From: Notolepis coatsorum
Taxonomy: Eukaryota > Chordata > Actinopteri > Aulopiformes > Paralepididae
Direction of reading: 5' to 3'
NCBI GenBank assembly: GCA_963971535.1
Contig: OZ020598.1
Location: forward strand, 88,612,985-88,676,984
Length of the DNA: 64,000 nucleotides
Shown here: positions 1 through 64,000 of the stretch, one piece after another
Position numbering within the stretch: position 1 is the first letter of the stretch
How the letters are laid out: each line of letters starts with the position of its first letter
Notes under the pieces: model-generated
What the model was told of the DNA's origin: nothing
Database searches by the model: none
What the model saw: only the letters and a program-made list of their open reading frames with translations
Program-made: the position numbers and the translations under genes

Positions 1-203
1 TGTTAATTGTATGCTTTTTGTGGTGGAAATGGCAGACGTTCAAAGTCATAACATTCGCAACGTGTAATCTAACTAGTGTGCAATGAATCACGTTAGAAAT
101 ATAAATGGCATTTCTTAAATTGAACCACTATTCGTGATTCTGCCTAGAGCCAGGACTCAACAGTGCACGTTTCGCTCGCATTTGATAACTTCCGTGTTTC
201 ACG

Positions 204-326
204 TCAACTCCAGCTGGAAGGGAGGGGATGAGCCTGATAGCCTTTAATTTTAGAAGCTATGACATCTAGCTCTTCAGCCCTGCGTTCTACAGCCTGTGAC
301 AACTCCTCTTGCGAGTCGCGCTGTTT
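204..326 (-). other. Short open stretch, possible terminal exon or old transposon fragment, unidentified
   Basis: On the minus strand, 40 codons preceded by ACATAG read KQRDSQEELSQAVERRAEEL through PLPSSWS and stop. The composition suggests a coiled coil. I do not recognise the family. No upstream partner exon is visible. It could be chance or a remnant of a coding repeat. The rest of 1-645 shows nothing I can assign. Confidence 0.2.
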
Positions 327-645
327 CTATGTAAACTCCACGAGCAACGGGTCTAGTAAATGCGTCGTTAGTGACAGCCCTAGTTCAAACATAAGCCTGC
401 TTCGTTCTAGAGATGGCCGTGAGTAATTACTCACCATTTCAACTTCAAATTTATGTATTTATTTCTATTTGGTTACCACCTAATGGTTCCACCAAGAATG
501 CTTGTTTGTGCCACTGAAACAGAAAACTCGCTCTGCAATCCTGCGAGGCGTGAGTTGTTGCAGGAAGCTGGAAGATGTGGAGCATGGATAGTACGCTTAA
601 CGTTTGTTGGACAGTTGTATCTAAAAGATTACAGACTGTTTTTAC

Positions 646-1170
646 TAGGGGTGGGAATCGCCAGAGACCTCACAATACGATACTATCGCGATACTTGCAT
701 CACGATACGATACTATCGCGATACTTGCATCACGATACGATAGTATCGCGATACTAAATATATCGCGATACGCTGAGTATTGTATTAATATTGCAATTTC
801 TTTATATATATATATTTTTTTTTATCAAATTTAATTTATTATTTGTAAACATGTTTTATCTAATGAAATAAAGTTCAGTCTGTTCATCTCACTTCAATCA
901 TTTTTATTGCAGAACATGGTATTTTCTCAAGCAGCCAGATGTAAAAACTGAACTGTTTGTATTACAGTCATATTCCAACTTAACTGAATGCACATGTGTG
1001 TGTGTGTGGACTACTGTACTATTACAGGTATTGAAATGAACAATGCAACTTCCTTATAATTTTTTTTTATGAATAATTAAATATCGTTACTAGGCGTCCC
1101 TGTATCGATACAGTATCGCCACGCAAAGTATCGCGATACTACTACGTATCGATTTTTTCCCCCACCCCTA
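646..1170. mobile_element. hAT-like MITE, 525 bp, TSD GTTTTTAC
   Basis: The ends are TAGGGGTGGGAATC and its imperfect inverse ending in CACCCCTA. An exact 8-bp duplication, GTTTTTAC, flanks the element (638-645 and 1171-1178). The left half has about three tandem copies of a roughly 35-bp unit built on CGATACTATCGCGATACT. It has no coding capacity. The 8-bp TSD indicates hAT superfamily mobilisation. Confidence 0.85.
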
Positions 1171-1778
1171 GTTTTTACTGACAATACGCATTAAGCATCG
1201 GGTATATTGCTGGGCATCGTTATGATTTTATCAGAGTCACCTTGACTTGTTCCTGAATTTTAACCATTATATTCAATTTGGGTAACATTTCTGGTGACTA
1301 ATATGTCAGGATAACCTCAGAATAATGACTGTAATTACAGTGTGTGCTGCCTCAATGTGCTGCCAGTTTTGTGCCAGAAATTACTGGGATGTGCATTCAC
1401 ATTGGATTAATGTTATCAGGGGACCTCTTCACCTAAATATAGTAGGTAATTTGCACTCAAAATTGTACCTAATCATGGTATTAATTGCTCATAGAAAGAA
1501 ATGTCATAAGTTTCCCTAAAAGCTCAAAATGCCACGTTTATGTCTGGATTATCTTTTAAAGCCAGGTTGTATAATTCAGTCCTTAATTTCTACCAAACAG
1601 GAAATATTAGCATCAAAAGGAAATGTATGCCTATTGTAGGCCCCATTGAGAAACCATTATTCTAGACTTTCTCTAGATCTGGGAGGAAGGAGGAAATGGT
1701 TCAAATGTAAGCCTCCTTCATTCTAGACATTTTCTGGGGAAGCAGCTATGTGTCCATGTCCAAACATTTTCCATTCTA
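1171..1778. other. NCBP1 intron 7, unassigned
   Basis: No gene, tandem array or paired termini are seen. It is AT-rich intronic sequence, probably with decayed repeats. Confidence 0.5.
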
Positions 1779-4188
1779 TTAAAGGGGACATGCATTGCTA
1801 TTCCTTTCACTATTTGGGCAACTTTACACAATTCCTGTGAATCTATGGAACACATCTGTAAGGTTTTTTTCAACAAAAGAAATTCATCGTTTTATATTTC
1901 TAATCAAGTACTCAAAAACAGCATTTTTCTAGTTCAAGATTTCAAGCTGATTTGGCTGGGCTCCGCCCATAAGCGCTTTGAGTGACAGTCACCCACACAG
2001 CGAGATACATACGAGAGAGAGCGAGAGAGAACAAGCAAACGAGAGAGAGAGAGAGAGAGAGAGATGCGTCCCCGACACTAGGGCTGCAACGATTAGTCGA
2101 CATAATCGACGATGACAATCATAAAAATTAGTCGACGCAGAATTTTAGTGTCGATGCGTCGTATAAAAACAGAGAGCCGGTAACGTTCATTCAAAACTGC
2201 GCAAATGCACCACAGGAAGTGCTGGGGCAGTATAATTTCCCTTGTCTGCCATGACTGCATTCTGTGTACTAACAACAAAGAAGAAGAAAGCAGCCGCGAG
2301 GATGCACAAGCAAGCACCCTGGAACCGTGGTGACAGCTACTCGGATCAGGGGTACGTTTTAGCTTACATGTTGGTAAACAGAACGTCTCATGGATAATGC
2401 TTGCTAAGCGAACGATATTTCAGTTATTATGTTGAGGCTGCGTGTCCACCAACGTAACGTTATGTAACGTTAGCTAATGTAACGTAAATTGGCCTTCCTT
2501 CCCACCTCTTGCAGAGACAAGTCGCATTTCTTTCCTCTCTCCCTAGGCCTTCAAGGCCGTTCCTACCGCCGCCTCTACTGCTCCATGTAGCCCGACGCTG
2601 CTATGCTCTGCTTCGTGCCGGTGGCTGGACTATACTCAAATCAACTCTAAATGGATCTAATCAGTGGATTGCATATTTTCTTCAAGACGCAGAATAAGGC
2701 TAACCCTCTCTGCCTATTGGGACATCATAATCGGGCTACCAACTTGAAGACATGGTCATTTTTGGATTATCGAAGCTTTTGGACTGCAATAAGAAGATTT
2801 TGGATCCGTTTACCGCGCACAGGATCTACCAAAATGAACTGATTAAGACACTTGGACTAATAATGCATTCAGTATTTCAGTCATTTGGACGGAGTTGTTA
2901 AAACTCACTCCACTCAAATCAATAGAGTTATATTTCACTCTATTCAAATCAAATTTAAAGTGACGTGGCTGGGATAAATTGTGCCAGTCAGCCAAAACAA
3001 ATTCCTGGACCAAGGTCGAACCAGAGCGCGGTGGAGTCGAAGGCCCTCTGGGAGATAAGAGTGGCGAGCGGCTTCCCCCACCCCCAATCCCTACCTCCCC
3101 CACCCAGGACTTGGCTTGTGCACTCCCCCCCCCACCTTCCCACCCCCCCTTCCTCTGCATTGGCGCTGCACTGTCGGCTGCCTCGTGTGAGGGATCACTC
3201 CCCCCCCTCCCCCCCTACAGCCCTGTAACAACCCCAACCCACTCCCCCCTCCTTCCTTACATGGCGCTGCCTATGACGGCTGCCAGTCTGTTTGCGGTGG
3301 TGAATATGCATATGTTGTCTCAAGGATCTGTACCATTATTACTATCTAAAATGTAATAATTGTGGAATATTACTGTAATGAGCTGTATGTGTATGATCCA
3401 AGCGTCCTATGATCCTCATAGGAGCATAACAGAAAAAAGCATTCCATGTGAAGGTATTCTGTATTTTTGCATGTCAACTAATAAAGAAACTTGAAACTTG
3501 AACTTGAACTATGGGATCATGTTAAGGCAGAGGGAGTGGACAACAGGGTGACATTCACAGGTGTGCAGACTTGAGCATGCGAGGTAAAACATGCACTGGA
3601 GCCCTGAAAAGGAGCCGCGCCCACAGGAAGCAGAGATGGAGGGTGTGACAGAAATAATAGTTAGATTAGTCGACTACCAAAATAATCGTTAGTTGCAGCC
3701 CTACCCGACACACACGCAGTCAAGTTTGTGTGTAAATGCTCCGACGAGGGAGACGGGGTACACACATTTTTACACACACTCCTGCGTGCGGTACCTCTCT
3801 ATCTCTCTCTCTCTCTCTCCCTCGTTCTCTGCTGTCTGTCGGACTCTGCACCCTGTTTGAGGAAGTAATCCACTCGCTCTGTTGAGCTAATTGTGGGCGG
3901 TGACTACAACCACAGAGCCAATCAGATCACAATCAGCTTAATAACCGCCTTATTCACGTCAGCAAAACAAAACGGTCAAATCAGAACGGCTTAGTTGAGT
4001 GAGGGAAGATCTCGTGAACTCGAGACTAGACTGACGAGTCAATATGATAATTAAAGACAGACCACATTGATATAATCCCCCATTGCTAGGAAACAATGCG
4101 ACTTTGGGTCATTGGAAAGCGCTATACAAAATAAATGAATTATTATTAAACACTGGAAAAGGCCATTTATAATGCATGGGACCTTTAA
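1779..4188. mobile_element. piggyBac-like MITE family 1, copy A (TTAA termini), interrupted
   Basis: It begins TTAAAGGGGACATGCATTGC and ends with AATGCATGGGACCTTTAA, an inverted terminal match bounded by TTAA on both sides, as in piggyBac insertions. Terminal and flanking interior sequences match copy B at 43577-44713 (for example TATTCCTTTCACTATTTGGG and GGCTCCGCCCATAAGCGCTT). The interior has GA/CT microsatellites (2014-2064, 3800-3823) and is split by the hAT-like insertion 2079-3703. It is non-coding. Confidence 0.75.
2079..3703. mobile_element. hAT-like element, 1625 bp, TSD CCCGACAC, nested in piggyBac-like copy A
   Basis: The ends are TAGGGCTGCAACGATTAGTC and the inverse GTTGCAGCCCTA. 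The exact 8-bp duplication CCCGACAC lies at 2071-2078 and 3704-3711. The interior has C-rich low-complexity DNA (3060-3250) and a LINE-like 3' end with AATAAAG and short AACTTG repeats near 3480-3510. I see no intact transposase. Confidence 0.85.
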
Positions 4189-4211
4189 GGATTATATCAA
4201 AAGAGGCTTTT

Positions 4212-4307
4212 AGGCAGCTGGGTGGCGCAGCGGACATTGCGCTCGTCACCAACGCAAGAGACACCGGGTTCGGCTCCTTGGGCCAGCCGTCATACTAACT
4301 CACTAGC
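4212..4307 (+). mobile_element. tRNA-derived SINE, head fragment with internal deletion
   Basis: It matches the head of the SINE at 24995, including the A box TGGCGCAGCGG and the GTCACCAACGCAAGAGACAC stretch. It then jumps from the B box to a point about 25 bp later, and stops after TACTAACTCA. It is not a tRNA gene: there is no cloverleaf 3' half. Confidence 0.75.
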
Positions 4308-4812
4308 TTTTTGATTATATTACATTTTTATAATACACCTTTTTACATAAAGCTGTGGATTAATTTGACATAGGTTAGACTTAAAATTCTACATTTTAAA
4401 TAGTGGTCCAGGTATTTGAGAAGAAACATGATGACTTTTCATCTGAAGTGGGCTATTGCTCAGAGAGTAATTAATGTTTTTCGATATACATTTATATTTA
4501 ATAAGACATCTTGGTTGGCAAACAACAGGTGTTTGTAATCAACTAACTGGTGATCATCATTAAATGACAACTGTGGCCAAAGAGCTGTGATCAGTCATGT
4601 GGCGATCATGAGAATACAGAACAGGCACACGAGTAGAATAATGAACACCGTCTAGCAATGTCTCTAGCCTCTAGTATTTTCTAGTGTATTGCTGCTACTT
4701 ATTTGTACACTTCTTACAGTTTTATATATCCTGTCTTTATGTTTGGGGACAACGGATGGAAATGAGCCTTGTGCTAAATCCGGCCATTTTTACACTCTTA
4801 TCATGTTCCAGG

Positions 4813-5113
4813 TAGGGGTGGGACGATACATCGATCCAGATCGATACATCGATGTAATTATCAACGATCGAATCGGATCGATGCGATGTAATAAGATCGA
4901 TTCATATCGATACTCTTATTTTGAAAATCCTGTGGCGAGTCTCATAACTGATTGTGTTAAATGGGCATATGATATCATCTCATATCGATCGCAGGCACCT
5001 GAATCTAATCGTATCGTATTGTATCGTGAGAGACTGTGATATCGGCAAATATCGTATCGTTGTCCAAAGAATCGATATCGTATCATGATGAAACTGGTGA
5101 TTCCCACCCCTAG
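4813..5113. mobile_element. hAT-like MITE, 301 bp, TSD GTTCCAGG
   Basis: The termini are TAGGGGTGGGACGATA and the inverse ending in CACCCCTA. The exact 8-bp duplication GTTCCAGG lies at 4805-4812 and 5114-5121. The interior is made of ATCGAT-rich repeats. It is non-coding. Confidence 0.85.
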
Positions 5114-5322
5114 TTCCAGGTGACTGTATCTGCTTCATGTCCCCTTTTTTTTTTTTTTTTTTTTTTTTACTTTTTCTCCCCCTTTTTTCTGTATTTTCCT
5201 CTCATCCCAATTTAGTCGTTAAGCCAATTCCCTTCCTGGTCGTTGCACACATTTTCCCCCCACTTGCCGGCCTAGGGAGGGTTGATAGATACCATCACAT
5301 GTCTCCTCCGATACATGTGGCG

Positions 5323-6355
5323 TAGAGCCATATGAAATCCGCGTTCACGGAATCGCGGACGGAATCGCGGAATTGACCAATAAAAATGGAATCAACTGCA
5401 AAACGTGGAATATTGCAGAATTTGGCCTAATCTGGACTGAAATTCCGTTTTTGGGTGGAACGCTTGGTGCACACGCGACCGGGGAGGCGGACGCTAGAGC
5501 GGGTTACACACAACACAGGCAGTCTCCCAAGCGTCTCGCTGCTTCGGTGTTTACATCGTCAAGAAGCTAATAAATTCCCCAATAAGCCCTCAATTCAGAG
5601 CAGAGTAGTATCCTAATGACTTTTATGCCTCCGGCGATAAGGTGTTTTGCTAATTCTGTCAACGTTCCGTGGACTGGAGCCACAAAAACACTTGCGACAC
5701 TATTGTGATTAAATAGCTATAACGTTAGGACATGATCGCTTCTTGCTAAATCTAGTGCACCCATCCATTTGTTTAATGCAAACGAGTCATTATACACTGC
5801 CCTTTATAATCGAAATAAACTTAAATAGCTATGAAACGTTTTACAGTACATAGGACTATAGATGGAAATGATAGCTTCTTGCTAAATCTGGTGCAATCCA
5901 TTTGTTTAATGCAAACGATTGTCATTATACACTGTCCTTTATAAACTAAATAAACTAAACTAAAGGTGCCTAAATTATGCATTACTATATTTCATCACAA
6001 TAAAATAGATATAGCTAGGCTACTGACATTGTGATAATGTCAGTAGTAGCTAGCTGTATCTATTGTTTACACTTGAAATGTGTATTTTTATTTTGTCACA
6101 ATATTATTTGAAAAGTATTGTGTAAAATGTAACTGTATTTCTGAGTTGCAGCACTCAAAAACATTAAATGGACTGTTATATCATATTCAATTGTAGACAT
6201 TTATTCATTCCCACTTATTAGACACTATTTCTGATGGTAAAATGAGCATAAAAAGCAAAATACAGAATTCTGAAATATTAAAACGGAAAAAATGGAATTT
6301 GGGAAAAAATAAAATGGAATTTGGAAAATAATAAAACGGATTTCATATGGCTCTA
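5323..6355. mobile_element. hAT-like non-autonomous element, 1033 bp, TSD ATGTGGCG/ATGTGGAG
   Basis: The terminal inverted repeats are TAGAGCCATATGAAATCCG and its inverse. The 8-bp flanks, ATGTGGCG (5315-5322) and ATGTGGAG (6356-6363), differ at one position. It lies inside the minus SINE. Subterminal GGAAT-rich repeats are present at both ends. No open reading frame of note is present. Confidence 0.82.
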
Positions 6356-6549
6356 ATGTGGAGTCAGCCAGCCGCTTCTTTTCACCTGACAGCGAGGACT
6401 CTCACTGGGGGAGCATAACGCGTGGGAGGATCACACTACTTGCCCCAGTTCCCTTCCTCGCTGAGCAGGCGCCCCGACCGACCTGTAGGAGTAGCTGTTT
6501 ACAACGACCAGGATACACACCCCGCCGGCTTCCCACCCGCTAACACTGC

Positions 6550-6735
6550 CAATGGACCCGTCTCAAAACCCTGCCCTCTTTTCTTGATCCTCCAATCACA
6601 GCTGTCGCTTACCTCTGACTTCCTCGTACAAACTTTGTACTTCCTCGTACAAACTTTGTTTGTACGAGGAAGTCAGAGGTAAGAGACAGCTGTGATTGGA
6701 GGATCAAGAAAAGGGGTAGGGTTTGAGACAGGTCT
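6550..6735. mobile_element. Fold-back MITE with about 80-bp arms
   Basis: Two arms of about 80 bp are near-perfect inverses around a short spacer near 6632. The arms contain CTTGATCCTCCAATCACAGC and its complement. It sits within the minus SINE. The target duplication is unclear (AAT/TATT at the borders), so the superfamily is not assigned. Confidence 0.75.
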
Positions 6736-6782
6736 ATTGGTTAGTATGGACGACCGACCAAGCCGGAGGTACCGCTGACAGC

Positions 6783-7170
6783 TAGGGATGGGTACCTTTC
6801 ACATTTGAACCGATACGGTACCGGTACCTGTGAATCGATACCGGTACCCAACGGTACCTTTTTTTCGGTACTTTACTCTAAATTTTTTTATTTACCTACC
6901 TCAGTCGTAAAAAAAATCCAAACTTCAAATAACTACAATTTCGACCGTTTTCGGCTTGCCATTGCTCCGACTGCTTTGTTGTTGAATCAAGTCAAATCCT
7001 AGGTAAGCATATTGTGCGTGTGAACGTTGACATGAAAATAAAAAAGGTAAAAATAAATAAAAATATATTTTTTTTTCCGGTATCTCACTTGAATCGATAC
7101 TCTGTAGACTGTAGTACTGACGTGTTTCGGTTCGGTACCTTAAAAGTACCGAATTCGGTACCCATCCCTA
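6783..7170. mobile_element. hAT-like MITE, GGGTACC family, 388 bp, TSD CTGACAGC
   Basis: The ends are TAGGGATGGGTACC and GGTACCCATCCCTA, with GGTACC palindromes at both subtermini. The exact 8-bp duplication CTGACAGC lies at 6775-6782 and 7171-7178. It is the same family as 26482-26904 and the broken copy 38944-41146. Confidence 0.88.
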
Positions 7171-7246
7171 CTGACAGCTGGATTCGATACCAGTGTCTCT
7201 GCGGTGGTAGGCAGGCGCTTAGTCCGCTGCGCTACCCAGCCGCCCT

Positions 7247-7660
7247 TCTTCATGTTCCTTCTTGAAACTGACCCACCCACCCCGCTTTTGTTCCAGGCAG
7301 ACACTCTGACCCGACTGCTGCTGTGACCCCGAACTATGAATCACTAAAGACACTTTTTTAACTGCTGCTGTGACCCACTGTCACCATTATATTGTAAACA
7401 CTGAACGTGCAATGTTAGTCACTGTGCCTTGTATATTATATTTATCTATTTTTACTTTATTTTCTAGCACTCGCTTGTATTTAAATATGTTTTAGTTAAG
7501 TATTGTGTGAAGGGCGGACTAGCAAAGTAAGATTTTGATGGTATGGCAAAGTCTGTTTAACTGTGCACATGACAATAAACAATCTTGAATCTTCACAGTG
7601 TTCATTAATGTTGCATTGTCCCGTCCAAATAAACACATAAAGTAAAGTAATGTGCCTCAC
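7247..7660. other. NCBP1 intron 7, LINE-like 3' end
   Basis: About 7290-7590 ends GCACATGACAATAAACAATC and TTGAATCTT, typical of fish LINE 3' ends in plus orientation. The rest is unassigned. This is the NCBP1 intron just 3' of exon 7. Confidence 0.4.
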
Positions 7661-7730
7661 CTCTTCTTGTGGGTGGGGCTTGTCCGCTATCCACACCTGC
7701 AGCATGGAGACGTGGGTCTTGACTCGCCTC
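7661..7730 (-). CDS. NCBP1: NCBP1 coding exon 7 (last in window)
   Basis: It is 70 nt, with acceptor CTTCTAG and donor GTGAGG. It encodes [20 protein letters not shown] plus QEE. Family members continue directly with a Tyr-Leu-Asp-Cys-Leu-Trp segment. I could not find that segment anywhere in 1-7660 on the minus strand, so intron 7 runs off the left edge. Confidence 0.92.
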
Positions 7731-10700
7731 CTAGAAGACAATACAAATGTGTAACACTGGTCATGGGGAGATGGGGCGGTGTGAGTGGCACGCAGGCTGT
7801 TTGTGTTTTCCTTCGGTCATGATGTGCTTTATCATGGGGGGGGGGGGGGGGGGGGTGTCATGGACTGGCTGTTCCGGGGGGATTTCACATGCCTTCGAGC
7901 AACACTGTACTTATTGTATGCCTGTTGTTATGTCTGCACGTTTATGTTGCACTACTTTTATTGTCTTTTATACCTATTCTTATGTCTGCTATTTATGTAT
8001 AGTTTTTTATTCTGTCAACTATATGCTGATTTTATGCCCCTGTTCATTTTATACTAATTGCTGTGGGGCACTCTGGACTGCGGTCCATGTGTGAAAGGTG
8101 CTATATAGATAGTTATTATTATTATATTGTAATTTTTTTTTAAGGTCTCGACGACATTGAAAATGAGGGTGACCACAGTTGTCCTTCTGAGAATAAATAA
8201 AGGTTTGAATTTAATTGAATGTTCTGAAGCTTAGGGAGTAATTAGATACTGACACAATCAATCCTGGTACGTAACCACATAAAAAACTCCTGAAATAACA
8301 GCAATATCCTACATGTTTTTGCAAATGACAAAGATAAAGAGAGAAAGCATGCTTACTTCAGGTAGCCTTCAATCTGGCTGAGGAGTCGGTCCATTTCCAC
8401 GTCCTTCTTCTCATAGAGCTCCTTCCCCACCCAGGGCAGGCAGGACAACACCACGTACACAAACCAGTCAGAACGCACCTGAGAGGGGGAAAGTGAGAGG
8501 GGAAGGAGAGAGGGGAGGAGAGGGGAGGGAGAGAGGGGAAGGAGAGAGGGGGAAGGTGAGAGGGGAGGGAGAGAGGGGAAGGAGAGAGGGGAAGGAGAGG
8601 AGAGAATTAGTTCAGGAAAGAAACTTCTTTCATGTCGCATCCTAGACATAAAAAAATAACTAACTAACATAATTTAACCATTTTAATCTCCGTGAACACA
8701 TCGGTCAGAGGGGATATAATCAAGTGACACTGAGGTCACAGCAAGAAGCACTCATTAATTTGGCAACAATATTAATTTATTCCCAATTATTTTGTTGTTC
8801 ATCATAACCATCTTGCTACCTGTGGTACGTCCTCCTCCTGAGTCACACTTATGAAGTTCTCGAACATGGCCACCATGGAGGGAGCTGCGATCACATGACA
8901 GTTCACCAAGTCGGACAGAAACCGCACCTGGGGGGAAAAAGACATCCATTATCGAGTCATGAGAAAAGCTGGACGATGATATACTGAGGCTTTTTAATGC
9001 CTACTTGGCCAGGGATTGAATAACAGAAAAATTGTTTTACATAATGCTTCGCGTTTTGAATCAGCACCTTAATCTCAGCACAATCCATGTTGTTCTTCAT
9101 AATGGAACCCTGCAGCCCCCCCTTGTTAGCCACAAACTAATGCAAAGTCAATGGGGCCAAGCTCAGGTCTGTACAAACCTTGAAAACAACACTGAACCCT
9201 ACTCCACAGCACAAGTTGATTTCAGGGCTTGTACAGTAGCTTGGCCCCATTGACTTTGCATAAGTTTATGACTAACTAGGCAGTTACGGGTATGCAGTAT
9301 GAAGAACAACATGGAATGTGCAGAGAGACTTTACCATCAACCAGAGCATGTGAGCGGAGCGGCGCGGACGAGAAATCCGCTCTAGATGGCTTGTTCCGCT
9401 CCGCTAATCGCTCATGTTGACCCCGCCGCCATGCCGCTCAGCGCTCACCTTCATTTACAAATCAAGCGCTCCCCGCTCCACAGCTCGCTCAGCAGAATTT
9501 CTTTTTTTGGAACATGATGTAAATTAGCTTGATTTGACCAAACTACAACAGTCTACACCCCCTGGGCCCCTTAACAATTGTTTGAGCCGTATTGTAATTG
9601 TACCCATTCTGCAATGTGGAATAACGTTTATATCCATTCAACTAGCTCTACTAAGCGATGGTAGCTAGCCTAGCCACAATGCTATGGTCGCTGCCATTCA
9701 CGTTAGCATGTAAGCTAACAACAACAATGGCGGATTCTACTTTGGTCTAGCAGGATGCGAGTGACGGTTCACCCTTCTCATTGGTTGAAAATGGCCTTCA
9801 TGTTTGTACATCGCCACCTGTTGCTTTGGCATTGTACTACATGTATATTACATCAGTTTCTGAGCAGACCGGAGCGGATTGGAGCGGAGGAGAACTCTCG
9901 CTCCGGAAGTCGCGCCGACCCATTTTAAAACCCACTCCGTCTCTCACGTCAAAACCGCCCGCTCCGCTCCCTGCGCCGCTCACATGCTCTGCCATCAACA
10001 TCCTTGCTAAGTAGGAGTAGATGTACCGACTGATCCGTCACTATTTTTTTTAATCACTTTACAAATTATCTGAGCAATCCTGCTTCTTGAAATACAGCCT
10101 GGTAGATATCTGTATAGTAATGTTTCAGGTGTAGCCTGAGATTTATATGTTTCACACAATCACAGCGCAGACGTTTTCACGTCAGGGACCCCAAATAGAT
10201 TAACTTCAGATCACCCCCGGCGGGACCCCCACCTGAGAAGATCTTTGTTGTTAGTGATGTAATGAAGACTTGCATAACTGTCTACGATACTGTGGCACCC
10301 AAGTGAGGGGAGTGAAACCTATGACCAAAACAGTCATTCTTATACATACAAAGGTACGTTGTAGTTTATTTTACTGGGGAATGGGGTCCGACCCCTCTAT
10401 GGGACCACTTGCCTATATGATTGTCAGTAGTATGTTTCCTAGATTCACTTGAACGCCTACCAAGTATACGGCTTCAGTGTACAAGTTGTTCTTCAGGGTC
10501 TCCTTCAGTTGTCTGATCATGGCTTCAACGAACTCGCCCCCAAAGTTGTAGTTCCTGGCATTCAGAAGGCCGACTAGAGTCGTGTACACCGTCAACTTCT
10601 CTGGTAGGAGTCGGGCACTGTGAACACAAGTCCCAAGTGAGGACTCTCGTTTAAGCAACTCGGAGCACGTCATTTGTAAATACAGGAAGTAGTTGGACAG

Positions 10701-13700
10701 ACGCCATCAACACATGACACCAATGGACCCTTTTCACAGACGTGTCATATACATCAACATTACGGCAAATGCGCTTATGAAAGAAGATAAGATGCCAATT
10801 TCCTCTCTGTGTATTCAGTAGAAAGCTATCCGGCTGCAAGATAGCCTAGCTTAGGCACAAATTGATGAAAGCGGATACAGACCACTAACCTAGCTGTTGG
10901 CCAAAAACACCTCTCCCGGAGTTTTAAGCAGCTAGGCTATCGGTCCGTATCCGCTTCCAATCATTTGTATCTGCCCATAATATTGCTGTGTTCCTTTAAT
11001 GATGGATCAGCTTGATTTAGGCATGCCAAAAAGCCAGAACTGACAATAGTGAATAGTATTGTCAATACTGGCTCACTGGCAAACCTAAAACAAGTGGAGC
11101 GATTGCAAAAAAAAAAAGAAAAAAAAACCTTGCCATTTCATCATGACGTTACTATGTAAACATAAACACAAAGGCGCTGTATGCCACTCCTTATCACAGG
11201 AAACAAGAGTTGTATTGCAATTGTCTTCATAAAATTACCAAATGATATAGATTTTACTTCATATTATAGTCTCTAGACAGTGTGTCCATTATTTAGCAAA
11301 AAGCCTTTGCGAATCTTAAAATACAAAAATCCTTTTGACTAACTAACCCCACTTTGACATACTATGTCATGTTTACATAGTCGTCATACTGAGATAAGAC
11401 AGTTAGGTCTCCAAATTAGGAGCCTTTTCAAAGTCTGACACATCAACCACACATTACAGGGTTAAAGGGAATTAACTTACACAGCACATAGAATGCGCAG
11501 TATTTTATTTTTGTAATTTGGGAGGTCAGCTTCCAGGACACCCGACAGGCCTTCCAAGTTGCTCTCCAGGGACGATGTACTCTGTGGGGCATAGGAACTA
11601 TTGTTAATCCCAATATCTTTAAAAACATACAATTTAGTTACGGACGGTACATTGTTTGAACACACACAAGACAAAGCAACCAGGGTAGGAAACTAACTTT
11701 TTCCTTCACCAGCCACAATGGCAAGTAGATTCTTGAATCCCCAAAAAAGAAAATAGAAGAGTCTTGTTGTTTGCCTACGTGTATATTAGTAGCTACATAG
11801 GCAAACTTACCAGCCAGAAGAAATTGACCAGCATTTGGCTGATGGTGGATGAATAGTGTTAATTTTCCACCCTGGAGTCAGCAAGCCATTATAAGTACAC
11901 TTACTGCAAAGATCCATTACCTTCTCTCCTACGCGACATATCAACGACTCGAGCCGGTCTTCGATTTCAATGGGTTCAGAAGTTCTCCTCCGCTTGTGGG
12001 ACTGGCCTCCTAGGAGAGGACGGCAACATGTCAAGAGGAATGTTATTGTGCCTTCATCATGTATGGGATTAAACAACTGCCTTTTTAATATCAGTTGTTC
12101 AGCTCAATGTGTATATTGGCACCTTAACTGCTGGGGTTAGGCCAGGTGTTTGATTCACACTAAGCCACACACTCTGGGTTCTCGTGGTGCTGTAAATCGC
12201 TCTGGATAATCAGTAACGGCTGGGGAACATACTATTAAAAATCAATCATGTTACTGGGATTTAAAAGTAACGCTACAGGCTTTAAAATCTACAAAAAATG
12301 TGCTCTTGATTACTTTACCATTTATGCTCAATGCTAGGCAAATATCTAAATGTCAGAGTAAGGTTAAACATTAATGGTTTCGCCACATCAAACTTCATGT
12401 ATACCTCAAAGTATACACTTTACACACACTACACATTCACACCATATAATTTTGTATCATATGTATTATATAGTATTTATATTTTAATACTACTTTAGTG
12501 TTGTTTTTATGCTGCTATTTTGCGCTGCTTCTATTGTTTTATAGATTCTATCTATTTTATTATATTATCATTGGTGCTGCTGTGAGGTTAAAGAACCAAA
12601 CCGAAATAATTTCACTCACTTGTACTGCTATAATGTGACGATCTGAGAATATAAAGATTCTATTCAGGTTCAATTGCAACATGTGTGACCCACAGTAATG
12701 GAGGTCTTGGTTTCCGCCGCCAATTTACATTTACTAACAACATCAGCTTGCGTCACCATGGTTAGCCATCGCTTTGATGGTACAAGCGAACATAGCTGTG
12801 CTACTAGACCAAAGTGGGGTCCTTGTGGGGCTTCCCCAGCTGAATGAGTAATAGTTTAATATTTAATTCACTATAAGTTAGCCCACAGAGAGTATGAGAG
12901 AATACAAGAATGACTATTGTGAGAGCATAGGCTTCACTCTCTCCACTGTTATTATCTCCCCCACGCCCCACCTACATACATTATAGAATATAGACTATGG
13001 AATTCTGGACTAAAGCACATCTAAAACAATTCTCTCATCAGATAGGGGTCTCTGTGACAAATCAAATGGGGGTCCCTGGCCGACAACGTGTGACTCTGTG
13101 GGTCCTCGGCATGAAACAGTGTGAGAAGAACCAATGCAGGGATTAAAGCAAAAAAAATCTCTTTTTTTCAGGCTTGATTGATTGAAAAGTTTATTAACAG
13201 ATTGCAGAATGGGTACAGTACAGTACAGCTCAATACATGATACAATTGTTAAGGGGATGCAGACCAGAGAAAGACTTTCGTCTTGTTTACATCAGGGTCC
13301 CCCATTTTCAATTCATCATAACATATATGACATACAGATAGACAGTACTGCTACATCTATACATTTATGACATATCAGATTTGCAAATACAGTACTGTTT
13401 GTGATACAAAAATGTCCAGAAAAGGAGTGTATATACATTTGGCGTAGAAACTGTACATTGGAGGAGGTTGGTTGGGTGGGTTGGGTGAGGGCTGTACATT
13501 GGAGGTGGGGGGGGGGAGGGGGTTGGGTAGGGGACACACACACATTTTACACTGTGCATTGGAATATTGACAAAGCCTTACTTGGTCATTTACTGTACAA
13601 CTAGGTTAGGACATTTGTAGGGGCCAGTTTCGAATTGCAGTCTCACGTAGGTGTTTTTTGAGAGTGTTTTTGAAAGTGGGTAGTGATTCACATTCCTTTA

Positions 13701-15033
13701 CAGCTGTGGGTAGGGCGTTCCACATTGATGTGGCATAATTGCGAAACGTGTTTAGTCCCTTGTTTGAGCCGAATCTGGGTTTTACATGATTCGTGGAGCT
13801 CCCTCTGGTGTTGTGATCGTGGTATTCACTGACCTTTGGGAAGTATTTTGACATGTACATGGGTACCTTGGTCGCGTAGTGTATCTTGTAGACCAGGCCC
13901 ATTGCAAGTTGCTGTACTCTGTCGTCTACTCTAAGCCATCCTAGGTAGTCAAAGTGGGCAGGGGTGAGGTGGGTTCTAGGAGTCAGGTCAAGTAGTAGTC
14001 CGACTAGCTTGTTTTGAGATGTTTGTAATTTGTTTTTTAGTGCCTTTGAGGTGCTTTGGTACCATGAGGTGCAAGCATAGTCGTAGTACCCTTGAATGAG
14101 TGCTCCTGCTAGAGTCTTCAGGGTATTCTTGTTTACCAGAGAGGAGATCCGGTACAAGAATCGCGTTCGTTGGTTGACTTTTTTTATTACATTGGATGCC
14201 ATTTTGTCACAGGCCAAGTCATATTCTTATTTTAACCTCCACTATATATTTTGTATTTAATAGCGTTAGCGTTTTAAGTGAACTAAATCATTTTGAACAT
14301 CTTTTCTATTGCCATTTTGCTTTTACGTAATAATATCAATGCTGTTTTCAATTCATTAAATGAAACTGATTGCAAGGGTTGACTGACTGTTACATACTGT
14401 AACTTTTCAGTGCACGTTTTTATTTACATTTATTTTGACAACTGAACAAGCTTATGACTTGAATAAACAATTCTACATACTGTAACTTTTCAGTGCACGT
14501 TTTTATTTACATTTATTTTGACAACTGAACAAGCTTATGACTTGAATAAACAATAAACAAATCTACATACTGTAACTTTGTTTTCAGTGCACGTTTTTAT
14601 TTACATTTATTTTGACAACTGAACAAGCTTATGACTTGAATAAACAATAAACAAATCTACATACTGTAACTTTTCAGTGCACGTTTTTATTTACTATTTA
14701 TGTCACCAGACTCGCCGGTGCAGGCCATGCTGGCTGAGGGGGAGAAATAACAGCGGGTTCACAATCTTTCACAAGAGAAACACTAACGTTATTCAATGTT
14801 CTGCACCGGTTTGAGTGACATTATCCAGCAATGCATATGCACGTGGTTCTCAAACTAGATTCGAACTTGGTATTGTTAAACATAACGGCATTAAGTTAGC
14901 AGCAGTAAATCTTTGGCGTTAGCCAGCGAGCTAACGTGTTGTTACCTGTAGTGTAGCCGAGCACCAAAATGAGCGCCCGGAGTAACGTCTACTACTCACC
15001 ATCGTCTCCGTCACTATGTCGTCTCCTGGACAT
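7661..15033 (-). CDS. NCBP1: NCBP1 (nuclear cap-binding protein subunit 1, CBP80), 5' seven coding exons, partial
   Basis: NCBP1 is the large subunit of the nuclear cap-binding complex. With NCBP2 it binds the m7G cap of Pol II transcripts and acts in splicing, 3'-end processing, export and the pioneer round of translation. Seven coding exons are seen on the minus strand: 15000-15033, 11921-12009, 11481-11581, 10461-10617, 8820-8927, 8357-8478 and 7661-7730. Each has AG/GT borders, and together they give 227 codons with no stop. The protein starts MSRRRHS and has an acidic Ser/Asp-Gly stretch, a KRRR nuclear localisation signal, then the first MIF4G helical repeats (motifs [33 protein letters not shown]). 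Family proteins are about 790 residues, so roughly 70% of the CDS lies left of the window. No frameshift or stop is seen. It is a live, intron-containing gene, not a retrocopy, divergent from TSTD2. Confidence 0.95.
7731..8356. other. NCBP1 intron 6, LINE 3'-end remnant and poly-G run
   Basis: There is a run of about 20 G at 7835-7855. About 7880-8125 resembles a LINE 3' end (GTGAAAGGTGCTATATAGAT followed by TTA repeats). A second A-rich tail lies near 8200. No conserved coding sequence is seen. Confidence 0.45.
8357..8478 (-). CDS. NCBP1: NCBP1 coding exon 6
   Basis: It is 122 nt, with acceptor CTCTCAG and donor GTAAGC. It encodes [20 protein letters not shown] onward to EGYLK. The polypyrimidine tract is very long because intron 5 has a CT-rich simple repeat (8481-8600) directly upstream of the acceptor. 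It ends in phase 2. Confidence 0.94.
8481..8600. repeat. GA/CT-rich simple repeat next to the NCBP1 exon 6 acceptor
   Basis: Units of about 16 bp such as GAGAGGGGAAGGAGAG repeat across 120 bp. On the transcribed strand this is a pyrimidine tract leading straight into the exon 6 acceptor, so it doubles as an extended polypyrimidine tract. Confidence 0.8.
8820..8927 (-). CDS. NCBP1: NCBP1 coding exon 5
   Basis: It is 108 nt, with acceptor CCCCCAG and donor GTAGCA. It encodes [20 protein letters not shown] through VTQEEDVPQ, a conserved MIF4G stretch. Both ends are in phase 0. Confidence 0.94.
9088..9313. mobile_element. Fold-back MITE in NCBP1 intron 4
   Basis: The left arm runs from CATGTTGTTCTTCAT to CAATGGGGCCAAGC. 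The right arm is its inverse, ending ATGAAGAACAACATGG. The arms are about 80-85 bp, with a short loop near 9170-9215. The superfamily is not assigned because the target duplication is not clear. Confidence 0.7.
9342..9991. mobile_element. hAT-like MITE, 650 bp, TSD CCATCAAC, in NCBP1 intron 4
   Basis: The ends are CAGAGCATGTGAGCGG and CCGCTCACATGCTCTG. The exact duplication CCATCAAC lies at 9334-9341 and 9992-9999. Subterminal GAGCGGAGCG repeats occur on both sides. CAG...CTG ends plus an 8-bp TSD fit hAT. It is non-coding. Confidence 0.87.
10461..10617 (-). CDS. NCBP1: NCBP1 coding exon 4
   Basis: It is 157 nt, with acceptor TTCACAG and donor GTAGGC. It encodes the MIF4G segment from [14 protein letters not shown] through [20 protein letters not shown] to EAVYL, very close to the vertebrate consensus. 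It ends in phase 0. Confidence 0.95.
10725..10999. mobile_element. MITE-like repeat with TTAAAGGAACAC end, copy 1 (NCBP1 intron 3)
   Basis: Read on the minus strand from 10999 it starts TTAAAGGAACACAGCAA. It contains an internal inverted pair built on AGCGGATACGGACC and its complement. It matches the TSTD2 intron copy at 27161-27362. The TTAA border suggests piggyBac-like mobility; only one end is clear. Confidence 0.55.
11481..11581 (-). CDS. NCBP1: NCBP1 coding exon 3
   Basis: It is 101 nt, with acceptor CCCACAG and donor GTAAGT, and encodes [20 protein letters not shown] onward to ILCAV. This is the start of the first MIF4G helical domain. The exon ends in phase 2, matching exon 4. Confidence 0.92.
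11921..12009 (-). CDS. NCBP1: NCBP1 coding exon 2 (NLS)
   Basis: It is 89 nt, with acceptor CCTAG and donor GTAATG. It encodes [20 protein letters not shown] and continues to RVGEK. The basic cluster is part of the N-terminal nuclear localisation signal through which importin alpha binds CBP80. The exon ends in phase 0. Confidence 0.93.
12010..13173. other. NCBP1 intron 1, unassigned part
   Basis: No coding or structured element is evident. A fragment near 12990-13130 (GGGGGTCCCTGGCC) resembles the inverse of one near 10170-10220, so small repeat remnants are present. Confidence 0.4.
13174..14225 (-). mobile_element. Non-LTR retrotransposon 3' end, family X, copy A (5'-truncated)
   Basis: Read on the minus strand, an open stretch at 13606-14217 encodes the C-terminal region after the RT (motifs [17 protein letters not shown] and [16 protein letters not shown]). 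A 3' UTR with C-rich runs follows, and an AATAAA-like end with an ATTG-type short tandem tail at 13174-13186. Four more 3' ends of this family occur at 16022, 18121, 20848 and 48884. It is inactive through 5' truncation. The clade is probably Jockey/CR1 group, not certain. Confidence 0.8.
14391..14695. repeat. Tandem repeat, unit about 82-92 bp, about 3.5 copies, NCBP1 intron 1
   Basis: The unit runs from CTACATACTGTAACTTTTCA through GTGCACGTTTTTATTTAC to CTTGAATAAACAA. Copies are nearly identical, differing by a TAAACAA insertion and a TTGT insertion. It lies about 300 bp downstream of exon 1. Confidence 0.85.
15000..15033 (-). CDS. NCBP1: NCBP1 coding exon 1 (start codon)
   Basis: The ATG is read on the minus strand from 15033. 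It encodes [11 protein letters not shown] plus one base of the next Gly codon, followed by the donor GTGAGTAG. At 34 nt it is too short for an ORF scan. The choice rests on the conserved SRRRHS start of the family and on its phase match to exon 2. Confidence 0.93.
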
Positions 15034-15287
15034 CTTTGCTAACGGCGTTCGGTTGATGAATGTAGGCTGTCTTCTCTCGGCGACGTGGGAATTATCAAAC
15101 TATATCAGAAATGAGAGAATAGCAGGCTTTTTTTTTTTAGAGAGAGATGTGTCTCAATGGTGGCTTCTTCAGAAGAATAGCGTCGGTCAGATTCAAGTGA
15201 GACGCATCCGGTGCGGTCACCGCTCAACCGGAAACGTGCGTCGTATTATGTCCTCCGCCGAACTGAGGCTACTCCAAATAAGCAATA
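15034..15287 (-). promoter_or_regulatory. NCBP1 5' flank, left half of the divergent promoter region
   Basis: This stretch directly upstream of the NCBP1 ATG is rich in CpG (around 15190-15260) and holds an ETS-like CCGGAA. It presumably includes the 5' UTR and core promoter. No TATA box is obvious. It ends at the terminal inverted repeat of the 5-kb element. Promoter status is inferred from position only. Confidence 0.5.
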
Positions 15288-15526
15288 GGGGGTATCTGCA
15301 GAGCCGCAGAGCCAGGCTGGACGGGTTGGAGGCGGTCTGGACAAGTATTAGTGGTCTGGACAAGTATTTGCACTACTGCGCACCATTTTCAACTTCACTT
15401 TCGTCTCGTTTACATAGGTACATAGACAGTAATGTTACATCTAGACATTTATGACATGTAATAATAGAGTAAACTTGTAAATAGACAGTAATGTTACATC
15501 TAGACATACCAGATCTAGTAATAATA
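15288..15526. repeat. Left terminal inverted repeat (239 bp)
   Basis: It is a perfect inverse of 20105-20343. It contains internal direct repeats (CTGGACAAGTATT twice; ACAGTAATGTTACATCTAGA twice), which may be transposase binding sites by analogy with other long-TIR elements. Confidence 0.9.
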
Positions 15527-15639
15527 GAGTAAACTTAACTTTCGTCTCAGTAACAATGTTCATAAAGTGTTGAGTGCTACAGTGTAGGTTAGTTTATTAG
15601 GACAAGTGCATGACAGTAAGGTTAGTTAGGGTTAGATTT

Positions 15640-15880
15640 TTTTTATTTAGATAATGGTTGAAGTAGTGAGTCTTTAGTCGACGGCGAAAGATTCGACGGG
15701 ATTCGGCTGTCCTAACTGGGGTGGGTAGTTCATTCCACCATTGTGGGGCAAGGACTAAGAATAGGCGACTTCTCTTTGATGACCCGACTTCTCTTTGATG
15801 ACCCTCCTGGAGCTTGGATAGGAGTAGGAATAAACTGTACATATACAGCACTGTTTGAACCTGGCACACAACATACTTCA
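15640..15880 (-). mobile_element. LINE C-terminal fragment inside the TIR element
   Basis: The minus-strand open stretch has LAPQWWNELPTPVRTAESRR followed by FRRRLKTHYF, typical of the region after the RT in L2/CR1-type LINEs. It is a short truncated copy. A 20-bp tandem duplication (CGACTTCTCTTTGATGACC) lies at about 15769-15802. Confidence 0.55.
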
Positions 15881-16021
15881 CATGTAATTTTTCTTTTTGT
15901 GGAGACGAAGATGATGAGTACCGGTCTTCTCCTCAGACATATAAAATCAGTTTTTCAATACAAGTACGACTCAAGACACAGAACATTAGTATGCAAAATT
16001 AAAAATGAAACAGATTTTGAG

Positions 16022-16140
16022 TGTGAATGAAAACTTTATTTCAACAAGATTGCAGAATGGGTACAATACAGTACGGCTCAATACACACAATTGTAAAGGG
16101 GATGCAGACCAGAGAAAGAAGTTTTGTCTTGTTTTCTCAT
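16022..16140 (-). mobile_element. LINE family X 3' end, copy B
   Basis: It matches the terminal ~120 bp of the copy at 13174 (GATTGCAGAATGGGTACA, GGGGATGCAGACCAGAGAAA). It has the GAATGA-type tail at 16022-16030. It is 5'-truncated to the UTR only. Confidence 0.75.
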
Positions 16141-16634
16141 ACTAAAAACGTGACTGTTAGCACAGAGACGGCTGCAGTTACACACAGGGCCATTTTCATT
16201 TCGTTTTCAGGGTCAGTTTCGCTTTTCAGAACGCAACGTAATGGCAGGCAAGTTAGGCCCAGTCCACACGAGCGCTGGATTTAATATAACCATGATTGTA
16301 TGTGCGCAGTTGCACTGTTCGGCCACACACAACCGGGGATTTGCTACACTGCAACCCCGGTCTTTGAAAACCGGAGTCCAGGGTGAAGTTTTGCGGTTTT
16401 GTGTGGGCATAGCAACCAAGGTTGGAGGGAGGGAGCAGAATTAATTATTCGATATCAGTATAATAACTGGACTTTGAGAAGTCTTTATTCATGCAGACAG
16501 ACACGCAGTTAGTTGGGTCGCTGATGCGTTTGAGTCTCTGCACTCCCTCCCCCCAAGGGCAGCATCGCTCATCGGTGAACCATCACATCTAAATGCCATA
16601 TGAACACAACCAAAAGTAGCTCTCATCTGTGTAC

Positions 16635-17624
16635 CTAAAAACAGTTCTGTAGTCTTCATCGCCAAAGCCAGAGGTATGCTCTATGTATTTCGAGTCCAAT
16701 AATAGAATATCCTGTATGCGTGGCTTCAAGACCTATAATGGGTATGTAAAAATAAGCACAGCATGTCAGTCAGGTTTCTGTGGGAATGTGGATTCTGCTA
16801 TTCTCCCAGAACGGCTTAAGTTTAAGTTTATAAGACACGCATTACTAATTTCACTTACACATAGCACAAAGTGGTTTTCGGTCCAGACTGGAAAGACTAT
16901 TGCATGTTTCATCTTCATGTCAGCCTAATATTTATGAAGCATGAGTTTGCCATTAGAGTAGGGATGTGCCATTATGCTTATTCAATTTACTAACTGAATA
17001 ATTATATTTATTTCATCAATTAATTACACTTACCGGAAATGAAGCTAACGGGTTGATACTTCGGTCCTTCCAGGTAGGAACAACATACATGTCTTCTATA
17101 TAAATGTCCATGTCCTGATGAGGAAAAAACAAACATGATTATTAATAGTCTGCCTTCAGTACCAAAAGTTACTTTTAAATGTGTAATTAAAAAAGACGTC
17201 ATACACGTTTCAGAGCCAGTTCACCAATGAGCTTCAGGCATGCATTTCCAATCTGCAAGAAATCACAATTAAGACATTATAGTGAACATGACTGAAACTC
17301 TCCCTTCGGTAATAAATGTTAATCTGTTAGACCATGTGACTACTCACAGTTGAATCCATATAGCTGTTCAACCCAAGGCTCCAAAACTCATCCCGTGTCA
17401 AACAAGTTTGTCCTTCCTTCACAATTATTTCTTCCGAAGGCCTCTTTCGGTCCAGGACATAACTGAGCTGAAGATAATAACCATTGTTGTGATACAGATG
17501 AGTAGTTTTACATAGAAAGTAATTATTTGTAGAAATTTGCCTACCAGTTGTTGTTGGATAGGGTTTCGGGACTTCGCCCAGGGTTGGTCTGGTGAGTAGT
17601 CATTGTCCACTGGAATCTCAAGTT
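16635..17624 (-). CDS. C48 (Ulp1/SENP-like) cysteine peptidase, six exons of the TIR element gene, partial
   Basis: Minus-strand exons are 17545-17624, 17348-17467, 17205-17252, 17034-17114, 16859-16924 and 16635-16711. All have AG/GT borders and consistent phases, with no stops. The encoded segments read like a C48 fold. DEFWSLGLNSYMDSTIGNAC is the substrate-binding start (compare W-L-x-D-x-x-I-N). YIEDMYVVPTWKD follows. VFPVWTENHFVL holds the probable catalytic His, and ILLLDS a probable Asp. The expected Gln and catalytic Cys exon is not found between 16635 and the left TIR, so activity is doubtful for this copy. C48 enzymes cleave SUMO-like conjugates, and several eukaryotic transposons carry them. 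No host orthologue is suspected; the gene lies wholly within the TIRs. Confidence 0.65.
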
Positions 17625-17938
17625 CTACAGGGATGGACATACACAAAAATATAAGAGAAATAGTAACAATGTTTAATAAAACTAATAGTGTAGAGGTAAG
17701 AATTACTGTAGGTAGGCATAGGTGTTTATAGGCCTGCTTCTGCTGCAGAAGCCAGGTTCTATGGTGTAATAGTTAGCACTCTTGACTTGGAGCAATTAAG
17801 AGTTCACTATTTAAGGTGGTGGGTGGCAGTTTAATATGATTATTGGACAAATCATGCATGGTTTCAGTCAAGGCGGCTAAACTTGAATTTAAGACATTTT
17901 AAGACATTCTAATGACCCATGCATGCAATTCCACTTAC

Positions 17939-18028
17939 TTGTCATTGCTGGGGGCAGACCTGAACCAGCTTCAGGGAGCAAACCTTGAGCTGCTTCCAGT
18001 GATAGATCAAGGACTGCTTCCTGTGACA
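17939..18028 (-). CDS. TIR-element gene, 90-nt exon, duplicated copy 2 (downstream)
   Basis: The acceptor is TGCTTACAG and the donor GTAAGTGG. It encodes SQEAVLDLSLEAAQGLLPEA through GLPPAMT. Phase is 1 at both ends, so it splices in frame to the peptidase exon at 17624. It is a near-identical copy of 19627-19716. Confidence 0.6.
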
Positions 18029-18120
18029 CTGTAAGCAGATGACAAACACAGCTTACCAAGGAACAGTGAAGTTCACTATTTAAGGCGGTGGGTGGCAGTT
18101 TAATAAGATTATTGGACAAA

Positions 18121-19545
18121 CTGGTCAGACTACTGCTTGACCTTACTCCTAGAACCCACCTCACCCCTGCCCACTTTGACAACCTAGGATGGCTTAGAGT
18201 AGACGACAGAGTACAGCAACTAGCAATGGGCCTGGTCTACAAGATACACTACACGACCAAGGTACCCATGTACATGTCAAAATACTTCCCAAAGGTCAGT
18301 GAATACCACGATCACAACACCAGAGGGAGCTCCACAAATCATGTTAAACCCAGAGGCGGCTAGGTGGTGTAGTGGTCTAAGGCACTCGCCACCAGTGTGG
18401 AGACGCTAGGATTCGCGTGTTCGAATCCAGCTCTCCACATTGTTTTTCAGTTTGGCTGGTCGTCCGCAGTAATACACATTGGCCGTATTACGGGGAGGGA
18501 AAACTGAAGGGTGGGGATCGAACGTTGTGAACAAGCGACTCCTACAAGTCGGTTGGTGCGCCTGCGCAGTAGAATCAGGAAGTGTCGGGGGCAGCGTGAG
18601 CCTCCCACGCGTTACTCCTCGACACTAAGAGATCGAGCTGCGCAGGTGAAAAGATGCGACTGCTGTTACCTCAAGTACCGGAGGGGACTTGTGCTATGTA
18701 TGACTTAGTCCACATTGCAGCCGGCTTGTGGGAGGCAAGAAACAGCGTTCGTGACAGGGGAGGGTTGAATTGGATGATACGAAATTGGGATGGGAGAAAA
18801 AATATAGAAAAAAAATGGGAGAAAAAAGTGGATCAAAAAAAAAAATCATGTTAAACCCAGATTCGGCTCAAATAAGGGACTAAACACTTTTCGCAATTAT
18901 GCCACATCAATGTGGAACGCCCTACCCAAAGCTGTAAAGGAATGTGGATCACTACCCACTTTCAAAACCTCTCTCAAGGGACACCTACGGGAGACTGCAA
19001 TTCAACACTGGCCCCTGTAAATATCCTAACCCAACCCCCTCCAATGTACAGTCATTTACCTAGTATGGTTTTGTCAATAGTCCAATGTACAATTTTGTTT
19101 GTTTGTACAGTGTCTCCCCCCCCCCCCCCCCTCAATGTACAGTTTTACTTGTTTATACAGTGTGCCCCCCCCCCCCCCCAACCACCTCCAATGTAAATTA
19201 CCCAGTATGGCTGTCAATATCCCAATGTACCCAACCCCCCCCCACCCAACCTCCTCCAATGTACAGTTTCTACGTCAAATGTATATACTCCCTTTTCTTG
19301 ACTCCTTCTGTATCACAAACAGTACTGTATTTGCAAATCTGGTATGTCATAAATGTATAGATGTAGCAGTACTGACTATCTGTATGTCATGTATCATATA
19401 TGTCCTGATGAATTGAAAATGGGGGACCCTGATGTAAAAGTCTTTCTCTGGTCTGCATCCCCTTAACAATTGTGTGTATTGAGCTGTACTGTATTGTACC
19501 CATTCTGCAATCTGTTAATAAAGTTTTCAATCAATCAATCAATCA
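18121..19545 (+). mobile_element. LINE family X 3' end, copy C, with nested SINE
   Basis: It starts within the post-RT coding region ([22 protein letters not shown]-like sequence at about 18127). It runs through C-rich 3' UTR blocks (19114-19260) to AATAAAGTTTTCAATCAATC at the end. It is interrupted by the SINE 18354-18842. It is inserted in unit 2 of the 269-bp duplication. Confidence 0.82.
18354..18842 (+). mobile_element. tRNA-derived SINE nested in LINE copy C
   Basis: It has a tRNA-like head (GGCGGCTAGGTGGTGTAGTG, B box GTTCGAATCC), a family body and an A-rich tail. The target duplication AAATCATGTTAAACCCAG lies at 18336-18353 and 18843-18860; its first bases are ambiguous with the A tail. 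The insertion split the LINE coding remnant. Confidence 0.88.
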
Positions 19546-19626
19546 GGTTTCAGTCAATAGGCGGCTAAACTTGAATTTAAGACATTTTAAGACTTTCTAA
19601 GGACCCATGCATGCAATTCCACTTAC

Positions 19627-19716
19627 TTGTCATTGCTGGGGGCAGACCTGAACCCGCTTCAGGGAGCACACCTTGAGCTGCTTCCAGTGATAGATCAAGG
19701 ACTGCTTCCTGTGACA
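19627..19716 (-). CDS. TIR-element gene, 90-nt exon, duplicated copy 1 (upstream)
   Basis: It has the same borders and 90-nt length as 17939-18028, with three visible base differences (for example GVLPEA in place of GLLPEA). Phase is 1-1, so inclusion of either or both copies keeps the reading frame. Confidence 0.6.
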
Positions 19717-19857
19717 CTGTAAGCAGATGACAAACACAGCTTAGTAAGGAACAGTGAACTTGATGAATGAAGACATTTATACATTATTTCCTAGATCAAT
19801 TAAAAACAGGATTAATGCATTAAATATCTTTAATGCAAGTGCAAGTAGAAAATGTAC

Positions 19858-20073
19858 CCAATACAGCCTGGTGGTAGCTGTTTATTGCCACCGCTGTCGT
19901 CCCAAATAACTTTTTGATGTTGTCCATTCGCTTCTTGTTTTTGTTGTTGTTGAAGTGTTCTAGGATGTTTCTCATCAGGAACAGATGGGTCGATGGTAGT
20001 TGCTGCGTTAAAAAGTAATTGTTCTTTCTCATTTGTGCAAACAGTTGTTCTGCAACTTGACTGTTTACATGTC
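19858..20073 (-). CDS. Transposase-like C-terminal exon of the TIR element, 5' part missing
   Basis: It is 216 nt, with acceptor ACTGCAG and donor GTACAT, phase 1-1. It encodes GHVNSQVAEQLFAQMRKNNY followed by a helix-rich stretch (HLFLMRNILEHFNNNKN) and ends AVLG. The VNSQ-AEQLF pattern is seen near the end of large fish transposases that I associate with the KDZ group; this is from memory, not a search. Upstream of the acceptor there is only a microsatellite and the TIR, so earlier exons are lost. Confidence 0.55.
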
Positions 20074-20104
20074 CTGCAGTTTGAGGGACTATTATTATTA
20101 TTAT

Positions 20105-20343
20105 TATTATTACTAGATCTGGTATGTCTAGATGTAACATTACTGTCTATTTACAAGTTTACTCTATTATTACATGTCATAAATGTCTAGATGTAACATT
20201 ACTGTCTATGTACCTATGTAAACGAGACGAAAGTGAAGTTGAAAATGGTGCGCAGTAGTGCAAATACTTGTCCAGACCACTAATACTTGTCCAGACCGCC
20301 TCCAACCCGTCCAGCCTGGCTCTGCGGCTCTGCAGATACCCCC
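20105..20343. repeat. Right terminal inverted repeat (239 bp)
   Basis: It is a perfect inverse of 15288-15526. The inner border abuts a short TTA microsatellite. Its outer end is flanked by TACTCCAAATAAG at 20344-20356. Confidence 0.9.
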
Positions 20344-20707
20344 TACTCCAAATAAGAGGACATTGTAGAATGGATTGTACAGTAGGTGGCGGTATGCGCC
20401 TTTTGTGGTCGCGACCCGCCATTAAACCCATTGAAGAAGAAGAAGAAGAAGACGTTTTTTTTGCTCCACGTTTGGAGTTGTTGTTATGATTGAAACCTAA
20501 CGTTATTATGTCTAAATTATATACGTTTGCTTGCTTACATACCAACTAAGTTAAGTCGTTAATTGTGTTCTTTTCTAGAGTAGCGTTGTGTAACATGTGT
20601 ATGTTAATAATCGGATTGGCAGACAAGCAAGTGGCTAATGTTTTTCAGCTTTTTTTCAGGCATGTCTGAATAATAGAAACAGATAAGTTCCCCTAATAGA
20701 GGCTATC
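20344..20707 (+). promoter_or_regulatory. TSTD2 5' flank, right half of the divergent promoter region
   Basis: This is the sequence between the right end of the TIR element and the TSTD2 ATG. It opens with the 13-bp direct repeat TACTCCAAATAAG, and its first part resembles a dispersed fish repeat ending in a GAA run (about 20435-20452). The 5' UTR and core promoter of TSTD2 are expected here; no motif fixes the start site. Confidence 0.4.
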
Positions 20708-41712
<21,005 letters not shown>

Positions 41713-42599
41713 AGCAAGTGACCAGTTGTGTGGGCTGACATGGTTCCATCTAGGATGGCTATTACAGTTGGTGCACTAGGGGTGTAAATGATTCAATCCA
41801 ATCTTGACTTGGTTCCGAATCGATTGTTTAGGCCAGGGGTTCTCAAATTTTTTTTTTTTTTTAATTATTTGTATTATTGCAAAACAAAATTATTAAGTCA
41901 GTACTCAACACACAATGCATAATGAAACTAACAATTAAGATGGCTAAAATGACATGCAAGCACAGAAACAGAAAGCAAAAAAAATATATAATAATATTTT
42001 ACCGTATACAGTGTATATCCAACGAAATTACCAATTACCCCTAATACCTATTATCTAAAACCCTACACACATATGCTCCAGCTCGAACCCCCCCCCTCCC
42101 GGACCCCTCCTTGGATAGTACCTCCATTATCCCTCGCTCCTAACCAGACACTACCATTATAAGCTAGCTTTTATTCTCTCCACCACTTCTAACCACATTG
42201 ACATTTTGGATTCATTGAGACCCAGATTTTTTTTTTTTTTTTTTTTAACTATTTTTTTTTAGTGTTTATCGCTTTTCTGGTCAAGCATGACCGACAGATA
42301 CAGGGTGAAACGGGATATAGAGCAGGGGAAGACCAGTGGTGCAGTGGCAAATTGACAGTAGGTCAAACGCTCCACGCGCGTGCGTGCGCGCGCGCATGCA
42401 CAGTTTTTTTGGCACAGATATTTTTTTTTATTTTTTTTGCTGCATACTTATAAATTTTTTTTTTAAAGATGTTTTTTTTTTTTACAAACCACTTGAATCA
42501 TAGCCACGTTAATAATGCTTGTAATAAACCAACCCGTTTGTAAATCCGTCAATATTTCAGCGAGTTATGAGTATTTTTGTCTGTGCAGCTCACTCACTC

Positions 42600-43480
42600 T
42601 CACTCAAGGCTAACTGGAGCAAGATGGCGGCGGTTCAGTGACGTCGCTCTCCATTGGCCGGCAGCGCGGGCAAGCTATCTAGTGTTCTATATATATCTAT
42701 GCCTTAAAGTGTTGCGGTCCTGAGAGTGTTGGTGCTCTCGTCCTGCAGCTGGATACTATTGCCTCACAGCGCGGCCGTCAGCGCGCGGCCCAGAGAGCGC
42801 CGCTGGCTCTGCGGCTCTGCAGCTGCATGCTTCTCCGCGAGTCCGGTTGGATAATGCCATGTAAAAAGTCGCATGCCTGACATATCGGCATGTAACTCGA
42901 GAACCGAGGCACGGATTTTGGCGATCCAGATGGCATTCGAACGGCAACGAATAGCGCTTTATTCGGTAATTTATATGTTCGGCGAAAAATGCCGCCCCGA
43001 GCCTTCAGATGCTCGCAAAGGGCCGTGAAACTGAAACTGAAACTGAAAAACAGTGAAACCCCGGACATTTCGATGAATTAATAAACCCCCCCCGCCCCGG
43101 ACGCCCCGGACAGGGCGTGAAAAGAGGACATGTCCGGGCAAAAGAGGACGTTTGGTCAGCCTACTCTACCTGTGCTTTTGTTATGTAAAAACGGTGGCCG
43201 CGCCGAGCCGGTACTTAGTTACAACGAATGGGAACAGCGAATTTTTGTGTGCGTGACTGCGCGTACACGCGGGAACATTTCCGTGCGCGATTGCGCGTAC
43301 TTCAGCCTCAGTGAGCGAGGTATCACAGCGTGATACCGAGTGATACGAGCACTGCAAGCCTGGGGAAGACATTCGGCAAATGACGGCGGGTCCGGGAATC
43401 GAACTCGGAGTCAACCAGAACCGTGACGCAGCACGCCTCCTCCCGACGCAGAAATAGCGCAGAGATACGCAGTGAGCTAC
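42600..43480. other. GC-rich, CpG-rich block inside the hAT-like element
   Basis: It includes GCGCGGCCGTCAGCGCGCGG near 42770 and several short ORFs in different frames, none of which I recognise. Its composition differs sharply from the T-rich flanks, so it may be a separate insertion or a captured fragment. The edges are not resolved. Confidence 0.4.
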
Positions 43481-43576
43481 TGGAGCCCCCCTCTCAAACT
43501 TTTTTATACCACGACCCCATTTTATTTAGTTAATTATTTAGTTTTACTTAATGTATCGCGTAATTTCAACGTGGAA

Positions 43577-44051
43577 TTAAAGGGGACATGCATTGCTATT
43601 CCTTTCACTATTTGGGCAACTTTACACAATTCCTGTAAAGCTTTTTTCAAAAAAATACAAGATTCCAAGCTGTTTGGGCTAGGCTCCGCCCATAAGCGCT
43701 TTGAGTGACAGTCGCCCACAGTCTGCGACTGGCACAGAGAGAGAGGTAGAAAGATTGAGGGGGGATACTAATTAATTTCACTGCGGGGGGCATAATCCCA
43801 CGGGACAATGCATTGGTAACTTGTTTCAAATGACAATATATACCGCTGTGAATATTATTGCACGGATTGGAATATGGGTGTGCGCGTGGGAGTCAAAGAT
43901 ATTTTGACAGTGATATCCCAGGGAGAAGCCCCACACCAGCCCCGCGCGCACACACATTTACACACTCCTGCGCGCGGTCCCTCTCTCTCTCTACCAGGGA
44001 GAAGCCCCACACCAGCCCCGCGCACACACATTTACACACTCCTGCGCGCGG

Positions 44052-44082
<31 letters not shown>

Positions 44083-44713
44083 ACCAGGGAGAAGCCCCAC
44101 ACCAGCCCCACGCACACACACATTTACACACTCCTGCACGTGGTCCCTCTCTCTCTCTCTACCAGGGAGAAGACCCTCCACGCGTGGCGGTCAGGTTGTG
44201 TGTAAAATGCGTGTGTGTTTCCCCGCACGCCGGTCAGGTTGTGTGTAAAATGTGGGTGTGTTTGTTTCCCCGACAGAAGCTCCTGTCCCTCTCTATCTCT
44301 CTTTCCCTCTCCCTCTCTATCTCTCTTTCCCTCTCCCTCTCTATCTCTCTCTCCCTCTCCCTCTCTCTCCCTCTCTATCTCTCTCTCTCTCCCTCTCGCT
44401 CGCTCGTTCTCTGCCTCTGTCAAAACCCGATTGAGGAAGTGTCTGGTATTTCCAATCGCTCTGCTGTTGAGCGAATGGTTGCGCTACAACCATAGAGGGG
44501 GCGTTAGTTATGCAGATCAGTGCCTTATTCACGTCAGCAAAACAGTCAAATCAGAATGACCTAATTCACTGGGGGAGGAGATTGTCTCAACTGAATTAGA
44601 GCAATCCGCCAAAATGGTAATTGGAGACACAGACCCATTAATACACACCCCCATTGCTATAAAACAATGCTAAACATTGGAAAAGGCCATTTATAAGACA
44701 CAGGACCTTTTAA
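43577..44713. mobile_element. piggyBac-like MITE family 1, copy B, 1137 bp
   Basis: It begins TTAAAGGGGACATGCATTGC and ends GGCCATTTATAAGACACAGG then ACCTTTTAA, with TTAA at both borders. It is the same family as 1779-4188. The centre has expanded minisatellite and CT repeats. It is nested in the hAT-like element. Confidence 0.78.
43917..44163. repeat. Minisatellite, unit about 75-90 bp, about 3 copies, with CT tracts
   Basis: The unit is CAGGGAGAAGCCCCACACCA, then GCGCACACACATTTACACAC, then a (CT)n tract of variable length. A second CT-rich stretch of imperfect repeats extends from 44280 to 44405. Both are inside piggyBac-like copy B. Confidence 0.8.
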
Positions 44714-44955
44714 GGAATAAAAGCACACGTTGTTCAACTTGATCATGCATATTTATTATAAAATTTTATTACAGCACTATCTTATCAATACACATTTATA
44801 AAACTAAGCATATTTTGCCAAAATATTTTGCTAGCCCAGAACATAATACCTTTTTTAATTAAACGTATATATATATATTTTTGCCAATGCGCTGTCACCT
44901 ACCCACGACCCCACTTTGGGTCGCGACCCGTAGTTTGAGAACCGCTGGTTTAGGC

Positions 44956-46371
44956 AACAGTTCGATGCAACGTAAAATCCTACATCCTAGCCACGGTTCA
45001 GTTTGATTCGATCATTTTGAGAAATGCAATAGTTCAATATGAAAATTACTGATTCAGTCGGTAATAAATATGTCATCACAACCCCACGCCAAGTTGTTAT
45101 AACCCTCATGAACCCTGGTCCCAGTGCTGGTCCCAAAATCACCCTCCAGCTGTTATCAAAGAACCATGCTGATTTTGTTTTTGTCCACTTCCTGTAGTGT
45201 TTTCTTTTTTACTGTAAGTGCAGGATGGCACAGAGAGAGAGGGGGTGATGGGAGGGATCCCAGGCCAGCAGGGGTACGTGTGGTTCCAGAGGTGGGGGGG
45301 TCTTAACCACTACACCATCTCTGGACACTGTTGTCACGGCAACTTGATTTCTTTGTCATCGTTGTCTTGACCTGACAGCACAGTAAAGGTGATCCCATGG
45401 TCGAGCGGACTGTACGTGTACGCGGACTGGACTCCGCCGAGGTCCGCGCGGACTCTTTGAGCTTTCATAGTCAAGCGGACCAATTTCCTACATGTCTCGC
45501 GCCAGTTTACAAAAATGTTCCCACGCTGTTCAACTTCTGTCATGTCGTCGTCATCCGATGTCAAAATAAAGAGTATGTTATCTCCGTTTCCAATATTTCG
45601 ATAATAAAACTGGCAGTTTTACACACTTCATTTAGAAAAGCCATTCAAACATCTCAAGTTTCTTCAGATGATGAAAAAAGACATGGTCCAAATGTATATG
45701 AATTGGAATAGGTGACTATTAGCGATAGTAAAACAAAATTTTGCGTCATCTACCTGCCAACGTTTTACCGGACCAATCCTACCCATTTAATCATGATCCT
45801 GCCCTAGTCTCACTTGGCACGGAGCGAGTGGTCAGAGTAAAATGCCGATCGGCGTCACATTAAATGCAGGTCGATGTCAACCAAAACGCAGAGCAGCGTT
45901 TTGTGTGACACCAAGTGAGCGGCGCGGACGTCCGCGCATTAGAAAATTGGGGCTTCGCACTTGGTGTCCACTTTGTGTAAGCTTTGCTGCCTAATGAGGT
46001 GGTTAATATCAGCCAGTCTCTCAGTAAGGATCAGGAAAGGGCCTTGGTAGTATCTCAACGTGATCATGGAGGTTTGAAATTATAATGTAAGACACACTTT
46101 TTACTGTAAAAAGGTATGATATGCAATATTTAATTTATGACACTCGTCTTTCCATTTTAATAAACTTGGGGAACACCTCACCAGCATGTGAGGCAGGTTC
46201 AGCAGAACCAATGAAATTGTGTCTGGCTGTCATGTGATGTCTTATCTGTTTGAATTAAATATCCTTCTTGTTTTATTATTTTTTACAGATGAAATACATT
46301 TTCTATATTGGTGTTTTTCAAAAGCTCTGTTTTTTTTTGAATGTATCAATGGAAGATTAAAATGGAAACAT
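44956..46371. other. Intergenic, no gene recognised
   Basis: A GC-rich patch at about 45395-45480 (GTCGAGCGGAC, GTCCGCGCGGACTC) and another at 45800-45960 (AGCGGCGCGGACGTCCGCGC) look like remnants of one palindromic repeat. No protein or paired termini can be established. Confidence 0.4.
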
Positions 46372-46826
46372 GGGGCGGTCAGGTGGCGTAGCGGAGATTG
46401 TGCTCGTCACCAATGCAAGAGGCTGCGGTCTCGACTCCCGGAGAGTCAGCATGGCCTTGGCTCGGGCTGATCGCTATACTAACTCGTTTGGCTGAGTTAC
46501 GGGGAGGGGAGCCGTGGGTGGGTCCTGGGCGTTGTGGACAGCGACCCCTACAGTTCGGTCGGGGCGCCTGCTCAGCAAGGGTAGGATCTGGAAAGAGGTA
46601 GTGCGACCTTCCACACGTTACACTCTCCCGGTGAGAATCTGCGCGGCCAGGCTGGTTGCCGGCTGGCTGCACATGTGTTGGAGGAAAGCATGTGACAGTC
46701 TCCGGCCTCTTGGACCAACAGTAGGGGAAAGTGCACAACAACCAGGAAGGGGGTTGGGAATTGGCATAACGACTAACAGTGGGATGGGAGAAAAATCGGA
46801 AAAAGAAGGAGGGGGAAAAAGAGAAT
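46372..46826 (+). mobile_element. tRNA-derived SINE, copy at 46.4 kb
   Basis: It has a GGGGCGGTCAGGTGGCGTAG head, an A-box-like TGGCGTAGCGG, a degraded B box near GGTCTCGACTCCC and a family body with 80% or so visual similarity to 24995-25457. The A-rich tail merges with a TA microsatellite at about 46838-46875. Confidence 0.82.
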
Positions 46827-46831
46827 AATTT

Positions 46832-46837
<6 letters not shown>

Positions 46838-46875
<38 letters not shown>
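46838..46875. repeat. TA dinucleotide microsatellite
   Basis: About 19 TA units directly follow the T-rich end of the SINE tail. Confidence 0.95.
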
Positions 46876-46881
<6 letters not shown>

Positions 46882-47805
46882 ATGCAAACATACTGGAAAT
46901 AGCTTGTTTTGCTGCAATCATCTAACACAGACCCTTTGTGTGTTTTGGGGAGTAATTGGGGTGCAAGCTCAGAAGGGGTTTAATAAATTATATACAAACA
47001 TAATGGGTTTGTTTGTCACTCTCCAAAAACATGCTGGTTTGCTGTTTTTTTATAAAATAAAATGCAATGGATATGTTTATGATATTATTGACACAATTTG
47101 TATAGTTACCAATTTCAATAAAGGAACAACTACAACATTAATTTGGCCATGACCATAGAAGGATGTGTGGGCATGACATATAGCCTAGGGAACCTGGGAA
47201 CCTTATTTCAGTGAACGCCCATCAAGCAGACGCAGACAGTTGGACTGCTCCAGCGTGTCTAGTTCTATATGGACATAATTTGTCATGGGCCATGGCAACG
47301 TTTACGAAAATGGGAATGCATGATAAGTAACAGGAAGCAAAATGAGGACATTAACGTTAGTAAGGACTTATCTCTGTCTTGTTTCGAACAGAAAAACACA
47401 ACAAAGACGACAACATTTTAATGTAATAAGAACATTAAATAGATATAAAGATGCGAGTGTATGACAATAAGTTCACTTACATTTTTTTTTTTAAATATAT
47501 GCATTTCCTTCGTTGAACATGAACAAATAAATGGAGGTACAGTAGTCGTTTTTTCATATCCATTTTTCAAAGCATCTACAAATGTGTTACTACACATTAA
47601 ACAATGATGAACAAATCAAGTACAAACAATGTTGATAATGAGTTTTAAATCATGTAGAACTAATTTGTAAATGTTATACAAATATAGTTATAAATGATTT
47701 AATAATAATTTACGAATGTATATAAATGGTTTGTTCATGATTAGTTTATTATCTACAAATACCTTATAAAGGTCTTATAACTGAGTGTTATTATAAAGTG
47801 TTACC
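46876..47805. other. AT-rich intergenic, possible MITE
   Basis: No coding sequence is seen. Sequence ending TTATTATAAAGTGTTACC at about 47790-47806 resembles termini of a dispersed fish MITE, but I could not find the partner end. Confidence 0.35.
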
Positions 47806-48094
47806 ATAGTTTGTTATCAGCGAGCCAGGTGCAGATTTTGCCTAGTTCCAAGCTGAGGGTTTTTTCAACCTGTAACTTGTTCTTGTCAGAGACCAGCAGG
47901 GCTGAGTTGTCCGCAAACAAGAACAAGTTGCAGTCACAAGCTGACGACATGTCATTTGCATAAATTAGGAACAGTAGCGGACCTAGTATGCTTCCTTGTG
48001 GAACACCACAGCTTACTGTGAGGGGGGGGGGGATAGGGTACCGTTTACCTCCACCATCTGCTCTCTCCCCTCCAGGTAGGATATAATTGGTCAC
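47806..48094 (-). mobile_element. Non-LTR RT fragment (catalytic box reads FADN)
   Basis: The minus strand encodes [20 protein letters not shown] and CNLFLFADNSALLVS and continues to CTWLADNKLW. The VPQGSILGP and FAD motifs are RT domains 4-5. The second Asp of the box is Asn (codons at 47906-47911). It is likely an RT piece of family X, whose 3' end is at 48884, but the two are not contiguous. Confidence 0.75.
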
Positions 48095-48883
48095 CGTGAC
48101 GTTATATCTGTACTATATCCGTTACTAGTTATACCACTAGGCAGTATGACTTAAATAGTGTCTTTATACCTGTAACACTGTACATACATCTGATCAGCAT
48201 TATTACTCAGTAGTACTCATTTGTATATATCCAGTTTAATCACTTTATACATTCCTATTGCTCTTTACTGTTACATTTGTACTCTGGTTAGATGCCAATT
48301 TATTTTCTTTGTACTGTACTTGTGCTGTAATGACAATGAATGAACAACAATTTAATCTAATCTGATGTAAAGTAGTAAAGTTAAAACACTAATTTGGCTG
48401 TGGGGGCCATGGGGAACACTGTTCAACACTCTCAATGACGAATGTCAACAGGATCTAAGGAGTCGAACAAGGTAATTATTGTAGAAGCTAAACTTTTCTC
48501 CACATAATTATTCTTTATGGGACAATAACATAACTTCAGAATAAGACTATTCAGTAGTAGGAGGTGATTTTACAGTCATACTATTAGTTAAGTCAGTTGC
48601 TCCCATGCAGGTTGAAACTAAAACAGAATTACTGTAGGTGTGGAGAGGACAGTATACATTTAACTCATCATTATAGGGATGGTTATAGGTTAACTCCTAG
48701 TCAAGAGTGAGCCCCAACATTTTCATGTAAATAATAAGATTAGATAAGATATTTCCTTATTGATCCCCTTGGGGAAATTCAGGCATCATAGCAGCATGGG
48801 GAGAGTATAGGTGCAGGTAGCAGAATACATGGTACAGGTCACAGAATTATAGTACAGTGGAGAAGTAAAAATAAATAATTTGA
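48095..48883. other. Intergenic with LINE-like tail
   Basis: About 48735-48870 reads AGATAAGATATTTCCTTATT then GATCCCCTTGGGGAAATTC, a motif common at 3' ends of fish LINEs; orientation is unclear. The remainder is unassigned. Confidence 0.4.
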
Positions 48884-49021
48884 TTGATTGAAAATTGTAT
48901 TAACAGATTGCAGAATGGGTACAATACAGTACGGCTCAATACACACAATTGTTAAGGGGATGCAGACCAGAGAAATACTTTCGTCTTGTTTATATCATGG
49001 GTCCCCCATTTTCAATTAATG
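48884..49021 (-). mobile_element. LINE family X 3' end, copy E
   Basis: Same terminal sequence as 13174-13320 (GATTGCAGAATGGGTACAAT, GGGGATGCAGACCAGAGAAA), with the GATTGATTG tail at 48884. It stops at CCCCATTTTCAATT. Confidence 0.78.
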
Positions 49022-49330
49022 ATAAGAGAATAAAAAGGCAGTTTAAACAATATAATTAACTCTGGACATGCATGAGCTAGTAGCTCTGCATGTAGCTACT
49101 CAGAGGACTGCAGAGCTAATCAGAGTAGTAGGTAGTAATATAGACATATTAGCATAGTACACTGCATGTAAGAAAAAAAGCTGCAAGAAAACGGCAAATG
49201 TGTGGCATCAATGGTTTCCAAATACTGTCAAATTACAGTAAAAGCAAATACATTTACAGATTACAACCTTTATTTAATGGTTAATATTTTGATAAAAGGT
49301 CATTTACTGTATTTTTATGGTATTTACACT

Positions 49331-49575
49331 TAACCCTTTCACTGCCGCACTACCAAACGGTTAACCCTTTCACTGCGACAATACACAGAAGGTTAACCCT
49401 TTCACTGCCACACAACAGCAGGTTAACCCTTTCACTGCCGCACTACCAAACAGTTAACCCTTTCACTGCGACAAGACACAGAATGTTAACCCTTTCACTG
49501 CCACACCACAGCAGGTTAACCCTTTCACTGCCGCACTACCAAACGGTTAACCCTTTCACTGCGACAATACACAGA
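49331..49575. repeat. Minisatellite related to the TSTD2 intron 5 array, about 8 copies
   Basis: Units are GTTAACCCTTTCACTGCCGC then ACTACCAAACG, alternating with a CACTGCGACAATACACAGAA variant. The core GGTTAACCCTTTCACT is shared with 25599-26462, while the second half of the unit differs. Confidence 0.88.
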
Positions 49576-49635
49576 AGTAGAAAAACAAAGGTAATCTGTA
49601 AAATAATAGTGAATCTCCTGTGAAAAAACTTTTTT

Positions 49636-49775
49636 TTACAGTGTAGGTAATATAGACATCATATTAGTACAGTAGGTAGTAATATAGACATTGGTATAGT
49701 AGGTAGTAATATAGACATATATTAGTATAGTAGGTAGTAATATAGACATATTAGTATATATAGGTGGTAGTAATA
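49636..49775. repeat. Short tandem repeat, unit about 24-26 bp
   Basis: Units of AGTAGGTAGTAATATAGACA with TATTAGTAT repeat about five times. An isolated related copy lies at about 49127-49160. Confidence 0.75.
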
Positions 49776-50039
49776 TTGGCAAGGAAGATTATTTAGTGGC
49801 AAAGTGCATAGAAGACACAGTATACGAAGGTTTTTTTTCATTAATTCCAAACAAACCGCTGTTGTCGCTTCCGGCATTTATATACGTGTTATAGAAAAGC
49901 AAATGTTAAAGCATTCGTGAACTGCATGGTCCAGGTGAAATCACTATTGTGTTTTATCAAATGCTGGCCACGGAGAGTATAGCAAGACGGAGACTTTTTT
50001 TTATGTGGAAATATTTGAGGTTATCACTTTAAAAAGCCT

Positions 50040-50390
50040 AGCTGAAGTGGTGGTCGGGTGGCGTGAATGCCTTCTACAACGCTGTTCCAGTTCCGCGTTG
50101 CCGTTTTGCGCTCTGATTGGCCGCTGAAGCACGCCCCCCGAGTGACGCGCGAACAGCCAGCAGCGCTGCCCTGCAGCCTTCACCGAGCTCTAGTTCCGCG
50201 AGGTTGGAAAATCACTTAGATTTCGTAACTATTTACCCGTTTCTCATACGGTTAACGATTCAGAAACAATCATTGCTCATCTCCGTGTATTTATGTCGTT
50301 GCAGATGCTCAACAAGGTGGGTTTGATGCTGAGTCATGGCGGCGAAAGTGTCTATTATTTTCACTAGTTAACGTTATCATTAGCAGGTAA
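50040..50390 (+). promoter_or_regulatory. CpG-rich patch, candidate promoter or 5' exon of an unknown gene
   Basis: Locally dense CpG (50085-50210), an inverted CCAAT box (GATTGGCC) near 50117, and a plausible donor ATTAGCAG/GTAAGTTA at 50387 on the plus strand. No conserved protein is visible. It may equally be a GC-rich repeat. No downstream exon is found before 51.7 kb. Confidence 0.3.
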
Positions 50391-51764
50391 GTTATGAAGT
50401 TATTGTTTATCATAAAACCAACAGCATGACTGGCTCGTCTATTCTGTGCTAGATCAAGACACTATTTCAATAATGGATGACGGTGTGTATGCTTTTCATT
50501 AATTTAAGACACATTTATTGCAAAGGATTTGTATACACATAAACTCAACAAATAACCTCTGTTCTCCTTGCAATGCGTTTTTAATTCTTTCTTATACAGT
50601 AGGAAGGGGGAAGAAGAACACTATATTGTGGGTGTTCCTGTGAGGGCTGTGGGTGTGTGTGTGGGTCATGAGCAGATAATAGGGATTCTTAAAGTTATAC
50701 GTAAAACGGATAACCACTAACTGCTTACGCAGACGTTTTAGGAGAAGGGGAAAAATAAACAACACAAAACAACCTTTACAGGTGGAAGCCTCAAAGTGAG
50801 TGTTCAAGAAAATAAGTAATGTCCAAAAAAACAGGACGACACTCATTAAAGAGGTATTGTAGAGAAAATAAATAAGCCACAAAGGCAACTCCTAAAAACA
50901 GAGTTTATATTGCAAACATAAAACAATAAACCTCCACCAAGGGAGTTTATGTGCAAAGGGCAGTTCCAAAAGAACAAAAGAAAACACTACCATAAAGGAC
51001 TGAGCCTTTATAAAATAAAGTGTAAACTAAGCCAGTAGACGAAAACGAGTATAGCTACAAAAGAAGGCTAAATGCTGAATAGGGCAGCACTACACTTAAA
51101 TATAAGAAGCCTGACCAAAAGTATAGCCAGCACAAGGAAAATGAAAAAGCAGTTGACACTGCAATCTCCAAACTTAAATAGACTCCACATGGCCATAGGC
51201 ACAGCTGCACTGCATCAGGTGCAATCAAGCCCACACACCTGCCGACCCATGAGGCAATTAACCACAGGGAACAGGGATTAACAGCTATCCCTCACAGAGA
51301 GGTGAAATAAAGCAAAAATAGACAGGTGTCCCTCACAGAAAGGTGAAATAAGGCAAAAACCATGACAGTTCCTATGACTTATTCTGCTTACAGCTTCAAA
51401 ACTCCACTTACTTCGTTTTACAATGTTAAATATAATCAAACCCTTTCCGTATTTCTGTCCGCTTGATCGTTTTATGACAGCAATCTATGCGCCAATAACG
51501 AGTTGAGTTCTAACAACGTACGTATATTACATGCTGGGTATACGTTGATAGAGTATGCACGTTCATCCGAGGGGGGTGTAATATTCATGCCTTGAATATG
51601 TCATTTACGACAGGCGCGCTAGGCGCACCTTTCTGTTTAACTACCCGCACACGGGGTCCTGATGGCCAGTTGGCTGCTAGCCTAGGATAGAGTCACACTC
51701 ATGTTGCTGACGTTGCAATAAAGAAGCTAACGTACTCTCCTTGTCCTGAATGATTATTTATCTA
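50391..51764. other. Intergenic, unassigned
   Basis: Short repeats near 51270-51360 (CCCTCACAGAGAGGTGAAAT in two variants). No gene is recognised on either strand. Confidence 0.35.
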
Positions 51765-53204
51765 AAGTCAAGTCAAGAGTCAAGAGTTTTATTCGTCACG
51801 GCATACGAGTATACAATGAAATGCGGGTGGTCTTGCCCGCAACGATGTGCATGATACACATACAGTAGTAATAACATATAGAATCCAATAGAATGACATT
51901 GTGCAATAAAACAAGTAAACAGAGTAGGGCATATCGGTATATGTACATAAGTTATTTACAGAGCATGGTAGGACATGCTAGGTCCTGTGGTAGTGCAATA
52001 CACTGTTAGCTACGGATGAGGCACTGGGTCTTTCTGTACATGCTATATTATACAATCTCAAGTTATACTATTACTATTCTTAAAGTGACCTTTCCTTAGT
52101 GGCCATAAGTGTGGGCGTGTGCAGCATGAGTGTGTGCTTGCTCATGTTAAAGTGGCTGCTAGTGTGTGAGCGTGTACAGTGTGTGTGTCGTGTGTGTGCT
52201 CATGTGTGCTTGTGTGTGGAGAGTTCAGTGTTCAAGGCTCTGATGGCCTGGGGGAAGAAGCTGAGCCGAAGTCTCTCTGTCCTAGTGTTCGCAGGCGTCT
52301 GCCTGACCTCAGCAGCATGAACAGGCTGTTGTTGGGGTGGTGAGGGTCTTTCATTATTCTGCAGGCTCTGGATTTGCACCTCTTGTTGTATAGAACCTGC
52401 AGGGGTGGTAGTGCAATACCCGTGGTACGCTCGGCTGAGCGCACCACTCTCTGTAGGGCCTTCTTGTCCTGTGCCGTGCTGTTTCCATACCAGGCAGTGA
52501 TGTTTCCAGTCAAGATGCTTTCTACAGCTCCGGAGTCGAAGGACTGGAGTATCTTCCCAGATACTCTGAACTTCCTTAACTGTCTCAGGTGGTAGAGGCG
52601 CTGCTTCGCCTTTTTTACTACTGAGTCTATGTGTGTTGTCCATGTCAGATCCTCTGAGATGTGGACCCCCAGGTACTTAAAGCTGCTCACCCTGTCCACG
52701 GTAGCCCCGTTTATCCTCAGTGGTGTGTGTGTCTCCTGCAGTCCTCTCCTATAATCCACGATCAGCTCCTTGGTTTTACCAATGTTCAGGAGCAGGCTGT
52801 TGTCCTGGCACCAGCGTTCCAGTACCTCAACCTCCTCCCGGTAGGCCTTCTCGTCGTTGTCCGAGATCAGCCCCACCACCACTGTGTTGTCCGCAAACTT
52901 CACTATGGAGTTGGAGCTGAACTTGGCCACACAGTCGTGTGTGTATAGTGAGTACAGCAGGGGGCTCAGAACACAGCCCTGGGGGGACCCGATGCTCAGG
53001 GTGATGGTGTTGGAGGTCTGACCCCCCACCCTGACCGCCTGGGGCCTTTCGCTCAGAAAGTCCAGTATCCAGGCGCTCAGAGCAGAGCTCAGACCCAGCT
53101 CGATCAGCTTGTCCACCAGTCTGGTGGGCACTATGGTGTTGAACGCTGAGCTGTAGTCAATGAACAACAGTCTCACATAACCCCCCTTCTGGCGGTCAAG
53201 GTGG
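51765..53204 (-). mobile_element. Rex1-like (CR1-group) LINE, 5'-truncated
   Basis: A minus-strand open frame at 52232-53176 encodes RT domains from [20 protein letters not shown] through [24 protein letters not shown] (the second Asp is Asn, 52886-52891), [14 protein letters not shown] and the post-RT region. The 3' UTR ends near 51765 with AGTCAAGTCAAGAGTCAAGA. The 5' truncation point abuts the gypsy leader at about 53205. Confidence 0.8.
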
Positions 53205-53231
53205 GGCTATGGTGAGAGTAGAGTATTCAAC

Positions 53232-53786
53232 ATGGACTTCAACAGAGTTCCATCGCCACGGATGAATTGGGACTCTCTGGACTTGCCGGGAGAATGGAAG
53301 AAGTTCAGACAGCACGCAGAGCTAATGTTTTCGGGCCCGTTAAAAAAGAAAGGAGAGGATGAACAATGTAGCTACCTGTTACTGTGGAGTGGAGAAAAAG
53401 GGAGAGACATTTTCAAGACATGGACTCTCAGTACAGAGGAAGCAAAGGTATTGAAAAGCTACTATGACAATTTCGAAGCATACGTAATTCCAAAAAGGAA
53501 CACGATTTTCGCTAGGTACAAATTCCATGAAAAAACCCAGCAACCTAGCGAGTCGTTTGAACAATTTGTCACTGCATTGAAACTGCTCGTGAAGGACTGT
53601 GCATATGCAAACAATGATGAGATGGTTAGAGACCGTATAGTGTTTGGCATACACTCAGCAAAAGTAAGAGAGAAACTTTTAAATGTCGGATCAGAGTTGT
53701 CGTTAGACAAAGCAATAGATGTAGCTAGTGCCCACGAGCTGGCACAATCTCAGATAAAAAGTTTTATTGGCACCACGAGCAGTCAA
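53232..53786 (+). CDS. Ty3/gypsy element 1 gag, N-terminal part (broken)
   Basis: ATG at 53232, MDFNRVPSPRMNWDSLDLPG. The retrotransposon gag helical domain includes SEFERFVTALKLL-like SFEQFVTALKLLVKDCAYAN and RDRIVFGIHSAKVREKLLNV. It is 185 codons before the L2 insertion at 53787 ends the frame. The product would assemble virus-like particles. Confidence 0.82.
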
Positions 53787-55324
53787 GTCAAGTCAATTTG
53801 ATTTATATAGCACATTTCCAGGCAGCGGCAGCTGGCACCAAAGTGCTTCACAGGCAAGTTGATAAAAACAAAATAATGTGATGCAAGATATAAGATTAAA
53901 AACATAATAAAGCAATGAAAGTAATAAAAACTAAATAATATGATGCAAGATATAAGATTAAAAACATAGTAAAACAATGAAAGTAATAAAAACAGGTAGG
54001 ACACAGTAAAACAAAGAGGATAGAAGGGCCAGGGGTCTAGTGGTGATTAAGTGGGGGGGAAGGCCAAGGAGAACAGGTAGGTTTTTAAAAGTGATTTAAA
54101 AGCCTGCACAGTCTGGGCGGTCCGTTCGCTGAGGGGGAGGCTGTTCCACAGTCTAGGCGCTGCGGTGGAGAAAGCTCTGTCTCCCCTAGTCTTGAGCCTA
54201 GTTCTAGGCACCACCAGTAGCAGCTGGTCAGCTGATCTGAGGGATCGGTGGGGGGTGTGGCGGTGCAGGAGTTCGGACAGATAGGGAGGAGCCGTGCCAT
54301 TTACTGATTTAAAAACATTTAGGGCTAATTTAAAATCGATCCTAAAGCGGACAGGCAGCCAGTGGCCCTACCTGCACCAGAACAGCATCCTGGAGACATT
54401 TCAGTCAGGGTTCAGGACTGGCCATAGCACAGAATCAGCCCTCCTTAAAGTGTCAAATGACCTACTCCTCGCCGCTGACAACCGTGACTGCTCTATTTTA
54501 ATGCTGCTTGACCTCAGTGCAGCCTTCGACACTGTTGATCACACCATTTTATTAGATCGTCTCCAACATGGGGTTGGTGTCAGTGACACTGCATTAGCAT
54601 GGTTTTCCTCCTATCTCACAAATAGAAGCTTTGCTGTCAACATCGCCAACTGCTCCTCCCCCTCAACCTCCCTCTCCTGTGGGGTCCCACAAGGGTCCAT
54701 CCTTGGCCCGATCCTGTTCTCCCTTTACATGCTACCCCTTGGTCCAATCATTCAGAAGCACAACATCTCTTTTCACTGTTATGCTGACGACACACAGCTT
54801 TATGTTTCCCTGAAACCCAACAACCAGTCTCTACTTAACAGTCTCATATCCTGCCTGGATGATGTTAAATGTTGGATGGCACAAAACTCTCTACAACTAA
54901 ATCAAAACAAATCCGAAATAATCCTCTTCGGTCCCCCAGACGCTGTCACCACCCTTACCAACAGCCTTGGCAACCTGTCCTCCCTGGTCAAGCCGTATGT
55001 CAAGAACCTAGGTGTCATTTTTGATCCACAATTTAAATTTGACAGACAGGTAAACTCAGTGGTAAAGGCATGTTTTTTCCAACTACGCACCATTGCCAAA
55101 CTCAAAGCCCTTCTCTCCCCTGCAGACCTTCAGAGAGTCATCCACGCCTTCATTTCATCTAGATTAGACTACTGCAACTCCCTCTATATAGGCATTAACC
55201 AGTCTTCCCTGTCCCGCTTACAACTGGTACAAAACGCTGCTGCCAGACTGTTGACCGGAACCCGCAAGAGAGACCACATCACCCCTGTCCTTGCCTCCCT
55301 TCATTGGCTCCCAGTACGCTACAG

Positions 55325-57326
55325 CAGGGGTTCCCAAACTTTTCAGGCCGGGGCCCAGAAAATAAGGCGTCAGAGAGCCGCGGCCCAATGCACATCGTCT
55401 GGCTTTTTTTTTTTTTTTTTTTTGCCAGGCGACAAAAAGCCAAATATCACTTCAATCCTATTAAGTTAGTTCAAGTTAGTTATTCATTTATATGTGCTAT
55501 TTATGAGAGGGCTAACTTGTTGCAAAATAATAATGATAATAATAATAGCCTCATTAAAATACTGAAGTATCTTAGCTTTGGCTTCATTCATCTCTATCTA
55601 AATGATCGTATAGTTTTCTATATCACCCTTCTCTCTGCATTGGTTTAGGTATTTTCAGATGTTCGGTTCAAGTGAGGGGAGACGGACAACGTGGTCAAGA
55701 TCAACGGGCGGCGGTTGTTTATTAATACCATAGCTTAGGAATCAACAAGTACATCGTCTCTTTCAATCTAATTGTCTCTTTCATGTGGCTGTTGTCGTCT
55801 CAGGTTGTCCATGGCAACAACGAGTCCTCTCTTAGTGGTTTGCGGGTCTGGTTGTTAAGGCAACCTGGCCTCCGGGTCCTCTGCGGTTTGGGAGCGCTTG
55901 TTTCGTCTACCCTCGGTGGAGTCTGGCTCCCCTGCTGCGAGGCGATCGTTTTCTGTCATCTGGTGTCAATCGCTCTCTGTCTCATCGGCTCAGCCGTAGC
56001 CGGCTTGGCGAGTCTCCCTCTGTCGGTGGAGGTTTTCAGCGCTCCAGCTGCGATGCGATCTCTGTCATCGTCTGTGTCTCCCTCTCGCTGTGTCAAGGCT
56101 CTGCTCTCGAGTTCTGTGTGTCTCTCCAGGTCCTTTCTGGTGTGTCTGTCTCCAGTCTCCAGGTTTCCTTCTGGTCTCCTCCTCCCGTCACCGGGTGTGT
56201 GTGTCTGTCCGTCGCCATCAGCCCTTTTTATCAGAGGAAGAGAGAGAGAGAGAGAGAGAGGGAGGGGGAGAGAGAGAGAGGGGGGAGAGAGAGCGAGTCC
56301 CTGCCTGCCTTATTTTGGTCCCATTCCAGCAGAAACTTGTCTGATGGTGTCCTGTGACCACATGTTTCGCTGACACAACCGTTTGGGTCTTCTGACAACG
56401 GTTTTCACAGTTTGAATCTGCTGACACTTTACTTGAGGGGATCCGTTTCACTGAATAATACATCCTCATGCTTGTGACAAAATGTTTACATAGTGTAACT
56501 AGGAACCTTTAATAGAATACTTTGTTTCCTGATTAAATCATGTGACCAATATTTGTATAGTTTTACCTTCTAGTATTCAAGAGTTTCTATTCTTTATTGT
56601 GACTAAGTTATTCTAATATTTTCTAAGAGTTTATGCCTACATGTAACCTATGAAATTGCTAAATCTTTTAGTATATCATTGCTTTGCATTGTTTTTTCAA
56701 CTAGTGGCAGTTCTCTGTGTAAGGGGAGATTTCCAAATAGCCTGTGTCACCTTTCTGACCTCTGGGTTAGTCAGCAGCAGCCGTGTTGTAACCTGAAGTT
56801 CCTTCCGTAGGGTAAATATGACCTTTTTGATCTCCACGGTTATTCTCAGTTTGTTTTAGTTCTCAACGATAGCCAAAGTGCATACCCCTCCTTTCGGCCC
56901 GTCTTACTATAGTCCTGAGGGGTCAGTTTTATTGTCTTAAGGTCAGCCATCTGTTTCTGGGGAGTCAACCTGCCTCAAGCCTAGGGTCTCAGAAATAACT
57001 TCACATGGTGTACTCTAAATGGCCCTTCTCTCAATCAGCATTTTGTCTTTCTAATCATTACCTTGTACATTTCAGTTGGCTATGTTCATGTTTTCATTTA
57101 GAAATATACGACAATACTATTGTTGCTTCGGTTGTTTTCAGCGTTTTATGTGCATAATCTGTTATTTAGTTTGAAATGTTCGTTGAAATAAGTAGATTTT
57201 TCGTTTTTGTTTATTTATTAAGTTAATATAAAACCATATAGTCACATTTTAGAATACAATAGAATAGAATTTTAGAATACAACTAGAAACACTGTCCTGG
57301 CCTGCTTCTAAGTTCAGTGGCCTGAC

Positions 57327-57358
<32 letters not shown>

Positions 57359-57452
57359 TTTTATTTTAGTTTTTTTTTAAATCATCTCGCGGCCCATCCG
57401 TGGCTGCTCGCGGCCCACCTTTGGGTCGCGACCCCGACTTTGGGAACCACTG
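55325..57452. mobile_element. hAT-like element, 2128 bp, nested in the plus L2
   Basis: The ends are CAGGGGTTCCCAAACTTTT and its inverse AAAG...GGGAACCACTG-type end. GCTACAG at 55318-55324 and 57453-57459 is the target duplication (7-8 bp). GGCCGGGGCCC and CGCGGCCCA blocks lie inside the ends. The interior has a GA microsatellite (56236-56294) and no recognised transposase. Confidence 0.82.
56236..56294. repeat. GA-rich microsatellite
   Basis: Imperfect (GA)n with GGGGA interruptions, inside the hAT-like element. Confidence 0.9.
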
Positions 57453-59467
57453 GCTACAGGATAGATTTTAAGGTTCTCCTATTTGTTTTTAAAGCCCTTA
57501 ATGGTCACACACCCTCCTACATCTCAGACCTCCTATCCCCCTATTCCAACACCAGGTCCCTCAGGTCAGCCGATCAGAGGCTCCTGACAGTCCGGAGGTC
57601 TAACCTCAAGCTAAGGGGGGGCCGTGCCTTTGCTATCGCAGCCCCTGAACTGTGGAACAGCATCCCCACCTCCATTAGGCTCGCCCCCTCGATAGATGCC
57701 TTCAAATCGAGGCTCAAAACCCACTTCTACCTACTAGCCTTTCCCGTTCACTGACTCATGCCCTGTTTTTCTATGTGTTTGCCTGTGTGCCCTCCCATAA
57801 AACGGAGTGTGATTGTTGTCTATATGTATCTTGTGTATTTACCCTCTGTACAGCACTTTGGTTGACACGCGTCATGTGAAATGTGCTTTATAAATAAATT
57901 TGATTGATTGATTGATTGAGTGGAGCGAGGCCAAAACTGGGCTGATATGTTCATGTTTTTTTGTTTTGGTGAGGAGGCGCGCGGCTGCGTTCTGCACCAG
58001 TTGTAGGCGGCGAAGCAAGGATTTGTCGATGCCCGTGTAAAGGGCATTGCAGTAGTCGAGGCGAGTGGTGACAAAGGCATGTATCACCGTCTCTAGGTTA
58101 CTTTGGGAGAGGTATGCCTTTGTCTTCTCCAGGAGTCTAAGGTGGTAAAAACTGTTTTTGACTACGGCGCTGACCTGTTTGTCAAATTTAAAATTGCTGT
58201 CGAAGATGACCCCGAGGTTCCTGACAGAGGTGGAGAGGTTTGGACCCAGGGGACCAAGTGCGTCAATGAGGGGGGTCGGGGGGGCACTATTAAAAACAAT
58301 GACCTCGGTTTTCCCTTAATTTAATGTCAGGGAGTTTTCAGACATCCAGCACTTGATTTCTGCCAGGCAGTCAAGTAGTGGTGTTATTGATGTTTTCCCT
58401 TGGGTGGGTTTTAAGGGGAGGTAGACCTGCACGTCATCAGCGAAGCAATGGAATAAGATGTTATGTTTTGCCAAGATCTGGCCTAGGGGGAGTATATATA
58501 GGAGGAAGAGAGTGGGACCCAATATCGAGCCTTGGGGCACCCCGCAGGTGAGGGGGGCCACAGAGGAAGTGAAGTCACCAAGTTGGACAGAGAAGGTCCT
58601 ATTACTTAAGTAGGACCGGAACCAGTCTAAGACGGGGCCCCTAAGGCCTACGTAATGCTCGAGGCGAGCTAAGAGGATGTGGTGATCTACCGTATCAAAG
58701 GCGGCTGTGAGGTCAAGGAGTAGTAGTAGGGATGAGTTACCTGCATCAGCAGCTGAAATCAGGTCGTTTAAGACACGGAGGAGGGCCGTTTCAGTGCTGT
58801 GTCGTGGTTTAAAGCCAGATTGGAATTTATCATGGATGTTGTTGTGTTCAAGGAATGATTGTAGCTGTATGTAGACTATGCGCTCCAGGATTTTTGATAA
58901 AAATGGTAATTGTGAGATGGGTCTAAAATTGGCAAAGACAGAGGGATCGAGGTTGGGCTTCTTTATCCGGGGCTGGACCACAGCATGCTTGAAGGCAGCC
59001 GGGACACATCCAGTGCTGAGGCAGGCGTTTAGTAGAGGTAATAATGCGAGGAGGACAGGGTCAGGTACTTCCTTTAGGATGTGCGAGGGGAGTGCGTCTG
59101 AGGGGGGATTTGTTGGTTGCAGGTGTTTAATGGCATCAGAAAGGGAGGAGAGGGAGACCGGGGCAAACTGGTCAAAAACAGCAGGCAGTCACAGTGGGTG
59201 GGGGGGGGCAAGGGGGGCAGGGGGGAGAGAGATCTAAGGGCAGAGACTTTGCTGATGAAAAAGTGTTGGAAGCCTTCACATAGAGCTAATGAAGGTACGA
59301 CAGAGGGAGTGGCACAGGGGTTGATGAGGGAGTTTAGGACTTTGAACAAGGCCTGGGGTTTATTTGAATTTGTTGTGACTAGGTTAGAAATGTAAGTTGT
59401 TTTTGCAATTTTGACAGCCGTTTGGTAGATGGACAGAGCGCTGTGTAGGATTTGGAAGGAGACATGC

Positions 59468-60962
59468 AACAGTGCGCAAGAGCAGCTTGTGCACGAGGTG
59501 CACAGACATGAGCAGAAGAATGCCGCTCAGAGGTATCGCCCCAGAACAGAGTGGACAGAGAGAGCTCACAGAGCAAGTGACACAGACACACGAAGGAACT
59601 GTGAATACTGTGGGAACAGAGCACACAAGGAAGGAGAGAACTGTTCGGCAAGAGGAAAACAATGCACGAAATGCGGAAGATGGAACCACTTTGCTAAAGT
59701 TAGCAGGGCAGGTAGCTTCCAGAAAAAGTCAGTGCATGAGGTGAGCATGCGCCCTGAGTCAGGCGAAGAGTCAGACGAACTATATGTAGACACCGTAACA
59801 GACAGACGGTTTGCTGAAACAGAACAAGCTTTTGCAGACATACAAATAGGAAAACAGGGCACAGAGCTTAAATTTAAACTAGACACAGGTGCACAGGTAA
59901 ATGTAATTCCCTTGAGAGAGTATCACAGCTTGCAAGATAAATGCAAAATCCAGCCTACTTCATGCAGACTGACAGGATATGGTGGAGAGAAGCTCGCAGT
60001 AAAGGGCACATGCACATTGAATTGTAAATACAAAGAGTGTGACATGTTATTGGACTTTTACATTGTAGACACTCAGGCACCCCCAGTTCTAGGCTTACAA
60101 GCATGCCTGAATATTGACCTTATTAAACTAGTGTTGTCAGTCACTGCATACACAGACAAACAAACCATCATGGAAGAATATCACGATGTGTTTAAAGGAA
60201 TTGGACTGTTCCCGGGAGAGTGTCACATCCATATAAACCCAGATGCCACGCCAGTGGTCTGCCCACTGAGAAGGACACCGATCGCCCTGCGCAGCCGCCT
60301 GAAAAAGGAGCTACAACATATGGAAGACACACAGATCATCACCAAGGTCATTGAACCAACGGAGTGGGTCAGTGCACTAGTCATCGTTGAGAAACCACAC
60401 ACAGGCAAGGTCAGAATATGCTTGGACCCAAGGGAGATAAACAAGGCTATCAAGCGCCCGCATTACCCTTTGCCAACACTAGAGGACATCACACCCAGAC
60501 TAATAGGTGCACGCTATTTCAGCGTACTGGATGCAAGATCAGGATACTGGTCCATCAAGCTCTCTCAAGAATCATCAAAGCTGACGACATTCAACACACC
60601 ATTCGGACGGTACAGGTTCCTACGCTTACCGTTTGGACTCGCCTCTGCTCAGGATGAATTCCAACTGAAAATCTACGAGACATACAAGGGTTTAAACGGA
60701 GTAGCAGCTATAGTAGACGACATCCTCGTCTATGGCGCAACCAGAAAGGAGCACAACAAGAATCTCCATGCAATGCTAGAGAGATCACGGGAAAGAGGCG
60801 TCCGGCTCAATGCAGACAAATGCACCATCGGAGCATTTGTGTCAGGGCTGAGTTACTTCGGGCACGTTCTTTCAGCTGACGGCGTGAAGCCGGACCCAGG
60901 CAAAATAGCTGCCATCAAGGAGATGGAGGCGCCAAAGAGCCGTGCAGAGCTGGAGACCGTGC
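59468..60962 (+). CDS. Ty3/gypsy element 1 nucleocapsid, protease and RT (3'-truncated)
   Basis: The zinc knuckles are CEYCGNRAHKEGENC and CTKCGRWNHFAKV (the second lacks the final Cys). The protease motif is KLDTGAQVNVIPL. The RT has LVIVEKPHTGKVRICLDPRE, YFSVLDARSGYWSIKLS, FGRYRFLRLPFGLASAQDEF and the intact box VDDILVYG. The frame is lost at AELETVL, where it meets the LTR of element 2. RNase H and integrase are absent from this segment and may resume beyond the right edge. Confidence 0.85.
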
Positions 60963-61493
60963 TGTCGTATTCGATTTATATAGAATAATCTTCAGGACGA
61001 AGAGATAGCTTTTATATATTTATTCAAAGGTAAGTATCGTTCAGCATGAGTGTAACTCCATTCACGGCTGGCAGCCAACTGACTGTCAGGACCCCTGGTC
61101 AGGTATACATAATAGCAAGGTGCGCCTGGAAATTAAGAAGGGTTGTGCAATACTCTGTAAGAGTTTCTTTGTAAACAATAACAAGTGTGTTACCTGTGTC
61201 AGGACCAGGCAATGTAAACAGGTAGGATTAATATGTTAAACATAAAGATTCATGTATCAAGGTATTACAGTTCGTATTGTGTGCCCTCTTATTCTGGATA
61301 GTCTGCTTTAATATTTGAATACTTCAGCTGTGAATAAGGTATGTATTCATGGCTTATTTGGTCGTGTCTCAACACTCTTACCATATGCAGTTCTTATTTG
61401 TAGAAGTAGCTTGCTAACAAAATGGGAATATATCGACAATTAAGCAAGGTAAGTAGGTCATAGATTCAACACATATAGTAAGTCATCATTTCA
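60963..61493 (-). repeat. Candidate 3' LTR of gypsy element 2 (531 bp)
   Basis: On the minus strand it runs from TGAAATGATGACTTAC to TCGAATACGACA, with TG...CA ends. It is preceded by a purine tract (about 20 A then GGC) that would be the polypurine tract. The partner LTR lies outside the window, so the limits are inferred. Confidence 0.65.
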
Positions 61494-61572
61494 GCCTTTT
61501 TTTTTTTTTTTTTTTTCTCAATGGGGCAAATTGTGTTATAATAGGGCAGCGATCCGCCTGCACCCTGTACAT

Positions 61573-63999
61573 TTATAGGTCTAAAATGTCCCGAGGCTTC
61601 ACTGCTCGGCCGGATCTGGTGTAGTATGAAGCTGAGTTCTCTTCTGAGTCCTCTGACAGTTCAGGGTCGTTGGTCTCCGGCGGTTGATCGACGCACTCTG
61701 GACTTGGCATACCGTCGCTGTCCTGGAAGTGTTCCTCTTTTGTGTCCCTCAGGTGCCTGCGGTTGCGGCGGTATTCGCGTCCATCTTGGGTGCGAACGTG
61801 GTATGACCGCGCAGTGTCGGCTGGTTGTATGACTACTGCTGGCCTCCAGCGTCCAAGTTCTTGTAGCCTGACAGATTCACCACACTGTAGTGGGGGCAGC
61901 GGTCTAGCTGACCTGTCATAGTATTTCTTCTGGTGCTTTTGTCTCTGCACTCGCTTGTCATGTCCATCTTTTTGGCTTACTACCCCTGGCCGCAGCTGTT
62001 GGTTGGTGCTCGGGAGGGTTGAGCGTAGCCTGCGGCTCATCAACAGCTGTGCCGGCGATTTGAAGTTGTCGACTGGGGTGTTACGATATTCCAGGAGGCT
62101 TAGGTACGGGTCTCTTCCGTCTGCCTTAGCCTTGTCCATGAGTGATTTTGCCGTCTTCACGGTTCTCTCCGCTAGTCCGTTGCTTTGCGGATAGTGTGGG
62201 CTTGACGTGACGTGTGTAAACTCCCACGACTTGGCGAATGCCTCGAACTCTTTAGACTTGTATTGTGGTCCGTTGTCTGAGACTATGGTCTCTGGGACGC
62301 CATGCCTGGCACAGGCTGCCTTTAGCTTGTGGACAACAGCTGCCGATGTGGTGCTGTGAAGTCTGTCTAGTTCGAAGAATCTGCTGTAGTAGTCGACGGT
62401 CACAACATAGTCCTGGTTGTTCCAGTTAAAGAGATCTGTCCCTACAACCTGCCAGGGGCGGTCTGGGATACGATGAGGCATCATGGGCTCCTTGGTGTTT
62501 GATGGGCGGCGCTCTTGGCATATTGAGCACTTCTCCACGACTTGCTCTATATGTCTACCCATTCCAGGCCAGAACATGATGTCTCGTGCTCTCAGTTTGC
62601 ATTTTTCCATTCCCATGTGGCCTGCATGGATCTTGATCAGCATCTCTCCTCTGAGGCTGGTAGGGATGACTATTTTCTCCCCTTTGAAAATTATTCCATT
62701 CGTTTTGGATAGTTCATCTCTGTGATTCCAGTATTCGGTGATGTTCTGGGGGCATTGTTTTCTTTCCTCAGGCCATCCCTCCAGGATAGCCTGGCTGAGC
62801 AGCTTTAGCTGTGTGTCATTGTCTGTTGTTTCTCTGATCTCCTGTAGCCTGTCGTCGTGTACAGGTAAGCTGTTGTATACCATGTGTACCTGAAGGTCCA
62901 TCCCTTCACTGAGACCGTCGTCGTGAGAGGTGAGTGATTTCCTGGACAGCGTGTCGGCTACTGGGATGTCTTTCCCAGGGCGGTGCACGATCGTGAAGTT
63001 GTACTTGTGTAGTTGTAGTATCATCCTCTGTAACCGCGGTGGGGCTGCGGCGATCGGCTTCTTCATGATCGACTCCAGGGGCTTGTGGTCAGATTGCACC
63101 ATAACATGGCGACCGTAGGCATATTGGTGGAAACGTTTGAATCCATAAAGGACTGCGTACATCTCCTTTTCGATTTGTGCGTAGTTGACCTCGCTGTCCG
63201 TGAGTGATCTGGATGCGTAGCTAATGGGCCTTCCTTCCTGCATCAGCACAGCACCCAGACCATACTTTGATGCGTCCACTTGTAAGCTGAGCTCCTTATC
63301 TGGGTCAAAGTAGATGAGGACTGGCCCAGGTTCACTGGTAAGTATGTCTTTCATCTTTTGGAATGCAGCGTCGTGCTGCGCGTCCCACAGGAACTCATTC
63401 GATTGTTTAAGCAGCTGTCTCATGGGTGCGTTGATCTCGGAGAGGCTCGGGGCGAATTTCGCCAGATAGTTGACCATGCCTAGCACGGTCTCCAGTTCTG
63501 CACGGCTCTTTGGCGCCTCCATCTCCTTGATGGCAGCTATCTTGCCTGGGTCAGGCTTCATGCCGTCAGCTGAAAGGATGTGCCCGAAGTAGCTCACTTC
63601 GATGGCTCCGATGGTGCACTTGTCTGCGTTGAGCCGAACGCCTCTCTCCCGTGATCTCACCATCATTGCATGTAGGTTCTTATCGTGTTCCTCTCTGGTC
63701 GCGCCATATACAAGGATGTCGTCTACTATAGCTGCTACTCCGTTCAGTCCCTCGTATGTCTCGTCGATTTTTCGTTGGAACTCGTCCTGGGCAGAAGCGA
63801 GCCCAAATGGTAATCGTAGGAATCTGTATCGTCCAAACGGTGTGTTGAACGTCGTCAGCTTCGATGATTCTGTGGAGAGCTTGATGGACCAGTATCCCGA
63901 CCTTGCATCCAGTACGCTGAAATAGCGTGCGCCTGTTAGTCTGGGTGTGATGTCCTCTAGTGTCGGCAGAGGGTAGTGCGGGCGCTTGATAGCCTTGTT
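61573..63999 (-). CDS. Ty3/gypsy element 2 pol: RT (part), RNase H, integrase; open across the window edge
   Basis: About 808 codons without a stop. The RT is from the LEDITPRL region through YFSVLDARSGYWSIKLS and the intact VDDILVYG box. The RNase H start is LQVDASKYGLGAVLM. The integrase zinc-binding domain is HAGHMGMEKC...CSIC, and the catalytic triad positions are visible in VGTDLF, VSDNGPQ and LAERTV. An SH3-like C-terminal region follows, and the frame ends RDILDL. All motifs expected for activity are present in this part, so the copy looks young. The gag half is outside the window. Confidence 0.88.
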   Translation of the reverse strand, partial: NKAIKRPHYPLPTLEDITPRLTGARYFSVLDARSGYWSIKLSTESSKLTTFNTPFGRYRFLRLPFGLASAQDEFQRKIDETYEGLNGVAAIVDDILVYGATREEHDKNLHAMMVRSRERGVRLNADKCTIGAIEVSYFGHILSADGMKPDPGKIAAIKEMEAPKSRAELETVLGMVNYLAKFAPSLSEINAPMRQLLKQSNEFLWDAQHDAAFQKMKDILTSEPGPVLIYFDPDKELSLQVDASKYGLGAVLMQEGRPISYASRSLTDSEVNYAQIEKEMYAVLYGFKRFHQYAYGRHVMVQSDHKPLESIMKKPIAAAPPRLQRMILQLHKYNFTIVHRPGKDIPVADTLSRKSLTSHDDGLSEGMDLQVHMVYNSLPVHDDRLQEIRETTDNDTQLKLLSQAILEGWPEERKQCPQNITEYWNHRDELSKTNGIIFKGEKIVIPTSLRGEMLIKIHAGHMGMEKCKLRARDIMFWPGMGRHIEQVVEKCSICQERRPSNTKEPMMPHRIPDRPWQVVGTDLFNWNNQDYVVTVDYYSRFFELDRLHSTTSAAVVHKLKAACARHGVPETIVSDNGPQYKSKEFEAFAKSWEFTHVTSSPHYPQSNGLAERTVKTAKSLMDKAKADGRDPYLSLLEYRNTPVDNFKSPAQLLMSRRLRSTLPSTNQQLRPGVVSQKDGHDKRVQRQKHQKKYYDRSARPLPPLQCGESVRLQELGRWRPAVVIQPADTARSYHVRTQDGREYRRNRRHLRDTKEEHFQDSDGMPSPECVDQPPETNDPELSEDSEENSASYYTRSGRAVKPRDILDL

Positions 64000-64000
64000 T

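Follow-up and report, generated by a model that had tools for sequence, protein, structure and literature searches.

A recently inserted, non-autonomous DNA transposon, probably of KDZ/Zisupton type, between the head-to-head NCBP1 and TSTD2 genes of Notolepis coatsorum

Zisupton DNA transposons were first characterized in fishes and carry a multi-exonic gene, according to the available sections of PMC9297572, and the available part of PMC12730594 gives the length of their target site duplications as 8 bp. For worm Zisupton elements, one paper found no target duplication (available sections of PMC9297572). The window analyzed here, a 64,000-nucleotide stretch of the N. coatsorum genome, contains an element of 5,066 bp (15283–20348, unstranded) that is probably a non-autonomous KDZ/Zisupton-type DNA transposon, recently inserted at CAAATAAG between NCBP1 and TSTD2. 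No match to its family was found among the literature descriptions compared, as far as the available parts of these sources go (PMC4482050, PMC9179366, PMC2836005, PMC12730594, PMC12062965, PMC9297572, PMC3706591 and PMC3424704).

The element is bounded by an inverted repeat with arms of 241 nt (15286–15526 and 20105–20345), 100% complementary and separated by a 4,578-nt spacer, which was the only pair at 100% among the 15 listed inverted pairs of at least 60 bp in the window. The original prediction of perfect 239-bp inverted repeats around a block of about 5.06 kb was thereby borne out, the shorter figure being the same repeat minus its outer TA. The limits originally proposed, 15270 and 20356, had the structure right, and the true ends were corrected to 15283 and 20348 from other genomic copies. 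Comparison of these copies revealed an asymmetric left terminus, CAATA (15283–15287, plus strand), and an asymmetric right terminus, GAGTA read inwards (20344–20348, minus strand), both lying outside the perfect 239-bp cores (15288–15526 on the plus strand and 20105–20343 on the minus strand).

A genome search with the terminal repeat gave 1,371 first-look candidates, of which 40 were scored, along with 39 partial matches at 72–94%. All 40, the element's own two arms included, matched over 241/241 positions at 100%. An assembly artefact as the source of the perfect repeats, a reading for which their perfection is the sole support, is almost inconceivable, as the 241 bp occur with 100% identity at 38 other places in the genome, and the copies differ in their flanks, with 8-bp duplications of their own. 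Exact CAATA ends numbered 342 and exact GAGTA ends 784 in the species' own 3.42-Gb genome, with 0 matches for either reversed control. On contig C1, 23 of the 33 CAATA ends had a GAGTA end in inverted orientation no more than 15 kb away; facing ends of the same type were seen for 2 CAATA ends (CAATA-CAATA) and 4 GAGTA ends (GAGTA-GAGTA). An 18-mer search of IMG/VR returned two loci, L001 and L002, alike over 26 bp only, which we took as chance.

The 8 bp on either side of the element, CAAATAAG, are identical (left 15275–15282, right 20349–20356, unstranded). Among 14 distinct paired copies, this element included, the flanking 8 bp agreed at 8/8 positions in nine and at 7/8 in two, and the duplication was absent in three (L016, L019 and L027); the copies were drawn from the best-matching arms, which biases the set towards young copies. 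In a control of 182 swapped flank partners the match never exceeded 6/8. The transposon identity of the block, as first proposed, is thus confirmed by a multi-copy family whose defined termini are flanked by 8-bp target duplications in most of the paired copies. The 13-bp direct repeat TACTCCAAATAAG reported at the flanks is present in the sequence (15270–15282 and 20344–20356, with no other exact occurrence in the window), but it is not a target duplication: it consists of TACTC followed by the 8-bp duplication, and the right TACTC is the tip of the element. The TACTC preceding the left duplication is apparently there by chance, with coincidence odds of about 1 in 1,024, a point that counts against the present account. 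An offset 13-bp target duplication was therefore rejected, as other copies show an 8-bp duplication outside their CAATA and GAGTA tips. Nor is the CAATA offset odd for a simple insertion, as had been suggested, since CAATA is the element's own left terminus; asymmetric ends together with an 8-bp target duplication account for it. The locus illustrates the origin of a flank repeat that seems to be 13 bp long and offset.

The repeat core starts with GG and has TA at either side. This would suit an element that duplicates TA, whether Tc1/mariner or one of the PHIS superfamily like ISL2EU, landing in a 16-bp tandem repeat that was already there. ISL2EU repeats of 6–259 bp that usually start with GG are described in the available text of PMC4482050, and TA duplication by some fungal PHIS elements in that of PMC12730594. 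However, ISL2EU duplicates AT rather than TA (PMC4482050, same text), and CAATA and GAGTA are nearly fixed in the other copies, with the 8-bp duplication outside them. This alternative is accordingly very improbable; TA target duplication of the Tc1/mariner kind was rejected, the TA belonging to the element tips.

The insertion is real and young. The interior shared with copy L027 is 99.2% identical over 2,768 bp and that shared with a sister copy, L030, 99.3% over 1,920 bp; compared to the latter, the window copy has some 5 private substitutions in roughly 4,000 bp. In 12 of the 14 paired copies the arms aligned over about 239 bp with 0–3 mismatches and 0–6 gap columns. The repeat length is therefore characteristic of the family, and of the two explanations first offered for the perfect repeats, youth suffices; gene conversion at this locus need not be invoked, although it may also have acted. 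A second haplotype was searched for at the left flank and not found.

The interior of the element contains decayed exons of a transposase-type gene, and the element is non-autonomous. Seven exon-like pieces with splice signals (16635–18028, minus strand) form a later part of the transposon gene, with a phase break between the fourth and fifth, and a second copy of the first piece lies at 19627–19716 (minus strand); splice signals were checked on all eight. The seven pieces gave 0 matches in Pfam and 0 in PDB, and searches of viral contigs with the exon proteins found no relative. Their resemblance to Ulp1 is weak and is kept as a by-eye label only: hhalign against three protease sequences scored 23.3, with one of 20 shuffles higher (26.7), and a three-sequence HMM gave 7.6 bits. 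Close to the right repeat lies a truncated exon fragment of transposase type (19850–20086, minus strand), which in L033, L034 and L036 continues into an open frame of 232 aa. Across ten copies, variable sites amounted to 14/491 in exons and 25/620 in introns, a roughly similar level in both, and the codon variants in the exon pieces comprised 10 non-synonymous and 4 synonymous changes, with one stop among the variants; this between-copy comparison gave no sign of purifying selection on the gene pieces. Rfam and tRNA scans of the window gave 0 matches.

The superfamily assignment draws on a gene-carrying relative (L041/L042) that shares the CAATA-type end and the gene to which the pieces in the element belong. 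The protein from L041 contains CxC4 (PF18717, 'associated with KDZ transposases'; E 4.5e-12, 46.4 bits against a cut-off of 26.9), encoded by a part of the gene that is absent from the truncated window copy; at the same place in L033 a SAP-like exon scored just below its cut-off (23.5 against 23.9 bits). For the KDZ transposase domain PF18758, Pfam gave 0 families for a 228-aa exon and a 412-aa join, which represent a partial gene only. The search turned up no full-length element in which both repeats enclose an entire gene, and no GAGTA end was found at the upstream side of the gene in three gene-carrying upstream stretches; the sole GAGTA match there, in L044, was a diverged tip with 3 mismatches in 20, in the opposite orientation and about 8 kb off. 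CxC4 in the fuller relative combined with the 8-bp duplication makes a non-autonomous KDZ/Zisupton-type element the best reading. The same insertion could alternatively have been made by the transposase of another superfamily with 8-bp duplications, such as hAT, the KDZ-type gene pieces being passengers. An 8-bp duplication is usual for hAT too (available part of PMC12730594), and neither a Pfam KDZ transposase domain nor a complete autonomous copy was found. We nevertheless consider this unlikely, because the transposase-type piece occurs in 16 of the 20 loci L011–L030 (it was not seen in L011, L013, L018 and L029), the fuller gene stops at the same CAATA tip and carries CxC4, and no hAT domain was listed in any scanned piece.

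Under the KDZ/Zisupton-type reading, a fuller copy elsewhere would supply the transposase, which would recognize the 239-bp repeats and the CAATA and GAGTA tips outside them and excise the element, and the excised element would be joined to an 8-bp staggered target. The empty site expected under such an insertion reads ...CTACTC-CAAATAAG-AGGACATTG....

Other parts of the interior are derived from retrotransposons. A nested LINE 3' end (18121–19545, plus strand) is shared with the sister copy L030, where both junctions were also found, and the source element of the window copy would thus already have carried it. Within it lies a tRNA-like SINE, named by eye (18355–18842, plus strand), with a 19-bp flanking repeat (18336–18354 and 18843–18861). 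None of the 14 other copies compared covered the SINE, and among them only L030 has the LINE at that site; the SINE would have been gained after the split from the sister copy, either here or in the source. The nested LINE interrupts a tandem duplication inside the element (about 269 bp, minus strand; first unit 17801–18069, second unit 18070–18120 plus 19546–19761), whose units differ at 3.2% (8/250 sites) compared to 0/241 between the arms. As the units diverged while the arms are identical, the duplication predates the last hop, and nothing more follows from it.

A LINE ORF C-terminal remnant adjoins the left repeat (15597–15932, minus strand; tblastn E 3e-8 to a LINE-like frame at 57623), and a LINE 3' tail fragment follows at 16024–16124 (minus strand). 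A PDB search with the LINE piece returned one match (E 0.92). The LINE ORF end adjoins the CAATA arm here, as it also does in the gene-carrying relative and the C4 copy; the GAGTA arm of the window copy has a LINE tail without ORF. Within the left arm, local alignment identified a part resembling a LINE 3' untranslated region (15383–15495, minus strand), scoring 69 against the LINE copy at 13173–13650 and 57 against the nested LINE, compared to best scores of 32 and 28, respectively, in 500 mononucleotide shuffles. We tentatively suggest, as a possibility somewhat weaker than its opposite, that the 239-bp repeats are partly LINE-built, with about 113 bp per arm derived from the 3' untranslated region of a LINE (and, by eye, the remainder of the inner 145 bp as well). 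If so, a DNA transposon acquired a LINE tail at one end and duplicated it at the other, its repeats thereby growing longer, and a gene-poor derivative with LINE-derived repeats then outpaced its parent.

The position of the element between divergent genes was verified by tblastn with human proteins as queries: NCBP1, whose product is an RNA-cap-binding protein, gave six pieces on the minus strand from 12010 down to 7661, and TSTD2 eight pieces on the plus strand from 21071 to 41682, placing the two genes head to head with the element in between. With first exons read by eye, the NCBP1 ATG lies at 15031–15033 and the putative TSTD2 ATG at 20708, 250 bp and 360 bp from the element, respectively. 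It is plausible that the element separated promoter elements common to both genes; in that case NCBP1 and TSTD2 would formerly have been served by one promoter that the element now divides. Alternatively, the element may lie within an intron of the TSTD2 5'-UTR whose first exon is on the NCBP1 side, leaving a shared promoter unsplit. A candidate donor, CAA/GTGAGA (15194–15202), scores 7.6 bits, compared to at most 4.9 bits for the listed non-coding donors at the TSTD2 side, where a CAG acceptor is present about 50 bp upstream of the putative TSTD2 ATG. On the other hand, the window contains donors that strong at a rate of about 0.28 per 250 bp and the acceptor does not pass a simple AG-exclusion filter, so we regard such an intron as possible but rather doubtful. 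It would be compatible with the KDZ/Zisupton-type identity of the element.

A preference for CpG-rich targets was also considered. In 18 copies, CpG per base was higher in the flanks than in distant DNA (11/12 paired; p 0.006, or 0.014 without this copy), and CpG observed/expected in the same copies fell short of significance (p 0.054, or 0.12 without this copy). For 20 further copies, sampled from the CAATA list according to position, the density of CpG gave p 0.41 against window DNA and 0.24 against per-locus controls, and was higher against pooled windows only (p 0.009). An elevated G+C emerged only in comparison with the second control set (p 0.007 pooled, 0.03 per locus; p 0.25 against window DNA). 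The preference was dropped, as the signal of the first set was not replicated in the 20 further copies. CpG values beside NCBP1 and TSTD2 have a rank fraction of about 0.09–0.24 of window positions, which is no proof of a split promoter.

A transposon between head-to-head genes makes this a clean, datable case, and if some individuals or close relatives still lack the insertion, the locus would offer a natural experiment on the need for a shared promoter. A young, numerous family, probably of KDZ/Zisupton type, with asymmetric tips outside long perfect repeats is now described. Compared to other known systems, hAT elements have an 8-bp target duplication alike, but no hAT transposase or dimerisation domain was matched in the scanned pieces. 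ISL2EU likewise has long repeats usually beginning with GG (available text of PMC4482050), but the AT duplication is lacking here and its YqaJ and THAP genes were not seen in the scanned pieces. Some Ginger1 elements have an Ulp1 protease domain, and their repeats measure about 40–270 bp; their CCGG/CCGT duplication and TGTNR ends are absent at this locus (Ginger1 features from the available text of PMC2836005). Compared to Zisupton, the window copy lacks a complete transposase and PF18758 gave no match in the exons found, while the two are alike in the 8-bp target duplication, the terminal inverted repeats, the multi-exon gene pieces and the CxC cluster carried by the fuller relative.

Between the divergently oriented NCBP1 and TSTD2 lies an inverted repeat whose two 241-nt arms, at 15286–15526 and 20105–20345 of the window, match perfectly and enclose a spacer of 4,578 nt, which bears out the original prediction of perfect 239-bp repeats at this location. 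Using human proteins as tblastn queries, NCBP1 was placed left of the element (minus strand) and TSTD2 right of it (plus strand), with putative start codons at 15031–15033 and 20708, respectively. The start codons are 5,675 bp apart, or 601 bp after subtraction of the element and one target copy. The insertion is real and young, and the inserted element is a non-autonomous transposon, probably of the KDZ/Zisupton type. Elsewhere, NCBP1 intron 1 carries a tandem repeat of period 94 bp (14500–14701, 2.2 copies), and 20 bp at 42803–42822 are identical to positions 11–30 of the element's repeat, in a stretch that is itself repetitive, possibly by chance. An inverted pair at 60439–60963 and 63482–64000 (~88–94% alike), adjoining a gypsy-like pol frame named by eye (59429–60988), runs into the window end and has no match to the element's repeat.

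The left arm was compared to the fish's own 3.42-Gb genome, giving 1,371 first-look candidates; all 40 that were scored, the window's own two arms included, matched over 241 bp at 100%, and a further 39 partial matches were found at 72–94%. Twenty stretches around repeat matches were fetched first and more were added later, yielding 14 distinct paired copies including that of the window, all chosen from the best-matching arms. Beyond the 239-bp core, the left tip was CAATA in nine copies and GAGTA in three, and the right tip GAGTA in ten and CAATA in three, with deviating tips at both ends of copy L016 and at one end of L019. The 8 bp beyond the tips were identical to those of the partner in 9 of the 14 copies and agreed at seven positions in two, the remaining three giving 4/8, 1/8 and 0/8; none of 182 combinations with partners swapped between copies exceeded 6/8. 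Exact ends numbered 342 (CAATA) and 784 (GAGTA) genome-wide, with none for the reversed controls, and on contig C1 a GAGTA end faced a CAATA end within 15 kb for 23 of 33 CAATA ends.

From these tips and the 8-bp matches in other copies, the target copy in the window is CAAATAAG and the element spans 15283–20348. The predicted 13-bp direct repeat is thus present as sequence, but it is TACTC plus the 8-bp target copy and not one duplication. The CAATA offset, considered odd for a simple insertion, is ordinary now that the true ends are known, CAATA being a tip in the paired copies. The right TACTC is the element tip and the left one is genomic, most simply a chance occurrence, with a trace of an earlier excision being possible.

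Identical insertion flanks were seen on several contigs for L009, L017 and L026 (single ends also for L011, L013 and L029), so that one copy seems to reside in a segment that has itself been multiplied. Near 127.30 Mb of contig C4, element tips form an array, in which six of the CAATA ends share one orientation at a spacing of ~40 bp and three more, ~4 kb off, have the opposite one. The C4 copy (L031/L032) has its own target duplication, ACTCATGA, and owes its length of 12.9 kb to an LTR element nested in it, which by eye is BEL/Pao-like.

In the copy at L030, both junctions of the LINE coincide with those in the window copy, and the two have 24 derived sites in common, indicating that L030 is a sister copy. 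Over 4,003 aligned interior bases, the window copy has seven private substitutions (two at the SINE junction) and L030 six. None of the 14 other copies compared covers the SINE, and L030 alone among them carries the LINE at the site. The youth originally proposed is supported by a private divergence of ~5 in 4,000 (0.13%), which sets a maximum age for the insertion at the NCBP1–TSTD2 site because the split from L030 may predate the hop. The arms show 0 differences in 239, in agreement with the low interior divergence. Arms align over ~239 bp in 12 of the 14 copies (0–3 mismatches, 0–6 gap columns), and over 74 bp in L027 and 130 bp in L028.

NCBP1 intron 1 contains a LINE copy whose 3' untranslated region aligns with ~113 bp of the element's repeat (score 69; maximum of 500 mononucleotide shuffles, 32). 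The end of a LINE ORF adjoins the left arm and, in both the C4 copy and the relative L042, the arm that corresponds to it. Together this suggests that a LINE tail was captured and then copied to the other arm, in a direction and at a time that are likewise inferred. Copies of the LINE 3' end also occur at 13174–14012 (NCBP1 first intron), 20848–21000 (TSTD2 first intron) and 48880–49020.

The CpG observed/expected ratio is 1.2 and 1.03 beside the two genes, values not extreme for the window, versus 0.47 within the element. Candidate splice-site scores are compatible with a position of the element within a TSTD2 5'-UTR intron. The left flank matches the genome only once, so the assembly showed no haplotype with an empty site. 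That the insertion separated the control of NCBP1 and TSTD2 is a guess.

On the minus strand, the interior comprises, from the right arm, a transposase-type exon fragment (19850–20086), a doubled exon and six further exon-like pieces reaching down to 16635, LINE remnants and the left arm. No piece scanned from the window copy scored up to a Pfam cut-off. Variable sites among ten copies (1,111-bp alignment, one copy over 960) were 14 of 491 in exon and 25 of 620 in intron, and codon variants were non-synonymous in ten cases and synonymous in four, one variant being a stop; the pieces evolve roughly as non-coding DNA does. The exon fragment had 153 matches in its own genome, and its frame continues to 232 aa at L033, L034 and L036. 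Upstream of this frame is a SAP-like exon, which in L033 falls just under the Pfam cut-off (E 4e-5, 23.5 bits vs 23.9). Further upstream, relative L041 encodes a CxC4 cluster over the cut-off (E 4.5e-12), a domain that Pfam associates with KDZ transposases, and this gene-carrying relative terminates in the same repeat tip, CAATA. The CxC4 relative with its CAATA tip and the 8-bp duplication favor a KDZ/Zisupton type. PF18758 (KDZ transposase) itself gave no score in Pfam scans of the exons found. The present element is like Zisupton/KDZ elements in the 8-bp duplication and in the CxC4 cluster of its relative.
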